IMG/VR virus record: IMGVR_UViG_3300035670_001190
Coordinates: 1-24,652 of that record
Source of the DNA: a virus
Direction: 5' to 3' (one strand)
Length of the DNA stretch: 24,652 nt
The notes beneath the pieces are model-generated. The model searched no databases. It was not told the DNA's origin and saw only the letters and a program-made list of their open reading frames with translations. The stretch's first letter is position 1; the number at the start of each line of letters is the position of its first letter. A program made the position numbers and the translations under genes. Shown in pieces: positions 1 through 24,652 of this stretch.

Positions 1-675
1 GATGTCATCACACGTCGCAGGCAAGAAACAATCAGTCGTCAAATCCGACGACTCTGAACTGGCACGAGTGAAAGGAGCTTTGTAGCGCACACGTACCGTG
101 CCAGCCATCACCGGCTCATCAAACACAAGCGTGTTCCCTGACGCAAAATCGGAGGTCGGCAAACCAGTCTGCAAACGCACGTAACTCAACACGGGATGGT
201 CGTCAGCCAAATAACGCAGACGCACATCCAACAACTCCAGAATCGTTCCCGACCCAGTAATGTTGATTTGGCGATCCGAACCGTTGTACGTCAAATCGAC
301 GCTCACCACACGAAACAAACCGTTCGCCGTAGAAGACAAATCATCAAGGTCTGCGTTCAACGCATCCAACATCTGTGCCCGAGGGAACCGTGGGCTGAGC
401 GTTACTATCGCTCCCGAAGCGTGGGATGTCGCAGTCGTGCCTGCATAACCGCGTTCGACCGTAAGTGTTTTCGTCGCAGGGTTCGCATCCCAAACATAGA
501 AAAGTTCTGATCCGACCTCGAATACAGAACCAGTACGAAGGCCGCCAACATCGTAAGAAGTGACAACACTCGTGTCACCACTCGTGAGACTTGCAGCCAA
601 CTTGTTGCGTTCTTCAACGACCCCTGCCAACATCTGCCGCGAAGCCCTGTTCAGGACCGTCGCAACCGTAGTCAT
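1..675 (-). CDS. Virion structural protein, partial (runs off left edge)
   Basis: An uninterrupted minus-strand frame of 225 codons starts at the ATG at 675 and is still open at position 1, so the C-terminus is missing. It begins MTTVATVLNRASRQMLAGVV. It continues with a beta-rich stretch containing SVFEVG, FYVWDAN and TLTVERGYAGTTATSHASGA, then RFPRAQMLDALNADLDDL and later LLDVRLRYLADDHPV. I associate this pattern with uncharacterised actinophage structural proteins made near head-tail joining or minor tail genes, but I cannot assign a precise role. The ATG follows the TAG of the 51-aa gene directly (TAGATG), so translation is probably coupled. Coding is clear from the open frame and composition; function is inferred from position in the virion operon. 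Confidence 0.8.
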   Translation of the reverse strand, partial: MTTVATVLNRASRQMLAGVVEERNKLAASLTSGDTSVVTSYDVGGLRTGSVFEVGSELFYVWDANPATKTLTVERGYAGTTATSHASGAIVTLSPRFPRAQMLDALNADLDDLSSTANGLFRVVSVDLTYNGSDRQINITGSGTILELLDVRLRYLADDHPVLSYVRLQTGLPTSDFASGNTLVFDEPVMAGTVRVRYKAPFTRASSESSDLTTDCFLPATCDDI

Positions 676-831
676 CTAGTAGACGTACCCTCCGTACCCT
701 GGGAACGAACCTGCTTGTGCTTTAGCAGACGACTTACGAGTACGCTTACCCTTCTTTGCTTTCGGTGCAGGACGATACTCCTTAGCGGGAGCGCCCTTCA
801 CGGAAGACTTCTTGTTCTTTGGGAGAGGCAT
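676..831 (-). CDS. Small basic protein, 51 aa, with Gly/Tyr C-terminus
   Basis: This short gene encodes MPLPKNKKSS followed by a Lys/Arg-rich middle and the tail SFPGYGGYVY. About 27% of residues are Lys or Arg. Its ATG overlaps the stop of the 38-aa gene by one base (TAATG), and its TAG abuts the ATG of the downstream structural gene, so it sits inside a tightly coupled chain. I recognise no domain. Similar tiny basic proteins occur in the structural regions of actinophages. DNA binding, or a role inside the capsid, would fit the composition but is only an inference. Confidence 0.72.
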   Translation of the reverse strand: MPLPKNKKSSVKGAPAKEYRPAPKAKKGKRTRKSSAKAQAGSFPGYGGYVY

Positions 832-947
832 TACTTACGCTTGCCCTTCTTGCCGCGCTTCATCTTGCCGTACTCCATCATCTGTTCCTTCTTGGACTCA
901 GACTTCTCGTGACGCATCTTGGCGGCCTTGGACTTGTACTTGCTCAT
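831..947 (-). CDS. Very small highly basic protein, 38 aa
   Basis: The frame starts MSKYKSKAAKMRHEKSESKK and ends RGKKGKRK, with 16 of 38 residues Lys or Arg. The start is well supported: GGAGGT lies 7 nt before the ATG at 947. It ends in TAATG overlap with the next gene. The gap to the upstream DUF6321-like gene is 22 bp and holds this ribosome binding site. No known domain is visible. The charge suggests nucleic-acid contact, but this cannot be shown from sequence. Confidence 0.72.
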   Translation of the reverse strand: MSKYKSKAAKMRHEKSESKKEQMMEYGKMKRGKKGKRK

Positions 948-969
948 GGGTGTTACCTCCCGAGGAATC

Positions 970-1230
970 CTAGCAGTCCCATTTACGCAAAGCCAAAGCC
1001 TTACGCGTCGGACGACCTTTGCTGTCCTTCATCGGACCAGGCATCCCACCCATGCGGGCACAAAAGGATCGGCGTCGAGCAGCAGCTTTCGGTGACCGTT
1101 TCGCCTGAGCAGCTGACACAGGCGGCTTCAGATTCATACCCTGACGTTTAGCAGACGCACGACCCTTAGCGTTCAAACCACCCTTCGGGTCTTTGCCTTC
1201 TTTGCGTTGCCACGCCGGAGTCTTAGCCAT
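970..1230 (-). CDS. DUF6321-like small phage protein, 86 aa
   Basis: The protein begins MAKTPAWQRKEGKDPKGGLN, then NAKGRASAKRQGMNLKPP, and ends in a conserved-looking block with SFCARMGGMPGPMKD and GRPTRKALALRKWDC. These blocks match my memory of the DUF6321 family, common in phage structural regions and of unknown function. I chose the ATG at 1230 over an in-frame start 20 codons upstream because the family begins with the KTPAWQRKEGK block. The gene overlaps the stop of the 54-aa gene by 8 bp. It is rich in Lys/Arg and has two Cys residues. Family recognition is by eye. Confidence 0.85.
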   Translation of the reverse strand: MAKTPAWQRKEGKDPKGGLNAKGRASAKRQGMNLKPPVSAAQAKRSPKAAARRRSFCARMGGMPGPMKDSKGRPTRKALALRKWDC

Positions 1231-1387
1231 TGCGTTTCGCCCACGCGTTGTCAACAAGATTCGGATACGGGCGACCAGCATCGGCGGCACGTCGCTTCGC
1301 AGCAGACTTCTGCTTCGGACTCAACGGCTTAGATTTCTTGTTCGGGTTCTTCTTGTCCCAGAACGCTTTCTTACTTTTTCTTTGCAC
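1223..1387 (-). CDS. Small basic FWDKKNP-type phage protein, 54 aa
   Basis: I place the start at the GTG at 1387 because GGAGG lies 6 nt upstream. The alternative ATG at 1414 would extend the protein by nine residues without a better ribosome site. The product contains KKAFWDKKNPNKKSKPLSP and ends AGRPYPNLVDNAWAKRNG, a pattern I recall from small actinophage proteins of unknown function next to DUF6496/DUF6321 genes. About 31% of residues are Lys or Arg. It overlaps the end of the DUF6496-like gene by 17 bp and the start of the DUF6321-like gene by 8 bp. Confidence 0.78.
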   Translation of the reverse strand: MQRKSKKAFWDKKNPNKKSKPLSPKQKSAAKRRAADAGRPYPNLVDNAWAKRNG

Positions 1388-1511
1388 GGCGAGCCTCCGA
1401 CAATGCGATGGCAACAGCCTGCTTACGCTTGGTTACCTTTTTGCCTGATGACGACTTCAGCGTTCCACGCTTATATTCGCCCATAACTTTTTGTACCTTG
1501 GTCTTTTTCAT
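1371..1511 (-). CDS. DUF6496-like small phage protein, 46 aa
   Basis: Reading from the ATG at 1511, the product begins MKKTKVQKVMGEYKRGTLKS, then carries SSSGKKVTKRKQAVAIALSE and ends ARRAKKK. The KVM.EYK.G.L...GKKVT.RKQAVAIALSEA pattern fits the DUF6496 family, which is widespread in phages and has no known function. The start overlaps the glycosyltransferase stop as ATGA, indicating coupling. 17 of 46 residues are Lys or Arg. It is the first of five consecutive very small basic genes that end the visible operon. Confidence 0.83.
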   Translation of the reverse strand: MKKTKVQKVMGEYKRGTLKSSSGKKVTKRKQAVAIALSEARRAKKK

Positions 1512-2611
1512 CGTACCTCCACTGTATATGCATCAACATAACCTGACGCAAGCAGCACGTCAAGCACCCCTTCAGGTACCCGCAACGGCTCCCCTCTCAC
1601 AAACCTGTAGGTCTTGCCGGCGATGTCGCATTGCAGGGTGCGTTTCAAGGTGACGTTATGCCAGAGGGTAGCGGTTTCGGTTGAGGTGTCGGTGAGCAGG
1701 GTGCCTGCGGGGAGGGTGTCTGCGAGCTGTCTGGCAGCAGATGTCCAGGACCATTTGCGAACCTCGGGCAGTTTGGCTTTCGCCCACGCCACATGGGTGT
1801 CGTGGTTGGCGTACATTTCGCGCATCGCCTCCGCCAACTCTCGTGGGTCGGTTTCATCCCAGTCGCCACCATAAATCGACGGTGACGGCTTATGGCCCAA
1901 CACGAATGGGGAGAGATGAGCGAAACCTTTCTGTCCCGAGGAGTCATTGAGAATCGTTGGGATACCGCACGCCATCGCCTGCAACGGCATCAACCCGAAA
2001 CCCTCGCCCCTAGTGACCGCGATGTAACAGTCGGCTTGATGGAAGTAGTCGATGGTTTCTTGGTCGGTGAACCAGCCTCGGTGCATAAACACGTTGTCCG
2101 GCAACTTCAGATCAGGTACCCCGTGCGCTTCAGGGTTCGGTTTCAAGTGAAGTTCGGCGTCAAGGTCCGCCAACTTGAACGCCTCCAACACGATGTCCAG
2201 CCCTTTACGCAACCACTGTGACCCGCCAGCATGAAACCTAAACCTCGGGTTCGCTGGCCGCTGTTTGGGTTTCCAAATCTTTGTGTCCACCCCCAACGGA
2301 ACCTTATGCACATTGTTGTGATGCCGAGAAAACAACTCAACGTTATGGTCGCAAGGGACGATGATTTGGTCGTAGACGTTCATCCAGTCAATGAATCGTT
2401 GGTTGAGTTGGGTTGATTCCCACATCGTAAAACAGGCTCGCCACTGGTTCTTGTAGAACGTTTTGATTTGGTATGGCTGCATCATGTTCACCATGACACT
2501 CGCGTGTTCGTGCAGGGTCACATCCTTGGGCACATGGTCCATGAACCCTTTGAACATTGCACCGTATCCGTAACGTGGGTGCGGATATCCCAACCAGGAT
2601 TGGTAGTTCAA
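1508..2611 (-). CDS. Glycosyltransferase, GT-B fold, family 4-like, 367 aa
   Basis: The protein has the layout of a GT4-type retaining glycosyltransferase. An N-terminal half includes FTMWESTQLNQRF (about 61-73) and VPLGVDT (104-110). A donor-binding half has GGSQWLRKGLDIVLEAF (129-145) and TRGEGFGLMPLQAMACGIPT (200-219). The usual E-x7-E signature reads E203-x7-Q211, so the second Glu is Gln. After about residue 320 comes an extra domain containing AGKTYRFVRGEPLRVPEGVL, perhaps a small beta unit. The TTG start at 2611 overlaps the upstream stop as TTGA, which is why I accept it. Lying among virion genes, it may glycosylate a virion protein, or a host surface or DNA target. Donor and acceptor are unknown. 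Confidence 0.9.
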   Translation of the reverse strand: MNYQSWLGYPHPRYGYGAMFKGFMDHVPKDVTLHEHASVMVNMMQPYQIKTFYKNQWRACFTMWESTQLNQRFIDWMNVYDQIIVPCDHNVELFSRHHNNVHKVPLGVDTKIWKPKQRPANPRFRFHAGGSQWLRKGLDIVLEAFKLADLDAELHLKPNPEAHGVPDLKLPDNVFMHRGWFTDQETIDYFHQADCYIAVTRGEGFGLMPLQAMACGIPTILNDSSGQKGFAHLSPFVLGHKPSPSIYGGDWDETDPRELAEAMREMYANHDTHVAWAKAKLPEVRKWSWTSAARQLADTLPAGTLLTDTSTETATLWHNVTLKRTLQCDIAGKTYRFVRGEPLRVPEGVLDVLLASGYVDAYTVEVR

Positions 2612-2841
2612 TCTGCGATCTTCTCTAGTTTGGCTGACCCGTCAATCTTCGTTGGTTGCCCACCCGTTTTGCGGATGCGCTTGTAGGCATCCAAGTCTTT
2701 GTCAAGCTGTTTTTCTTTGGCGTTCAAATGTTGGACGTTGTGGCGTGTTGGCATCGCAACACCGGACATGCGCACATGGCTGATACGGCAAGCGAAACAG
2801 CCTTCAACGTCAAGTGTTGGGTGTGTTTCTGCGTGTTTCAT
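2608..2841 (-). CDS. Small CxxC phage protein, 77 aa
   Basis: The product starts MKHAETHPTLDVEGCFACRI, continues SHVRMSGVAMPTRHNVQHLN, then a Lys/Asp-rich helix and GQPTKIDGSAKLEKIAD. The HP.LDVEGCFAC...MPTRH pattern is one I recall from actinophage proteins of unknown function near tail genes. One CxxC plus His residues (His6, His22 and His33) could bind a metal, but a full four-ligand site is not certain. It is coupled to the glycosyltransferase by a TTGA overlap and follows the 94-aa gene after 6 bp. Confidence 0.8.
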   Translation of the reverse strand: MKHAETHPTLDVEGCFACRISHVRMSGVAMPTRHNVQHLNAKEKQLDKDLDAYKRIRKTGGQPTKIDGSAKLEKIAD

Positions 2842-2847
2842 TTTCCC

Positions 2848-3132
2848 CTACGAAATGTATGCGCCGTAACCTGCCGCAGTAAGACTAGCAACCTCATCAG
2901 CCGACACTTCGTTATCTGTCCCACCCCAATACACCTTGGAGATCGTGGTGATGTCGTTTGGTTCGTTCTCGGTGTAGGTGCCGTTGGTGAGTAGGAACAC
3001 GTTCCTACCGCGAGGTTCGGCATCGAAGTGGCGGAACAGCGAATACGCCAGTCGTACCTCTTGGGAATCGAACTCCTTGGGTGGGATACCCAACACTAGG
3101 AAGTCGTCGGTTGGTGGTCTAAAGATGCTCAC
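2848..3132 (-). CDS. Small virion-region protein, 94 aa, sharing a C-terminal domain with its neighbour
   Basis: The first 26 residues (MSIFRPPTDDFLVLGIPPKE and following) are unique. The rest aligns by eye with the last 64 residues of the 360-aa repeat protein upstream. NVFLLTNGTYT corresponds to NVYKLTDGSYT, KVYWGGTDNEVSADE to KIYYGGSQNFVTAEE, and LTAAGYGAYIS to LIAAGYGDYVS. The GTG start at 3132 overlaps the upstream stop (GTGA). The shared unit is probably a small virion domain, perhaps for capsid or tail attachment or for host contact. I know of no assigned function. The tandem arrangement indicates domain duplication. Confidence 0.8.
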   Translation of the reverse strand: MSIFRPPTDDFLVLGIPPKEFDSQEVRLAYSLFRHFDAEPRGRNVFLLTNGTYTENEPNDITTISKVYWGGTDNEVSADEVASLTAAGYGAYIS

Positions 3133-4211
3133 GAGACGTAATCACCATAGCCTGCCGCAATCAGGTCGGCTTTCTCCTCGGCGGTCACAAAGTTCTGGGA
3201 GCCTCCGTAATAAATCTTGGCAATCAACGAATAGTCCCTCTGCTCCACCGTCGTATAAGAACCATCAGTGAGTTTGTAGACGTTGCTACCGGCATAGGTG
3301 GGTTCGGCGTAACGGAACAGGCGGCCCGCAATCGACATGTCGTGGCGATCCGCTGGGGCAATCTCGGTGGTTGCGGGTGGGCGGAACAGCAGCAGTTTGA
3401 CTGTGGTGGTCGACTGGCTGCTGGTGCCTGCGGCTGTGGCGGTGCGTTGTGCGACACGAGCCGACACAATCTCCCTGCCACCCGCACCTGTGGCTGTGGC
3501 GGTACGGAAACGGGTGATGAGTTTGATGACTGTGGAATCGCCTGTGCCGGTGCCCGTAGCGGTGCGGGGTGCGATATGCAGTTGACTGACGCTCGATGCA
3601 CCTGTCCCCGAGGCGGTGCCCATGCGTGCGCGAGTAACCGCACCCGCAGCCGTCTGGGTGCCTGTGCCTGCGCCTGTGGCGGTACGTGGCACGATACGAA
3701 GCCCTGTGGCGCTCTGGGTGCCCGTACCTGAGCCAGATGCAGTGAAGGCGCGGGTGACCACGCCAGACGCGCTAGAAGCCCCTGTGCCTGCACCCGTGGC
3801 TGTACGCGGTGCAATATGCAACCCGACAGCACCACCGTCCGTGGTCCCTTGACCACTAGCAGTAGCCGACCGTGGGACGACACGCTCACCCTCAGCAGTC
3901 TGCGTACCCGTACCAGCGGCGAGTGCCGTGCGCTTAGCAACCAGCACCGTAGTAGTCGATGATGCACCTGACCCTGAACCTGTCGCAGTACGCGGCGATA
4001 CAACTAGACGTTGCGCAGTTGACGACCCTGTACCTGCTGCTGAAGCAGTACGGTCAACGACGACTATACCGCGATAGAAACCTTGCGTCGTCTTATAAGG
4101 AGAAGCGAAATAGACGACCTTGCGGTACGTGTAATTCGGTACTTCCTCAAACTCTCGAAACCCAGGAGAGTCGGTGAACCCGAAACTGAAATCGGTGACT
4201 CCAGTAGCCAT
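3129..4211 (-). CDS. Thr/Ala/Gly repeat protein, 360 aa, probable virion fibre or decoration protein
   Basis: There are three parts. Residues 1-48 are a unique N-terminus with aromatic residues (FSFGFTDSPGFREFEEVPNY). Residues 49-270 hold about 11 units of roughly 20 residues around the core (V/I)xxRTATGxGTGxxS. Residues 297-360 form the C-terminal domain shared with the next gene. Short Gly/Ser/Thr/Ala repeats with one regularly spaced basic residue suggest an extended fibre or stalk. Position after the capsid and small tail-type genes supports a virion role. The ATG at 4211 lies 14 bp after the stop of the upstream gene. Tail fibre, head fibre and adhesin-like linker are all possible. Confidence 0.85.
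   Translation of the reverse strand: MATGVTDFSFGFTDSPGFREFEEVPNYTYRKVVYFASPYKTTQGFYRGIVVVDRTASAAGTGSSTAQRLVVSPRTATGSGSGASSTTTVLVAKRTALAAGTGTQTAEGERVVPRSATASGQGTTDGGAVGLHIAPRTATGAGTGASSASGVVTRAFTASGSGTGTQSATGLRIVPRTATGAGTGTQTAAGAVTRARMGTASGTGASSVSQLHIAPRTATGTGTGDSTVIKLITRFRTATATGAGGREIVSARVAQRTATAAGTSSQSTTTVKLLLFRPPATTEIAPADRHDMSIAGRLFRYAEPTYAGSNVYKLTDGSYTTVEQRDYSLIAKIYYGGSQNFVTAEEKADLIAAGYGDYVS
3402..4067 (-). repeat. About 11 imperfect 60-bp coding repeats (20-residue period)
   Basis: The central part of the 360-aa gene repeats at about 60 bp. The translated core is RTATGxGTG, with variants RTASAAGTG, RTALAAGTG and RSATASGQG. Most units are 19-22 residues. DNA copies have diverged, for example GTGCGGGGTGCGATATGCAG against GTACGCGGTGCAATATGCAA, so this is an old or selected repeat and not a recent identical expansion. 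Such arrays can change copy number by recombination. Confidence 0.85.
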
Positions 4212-4225
4212 CTGGCTACCTCACC

Positions 4226-4588
4226 TCAATCCAATGTCAGCGTCAGCGAAGTGATCTGAAAAGTGTCACCAGCAGTCACAGCAGCAGACGACGACAATGC
4301 ACCAGTCCACAAACAGTTACCGGTAGTGGAGTTATCCCACAGCGAGAAATGCGAATAGGTTTCCGTGGTGGAAACGTTCGTCCACTCAACGGTCGCAGAC
4401 GACGCCATCGAACCAGATGACGCAGCAGAAAACGTGACTTCCCTGCGGGTGGTTTCCGTGGCTGCGTTGCTCGTGCCCGCTTCACCAGGGTCACCGGTGT
4501 GCAGCTTCACGTAGACGTTGCTCACCGAGAACGATTGAGCGCGAAGGGTATCAAGCAGTTTGTTCTCTGCGTAGTTAGAAATCGACAT
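4226..4588 (-). CDS. Small tail-fibre-like / tail accessory protein, 120 aa
   Basis: The product starts MSISNYAENKLLDTLRAQSF and contains VYVKLHTGDPGEAGTSNAAT, then TRREVTFSAASSG, FSLWDN, CLWTGALSS and a C-terminal DTFQITSLTLTLD. This SNYAENKLLD...LHTGDPGEAGT...VTF...GD.F.I..L.L.LD pattern is that of small phage proteins usually annotated as phage tail fibre protein, about 120-130 aa, mostly beta. The length fits the family. GAGGT lies 5 nt before the ATG. It is the first gene after the capsid terminator and follows a predicted promoter, so it may begin a separate transcript for tail or decoration genes. Confidence 0.85.
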   Translation of the reverse strand: MSISNYAENKLLDTLRAQSFSVSNVYVKLHTGDPGEAGTSNAATETTRREVTFSAASSGSMASSATVEWTNVSTTETYSHFSLWDNSTTGNCLWTGALSSSAAVTAGDTFQITSLTLTLD

Positions 4589-4605
4589 CAGTTACCTCGC
4601 GCAAA

Positions 4606-4614
4606 ATGATAGCA
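4606..4614 (-). promoter_or_regulatory. Putative extended -10 promoter, TGCTATCAT
   Basis: Just after the terminator T-run, the minus strand reads TGCTATCAT: a TATCAT -10 (5 of 6 to TATAAT) preceded by TGn. No good -35 is seen because that place is taken by the terminator stem. It lies about 18 bp before the ATG of the 120-aa gene. It could restart transcription beyond the capsid terminator. Confidence 0.4.
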
Positions 4615-4615
4615 G

Positions 4616-4664
4616 AAAAAACGAAGGAGGGGTGGCCGACCAGGGGAACGTCGAACCACCCCTC
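4616..4664 (-). terminator. Rho-independent terminator after the major capsid gene
   Basis: The minus-strand transcript forms GAGGGGTGG paired with CCACCCCTC (perfect 9 bp, arms at 4656-4664 and 4627-4635), followed after 5 nt by six T residues (4616-4621). It lies between the capsid gene and the tail-type gene, the usual place for a terminator that lowers expression of genes after the capsid. The loop is about 20 nt, longer than typical. Confidence 0.8.
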
Positions 4665-4675
4665 ACAATCGTTGA

Positions 4676-4693
4676 CTGAACTGGTTAGTTCAG
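4676..4693 (-). other. Hairpin immediately after the capsid stop codon
   Basis: CTGAACT-GGTT-AGTTCAG is a perfect 7-bp inverted repeat with a 4-nt loop, directly after the capsid gene's TAA. Together with the terminator 12 bp further on it makes a double hairpin at the 3' end of the capsid message. It could protect the mRNA end from exonucleases. This is structural inference. Confidence 0.6.
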
Positions 4694-5653
4694 TTACGCG
4701 CCGAGCGAGGACGCCGACTCAATGCGACGCAGTGAAGCCTCGCGGAATCGTGCGTAACCGCCGAGCCAGTACCAGCCGACCGGCTGGAAGCGCTGCAGCA
4801 CGTCGACCACTGGACCGCGCACAACGCGTGGGAACGCGCCGTTGCCATCCACGATCGAGTGGGCCTTGGCGAGTGCCTGACGTCCACAGATGTGGGTGCA
4901 GTACGCGTCAATGGTGCCCGTCGAGCCTGAGCCGTTGGAGGCGTTCTCGAAAATCTTCGCACGTGGCGTCTCAATGAAACGCACACCTTCGAAGGCTCCG
5001 ATTTCGCCGTTGTAGATACCGGCTGGGTCGCTGTACACGTGCGGGTCACGCCACGACGCAACACCGGTTTCACGGCGAAGGTCGTAGGACACGTCTGGGT
5101 GAATGTAACCCATGTACATGCCGTTGAACGAAACGGCGTTGGCCTTGCGGAGGGCGGCGACAATCTTGCGAACGTCGTTTGCCTCGATGATGTCTGCTGC
5201 CGCAATGTTGTTGCGAGCAGTTGGGGTGGTGGTTCCGCCACCGCCGTAGATCACGTTGGTGCCAGCCGAAAGCACGTCACGGATAACTCCGTCGATGCTG
5301 ATACCGGCGTTGTAACCAACGAGGTTTGCGGCTGCCGCATCCACGTCAAGGAACGACGTGCCACGCAACTTGGCGGTGGTGTTCACGGCATTGCCGTACT
5401 CATCCAACGTCACTTCAACTTGGCTGTCACCCATGACAACTGGGGTCACGTCGGTGTCCTCAGTCAAGGTGCTGGTCTTCTCGCTCAGGTCATTGAAAAT
5501 GGTGAACTTCACCGATGATCCTGGCATTGCTTGTGCGACTGGCATCACGTCTGCAACCGCGTCGAACAAAAGTTCGCTGCGGAGTGCGAAGTACGCAATC
5601 CTGTCAAATGCAACCTGGTCTGTGAGCAGGCTGCTCTGTTGTGTCTTGGACAT
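4694..5653 (-). CDS. Major capsid protein, N4-gp56 family (HK97 fold), 319 aa
   Basis: This is the main shell protein. It has the N4-gp56-type plan: an N-terminal helix (TDQVAFDRIAYFALRSELLF), then the E-loop region with KFTIFNDLSEKTSTLTEDTD and VTLDEYGNAVNTT. The central part carries DVRKIVAALRKANAVSFNGM, YIHPDVSYDLRRETG and IYNGEIGAFEGVRFIETPRA. The C-terminal strand region reads GPVVDVLQRFQPVGWYWLGG. Length is normal for the family. It follows the scaffold gene by 39 bp, and two hairpins including a terminator follow its stop, as expected for the most highly expressed virion gene. Confidence 0.95.
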   Translation of the reverse strand: MSKTQQSSLLTDQVAFDRIAYFALRSELLFDAVADVMPVAQAMPGSSVKFTIFNDLSEKTSTLTEDTDVTPVVMGDSQVEVTLDEYGNAVNTTAKLRGTSFLDVDAAAANLVGYNAGISIDGVIRDVLSAGTNVIYGGGGTTTPTARNNIAAADIIEANDVRKIVAALRKANAVSFNGMYMGYIHPDVSYDLRRETGVASWRDPHVYSDPAGIYNGEIGAFEGVRFIETPRAKIFENASNGSGSTGTIDAYCTHICGRQALAKAHSIVDGNGAFPRVVRGPVVDVLQRFQPVGWYWLGGYARFREASLRRIESASSLGA

Positions 5654-5655
5654 TT

Positions 5656-5678
5656 CCTGTGGTTCTTTCTCCCACAGG
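5656..5678 (-). promoter_or_regulatory. Hairpin in the capsid gene leader
   Basis: On the minus strand CCTGTGG-(9 nt)-CCACAGG ends two bases before the capsid ATG. The purine-rich loop GAGAAAGAA holds the only good Shine-Dalgarno-like stretch. Folding would either bring that stretch closer to the start or limit ribosome access. Control of capsid translation is possible but unproven. Confidence 0.5.
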
Positions 5679-5692
5679 TTTGTGCCCGTGGG

Positions 5693-6145
5693 CTAGATGT
5701 TTTCTGCTTCTTGCCTTGCCTGAGCCAAAATCTGCATGACCTCTTGCTCGTTACGAGCCTGGTTGATTTTGGTTGACCAATCGACCACAGGATCACTTGA
5801 CTCACCGGCACGTTGAGCCTTCGTAATACGGCTCCACGCATCAGCCTCAGATTTGGCTTGCGCCGTCTCTGCTGCCTTCGCGATGAGATTTGCTTCCTCC
5901 GCTGCTAACCGGATTGCCTCTGGTGTTACTTCGCCGTCGTAGCCTTTTACGAAATACTTCGAAACAGGATTATCCATTGGGACTCCTGCTTTGATGAAAG
6001 CCATTTCGCGTTTGACTGCTTCGGCTTCCGCAAGCTGTTTCTTCAGCTCTGCGGCTTCCTTTTCCAGTAGACGCATCCGTGCCCGCACGGGGTCTTTCGG
6101 TGCCTCGTCAACATTGTCGTCTTCGAACTCGTGGACATTGGACAT
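5693..6145 (-). CDS. Capsid scaffolding protein, 150 aa
   Basis: It is acidic at the N-terminus (MSNVHEFEDDNVDEAPKDPV), then has a heptad-rich coiled coil (RARMRLLEKEAAELKKQLAEAEAVK, about 21-47) and FIKAGVPMDNPVSKYFVKGY. The motif VTPEAIRLAAEEANLI follows, and the C-terminus is helical and charged. Coiled coil, small size and position directly before the capsid gene are the hallmarks of a phage scaffold that guides procapsid assembly. AAAGGAG lies 7 nt before the ATG, a strong site. A promoter is predicted in the 101-bp gap upstream. Confidence 0.85.
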   Translation of the reverse strand: MSNVHEFEDDNVDEAPKDPVRARMRLLEKEAAELKKQLAEAEAVKREMAFIKAGVPMDNPVSKYFVKGYDGEVTPEAIRLAAEEANLIAKAAETAQAKSEADAWSRITKAQRAGESSDPVVDWSTKINQARNEQEVMQILAQARQEAENI

Positions 6146-6211
6146 TGGCTCACTCCTTTACCCACACCAGGTTGGAGGTTCCTGGTGGCTGTGTCTGATA
6201 TGACAACTACC

Positions 6212-6239
6212 AGAGTAGCAGTATGACTACTTTTGTCAA
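6212..6239 (-). promoter_or_regulatory. Putative promoter for scaffold and capsid genes
   Basis: Minus strand: consensus -35 TTGACA (6234-6239), 16-bp spacer, -10 TACTCT (6212-6217). TTGTCA/TGACAA arms flank it (6233-6238 and 6201-6206), which could be an operator. It lies in the only sizeable gap (6146-6246) of the operon between the terminase and the capsid gene, so a dedicated capsid promoter makes sense. Confidence 0.6.
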
Positions 6240-6246
6240 GGGGGTG

Positions 6247-7338
6247 CTATTGGGCCATGCCTGCACCGGTTTCAACGGTGCCGGAGGTTGCTCCTGTGGT
6301 GCGTGCGAATGATCCGCCGCCAGCGAACTCTCCGACGCGTTGAGCGCGACGACGTTCCAATGCTTGCTGTGCTGCTATGTCGTAGCCGAATGTGGCGCCA
6401 AGTTGCTGTTCTTGGGTGAGGGCTTCTTCGCCGGTCATTTCGCTGTACAAACCTGAGAGTAGACCTTGTTGCGCGAAACGGGCTTGGGCTTCCTCGGCAG
6501 TGATACCACGTGCGGCAAGTTCTTCGGCTTGCAGGGCGGTTAGTTGCATACGTCCCTGTTCGCGGCCTCGGGCTGCGATTTCTGCTGCACGAGCCTGACG
6601 GGTGAGCAGAGGCGCTGCGCGTTCTGGGTCAAGGAAATAGGCGGTAAGACCGTTATCGTCTACCCCGTACAGTTCTCGCATCTGACGGCGAACCTCTGGG
6701 TCAGCATCCTGTACCCGACGGTAACCCTGTTGGATGCGATCCTGTAGTTCTTGGGGTGAAACGTCGCCCTCAATGAGTCGTCGGAAGTCGTCGTTTTGGT
6801 CGTAGAAGCCTGTGGGTAGACCGTTGGATTGCATGAGTTGGCGGTACTGTTCTTCCAACCCGACATAGGTTGCGGGGTCAAGTTCTGGCAAACCTTTTTT
6901 GGCTCTGGCTGCGTTGCCAGCAAAACGGCGCTGGTATGCGGGCTGTTCACGTAGGGCGAACAGAATGGCGTTGGAATCGTTGAGGTCTACTGCACCACCG
7001 GTGATGACGCCCTCTACTGCGCCTTCCAGTTCGGACAGTCCGACTCGGCTGAGAAGGGTTCGCAGTCGACTGAAAGCGTCGGTGCGTACCCGTTGCGCTG
7101 CCGCTTGGGATGCTTGCTGGAGTGCGTTGAATTGGCGTTGCTGTTCTTCCAACTGCTGCTGGGCGATACGATCCGCTTCGGTTTGTTCTGGGGTGGTTGA
7201 TGCTGCGGGTGGCTGTGGGGCTACGCCCAACGCTTCACGCAAAGCCGCAATCTGCTCTGGGGTCTGGTTAGCGAACGCCTCATCAAGTTGACGACGCAAC
7301 TCAGGCAACTCAATAGGACCAAGTTCTACGTTGCTCAT
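6247..7338 (-). CDS. Gln/Ala-rich coiled-coil protein, 363 aa, probable minor virion protein
   Basis: I do not recognise a named family. The N-terminus (LPELRRQLDEAFANQTPEQI) and residues about 50-90 (rich in Gln, with QQQLEEQQRQFNALQQASQA) predict coiled coils. The middle contains LGVAPQPPAAST and several helical segments, and the C-terminus is Gly/Thr-rich (GGGSFARTTGATSGTVETGA). The ATG at 7338 overlaps the upstream stop (ATGA). It is the last gene before the predicted capsid promoter. With its two upstream neighbours it forms a set of about 300-360-aa proteins behind the 1608-aa protein. An internal head or ejection role is an inference. Confidence 0.75.
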   Translation of the reverse strand: MSNVELGPIELPELRRQLDEAFANQTPEQIAALREALGVAPQPPAASTTPEQTEADRIAQQQLEEQQRQFNALQQASQAAAQRVRTDAFSRLRTLLSRVGLSELEGAVEGVITGGAVDLNDSNAILFALREQPAYQRRFAGNAARAKKGLPELDPATYVGLEEQYRQLMQSNGLPTGFYDQNDDFRRLIEGDVSPQELQDRIQQGYRRVQDADPEVRRQMRELYGVDDNGLTAYFLDPERAAPLLTRQARAAEIAARGREQGRMQLTALQAEELAARGITAEEAQARFAQQGLLSGLYSEMTGEEALTQEQQLGATFGYDIAAQQALERRRAQRVGEFAGGGSFARTTGATSGTVETGAGMAQ

Positions 7339-8222
7339 CGCACTAACCCGAAAGCCCTTTCAAGAGTAGAAACCACGCTAGACACCTGTTGATTTGCCTG
7401 ATTGGTGAAACGCCATCCGTAGTCCTTGTTCGTCTTCAGTTCGCGTTCCCAGTCAGCCAGCGACATCGGCCCTTTGTCGGCGGTGCCGAACGCACGTGAC
7501 CATTTCGGGTCCTGCACAAAGTCAATGCTGTTCGGTTCTACTTCCAAAATTGCTGAGGCGTATTGGCGATAGTTCTTGAACAAATCATCCAATGACAAAC
7601 CTGAATCAAGTTGTTGAGCCAGATGCGGATAGAGGGCTTTGGCTGAGTTTTTTGCTCGCTCAACAAGGGCGTTCTGATTCAGCACCATGCCTTTGCGGTC
7701 AGGGGCGCCCGTAAGCACTGAGGCGATTTCGTCATCAGTTGCCATGTATCCGTATTCGCGTACGGTGTTGCGCAACGCATCTGCCTGTGTTGATTCCAAC
7801 GCTGGCGCTTTGGTTCCAACGGGAACATTCTTCATGGATTCTGCGTACACAAAGTTCTTTAGACGTGTGCCAGTCAGCCCGAAACGGGCGGCTCGCTCAG
7901 CGACAGTGCGTGCAGTTTGAGCGTTGTCAAATGCGTCAGCATACGCCTCAGTAATTTCTGCCAAGTACTTCTCTACATCGGCATCCCGTTCGGCTTTGGT
8001 TTGTTTGTCAAAGAGTTTGGCTGCATCTGTGGTTTCGTTGGAGTAACGGGTCTGAGCGAACTCCTGGTCAAAACGATCCGTGGTGAAGTTCGGGTCAAGG
8101 GTTGCGCGAACCAGCAAATCAAGAAGGTCTGCACCAAAATCACCAGCATCATCATCAAAAAGGAACCTGAAGTTCGGGAACAGTTTCTTGATTTGGTCAA
8201 TCGTTGCTTGGTCTAAGTTCAC
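7335..8222 (-). CDS. Uncharacterised helical protein, 295 aa, probable minor virion protein
   Basis: It begins with DQATIDQIKKLFPNFRFLFD and an acidic patch, then ADLLDLLVRATLDPNFTTDR. Long charged helices follow, and it ends TNQANQQVSSVVSTLERAFG. The N-terminal pattern, a short helix followed by LL..AT..P.., resembles N-termini of phage internal or minor head proteins I have seen, but this is not specific. The GTG start overlaps the upstream stop (GTGA). No signal peptide, membrane segment or enzyme motif is visible. Confidence 0.75.
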   Translation of the reverse strand: MNLDQATIDQIKKLFPNFRFLFDDDAGDFGADLLDLLVRATLDPNFTTDRFDQEFAQTRYSNETTDAAKLFDKQTKAERDADVEKYLAEITEAYADAFDNAQTARTVAERAARFGLTGTRLKNFVYAESMKNVPVGTKAPALESTQADALRNTVREYGYMATDDEIASVLTGAPDRKGMVLNQNALVERAKNSAKALYPHLAQQLDSGLSLDDLFKNYRQYASAILEVEPNSIDFVQDPKWSRAFGTADKGPMSLADWERELKTNKDYGWRFTNQANQQVSSVVSTLERAFGLVR

Positions 8223-9145
8223 GGCATACTCGTTTCAGGGACACCAGTGCCACTACCAGCAGCACCAAATACACGTTCAGCAAATTGTGCGAAACGGAAA
8301 GCATTAGCTTCTGGGCCAGCAGCACGGCGAATCTTCTGTTCGGCAAGGTTCTGCAAATCCATCGGCTCAACACGGCGACCACCCGACATCGGCAAACCAG
8401 TTTGTGATTGGACTTGGGATGCTTGGAACTGTCGAACGATTTGGTCAACAACGTTTTGGTCTGCACTACGCCCAAGAATCTTCGAGGACACCTGTTGAAC
8501 AATCTTCTTGATGTCTTCAGGGTTGGAAACCCTTGGTGGCAATGCGCCAGTTCCACCGCCAATGGGTGAAGCTGTGGCGGTGCTGAGGGCGGTGTTCCAG
8601 TCCACATTGGATCGGTTGGCTTCACCGAGCAGTTCTACCCATGCTTTGCGTGTGGCGTCGTCAATGACACCGATACGGTATTTGCTTCCAAGTAGACCCG
8701 ACTTGTTGAGTTTGGCTTGGATGTCTGCAATTTGGTCACGGCTGAAACGAGAAATGAGGTCTGCGTCGCGTTCAAAGTATCGTGGTGCGAAACCTGGTGA
8801 TGCGCCGTATGGGGTGACTACGGTTCCGACTCTGGTTGTGGTACCTGGGATGGTGGCACCGGAGGCGATGTCAACTCGACGGCCACCTTCAAGACCGATA
8901 GCGGATTCAAAGCGGTCGGTATAAGTTTGAGTTGCGCTTGGGTTGAATGTTGGTACTGCGCTTCCGCCACCGATTTGCGTATTCGTTCCAGCGCCCTGCG
9001 ATACGAGGGCAAACAACTGTTGGATTTGCGCCGACTTGGACGCCATGTTGGTGTTCTGGTCAACGATTTGTTTCAGTTGTGGAGGCAACTGGTCATACTT
9101 CGCCTGATCGTCGGGCGACAGATTTTTGCGTGGTTTAGATGCCAT
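8219..9145 (-). CDS. Minor virion protein with possible peptidoglycan-binding-like unit, 308 aa
   Basis: Residues about 130-175 read LISRFSRDQIADIQAKLNKS, then GLLGSKYRIGVIDDATRKAW and VELL. This has the helix - G - D..T..A rhythm of peptidoglycan-binding-1-like modules (lQ..L...G.l...yr.G..d..T..A...ll), though the match is weak. The N-terminus (LPPQLKQIVDQNTNMASKSA) is helical. Residues 51-115 are Gly/Thr-rich and probably flexible. The C-terminus has a long helix ending NAFRFAQFAERVFG. The start overlaps the stop of the 1608-aa gene (TAATG). It may travel with the large protein as an ejected or internal component. Confidence 0.75.
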   Translation of the reverse strand: MASKPRKNLSPDDQAKYDQLPPQLKQIVDQNTNMASKSAQIQQLFALVSQGAGTNTQIGGGSAVPTFNPSATQTYTDRFESAIGLEGGRRVDIASGATIPGTTTRVGTVVTPYGASPGFAPRYFERDADLISRFSRDQIADIQAKLNKSGLLGSKYRIGVIDDATRKAWVELLGEANRSNVDWNTALSTATASPIGGGTGALPPRVSNPEDIKKIVQQVSSKILGRSADQNVVDQIVRQFQASQVQSQTGLPMSGGRRVEPMDLQNLAEQKIRRAAGPEANAFRFAQFAERVFGAAGSGTGVPETSMP

Positions 9146-12100
9146 TAGTCCTCATCAACTATGAACTCATACGATAACACTTGCTCATACACGTCCCTGA
9201 AGGAAGGGTTCTGTTGGATGAGGGATGGCGCCAACTGCTCTGACAGGTAGAGGCGAAGTGCTTTTGCGGCTTTGACGGTTCCCCAGTTGCCCACGTTCAC
9301 GGTTTTGTTTGAGGCAATCATGGCGTCAACGGCTTTGTCGCGGGCATCAAAGTATGAAGCCAAGGTGCGCACAACCCCATTTTGTTGCAAATCTGGGTTG
9401 GCGACGATGGCACGCAACTGGGAAAGTTGACGGCGCACACGCTCTTGGGAGTCCTTGCGTTGCTCACCAGGGGGCGAATACAGTGGCAAATCGGTAGTAA
9501 TTGCTTGCAGTTTTTCAGCCAAAAGGCTACGAACTTGCGGCATCTTCAACTGATCTTCGGTGAAGTTGTCCCTGAAACCGTAGTAGAGGTAGTTTCCGAG
9601 ACGTTGTTGGGCTTCCTGTGATGCGGTTTTGGCATCCTTGATTTCTCGACGTCCAGCCTCGGACTGCTGTTGCCATGCCTCAAAGGTGCGGTCACCCGAA
9701 CGTGGCCCAAGATAGCCAGCAACCAGCGGATACTGGTCAACCAGACCTTTGTTTTCGCTAGCCCAAGCGTTGAACTCTCGGCTTGCAACCTGCCCGCCGA
9801 TATTTGAACGGGTCAATGTGCCGGTGTACGGCCAGACGATTTCGCCCCAGAAGTCCAACCATTCACCGAACGCTTGTGAACTTGGCAATCCGAGTTTCTG
9901 TTTGTCTTCTTGGCGTTTGTACAAATCGTCCATCACGATTGAGGCATCAACATTACCGTACTTTGTGTTGGTCACCCATTCCGTGAGGGTTGCGCCTGGA
10001 CCAGTTGCGGAAACGAAACCACGAAATGCTGACAGTTTGTTGGCAATAGATTCAGCTTCTTCAAATGCAGCAGAAAAGCCGTCTTCGCCAACATACTTTT
10101 CTGGGTAACTGTTCAACAAGAATTGGTGCGCCCGAATGATGGCTTTTTGTTTGTAGTCAAGATTTTCTGTGTCAAGCAATGCTTCACTAAGACCAGTAAT
10201 AACACCGATGTCTTTTACTACTGGTAATTCGTATAGGTATTGCGCCATTTGCGACCAGACTGGCGGGAATGGTCCAAGTGTTTGACGTGGGGTTGTATAA
10301 CCGTACGGTGAAACGATGTCACGCAACCAGTCATAATCAGGCGTGGGGGGCGCAAAATCGTTGACGGCGTACTGGATTACTGGTCCGAAACCTGGGCGCA
10401 TTTGCAGGGCGATGTTCACGGCATCCGTACCGACGGTGAAGTTGCGGATGATTGTTTGGTCTGAGCCAATAAGCATGGAAGCAATTTTGCCGGTCATTGG
10501 CAATTCAAATACCTTGCGACCATTCTGATCGGTGGTAAATACGCCGTCGTTTTGTGAGGCGTCAACGAATTGTGCGGTGTTTCGAACGATGCGAGGGTTC
10601 ATTGCCATGAGACGTAGCCACGTGCTTGTTACTTCTCGGAACGCTTCAAAGAACGGGAACAGAATCTTATGTTGCGTAGCGAACACCGAACGACGGTTGG
10701 CGTTGAATAGCAGGTCGTTGGTTGCTCGTGTAGCGAACTGTTCGGCAAGGATGTTGGCTCCTTCCAAGGTGCCTTCGCCTCTTGCCATACGAGCCGCCGT
10801 TTCAATTCGTTCCAGTCTGGTTGCGGTCAGTCGTGCTTTCTTGGCTGCATCCAGTGTTGCACGTGCATCAAACTTCGTCATCAGTGGGACGAGTTCTTCC
10901 ATGCGGTTCCAGTAGTTTGCTTTCCAGCTTGGGGATCGTGCTGCAAAGTCCGACACTCGACCGTACATTTCTTGGAAGTAGAAACCGTACAGTCGTTGCA
11001 ATCCGCGTGCAATACCGACGCCTTTTTGCGGTGTCCACTCGGCAGAAGACAGTTCGCGTACAGGGAAGAACTTCACTTTTCGTGGTGCGTGAGGCAAGTT
11101 CACGAAATTGTTGGCAATCCACGCTTCCAAATCTGGAGACACAGAACCACGCCCAGTCACTTCCTTGAACACGGCACGACCACCCTGATACTCGCCCTTG
11201 GTGATGACATCCAAAAGTGTTTGATCCATGCCAGTAACCCAACGGATGTCATTGTTGAGAATCGTTTCAACACGCTCGGACGCAACAGCGTATGAGTCGT
11301 AGCCTCCACCCTTCATCCCAGGCTTGAGGTTCGCAAGGTTGTCAAAGTATTGGTCAAAGAAACGGCGTCCCTCGCCGTCAAACAACCAAAGTTTTACCGC
11401 ATCCAAATCGTTCGTAAGCCGTTGACCGGTGTACGGGTGGTTTTCGCCTGCCGCAATGTGGTCGGCAATGCTTTTGGTTTGTCCGTTGATGGTCACCAAA
11501 TCATCGTCAAAGAGTTTTTGGGCGGCAATACGGCGATAGTCCTCGTTGTATGCCATGTCCACAACTTCTTGCACGACACCTTTCACCCAACCACCGCGCT
11601 GGTTTTGGATGGTCCGATCAGGGAGTTGCATGACGCCACGGCGTACCATGCGCAGGTAGACGGGTGCGTATTCGCCGGTGGCTGAAGCCATAGCGCCTCG
11701 GCTTCGAGGGCCGATGAGGACATCTTGGATGGCTTGTGGTGAGGCGTTGATTTTGGCGGTCAGGTTGGTAATCTTCTGTTGAATCTCTGGGATTTCGTCA
11801 ACCAGTTTTTGTTGTTTGGCGGTGATACTTGCGCCTGTTGCCGCTTGCGCTTGATACTGTTTGGCTTCAATCAGCACATTGTCCAGTTCGTCAAGTTGGG
11901 TGTGCATTTTGATGACGTTGGGAATCTTGCCTTTGATGACATTGCCTGTGGCATCACGACGCAGGGTGGTGGTGAGCATTGCCAACATTTGTTCCATCGG
12001 ATGTTCATAGATGCCTGATGCTGCACCTCGTAGGACTTCTTCTGGTACGACTCGGATGAGGTGGCTTGGTTTGGCTACGCGGGCTGGTTTCCAATATCCG

Positions 12101-13971
12101 CCCATGTAGTTGCGAACGCCGTCAGCCAATGCCTCGTAGCCTTTGAATCCTTTTCCGATGACTGGTATTTCTTGGCCGCCACGAACGAAAGCGCCAGCCA
12201 ATCCAGACAATCGAACGATTTCTTCAACGACTTGTTTTGGCATCACGTAGTAGTCGTCGCCCATCAACTGCGACAAACGCAATGGACCGATACCGTCACC
12301 GTCAAGCCAAGGCAAAGGAACACCGTTTCCGATGTCGTCGGTGGCGAACAGGCGAACTTCGTCAGCCATCTTCTGTGTCCACGAGGTCAGTTCACGGATG
12401 GCATCTTCTGGCAACAGTTGGCGATTCGTACCAGGGAATGTGATTTCACGGAGACGGCTGCCGACGGCTTGGTATTCAAAGTCCCGCAAGAAAGTGAACA
12501 GTTCATCTTTTGATCCTGAAGCTGCTACGAAGAATCGGGATAGCCAGTCGTTGCGGTCTTCCAGTTTGAATCCGAATGACCCCATCAAGTTGTCCAAGTT
12601 GCGGGCAGACTGAGGGACATCAGTCAAGCCAATCTTTGTGTCTTCTGGCAGGATTTCTGTTATTCGGGTAGTTAGTTTTTCTGGCCCTACAGGAAGAGGA
12701 TTTTGGAAACCTTTTTGGGCTTTGTATTTGATGACGTTTCCATCACCCATTCGGATTGAGTCCAGTCGGTTGCGTCCGAGGTTACGCAAATTGAAACCAG
12801 GTTCAAAGGATGCGACACCTTCATCTACGATGCGCCATACGTCGTCAATGGTTGTGTTGGGGTTGGCAAGTTCTTGCACGAGACGGGCAGCGGTTTGTGG
12901 GCCTTCACGGTTGAGTACCGTGCGCCATACTTCGCCAGCGTTCAGACGACCAGAACGCACACCGTCCATGAGTGTTTGTGCCCATTCGGTTCCTGCTGCC
13001 GAGGCACGCCAACGCTGATAGTTGTTTTGCACCATCGAAGGTGCCACATCTACGACTGCACCGGTTTGAATTGGGGCGTTGTTGAGCATGTCGTCAACGT
13101 CTGGTCGCCATGCTTCGTAGATGTCACCAGCGTTGTAGGACTGAACCGTTTTGGTGGTGCCTGGGAGTAGTGGGTCGTTGACTTCACGGCTTAGGGTTGG
13201 TACGACACGGCTTGTCAAATCGTTGAACAGTGCAGACTTGGCTGTTTCGTCGGGGGTCAACTGTCGTGGGGCGATGGCAAGTTCTTCGCGCAGGTTGAGG
13301 ATTTCGTCTTCCAACTGGTTGAACGAATTGGCAAAGTCTTGTTTGGCAATGATTTTGGTGTTGGCGGTAGCGGAAACGGATTCTGCTCCGATACCTGCTG
13401 GACGGATTTTGCCAATCCAGTTGAACGGATCAACGGGGTTCTTGACTGCTTTTACGATGTCTACTGCGCCAGAGGTCATCTTGTAGAGGATGGAATCTTG
13501 TGAGTACAAGCCGAGGGCTACTGGCGGATATGCGGCTGCTCGACCTAGGGTGAATGGCAGTTCTCCAACTTTGGGTCGGTCGGACAAAATGTTTTCTTGC
13601 GAACGGCGCAACGCCTCACCACCTGGCAGATAGCCGGTGCCGACATCGCTTGTTCCTTGCCCGAGAATGAGTTGGTCTTTTAGGTTGGTTGCGTAACCGA
13701 ATGTTCCTTCTCGTTTGACGCGTTCCAAATATTCTTTGCGTTTGAACACCGACTCGTAGTTGTCGGCCATGATGTACTCAAAAAGGTTTGCTGCGTCAAA
13801 CGCCACGGTTGTCGCTGAACGAATCGTCGGCTTCAGCGCATAATCTTTGATGCCTTGGACTGAACCGTATTTGACCAACGGTTTCTCAATCTGGTCTGGT
13901 ACGACCGACGACAACGCGTTATCAAGCCATTTGTATCCGCGTTTCGCCCAATCAAAATCCCAGAAGCTCAC
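9145..13971 (-). CDS. Very large presumed virion protein, 1608 aa
   Basis: This is the longest gene in the window and I do not recognise its family. It starts MSFWDFDWAKRGYKWLDNAL and is a mixed alpha/beta, mostly helical protein without a clear signal peptide. Around residue 1105 it has KILFPFFEAFREVTSTWLRL, followed by MAMNPRIVRNTAQF and repeated Pro/Tyr-rich stretches such as FAPPTPDYDWLRDIVSPYGY. I see no catalytic motif for lysozyme, transglycosylase or protease. Position between portal and scaffold, and size, suit an internal head or ejection protein. A giant minor capsid protein or tape-measure-like role cannot be excluded. The GTG start overlaps the upstream stop (GTGA). Confidence 0.88.
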   Translation of the reverse strand: MSFWDFDWAKRGYKWLDNALSSVVPDQIEKPLVKYGSVQGIKDYALKPTIRSATTVAFDAANLFEYIMADNYESVFKRKEYLERVKREGTFGYATNLKDQLILGQGTSDVGTGYLPGGEALRRSQENILSDRPKVGELPFTLGRAAAYPPVALGLYSQDSILYKMTSGAVDIVKAVKNPVDPFNWIGKIRPAGIGAESVSATANTKIIAKQDFANSFNQLEDEILNLREELAIAPRQLTPDETAKSALFNDLTSRVVPTLSREVNDPLLPGTTKTVQSYNAGDIYEAWRPDVDDMLNNAPIQTGAVVDVAPSMVQNNYQRWRASAAGTEWAQTLMDGVRSGRLNAGEVWRTVLNREGPQTAARLVQELANPNTTIDDVWRIVDEGVASFEPGFNLRNLGRNRLDSIRMGDGNVIKYKAQKGFQNPLPVGPEKLTTRITEILPEDTKIGLTDVPQSARNLDNLMGSFGFKLEDRNDWLSRFFVAASGSKDELFTFLRDFEYQAVGSRLREITFPGTNRQLLPEDAIRELTSWTQKMADEVRLFATDDIGNGVPLPWLDGDGIGPLRLSQLMGDDYYVMPKQVVEEIVRLSGLAGAFVRGGQEIPVIGKGFKGYEALADGVRNYMGGYWKPARVAKPSHLIRVVPEEVLRGAASGIYEHPMEQMLAMLTTTLRRDATGNVIKGKIPNVIKMHTQLDELDNVLIEAKQYQAQAATGASITAKQQKLVDEIPEIQQKITNLTAKINASPQAIQDVLIGPRSRGAMASATGEYAPVYLRMVRRGVMQLPDRTIQNQRGGWVKGVVQEVVDMAYNEDYRRIAAQKLFDDDLVTINGQTKSIADHIAAGENHPYTGQRLTNDLDAVKLWLFDGEGRRFFDQYFDNLANLKPGMKGGGYDSYAVASERVETILNNDIRWVTGMDQTLLDVITKGEYQGGRAVFKEVTGRGSVSPDLEAWIANNFVNLPHAPRKVKFFPVRELSSAEWTPQKGVGIARGLQRLYGFYFQEMYGRVSDFAARSPSWKANYWNRMEELVPLMTKFDARATLDAAKKARLTATRLERIETAARMARGEGTLEGANILAEQFATRATNDLLFNANRRSVFATQHKILFPFFEAFREVTSTWLRLMAMNPRIVRNTAQFVDASQNDGVFTTDQNGRKVFELPMTGKIASMLIGSDQTIIRNFTVGTDAVNIALQMRPGFGPVIQYAVNDFAPPTPDYDWLRDIVSPYGYTTPRQTLGPFPPVWSQMAQYLYELPVVKDIGVITGLSEALLDTENLDYKQKAIIRAHQFLLNSYPEKYVGEDGFSAAFEEAESIANKLSAFRGFVSATGPGATLTEWVTNTKYGNVDASIVMDDLYKRQEDKQKLGLPSSQAFGEWLDFWGEIVWPYTGTLTRSNIGGQVASREFNAWASENKGLVDQYPLVAGYLGPRSGDRTFEAWQQQSEAGRREIKDAKTASQEAQQRLGNYLYYGFRDNFTEDQLKMPQVRSLLAEKLQAITTDLPLYSPPGEQRKDSQERVRRQLSQLRAIVANPDLQQNGVVRTLASYFDARDKAVDAMIASNKTVNVGNWGTVKAAKALRLYLSEQLAPSLIQQNPSFRDVYEQVLSYEFIVDED

Positions 13972-14354
13972 ATGTCCTCCGCGGAACGAACCGACATCAA
14001 CATTTCGTTCAACAAAAAGTCTCCGTTGGGGTCGGCTTTCATCGCCTCTTTCAACAAACGTTCCTGTACGCCACGACCGACCGAATCTTTTTGGGCGATG
14101 TCACGTGGGGTGACACCTGTTTGTGCCATGCGTGCAGCGGCATATTCGGCAACTTGTGGCATCAAATCGTCGTTGTCGGTCAACACGAGCGATGCAGTGA
14201 TCTGCGGGTTGACCCACGGATATTGGGCGTATGCGTTACCTAAACGGTATGCGTACTGTTCTCCATACTGTTTGCCGTATTGGTCCATGCGCACTTCTTC
14301 GGTGTTGGCTGCATCTGCAACTGATTGCCAAAACGTGTCTGACGGATTCGCCAT
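13968..14354 (-). CDS. Small virion-region protein, 128 aa, unknown
   Basis: It is mostly helical and acidic. It begins MANPSDTFWQSVADAANTEE and then has GKQYGEQYAYRLGNAYAQYP and LTDNDDLMPQVAEYAAARMA. The DIAQKDSVGRG segment precedes a final amphipathic helix. I know no family name. The ATG directly follows the stop of the 112-aa gene (TAAATG), and it overlaps the 1608-aa gene by 4 bp. As a small protein between the portal and the large presumed head protein, it may be a partner or chaperone of either. That is inference. Confidence 0.75.
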   Translation of the reverse strand: MANPSDTFWQSVADAANTEEVRMDQYGKQYGEQYAYRLGNAYAQYPWVNPQITASLVLTDNDDLMPQVAEYAAARMAQTGVTPRDIAQKDSVGRGVQERLLKEAMKADPNGDFLLNEMLMSVRSAEDM

Positions 14355-14693
14355 TTATGCTTCCAGTTCCGCTAGCAACCCTAAGAGGGCAGCGTTCGGG
14401 AACTGGGCGGCGATTGCCCGCACACGCATCGCAAGGTCGACGCGATCCCCGATTGCTGGTGCGACAGGAAACGGTAGAGCTTCTGGTCCTGGACCTTCAC
14501 CAAACGGCGCACCGGCTGTGATTGGTTCCATTGGGCGACCTGTTGGTGCCGTCAACGGAGTCAATGGTGCCTGTTGTGCTTGCTGTTGTGCGCGTTGCTG
14601 GGTGGGTGCTGCACCTGTTGGTACGGCACGAACGCGACGTTCCTGTGCGGTGGCTTCACCGTAGGTTTGTCCTTTGAACTGTGGCTGAACCAT
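14355..14693 (-). CDS. Small Pro/Gln/Ala-rich protein after the portal, 112 aa
   Basis: The start MVQPQFKGQTYGEATAQERR is followed by a low-complexity Gln/Ala/Pro stretch (TQQRAQQQAQQAP). Then come PITAGAPFGEGPGPEALPFP and a C-terminal helix (MRVRAIAAQFPNAALLGLLA). I recall actinophage proteins of this plan (Q.YG....Q....RA.P ... PVTAG.PFG.G.GPEALP) directly after the portal; their role is unknown. The middle is probably disordered. It is joined to the portal gene by TAAATG with no gap. Confidence 0.78.
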   Translation of the reverse strand: MVQPQFKGQTYGEATAQERRVRAVPTGAAPTQQRAQQQAQQAPLTPLTAPTGRPMEPITAGAPFGEGPGPEALPFPVAPAIGDRVDLAMRVRAIAAQFPNAALLGLLAELEA

Positions 14694-16457
14694 TTATCCC
14701 CCCAACTGTGCGAGTAGCGCCTCGATTGGTGGCGGGCCTGCTGGTGCTTGCATTGGTGCTTCAGCGCCCATACCCGGCATTGCTAACCCTGGCATGGTTT
14801 CTGGTGAGCCTTGTGGCATGGCTTGTGCTTGGCGTTGGCGGGCACGCTCATCGGTTTTGGATACGGCTTCAAATAGTGGCACATCTTGTTCTACGACGAG
14901 ACGGGTGAGGTAGGCGAGGTCGTCTGGCTGGTATGGGCCTTGCGGGTTGGCTGCCTGCTGTTGGATAGATGACAGCAGTGCGTCCTCTACGCCTTCTGCG
15001 ATGATGCGATCATGTTCAAAGTCTGGGTCGGAGATGAGTGGGTCGGCTTCGCGGGCAGATTCTTTTGACATCAGACCGACACCCAAACGTTGTCCGAGGG
15101 CAACGATGAGATTGTTGACGTCGGAACCTGCTGCCGAGTACGCAACATAGTGGAAGTCGGTTTGCCACACTTTGTTCGGCGTGTACGACTCTTGGCCTTG
15201 TGTCATACGACCAGACATGAAGAACGTTTTTGGTTGGTCACCCCAATACGCTTTTTCTAATGCGATGGCGATTTTATCTTCGTGGAGTATCGAGTTGGCG
15301 AAGGTTTCTTGTGCTTCTTGTACACGGTAATCCACGGTCGCAGAGAGAACGGTTTCGCCTCGGCGTCCGGTTCGGATGTTGGTTGCGGACTCGCCACCGA
15401 ACTCTGCGGGTATCGCGCCTTCAAGACGTTCTTGGCGTTCCAAACGGTCGAGGGCTGTGTCGGTTTTGTAACCAGGATTTAGTTGCAACTGCTGGATGTC
15501 GCCACCTTTGACAACACCCAAGATGCCGGCTTTGCCGTCGGCAAGTTGCATGATCTCAGGGTTTTCTCCTGGGCGTGCAACCAAATATTCTTCAGGGAAG
15601 ATGCCGCGCTCAATAGCAATCTCGGTCAATGCTTGGAGACGGGCACGCGTGTAGTACATGCCGAGTACGCCGTCGAATTGGCCGCGTGGTTTATCAAGGG
15701 TGATGCGTTGTGGTACGACTGCGAGTGGCATACCGGTGCGATTCGGGATTGCTTCGAGAAGGATTGCTTCCAAACCTGCACGCTCAGACTGTGACAGCTC
15801 GGGGTTGTCTTCGGCACCCAAGACGATGAGTTGCATGGATTCGCCGCATACGTATTCGAGAAGTGTGTAGCGGGAGTCGGAGTCAACGCGACCGAAACGT
15901 AACTGGTCTGAGACGAGTGGCCCATAGTTTTTGAGAAGCCATGATGCGGTGACGCGTGAAGTGAAGATGCAGTTTTCTGGTACAACGTCATCGTCTTCCA
16001 TTGGGGCAGCGAACGTGTCCAACGGGTTGCGTACGACCCATTTTGGGGTGAGGGTGGCGAAGTCTGGTTTGATGAAAACTGGCGAGGATGAGTATGCGAG
16101 GAGGTGTCGTGCGCGGCGACGCAGTTTCATCTGCATCTTGTTCTCATCCCAGAACGACAGCAATGCTTTCTTGCGCATCCGCGCATACTTCTTGGCGTTC
16201 TCCGAACCTTCCTTCACTGGAGGGAAGAACGGTGATGGCATCGTGGACGATACACGCATCGACATCTGATCCAAGCCCTGCACGAGTAGGTTGGCGACGT
16301 TGGTTTTGGCGTTGCGGTCTAATTCGTTGAGTGGTACTACGACGTCACCGTTTGCGAGGTCGCGCACGCGACGCATCTGCTCATGTACAGGTCCAGCCGC
16401 GAGTCGGCGCTGGTGGTAGAGTTCAACGATTTCGTCTAGTGAGCGCACAGTCTCCAA
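14694..16457 (-). CDS. Portal protein, 587 aa
   Basis: This forms the dodecameric ring through which DNA enters and leaves the head. The N-terminus has LDEIVELYHQRRLAAGPVHE, then TNVANLLVQGLDQMSMRVSS and a charged helix around FWDENKMQMKLRRRARHLLA. The middle includes VVRNPLDTFAAPMEDDDVVP, and the helical region holds LTEIAIERGIFPEEYLVARP and GRRGETVLSATVDYRVQEAQ. The C-terminus is Pro/Met-rich. Size and position right after the terminase fit a portal. The start is uncertain: TTG at 16457 gives the full frame, while GTG at 16448 is also possible. The gap to the terminase is 12 bp. Confidence 0.9.
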   Translation of the reverse strand: METVRSLDEIVELYHQRRLAAGPVHEQMRRVRDLANGDVVVPLNELDRNAKTNVANLLVQGLDQMSMRVSSTMPSPFFPPVKEGSENAKKYARMRKKALLSFWDENKMQMKLRRRARHLLAYSSSPVFIKPDFATLTPKWVVRNPLDTFAAPMEDDDVVPENCIFTSRVTASWLLKNYGPLVSDQLRFGRVDSDSRYTLLEYVCGESMQLIVLGAEDNPELSQSERAGLEAILLEAIPNRTGMPLAVVPQRITLDKPRGQFDGVLGMYYTRARLQALTEIAIERGIFPEEYLVARPGENPEIMQLADGKAGILGVVKGGDIQQLQLNPGYKTDTALDRLERQERLEGAIPAEFGGESATNIRTGRRGETVLSATVDYRVQEAQETFANSILHEDKIAIALEKAYWGDQPKTFFMSGRMTQGQESYTPNKVWQTDFHYVAYSAAGSDVNNLIVALGQRLGVGLMSKESAREADPLISDPDFEHDRIIAEGVEDALLSSIQQQAANPQGPYQPDDLAYLTRLVVEQDVPLFEAVSKTDERARQRQAQAMPQGSPETMPGLAMPGMGAEAPMQAPAGPPPIEALLAQLGG

Positions 16458-16458
16458 T

Positions 16459-16467
16459 ACGATAGCA
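16459..16467 (-). promoter_or_regulatory. Weak extended -10 candidate before the portal
   Basis: Minus strand TGCTATCGT resembles the TGnTATCAT motifs at 4606-4614 and 21184-21192. A start site 6-7 bp downstream would fall just before the alternative GTG at 16448, giving an almost leaderless portal message. No clear -35 is present. Confidence 0.25.
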
Positions 16468-16469
16468 AA

Positions 16470-18446
16470 TCATATCCAGGTTGGGCGCCACATGCGTGGT
16501 GGACGCTTCACTGGACCGAGTTGAGGCATGTGGAGTTCTGCGAACCAGTGTGCCATTACGAGGTCGGTGCCGTTCTTTTTGTTGCGAGTCCAACTGGACA
16601 TTTCCTCAATGAAGGCGAGTGTCTTCCAGTTTTCTCTCATTGTCGGCAACCGTATTTGCCCTGCCCGCCATAGTGGGGGGAGTAGTGCTTCGACACCTAG
16701 GTTTTCGTCTAGTTTGTTGCGGGAGGTCGTATGAGGAACAACCATGACACCGTGAAGGGCTTGCCATTTGCGAACGAAGTCGTGAGCCAACAGGAAGCGT
16801 TGGGCGGCGTTGACTTCCACAATCCAATGGGAGATCGGGTAGCCCATCTCGAACGACCTGTTCTGCCAAACCTCCATTATGCCGCCGTACTGTCGGCTAG
16901 AGGTATCAAAACCAAGTAGCTCCTCAGCGGTCAGTTTGGTTCGTTCAACGTCTATCAGGTAGCGCAGGTTGGTGTTCGGTTGAAATAGCCACCATTGGAC
17001 TGCCCAAAAGTTTGTGGGGCTGGGGTCTACGGACGCAATCGAGATGATTGGGGGTTCTAGGCCGCCTGGGATGTAGCCGGCTTTGCGGTCACCGTCAATG
17101 CACCCTGGGTACAGTACGCCGTCGTTGCCCATGCCACCTGTTGCCCATACGCGTTCAATCAAATATTGGCCTTGTGCCATGTCTTCTTGCTGATAGATGA
17201 CTTGGAACTTGGCGGGCGTCGAATGTTTCAGATATGAGAGGTCTTTCCACGACAGACGGTATGGGTCAAGTAACGGTCCGTTGGGCCATGGTGGTGCCGT
17301 AGTCTTACGAGATTCCCTGCCGGTGTCAAGTTCGTCGTAGTAAGCCTTGTAAATAAAGTGGGTGTACTTGGATTTTTTTTCTGGTTCTTTGACGTCGGAA
17401 ATGTCGGTGACGTCGGACCCGTCGTACGCGTCAGGGTCCTCCTCGTAAGTCACTTTGGACAAACAGTGGGCGTAGAGATCACCTGGCCCCAACCGCTGAC
17501 CGATGACAGCCAACAAGCCACCTGGGTCGACGCGTGCCTCAGCGACGGTATCCCACCGTTCCAAAAGTTTGTCGCGGGCAACGGACTCTTTGGCGTTCTC
17601 TGGGGTTGCCACGTCGTCGAACAAACAGAGGTCGGCACGATGACCGATGAACTCTGAGTCAATACCATACGACGACACCGTAGGTTCCTTGTTATCCAAA
17701 CCAGACAAGTCTTCTTGTTCAACGATGAACTCCTCGGCACGCCACAACGCACCTGACGACGACGGTTTGAAACGCCCATAGTCGATAGAGAGGCAGCCTT
17801 CGGCGTTGAGTGCCAACCCTTTCTCCACAAGAATCGGATCAGGACTAAGAGGAAACGGTCGTTCCAACGTCTCACGAATACGACGCGAGTACATCTTCGC
17901 CAACGTTTGCGTAGCCGAACCAATCAGCACACGAATCTTACGATTCCGCACAATCATCCAGCACGCGAAGTCGTGAAACAGTGTTGATTTGCCGGCTCCT
18001 GGTGGACAGTTGATGCAAATGAACTCTTTCTCCGGTGATTCCAACATTTGCACAATCTTGTATGCGGCATCTACCTGCCACGGGGATGGGACACGACCCA
18101 AATATCGTCGACGAAAGTAATCAAAATCATCCCAACCACGTTGCGCCTCTGGGCTGAGACGCTCATAAGGGATAACAGGTGGCAAATCTGCGACATCCAT
18201 CGCATGTTTCCATGCATCATTCTGTACACCACCCTGCTTTTTGCGAACTTGACCGACTTCTACTTCAGCAAGTTTGATTTCGGCAGCAGCTTTACGTCGT
18301 TTCGCTTCCCACTGTGACGCAGTGTTGGGGTGGATGCCAGCAATTTTTGCCGCATCTTGTATAGACATCCCTGATGCTCTGGATTGCCAGTAGCGGGCTA
18401 CGTCTTGTGGCGGGATTTGCCGTCTCCCCGAACGACCAGCAGGCAT
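16470..18446 (-). CDS. terL: Terminase large subunit with fused N-terminal HTH, 658 aa
   Basis: This is the ATP-driven DNA packaging motor and nuclease. A helix-turn-helix-like segment lies at about 26-50 (MSIQDAAKIAGIHPNTASQW), before the usual TerL start. The ATPase domain shows Walker A CPPGAGKST (147-155) and Walker B LCLFDDVAT (273-281, acidic residues 277-278). The RNase-H-like nuclease has candidate metal ligands at D474 (ASVDPSPTNFW), E544 (WIVEVN) and D628 (GTDLVMAHWFAELH). Length is somewhat above the typical 450-600, explained by the added N-terminus. It is coupled to the 277-aa gene by TAATG and precedes the portal. Confidence 0.96.
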   Translation of the reverse strand: MPAGRSGRRQIPPQDVARYWQSRASGMSIQDAAKIAGIHPNTASQWEAKRRKAAAEIKLAEVEVGQVRKKQGGVQNDAWKHAMDVADLPPVIPYERLSPEAQRGWDDFDYFRRRYLGRVPSPWQVDAAYKIVQMLESPEKEFICINCPPGAGKSTLFHDFACWMIVRNRKIRVLIGSATQTLAKMYSRRIRETLERPFPLSPDPILVEKGLALNAEGCLSIDYGRFKPSSSGALWRAEEFIVEQEDLSGLDNKEPTVSSYGIDSEFIGHRADLCLFDDVATPENAKESVARDKLLERWDTVAEARVDPGGLLAVIGQRLGPGDLYAHCLSKVTYEEDPDAYDGSDVTDISDVKEPEKKSKYTHFIYKAYYDELDTGRESRKTTAPPWPNGPLLDPYRLSWKDLSYLKHSTPAKFQVIYQQEDMAQGQYLIERVWATGGMGNDGVLYPGCIDGDRKAGYIPGGLEPPIISIASVDPSPTNFWAVQWWLFQPNTNLRYLIDVERTKLTAEELLGFDTSSRQYGGIMEVWQNRSFEMGYPISHWIVEVNAAQRFLLAHDFVRKWQALHGVMVVPHTTSRNKLDENLGVEALLPPLWRAGQIRLPTMRENWKTLAFIEEMSSWTRNKKNGTDLVMAHWFAELHMPQLGPVKRPPRMWRPTWI

Positions 18447-19279
18447 TACGAAACGCCGCGGTTGATGTTTTTCTTCTTCGCCTTTTTTGCCAAATCGGAA
18501 ACAACATCCTGAACCGTTTTTGTTCGCATTGACGAACCGGCAAGACGAGTCTGTTTGGCGATTTCTTTACGCAATGCAGCATCGGAAGGAAATTGTTGCA
18601 ACGGAATCTCTGCTACCACCTTTGCTGATTGAACAGATTTGGTGGCAACGGAAGGCGGCAAAGAAATCATTGGGCGACCAGAGGCAGTCGTTTTGGGGGT
18701 TTTTGCGGGTTTAGCGAACTTCGGTAGTTCTGTCGCAGACTTTTTTGCTTTTACGACATAGATGGAACCTTCGCGCCCAGCGTATTGTTGCGTAACGTTG
18801 ACGCTTTGGGCACGCAATGATGTCGGTACATCCGTGCGCATCATGGACACCGTTGGAACATCAACATCGGAAATAGAAATACGTGGGTCAATCGACTTCA
18901 AACCTTGGGTGGGGGAACCGTGCAAACCTACGGTTTCTCCAGCGATTTTGTTTGCAACCCTGCCCGCAACACCTGTCTGCTTCAGCGCCTTCCCAACGAC
19001 CTTCGCAGCGCCCACACCCGCAGCAGCAGCACCAAGATTCACGGCAGCCGTCTTATACAACGCCGAAGGTGTAGACGACCCAGACTGAGCCATCCTCTGA
19101 GCATCAGAAATCAACGCCGAACCAAACCCGCCAGTAGCCGTATCCACCACCTTCCCCACAGCCCTCGTCGCATCCATCGCTGCTTGTACCTGCGGATTCG
19201 TCCCAGGACCTCGACCACCCAACCAGCCGCCAACCGTATCCACAATGTCATTTATCGGATTCTTCGGTTTGCGTGCCAT
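18446..19279 (-). CDS. Protein with LHGS motif before terminase, 277 aa, unknown
   Basis: This is the first gene of the minus-strand operon. The N-terminus (NPINDIVDTVGGWLGGRGPG) and residues 80-100, rich in small and hydrophobic residues (NLGAAAAGVGAAKVVGKAL), may be amphipathic. A globular part starts LHGSPTQGLKSIDP (119-132) and continues with GSIYVVKAKKSATEL (171-185), then a Lys-rich C-terminus ending AKKAKKKNINRGVS. HGS...GL..I.P followed by a short strand with Y is reminiscent of ADP-ribosyltransferase-like folds. No complete catalytic triad is evident and the resemblance is weak. By position one would expect a small terminase, but I see no HTH here. Confidence 0.78.
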   Translation of the reverse strand: MARKPKNPINDIVDTVGGWLGGRGPGTNPQVQAAMDATRAVGKVVDTATGGFGSALISDAQRMAQSGSSTPSALYKTAAVNLGAAAAGVGAAKVVGKALKQTGVAGRVANKIAGETVGLHGSPTQGLKSIDPRISISDVDVPTVSMMRTDVPTSLRAQSVNVTQQYAGREGSIYVVKAKKSATELPKFAKPAKTPKTTASGRPMISLPPSVATKSVQSAKVVAEIPLQQFPSDAALRKEIAKQTRLAGSSMRTKTVQDVVSDLAKKAKKKNINRGVS

Positions 19280-19301
19280 GAGTGCCTGCTAGCATACACG
19301 C

Positions 19302-19359
19302 TGCCGGTCGGCGTTGATCGCATATGGGTTGTGCGACGGGTTGTTGGCGTCGACCGGCA
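19302..19359. repeat. 9-bp inverted repeat upstream of the virion operon
   Basis: TGCCGGTCG (19302-19310) and CGACCGGCA (19351-19359) are perfect inverted copies 40 bp apart, centred about 50 bp before the ATG at 19279. Both are bordered by copies of CCTGCTA (19286-19292 and 19360-19366). They could be paired operator sites or cleavage/packaging signals next to the terminase genes. Confidence 0.55.
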
Positions 19360-19703
19360 CCTGCTACACTCAACACGCCACGTCGAGAGACGCGCACAAC
19401 ACCCAAAGAATACGGACCCTAAACGATTACATTCCTCCTCGTCAGAATCATCGACGAGGGCAGCATGGTTAGATCGCACGGGATGAGTGGCCTGAAAAGG
19501 GGACCGATGGTGGTCGCCTTCTTTCGGTATCAAGACAGACGGGTTCAGGCGTAAAACAGAACTTGGGGGGGCTAAAAAGGTCAAGGGCCTGACGCCTCGC
19601 ATACGCTCGTTGTCCTAGCGCCCTCACATACGTTCGGTTGCTACCACTGGTGCTCAGACGACTTCGAGAACAGGCGCGACCAGGCGCAGCACAAAAGATA
19701 ACC

Positions 19704-19730
19704 TACACCCCGCCTCCACCCCTCCCCTCC
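19704..19730 (-). other. G-rich tract, possible quadruplex on minus strand
   Basis: The plus strand is almost pure pyrimidine, so the minus strand reads GGAGGGGAGGGGTGGAGGCG and on into three more G. Two- or three-tetrad G-quadruplex folding is possible. It lies in the divergent control region. Confidence 0.4.
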
Positions 19731-19956
19731 GTGCATACACGGCGCGCCACAAACACCCGCAACCTCACGCGCCCCGTGACCCAACCACAAAAATGACCAC
19801 ACAGAACAACCCTTATACATACCCATACGCGGGGGTGCCTCGGCAGATGCCCCGTGGTGCGAACGTTTGTTTGGGCGAACGCGTGTTTGCGGATCGCTAC
19901 GCTCTGTGGTTGCGACTACGGAGAGTGACCGGCTGCGGAGAGTGGTCGCATCACCA

Positions 19957-19972
19957 CAGTACTAAAGTACTG
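19957..19972. repeat. Perfect 7-bp palindrome CAGTACT-AA-AGTACTG
   Basis: This 16-bp near-perfect dyad in the control region has the size and symmetry of a dimeric repressor operator. It directly abuts the next inverted repeat. Confidence 0.6.
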
Positions 19973-20008
19973 CTAACTATTGCTAGCACTTTGGGTTCGG
20001 TAGTTAGC
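19972..20008. repeat. 8-bp inverted repeat GCTAACTA / TAGTTAGC
   Basis: Arms at 19972-19979 and 20001-20008, perfect, with a 21-nt loop. It sits between the 19957-19972 palindrome and the 15-bp tandem repeat, making a dense cluster of symmetric sites about 90 bp before the predicted plus-strand promoter. Confidence 0.55.
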
Positions 20009-20024
20009 GGTTGCCTCCGCCTAT

Positions 20025-20054
20025 GTTACTTGGGGGTAAGTTACTTGTGGGTAA
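20025..20054. repeat. 15-bp tandem repeat, two copies
   Basis: GTTACTTGGGGGTAA is followed directly by GTTACTTGTGGGTAA, one mismatch apart. The second copy is dyad-like when extended by one base (GTTAC-TTGTGG-GTAAC). Tandem near-identical sites suggest binding sites for one protein, such as operators or replication iterons. They lie about 40 bp upstream of the predicted promoter. Confidence 0.6.
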
Positions 20055-20094
20055 CCTGGTTGTGTTGCGGTTGTGTTACTTTTTGTTTCTGTCC

Positions 20095-20123
20095 TTGCAT
20101 CCGATAACGGTATGCCGTATCTT
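20095..20123 (+). promoter_or_regulatory. Putative promoter of plus-strand block 1
   Basis: TTGCAT (20095-20100), 17-bp spacer, TATCTT (20118-20123). An imperfect dyad GATAACGG-TATG-CCGTATC (20103-20121) overlaps the spacer and -10, as an operator would. It lies 40 bp before the first plus-strand start codon. Confidence 0.45.
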
Positions 20124-20130
20124 TGAGGAT

Positions 20131-20158
20131 GTCGGCAAGGAGCCGACAGAAAGAGAGA
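20131..20158 (+). promoter_or_regulatory. Leader 1: hairpin plus AGAAAGAGAGA motif
   Basis: GTCGGC-AAGGA-GCCGAC (20131-20147) is a perfect 6-bp stem. The purine motif AGAAAGAGAGA (20148-20158) follows at once, ending 5 nt before the ATG at 20164. The same 11-mer precedes two other plus-strand genes. The motif probably acts as, or includes, the ribosome site. Confidence 0.65.
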
Positions 20159-20163
20159 GAGAT

Positions 20164-20508
20164 ATGTCCAGATTGTTCGGAGTCACTTTCAGGGTGAGGG
20201 AGGGCGATATGCCCTCGCTCATCACTAGCGATAGTTCAGATCCGTTGGATTGGGATAATCGCGTCGCGGAGTTTGGCGACGTGTTTGTGGCGCGAGAGTT
20301 TGCGGAGGAGTGCTATGACACTCTCACGGAGATGAGCGCATATAAGGGCGATTGGCAGAGTCTGATGGTGGATGTCGTGGAGTTTGAGGGATGTCAGGAG
20401 TGTGGCGCGTACGTGTTCCGTTTGCCTGAGCCTGATTCGGATTACTTTCACGTCGGCGCGAATTGTGCGCACGGTCAGAACCTCGCGCACGTTGAGGTTG
20501 CGGTATGA
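20164..20508 (+). CDS. Unknown acidic protein, 114 aa (block 1, gene 1)
   Basis: I chose the ATG at 20164, which follows the shared leader; an upstream in-frame start at 20011 would add 51 residues read from the control region. The product begins MSRLFGVTFRVREGDMPSLI and is Asp/Glu-rich. It contains GDVFVAREFAEECYDTLTEM, GCQECGAYVFRLP (one CxxC) and HVGANCAHGQN, so Cys/His residues might bind a metal. No family is recognised. It overlaps the next gene by 4 bp (ATGA). Confidence 0.72.
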   Translation: MSRLFGVTFRVREGDMPSLITSDSSDPLDWDNRVAEFGDVFVAREFAEECYDTLTEMSAYKGDWQSLMVDVVEFEGCQECGAYVFRLPEPDSDYFHVGANCAHGQNLAHVEVAV

Positions 20509-20780
20509 ATAACGAAATACTCTCATTTATTTACGAACCGTCAGAACGTGGAAACGTCTGCCAGATTACCGTCGGGAGTGACGCCGACGGCTATCTAGTG
20601 GAGTGGCACGATTTCGTTGCGAACGATTGGATAGAGCGTTTTGATTCGCTTGCCGTTGCGTTAGCGCGTGTTGCGGCCTTGGTTCATTGCGGTTCATCTG
20701 ATTGGGCGCAAGGGTTCGCTACTGACGCTAAAGCGTTTGCGGTTGTTGCCGAACAATTCTTGGATGAGGTGACCGTATGA
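20505..20780 (+). CDS. Unknown small protein, 91 aa (block 1, gene 2)
   Basis: The product starts MNNEILSFIYEPSERGNVCQ. A short beta section (ITVGSDADGYLVEWHDFVAN) is followed by helices (DSLAVALARVAALVHC, and AFAVVAEQFLDEV at the end). It is acidic and Trp-containing, with no known motif. ATGA overlaps at both ends make it part of a coupled block. The beta-then-helix layout is common in small phage host-interaction proteins, but that is not evidence of function. Confidence 0.7.
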   Translation: MNNEILSFIYEPSERGNVCQITVGSDADGYLVEWHDFVANDWIERFDSLAVALARVAALVHCGSSDWAQGFATDAKAFAVVAEQFLDEVTV

Positions 20781-21025
20781 GGCTAACTATCGACGGGCAA
20801 CTATTCGCTACGGCGTTATCGGTTCCCCTCCATGTCAACGGCTACGCCCAACCGGTTTTTTCTGCCGAAGAACGGCAACGGATTTTGGCGGAGTGTGTTC
20901 GGTTGGGTTGGGATGCCCCGAACGATGACTACGACGGAATCCCCTCCCACCTGGCGGGGTGGGAAGAGCTGCCTGATGGTACTTGGACGGTCGAGGGTTG
21001 GGTATGGGAGGAGGTGCAAGGATGA
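20777..21025 (+). CDS. Unknown acidic Trp-rich protein, 82 aa (block 1, gene 3)
   Basis: The product MRLTIDGQLFATALSVPLHV continues to FSAEERQRILAECVRLGWDA and ends in a strongly acidic, Trp-rich stretch, GIPSHLAGWEELPDGTWTVE and then GWVWEEVQG. The high Trp/Glu/Asp content is shared with other proteins of this island. No domain is recognised. It is coupled by ATGA to the membrane protein gene that follows. Confidence 0.7.
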   Translation: MRLTIDGQLFATALSVPLHVNGYAQPVFSAEERQRILAECVRLGWDAPNDDYDGIPSHLAGWEELPDGTWTVEGWVWEEVQG

Positions 21026-21183
21026 TGACCCTCGCGGTTCGTTTCCTGGTGACCGTCGGCGCGGTTGCCATGGTGATGCTATGGGCGCTCTATGTTCTAT
21101 GGGATGCTCAGGGCCGACGCCAAACGTTCGGCAGCCAGATCGGTTCGGCGGTTCGTTGGATGCTCAACATCCCCCGCCGATAG
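21022..21183 (+). CDS. Small single-pass membrane protein, 53 aa (block 1, gene 4)
   Basis: ATG at 21022 overlaps the previous stop (ATGA). Residues about 4-27 (LAVRFLVTVGAVAMVMLWAL and YVLW) form one membrane helix. The tail is short and basic (DAQGRRQTFGSQIGSAVRWM, then LNIPRR). It ends block 1. Holin, superinfection-exclusion or other envelope roles are possible in principle; a holin would usually lie near an endolysin and none is seen here. Confidence 0.68.
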   Translation: MMTLAVRFLVTVGAVAMVMLWALYVLWDAQGRRQTFGSQIGSAVRWMLNIPRR

Positions 21184-21192
21184 TGTTATCAT
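21164..21192 (+). promoter_or_regulatory. Putative promoter of plus-strand block 2
   Basis: TCAACA (21164-21169, 4 of 6 to TTGACA), 17-bp spacer and TATCAT (21187-21192, 5 of 6) preceded by TGT, an extended -10. The same TGnTATCAT occurs at 4606-4614. It lies inside the end of the preceding gene. Confidence 0.45.
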
Positions 21193-21197
21193 CAAAA

Positions 21198-21232
21198 TGG
21201 GGGGCAACCCCACCAACCCAAAGAAAGAGAGA
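21198..21232 (+). promoter_or_regulatory. Leader 2: hairpin plus AGAAAGAGAGA motif
   Basis: TGGGG-GGCAA-CCCCA (21198-21212) forms a 5-bp stem. AGAAAGAGAGA is at 21222-21232, 7 nt before the ATG at 21240. From AACCCA onward it matches leader 3 almost base for base. Confidence 0.6.
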
Positions 21233-21239
21233 AAAAGAA

Positions 21240-21803
21240 ATGAAAATAAAAGAAATAGCCGACGCGGCTCTACGCCTGGCGGCCATGGAAGAAGAAATGC
21301 AGACACTCCGCGAAACGGTCAAGGCCGACACGCCAACCCTCGACGCGCTGTGCCTCGCCGTAAATAGTTGGGGCGAATTGCGAAAGCGTGACGCCCTCAC
21401 CGTTGAGGCAACCGGCGCCGAATGGCAACGAACCTTGCACAGCTCAGGCGCTTACCTCGATGCCGTTGCATATGTCATCGTAAAGCGTGACGGCAGCCAA
21501 CAGCGAGGGCAGCTCAATATCCGAACGATTGCTACGCACGAATCAGGAACCGTATCCGCATCAGGATGGGACACGCACGACGGAAGACACGTCATGTTCT
21601 CCGCGTATGTTTGCCACGTCGAACTACCCGACGCGGCACGGAAGATCATCAACGAAAAACTATCTGAAACATGGAGCCAGGTCGCTCCGTGCGTGCCGAC
21701 AATATGGAATGAGGCTATGACCTATAAGGCCGCCCGTAGTGTGCAGGAAAAACACTACGACGCCGTAGAAAACATTTCGCGTCTCATCGTGGCGGTGAAA
21801 TGA
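21240..21803 (+). CDS. Unknown protein, 187 aa (block 2, gene 1)
   Basis: This is the largest protein of the island. It starts MKIKEIADAALRLAAMEEEM with a coiled-coil N-terminus (to about residue 30). A beta-rich middle follows (SSGAYLDAVAYVIVKRDGSQ, then LNIRTIATHESGTVSASGWD and HVMFSAYVCHVEL), and it ends in helices (AARKIINEKLSETW, VQEKHYDAVENISRLIVAVK). I recognise no family or catalytic motif. The start is fixed by the shared leader. It overlaps the next gene by 4 bp (ATGA). Confidence 0.75.
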   Translation: MKIKEIADAALRLAAMEEEMQTLRETVKADTPTLDALCLAVNSWGELRKRDALTVEATGAEWQRTLHSSGAYLDAVAYVIVKRDGSQQRGQLNIRTIATHESGTVSASGWDTHDGRHVMFSAYVCHVELPDAARKIINEKLSETWSQVAPCVPTIWNEAMTYKAARSVQEKHYDAVENISRLIVAVK

Positions 21804-22048
21804 TGTCTACGCTCAATGTTTGCGTCGATTGCGCAATGCGAGGGGCGAACGGGTACGAACCCGACGCCGTGGACTACTCCAACGGTCACCCGCAACGATA
21901 TGAGGCTGCCCTAGTAGCCAATGATGGAGCCGAACCGTACCCAACCGGCGAAAGCGAACCCCACTTTTCGTGGACGGCGTGCCACTATTGCGGAGACATC
22001 AACGGCGGAGATCGAATCGAATCCCAACTAGTAGGAGGTAGAAAGTGA
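21800..22048 (+). CDS. Small zinc-ribbon-like phage protein, 82 aa (block 2, gene 2)
   Basis: Two CxxC pairs, CVDC (about 8-11) and CHYC (about 61-64), make a plausible zinc site. The segment FSWTACHYCGDINGGDR resembles the FSW..C..CG..LGGDR ending of small actinophage proteins of unknown function. The ATG overlaps the upstream stop, and the next gene starts with a GTG overlapping this stop (GTGA). Nucleic acid or protein binding is possible; there is no direct evidence. Confidence 0.78.
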   Translation: MMSTLNVCVDCAMRGANGYEPDAVDYSNGHPQRYEAALVANDGAEPYPTGESEPHFSWTACHYCGDINGGDRIESQLVGGRK

Positions 22049-22389
22049 TTAGCGTCGAAACATTATTCCCAAGTGGGGACCTTGAGCTGTCGGCCTTAGT
22101 GGGTGACGGGCGGGCGCCTGGCGCTTACTACGAACGGCAAAGATATTCGGGTTACGGCGAAACAGAGGCGCTCCGTCTCTTTGTGACCTATCTCTATGCG
22201 CACGGGAAACGCATCGACGACGGCGACCTAGTATTTGAGGCTCCTTGCCGGTCATGTCGCTCCGTATGTCTGACGGACGAATGGACGGCAGGCGGCCCCT
22301 ACTTTGGGAGCGGTTGCGAATGTGGCGGTGACGTCGATACGGATGCTTGGCAGCTCTCCGACGAACCTCATCCGTCAGTGTGGGGGTGA
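22045..22389 (+). CDS. Unknown protein with Cys knuckle, 114 aa (block 2, gene 3)
   Basis: A GTG start at 22045 is supported by GGAGG 6-10 nt upstream. The N-terminal half (SVETLFPSGDLELSALVGDG, then GYGETEALRLFVTYLYAHGK) has a helix. The C-terminal half carries CRSC, another Cys and CECGG, a possible second zinc site. It is acidic overall. No family is recognised. It sits next to the zinc-ribbon-like gene, so the two may be related in role. Confidence 0.72.
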   Translation: MISVETLFPSGDLELSALVGDGRAPGAYYERQRYSGYGETEALRLFVTYLYAHGKRIDDGDLVFEAPCRSCRSVCLTDEWTAGGPYFGSGCECGGDVDTDAWQLSDEPHPSVWG

Positions 22390-22390
22390 C

Positions 22391-22687
22391 ATGACCCGCC
22401 GAAATGGGGGGTACCTAGATGGGGGGCGGGGTTCGGTTCGCGCCTCCTGGCGCCTCCTGACGCGTGTTTTGGATGAGGTTCGGCACGGTTGCGCCGTTTC
22501 GAGGGTAATCGTGCCGACGTTCGGCACGGCACTGTTTATCGTCCTACCGGTCACCGCTACCACGGGATCATTGACCGCAACACTGACCGCAATGGCAGCC
22601 GTCTACCCGTTCTGCCATCTCTATTTTCGATACCGTGCCCGCCACGGTATCGGCAGCAATGTCGGCCACCATTCCGGTGACCGCTAA
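22391..22687 (+). CDS. Small membrane protein, 98 aa (block 2, gene 4)
   Basis: ATG at 22391 lies one base after the upstream stop. A basic N-terminus (MTRRNGGYLDGGRGSVRASW) is followed by a helix and two hydrophobic segments, about 38-55 (SRVIVPTFGTALFIVLPV) and 58-80 (TGSLTATLTAMAAVYPFCHL). It ends in a basic tail. The DNA is unusually repetitive: G-runs, a 10-bp tandem repeat and two palindromes lie inside the gene. Function is unknown. It closes block 2 as the 53-aa membrane gene closes block 1. Confidence 0.65.
   Translation: MTRRNGGYLDGGRGSVRASWRLLTRVLDEVRHGCAVSRVIVPTFGTALFIVLPVTATTGSLTATLTAMAAVYPFCHLYFRYRARHGIGSNVGHHSGDR
22440..22459. repeat. Perfect 10-bp tandem repeat GCGCCTCCTG x2
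   Basis: Two adjacent identical copies lie inside the 98-aa membrane protein gene, just after a G-rich stretch (runs of six G at 22406 and 22421). Confidence 0.6.
22510..22528. repeat. Palindrome CGTGCCGA-CGT-TCGGCACG
   Basis: Perfect 8-bp arms with a 3-bp centre, inside a gene. GTTCGGCACGG also occurs as a direct repeat at 22478-22488 and 22519-22529, so half-sites are present three times within 50 bp. Confidence 0.55.
22628..22652 (+). other. 10-bp hairpin before leader 3
   Basis: CGATACCGTG-CCCGC-CACGGTATCG is a perfect 10-bp stem with a 5-nt loop near the end of the 98-aa gene, about 40 bp before leader 3. There is no T-run, so it is not a classic terminator. It could be an operator, attenuator or RNA-processing site. 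Confidence 0.65.
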
Positions 22688-22693
22688 CCCAAC

Positions 22694-22704
22694 AGAAAGA
22701 GAGA
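22694..22704 (+). promoter_or_regulatory. Leader 3: AGAAAGAGAGA motif
   Basis: This third copy of the 11-mer ends 4 nt before the GTG at 22709 and so decides that start. Flanking bases (AACCCAA before, AAAAG after) match leader 2. Confidence 0.65.
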
Positions 22705-22708
22705 AAAA

Positions 22709-23035
22709 GTGAACACAGAAGATATTCATGCACTTGCCCGCCGACATGGTACGGAGGCCGCGCATCACTTTTGGCAGCTCGACCCTGCCGAATATGACAT
22801 GGCAACCGAATGGGTACGCAACGCCGACGCCGGCACCATGCAGGAGTATGACATACCAGGACCGTTCGATGAGATGCCATGCGATCTCAACACGGACGGA
22901 TGGGATTGGGATGATATTGCGACATACGGTGCCGCATGGGAGGCTGCATACCTCAATGCAACCACAGAACTATGTCGGCAAGTAATCTCCGCCGACGACA
23001 TGGCAGCCGCCAATGAGGTTCGACATGAACGGTAG
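22709..23035 (+). CDS. Unknown acidic protein, 108 aa (block 3, gene 1)
   Basis: The GTG start at 22709 follows leader 3. The product begins MNTEDIHALARRHGTEAAHH and is strongly acidic and Trp-rich, with FWQLDPAEYDMATEWVRNAD, LNTDGWDWDDIATYGAAWEA and a final helix. I recognise no motif. Acidic, helical small phage proteins sometimes mimic DNA or bind host enzymes; that is only a possibility. It overlaps the next gene by 11 bp. Confidence 0.72.
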   Translation: MNTEDIHALARRHGTEAAHHFWQLDPAEYDMATEWVRNADAGTMQEYDIPGPFDEMPCDLNTDGWDWDDIATYGAAWEAAYLNATTELCRQVISADDMAAANEVRHER

Positions 23036-23198
23036 GACGACGTTCACCGACGCGTGGGCTACCGCGCTCGCCGCCACCCTCATACTCGGTATCACTACCG
23101 GTAGCCCTACCGACGGCTACGGAGTGTGGGCCGCGAGGTTAGTTGGCTCTCTCGCCGTCAGCTACCTGGCGTGGCGTGCGTGGCATCGCCGTCGATGA
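23025..23198 (+). CDS. Small membrane protein, 57 aa (block 3, gene 2)
   Basis: The product MNGRTTFTDAWATALAATLI has two hydrophobic segments (about 9-27 and 33-51, the second GVWAARLVGSLAVSYLAW) and a basic end RAWHRRR, a likely hairpin in the membrane with positive cytoplasmic tail. An in-frame ATG 4 codons upstream (23013) is an alternative start. It overlaps its neighbours at both ends (11 bp and ATGA). Confidence 0.65.
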   Translation: MNGRTTFTDAWATALAATLILGITTGSPTDGYGVWAARLVGSLAVSYLAWRAWHRRR

Positions 23199-23461
23199 GA
23201 CGGTATCTTTACCGCCGTCTCGCCCATTCGATACGGCAACCCGAACCAAAGAAGATGTGGGCCGTGCGTCGTAATCGTGACGGCGCATGGTGGGCTGGAC
23301 CGTATCGGTGGCGTGGTGAAACGTTCACACCGCTACCGCGTCGCGCATATGTGTGGGGTAGTCAGCCGGCTGCGATGTCGGCGGTGCAATGGGGAGGTTG
23401 GCAAGGGGTGACCGTGGTTGAGGTTGATCCTGTCGTGTTTAGTCGGCGGAGACGCCGATAG
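23195..23461 (+). CDS. Basic protein, 88 aa (block 3, gene 3)
   Basis: ATG at 23195 overlaps the previous stop (ATGA). The product is Arg/Trp-rich: MRRYLYRRLAHSIRQPEPKK, WAVRRNRDGAWWAGPYRWRG, then YVWGSQPAAMSAVQWGGWQG, ending SRRRRR. It is basic, unlike the acidic proteins of the island. No family is recognised. It is the last plus-strand gene and ends in the hairpin at 23443-23458. Confidence 0.68.
   Translation: MRRYLYRRLAHSIRQPEPKKMWAVRRNRDGAWWAGPYRWRGETFTPLPRRAYVWGSQPAAMSAVQWGGWQGVTVVEVDPVVFSRRRRR
23443..23458. terminator. Hairpin between convergent operons
   Basis: TCGGCG-GAGA-CGCCGA, a 6-bp stem with a GNRA-type tetraloop, covers the end of the last plus-strand gene, 28 bp from the end of the opposing zinc-ribbon gene. 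There is no T-run on either side, so termination would be weak or factor-dependent. Confidence 0.35.
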
Positions 23462-23485
23462 TATCGAGGTGGCGGCCTGCCCGAG

Positions 23486-23635
23486 TTACTCTCTCTTTCT
23501 TGGGCGGGTCGCCATTTCTACGGCTGTTGAGCCGTGAGCTTTCGGGTTTCTGCACATCGGCGGCTGTGTCGCCTGGACGTGTAGCACTACTGTTTGGCCG
23601 CAACGTGGACATTCGTAGCGCACAGATTTTTTCAT
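23486..23635 (-). CDS. Zinc-ribbon protein, 49 aa
   Basis: ATG at 23635 overlaps the methyltransferase stop (ATGA), so I prefer it to a start 20 codons upstream. The product begins MKKSVRYECPRCGQTVVLHV and continues QATQPPMCRNPKAHG. The CPRC pair plus the later Cys and a His make a plausible zinc site. This YECPRCG..V.LHV....P..C pattern is common in small actinophage proteins next to DNA-modification or replication genes. Its role is unknown. Its end converges on the last plus-strand gene 24 bp away. Confidence 0.82.
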   Translation of the reverse strand: MKKSVRYECPRCGQTVVLHVQATQPPMCRNPKAHGSTAVEMATRPRKRE

Positions 23636-24609
23636 AGTTTGAGGAGTTGTTCCGCGATCCATTGGGCGACGGGTGAGGCTACGCCGTTGCCGCATTGTTT
23701 GTATCGGTGGGTGTCTGATTGTCCTGCTGTCCAGTCATCAGGCCAGCCCATGAGTCGTTCACATTCGAGTGGGGTAAGGCGTCGGACTGCCATGGTGGGT
23801 TGCTCTGCGATGAACATTTGGGCGTGGTGTGATTGCGGGCTGGGGCGTAGAGCCGACAGCGAGTTCGCTTTGTCTAGTTCGGTTGCCGAGAACGTGTTGG
23901 CTTTGGCATCCTCGCGCACAGAGTAAGCGACGGCTTGCGCACCGGTTCGGTCGATGGTGTACGCAGGTGTGCCATCGTCTGCTACGCCGATGCCGTTCTG
24001 GTTCTTTTCCATTTCACGTCCGTCTTGTATGGGGAAGGCGATCATTGGTGTGTTGCCTCCGCCGGTGCCCATTTTGCTGGTGAGTGTTTGGGTGATGCCG
24101 TCTTGTGCGATGCGTGCAGCGTCACGGTATGAGTTCTCAAACACGATGGGTTCGGTGATGAGTTTGCCGTCTCTTGCACCTTCATGATTCGCCCCTTTGT
24201 GGTCACGGGCTTGAAGTGATCCGACGATGACGGTGGTGGTGCGTGTGTCGCCTTGGTCGAAGGCGTTGAGTGTGGGGTTGGGTTGATTTGCGACCCATGT
24301 TTCGTCGTCGGTTGCTGACTGAGGCCGCTTCGATTTGGTGAACGGTTCAACGACAACTTTGCCTTCGTTGACGTATTGGTTACCGACGCCTTTGTAGTCA
24401 CGAGCGGCCAGCGAACCGACAACCATGTTGATACACTCATCACCGCTCGGTCCACTAGAGCCTTTACTCCATTTGGAGCTAATGGACTGTCTTAAGACTC
24501 CTTGTTCGTTGGCTCCGGCTGGCCATTGACTACCGCTTCCAAAGCTTGCTGAAGTCTCGCTGGGAGTTGTTTGCCTCGTCGTGTGGCTCGTCGCAGGATG
24601 CCACTGCAC
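23632..24609 (-). CDS. Phage DNA cytosine methyltransferase, C-terminal part (in a different frame from its upstream part)
   Basis: The C-terminus has the last motifs of a C5 cytosine methyltransferase: RRLTPLECERLMGWPDDW (about 276-293, motif IX region) and GNGVASPVAQWIAEQL (307-322, motif X). Upstream is a spacer with twice-repeated VVGSLAARDYKG (63-74) and VIVGSLQARDHKG (127-139), typical of phage methyltransferases of this class. Homology by eye starts near SSKWSKGSSGPSGDE (from about 24480). Upstream of that, the family sequence is in another frame. This frame is open to the window edge; no start is certain and 24609 is a GTG. Catalytic motifs I-VIII would lie outside the window. Confidence 0.8.
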   Translation of the reverse strand: MQWHPATSHTTRQTTPSETSASFGSGSQWPAGANEQGVLRQSISSKWSKGSSGPSGDECINMVVGSLAARDYKGVGNQYVNEGKVVVEPFTKSKRPQSATDDETWVANQPNPTLNAFDQGDTRTTTVIVGSLQARDHKGANHEGARDGKLITEPIVFENSYRDAARIAQDGITQTLTSKMGTGGGNTPMIAFPIQDGREMEKNQNGIGVADDGTPAYTIDRTGAQAVAYSVREDAKANTFSATELDKANSLSALRPSPQSHHAQMFIAEQPTMAVRRLTPLECERLMGWPDDWTAGQSDTHRYKQCGNGVASPVAQWIAEQLLKL

Positions 24610-24652
24610 GCCTTCGCAGAGAGGTAGTAGCGGGTCGGGACATCGTGCTGCG
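24492..24652 (-). pseudogene. Upstream part of the methyltransferase in another frame, partial
   Basis: Read in the frame of the codon CGC at 24630-24632, the minus strand gives RYYLSAKACSGILRRATRRG, then KQLPARLQQALE, and ends VVNGQPEPTNKES-stop at 24492. RYYLS.KAC.GILRRA..RGK.LP is the segment that normally lies in one polypeptide with the SKGSSGPSGDE...GSL.ARDYKG part. Here that part continues one base back (-1, or +2). Either the gene is broken, the assembly has an indel, or expression needs frameshifting or reinitiation. AAGGAG lies just before the stop. Confidence 0.7.

Follow-up and report, generated by a model that had tools for sequence, protein, structure and literature searches.

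The DNA analysed here, positions 1 to 24,652 of the uncultured virus record IMGVR_UViG_3300035670_001190 (this whole stretch of 24,652 nucleotides is called the window), carries three blocks of plus-strand genes, each headed by a copy of one 11-nt motif, AGAAAGAGAGA. The leaders and the genes directly behind them are listed below, together with what is kept of them in related loci (L numbers); SAS stands for start-associated sequence.

20095 to 20123, plus strand: leader 1, weak sigma70-like hexamers TTGCAT and TATCTT, 17 nt apart (score 7.5)
20131 to 20147, plus strand: leader 1 hairpin GTCGGC-AAGGA-GCCGAC, which starts 7 nt past the -10-like hexamer and adjoins the motif
20148 to 20158, plus strand: SAS copy 1, AGAAAGAGAGA, kept as AGAAAGAGAG in L005, L006, L010 and L011
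20164 to 20508, plus strand: first gene of block 1, 114 aa
21164 to 21192, plus strand: leader 2, promoter-like TCAACA and TATCAT, 17 nt apart, TG preceding the second of them; the site is also kept in L005 and L010
21198 to 21212, plus strand: leader 2 hairpin TGGGG-GGCAA-CCCCA, ending 9 nt before the motif
21222 to 21232, plus strand: SAS copy 2, AGAAAGAGAGA; the same leader end, with different genes behind it, in L006 and L010
21240 to 21803, plus strand: first gene of block 2, 187 aa
22664 to 22682, plus strand: leader 3, weak imperfect hairpin GGCCACC-ATTCC-GGTGACC in the 3'-terminal part of the upstream ORF, found by eye
22694 to 22704, plus strand: SAS copy 3, AGAAAGAGAGA, 6 nt past the upstream stop TAA (22685 to 22687)
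22709 to 23035, plus strand: first gene of block 3, 108 aa, GTG start

As seen directly in the sequence, the copies stand 5 nt before the ATG at 20164, 7 nt before the ATG at 21240 and 4 nt before the GTG at 22709, and no copy precedes the internal starts of the window at 20505, 20777, 21022, 21800, 22045, 22391, 23013 and 23195. Dinucleotide shuffles give 0.01 chance copies of AGAAAGAGAGA. The first-pass annotation had described this placement, 4 to 7 nt before the first start of each block and never at internal genes, and the positions and shuffles confirm it; the three-leader observation is real and chance is excluded. Its statement that leaders 2 and 3 are alike over more than 20 bases was borne out as well (AACCCAA(C)AGAAAGAGAGAAAAAG, apart from a single inserted base). 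It had missed a fourth exact copy, which lies on the minus strand at 23490 to 23500 in coding sequence, within the 3' end of a zinc-ribbon-like ORF (23486 to 23695, minus strand) whose stretch is also kept in L005, L006 and L010. It had further asked whether the motif occurs elsewhere in the genome unrelated to starts and whether relatives keep it: no copies were found outside the early block, and the four relatives listed for copy 1 retain it, there too ahead of starts.

The annotation had also placed a hairpin upstream of each leader, which held for leaders 1 and 2, whereas leader 3 has only a weak or imperfect one. In L010, the hairpin at leader 1 reads GTCAGC-AAGGA-GCTGAC, so that one pair is altered on both sides, which supports the pairing; the counterpart at leader 2 is GTGGGG-GCAA-CCCCAC. 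The leader 3 hairpin is not significant, because 37% of random positions have a hairpin of at least 5 bp in a 55-nt window. Hexamers similar to those of leader 1 occur in L005, L010 and L011, and a stricter promoter scan did not list the leader 1 site. A strict sigma70-like scan of 19280 to 23480 found the leader 2 site only, a result that is not significant in itself, because shuffles yield more sites (2.3) than the window. Leader 3 consists of the SAS alone, and neither a promoter nor a hairpin is convincing there. The leaders (20040 to 22720) had no match at E <= 1 among 4227 Rfam families, and the 114-aa product of the first gene of block 1 had none in Pfam or PHROG.

Comparison with relatives shows directly that the leader is swapped between genes. 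Between the window and L010, the upstream sequence of leader 2 is 97% identical, against 31% for the opening 90 nt of the gene; for leader 1 the values are 93% upstream versus 34% for the gene start. Leader 2 heads a gene of 194 aa in L006 and one of 117 aa in L010. Conversely, a gene that is internal in the window (MRLTIDGQ, 20777) stands directly behind the motif in L010, whereas the L006 homologue of the first gene of block 1 (20164) is internal, has an AGGAGG ribosome-binding site and is without the motif. The L006 and L010 homologues of the first gene of block 3 (22709) are stop-coupled (TAATG) and likewise lack the motif, and the position resembling leader 3 in these two loci carries AAGGAGAAA instead. 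Homologous genes thus gain or lose the motif according to their position at the head of a block, and the motif behaves like an SAS. These natural gene swaps link the leader to the block-head position and not to the gene. An exception was seen in L011, where the end of the upstream ORF contains one copy, ahead of a coupled gene.

Other relatives have different purine-rich leaders at the same place; the group variants are AGAGAAAGG, AGAAAAGGAG, AGAGAGGAG, TTAGGAGG and CAACAAGGGAG. Such a leader was assigned to only 15 of the 55 early regions in the analysis, with 2 to 6 copies counted per region. On the early sense strand of these 15 regions, all 56 of the group-specific motif copies precede a start, compared with 9 to 17% of random positions, a figure that is partly built in because the motifs of groups other than that of the window were picked for their recurrence before starts; beyond the early region, 152 kb of sequence from these loci contains no copy. 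A crude gene caller undervalued the starts behind the motif and mis-called several window genes, and was used only for sequence-checked contexts. WhiB scored above the cut-off in 31 of 35 records, the sole match among control genomes being an actinobacterium, and the hosts are probably actinobacteria. Searches for similar phage isolates gave nothing useful (one returned only a 22-nt chance match), and none of 42 pattern stretches in host proviruses was related.

The relatives also reveal what can precede the leader, in the slot between the upstream stop and the SAS. Before the 56 sites we found 23 promoter-like sequences, 19 tRNA-like elements and 3 hammerheads, and no module at 11; random sense windows give 6%, 1.8% and 0.2% for the three types, respectively. 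The tRNA-like and hammerhead modules belong to the relatives, and so were out of sight of the first-pass annotation; the window has neither, its best match to the tRNA-like model (13.1 bits, E = 4.4) being noise. The tRNA-like element comprises a 7-bp acceptor, a 5-bp T-arm with a 7-nt loop and an R-C-N-A tail, and its model (R1) has 28 matches at E <= 0.001, a plus-strand match in L006 being omitted as the reverse complement of a real one. This is the shape of the minimal part recognised by RNase P, in which acceptor and T-arm together form 12 bp, capped by a 7-nt loop. Covariation shows the RNA structure directly: 26 of 28 pairs vary on both sides, and 93% of cells are paired versus at most 43% when slid. 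Helices 1 and 3 are paired in 98.8% and 96.7% of cells, and the acceptor and T-arm are predicted to stack. In the loop, position 3 is C and position 4 a purine in 24 of 24 distinct rows. A small second hairpin of R1 is given no weight because it is badly aligned (69% of cells paired). The arms vary in sequence yet pair, even within L017 (ACCCTAG, GACGCTA and GGACGGG). In 27 of 28 cases, the element begins 7 to 13 nt past the upstream stop, and the SAS follows 3 to 17 nt downstream of its end.

One such element (L015, 7950 to 9000) had no match at E <= 5 in the 4227 Rfam families, and an Rfam search of 15 sources at gathering level gave nothing helpful. ARAGORN found no tRNA genes in 54 loci or in the window, and neither a complete cloverleaf with an anticodon nor a recognised tRNA gene was seen. 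Among genome contigs, none of 19 pattern matches reached the model at E <= 0.01. Twister-sister and HDV-like folds were rejected for the element, whose parts are in the wrong order for either and which matched nothing in Rfam. A kissing pair of its 7-nt loop with the next hairpin's GUGGU loop was likewise rejected, as it fits some rows only. Hammerhead-like ribozymes with the core CUGAUGA / GAAA were identified by pattern in L024, L034 and L066; they have three stems in type II order and begin 0 to 4 nt past the stop. Scored singly against the Rfam Hammerhead_II model, L034 (36.4 bits, E = 2e-5) and L024 (27.4 bits) both fall below the gathering cut-off of 37.

We interpret the leaders as translation leaders set at the 5' ends of mRNAs that are either made or processed there, with a probability of roughly two in three. 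The 11-mer would be the ribosome-binding part of a standard leader heading each message or processed segment. Leaders 1 and 2 of the window would then consist of a putative promoter, a short hairpin at the predicted mRNA 5' end, an A/C-rich linker, the purine-rich SAS and the start, and genes within a block would be reached through stop-start coupling and ordinary GGAGG-type sites. In the relatives, the slot is filled instead either by a hammerhead-like ribozyme of type II, which would cut the polycistronic RNA by itself, or by a compact tRNA-like RNA, at which host RNase P or RNase Z would cut it, giving each segment a defined, structured 5' end. Ribosome binding may involve extended pairing of AGAAAG with CCUCCUUUCU, the 16S tail of actinobacteria. 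Pairing of AGAAAGAGAG with the CCUCC core is weak (-3.3 to -3.4 kcal/mol), and it pairs well (-9.6) only under an assumed host 16S tail of CCUCCUUUCU.

The leaders might instead be ordinary purine-rich Shine-Dalgarno sites, recently copied and with a normal role in ribosome binding at non-overlapping starts. Every group variant is Shine-Dalgarno-like and at Shine-Dalgarno distance, and more than 20 nt common to leaders 2 and 3 is expected of copies. However, the motif is near-invariant over 9 to 11 nt in each genome, whereas internal genes use varied canonical sites, and the core pairing of the window variant is weak, which makes this explanation somewhat unlikely. The leader could also serve mainly as a recombination boundary, a short common sequence at starts that permits clean gene exchange, as the different genes behind the retained leaders 1 and 2 in the window and L010 would suggest; this rather improbable reading accounts for conservation across copies but leaves unexplained the fixed gap of 4 to 7 nt, the confinement to starts and the RNA modules in front.

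For the tRNA-like elements of the relatives, it is conceivable, although unlikely, that they remain uncut and act on the ribosome as tRNA mimics placed 7 to 8 nt past the stop codon, holding or recycling the terminating ribosome and handing it over to the next SAS. Their acceptor/T-arm shape with the R-C-N-A tail and their narrow spacing from both the stop and the SAS are consistent with this; hammerheads, on the other hand, begin 0 to 4 nt past the stop and not 7, and the occupation of the same slot by hammerhead-like ribozymes points to cutting. Very improbably, the inverted repeats and the leader are DNA sites, such as promoters or operators: some tRNA-like elements contain TTGACT-17-TAGGGT and promoter-like hexamers accompany 23 of 56 leaders, but several elements are without any -10-like hexamer, and the arms change in sequence while keeping their pairing, even inside L017. 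Returning to translation leaders at message 5' ends, we see even odds that an intergenic RNA of a new, tRNA-mimicking class exists in the relatives. It would stack acceptor and T-arm into 12 bp, with a T-loop-like loop and the R-C-N-A tail, lie 7 to 13 nt past the stop and just before the SAS, and be open to swapping with hammerheads or promoters, making mRNA front ends modular via host tRNA-processing enzymes or the ribosome, so that every gene obtains a start of its own. Overall, these results suggest that the front ends of the phages' messages are assembled from interchangeable parts.

In PMC3088659, type II hammerhead ribozymes flank phage genes, and processing of long phage RNA into operon- or gene-length mRNAs is raised. 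The candidates in L024, L034 and L066 share the core and the permutation described there and are likewise intergenic, just before a gene start; unlike there, the slot and leader are common to tRNA-like elements and promoter-like sites of these same genomes. According to a review (PMC11143913), RNase P substrates of tRNA-like shape occur in phage and other RNAs. The present elements, putative substrates of matching shape, differ from those in being repeated before several genes per phage, in lacking D and anticodon arms and in matching no Rfam family. If host tRNA enzymes do cut them, the phages would process their messages through host tRNA maturation, with the elements serving as small, portable parts for RNA processing. 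Theta ribozymes are HDV-like and tied to real tRNAs. As with theta ribozymes beside phage tRNAs (PMC10879173), putatively self-cleaving RNA is combined here with tRNA features in phages, the difference being the absence of tRNA genes in these loci and the window.

The first-pass annotation had likened the leaders to the SAS of cluster K mycobacteriophages, whose function was reported as unknown in 2011 (PMC3203893) and as still in need of experimental verification in 2025 (PMC12699233). The 2011 study describes a 13-bp consensus, GGGATAGGAGCCC, located 3 to 7 nt before predicted starts, in 11 to 19 copies per genome, only in the non-structural part, ahead of different gene families and mainly in one orientation; about half of the sites have 17-bp imperfect inverted repeats (ESAS), judged unlikely to form hairpins (PMC3203893). 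The likeness holds for behaviour and not for membership by sequence. Compared with that account, the window motif is also short, non-palindromic and repeated, lies 5, 7 and 4 nt before starts, is confined to the non-structural block, heads unrelated genes, keeps mainly one orientation and partly has an upstream inverted repeat. In contrast, the window repeat is AGAAAGAGAGA and not GGGATAGGAGCCC, the repeated sequence changes between groups of relatives, and early regions hold only 2 to 6 copies. No 17-bp repeats were seen beside the window motif, where the hairpins have 5 to 6 bp; unlike the cluster K repeats in that account, the upstream ones here form RNA hairpins or larger folds with pair-preserving changes. 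The likening in the first-pass annotation is partly supported: the window leader works like a cluster K SAS but is no member of that family by sequence.

As seen below, AGAAAGAGAGA occurs three times on the plus strand of the window and once on its minus strand:

20148, plus strand: motif copy 1, ending 5 nt before ATG 20164
21222, plus strand: motif copy 2, ending 7 nt before ATG 21240
22694, plus strand: motif copy 3, ending 4 nt before GTG 22709
23490-23500, minus strand: fourth exact copy of the 11-mer, in the 3' end of a zinc-ribbon-like ORF (23486-23695)

The distances of 5, 7 and 4 nt agree with the first-pass annotation, which had placed the motif 4-7 nt before the first start of three gene blocks and never before internal genes; no copy was found at the internal block starts. 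Those starts are mostly stop-coupled, and canonical sites at 20777, 21022, 22045 and 22391 pair with CACCUCCU at -9.9 to -13.7 kcal/mol, the motif doing so at -3.3 to -3.4 kcal/mol. With a CCUCCUUUCU 16S tail, as in actinobacteria, the motif would pair at -9.6 to -10.1. Since the stretch around the minus-strand copy is also kept in the related records L005, L006 and L010, this copy is probably coding only.

The window's minus strand carries terminase, portal and capsid genes, and its plus strand a divergent block of small uncharacterised genes. Among the 24,652 bases, we also observed a 1608-aa ORF filling one fifth of the record (9145-13971, minus), a terminase-like protein (16470-18446, minus) with a weak helix-turn-helix match at N-terminal residues 25-54, under the Pfam cut-off, and the C-terminal part of a cytosine DNA methyltransferase extending towards the record end (23632-24609, minus). 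A long non-coding stretch (19290-20100), with visible similarity in L006 and repeats including TTACTTGtGGGTAA and AGTACTaaAGTACT, separates the divergent gene sets and is possibly an origin or control region. No isolate in the phage isolate collection matched the window DNA. Relatives of the window terminase were encoded by 163 IMG/VR stretches, the best 80 of which were taken (L005-L084). Of 35 records searched, 31 carry WhiB above the cut-off, L005, L006, L010 and L011 among them; of 14 control genomes only one does, an actinobacterium, and the host is therefore likely an actinobacterium. The window record itself had no WhiB above the cut-off.

When whole contigs were searched, AGAAAGAGAG was present in 4 of 8 records, all 4 with the leader arrangement and 3 also with the coding minus-strand copy, so that the motif is kept in relatives, a point on which the earlier claim had been made to depend. 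The core of leader 1 recurred, in an IMG/VR scan, in the same four contigs only. Between the window and L010, the 60 nt upstream of leader 2 are 97% identical and the genes behind it 31% over their first 90 nt, the values for leader 1 being 93% upstream and 34% in the gene start behind (unrelated 90-mers: mean 31%, maximum 66%). Moreover, the MRLTIDGQ gene (20777, the window's third) is internal in the window and directly behind the motif in L010, and in L006 the homologues of both motif-headed genes, 20164 and 22709, lie inside blocks, preceded by AGGAGG or TAATG. Given these gene swaps and head/internal switches, the leader goes with position rather than gene. In the leader 1 hairpin of L010, both sides of one pair are changed.

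Scanning 55 early regions for 9-mers recurring before starts left 15 with a clear repeated purine-rich leader for analysis; the other 40 gave none or were not taken further. On the early sense strand of the 15, all 56 copies of the region's own leader motif, the start-associated sequence (SAS), precede a start, against 9-17% of random positions, a result partly built in, as outside the window's group the motif was chosen for recurrence before starts. Antisense copies numbered 8, of which 2 preceded a start, and the 152 kb of these loci lying beyond the early regions held no copy. By a scripted rule, the 56 sites were preceded by promoter-like hexamers (23), a tRNA-like element (19), a hammerhead core (3) or none of these (11); the corresponding rates were 6.2%, 1.8% and 0.2% in random sense windows and 5.5%, 0.3% and 0 in antisense windows. 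The strongest promoter-like sites read TTGACA-17-TATGAT or TATACT, with a hairpin beginning a few nt downstream, near the predicted 5' end. Hairpins of at least 5 bp preceded 44/56 sites, against 37% by chance. In the relatives, many hairpin loops before the SAS, in promoter-type and tRNA-like leaders alike, contain UGG (GUGGU), which might be a putative protein-binding site.

The tRNA-like element has a 7-bp acceptor, a variable hairpin (wholly absent in L032 7831-7895), a 5-bp T-stem and a 7-nt loop. A covariance model built from 12 seeds gave, across 81 sources, 23 matches at E <= 5, 19 of these at E <= 0.001, seeds included (10 loci); with pattern-scan loci added, there were 28 matches in 22 chosen sources, including identical rows from near-duplicate contigs. 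Among 24 distinct rows, 93.0% of cells were paired, against at most 43% when the partner was slid, with both-side changes in 26 of 28 pairs; alignment to the model favours the pairing score, and the contrast is still large. All 24 rows have C at loop position 3, a purine at position 4 and [AG]C[AT]A directly after the acceptor. A script recovered 11 of 12 divergent elements found by hand, 10 of them with R-C-N-A after the acceptor; that of L011 has TGCA. Because many rows lack the canonical U54-A58 pair, the loop is best called T-loop-like. The element starts 7-13 nt past the upstream ORF stop in 27/28 matches and 45 nt past it in the remaining one; in 28/28, 3-17 nt separate its end from the SAS downstream. 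In the leader 2 slot of L006, it is followed by the same CCAACCCAAAGAAAGAGAG as in the window. No Rfam family matched it, and no report of it in this slot was found in literature mostly outside subscription journals. Among the elements of L015, L017, L024 and L032, some also resemble promoters, TTGACT-17-TAGGGT, whose 17-nt spacer equals the T-arm in length; others have no such hexamers.

Hammerheads lie 0-4 nt past the upstream stop in all three relatives carrying them:

L034, 8572-8631, minus strand: Rfam Hammerhead_II, 36.4 bits, E 2e-5 (cut-off 37)
L024, 7559-7614, minus strand: Rfam Hammerhead_II, 27.4 bits, E 0.009 (cut-off 37)
L066: the same core, by pattern

In the window, neither a tRNA-like element (covariance model search) nor a hammerhead was found, and its three leaders read as follows:

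leader 1, plus strand: TTGCAT-17-TATCTT, then a hairpin
leader 2, plus strand: TCAACA-17-TATCAT, then a hairpin
leader 3, plus strand: SAS 6 nt downstream of the preceding stop

The hairpin earlier proposed before every leader is present for leaders 1 and 2; at leader 3 it is weak and not above chance. The hexamers of leader 2 are the only site from the stricter promoter scan in 4.2 kb, where shuffles yield 2.3. Overall, the window would hold one ribosome-binding leader used three times, two of these uses probably at transcription starts. Each of the three motif copies has a GATA...TATC inverted repeat upstream (20103-20121, 21179-21190 and 22628-22652, the last reading CGATACCGTG-cccgc-CACGGTATCG) that ends at a distance of 25-45 nt; these repeats could be promoter, operator or chance, such words being common in coding sequence nearby.

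The likeness to the start-associated sequences of cluster K mycobacteriophages, as described in PMC3203893 and PMC12699233, holds for position, context and habit, whereas the sequence is not that of the window leader, as the first-pass annotation had said; RNA hairpin formation by the cluster K inverted repeats was judged unlikely there. Hammerheads beside phage genes, one of them 13 nt upstream of a start codon, are described in PMC3088659, which raises the processing of long RNAs as one possibility, and phage and polycistronic RNAs as RNase P targets are reviewed in PMC11143913.
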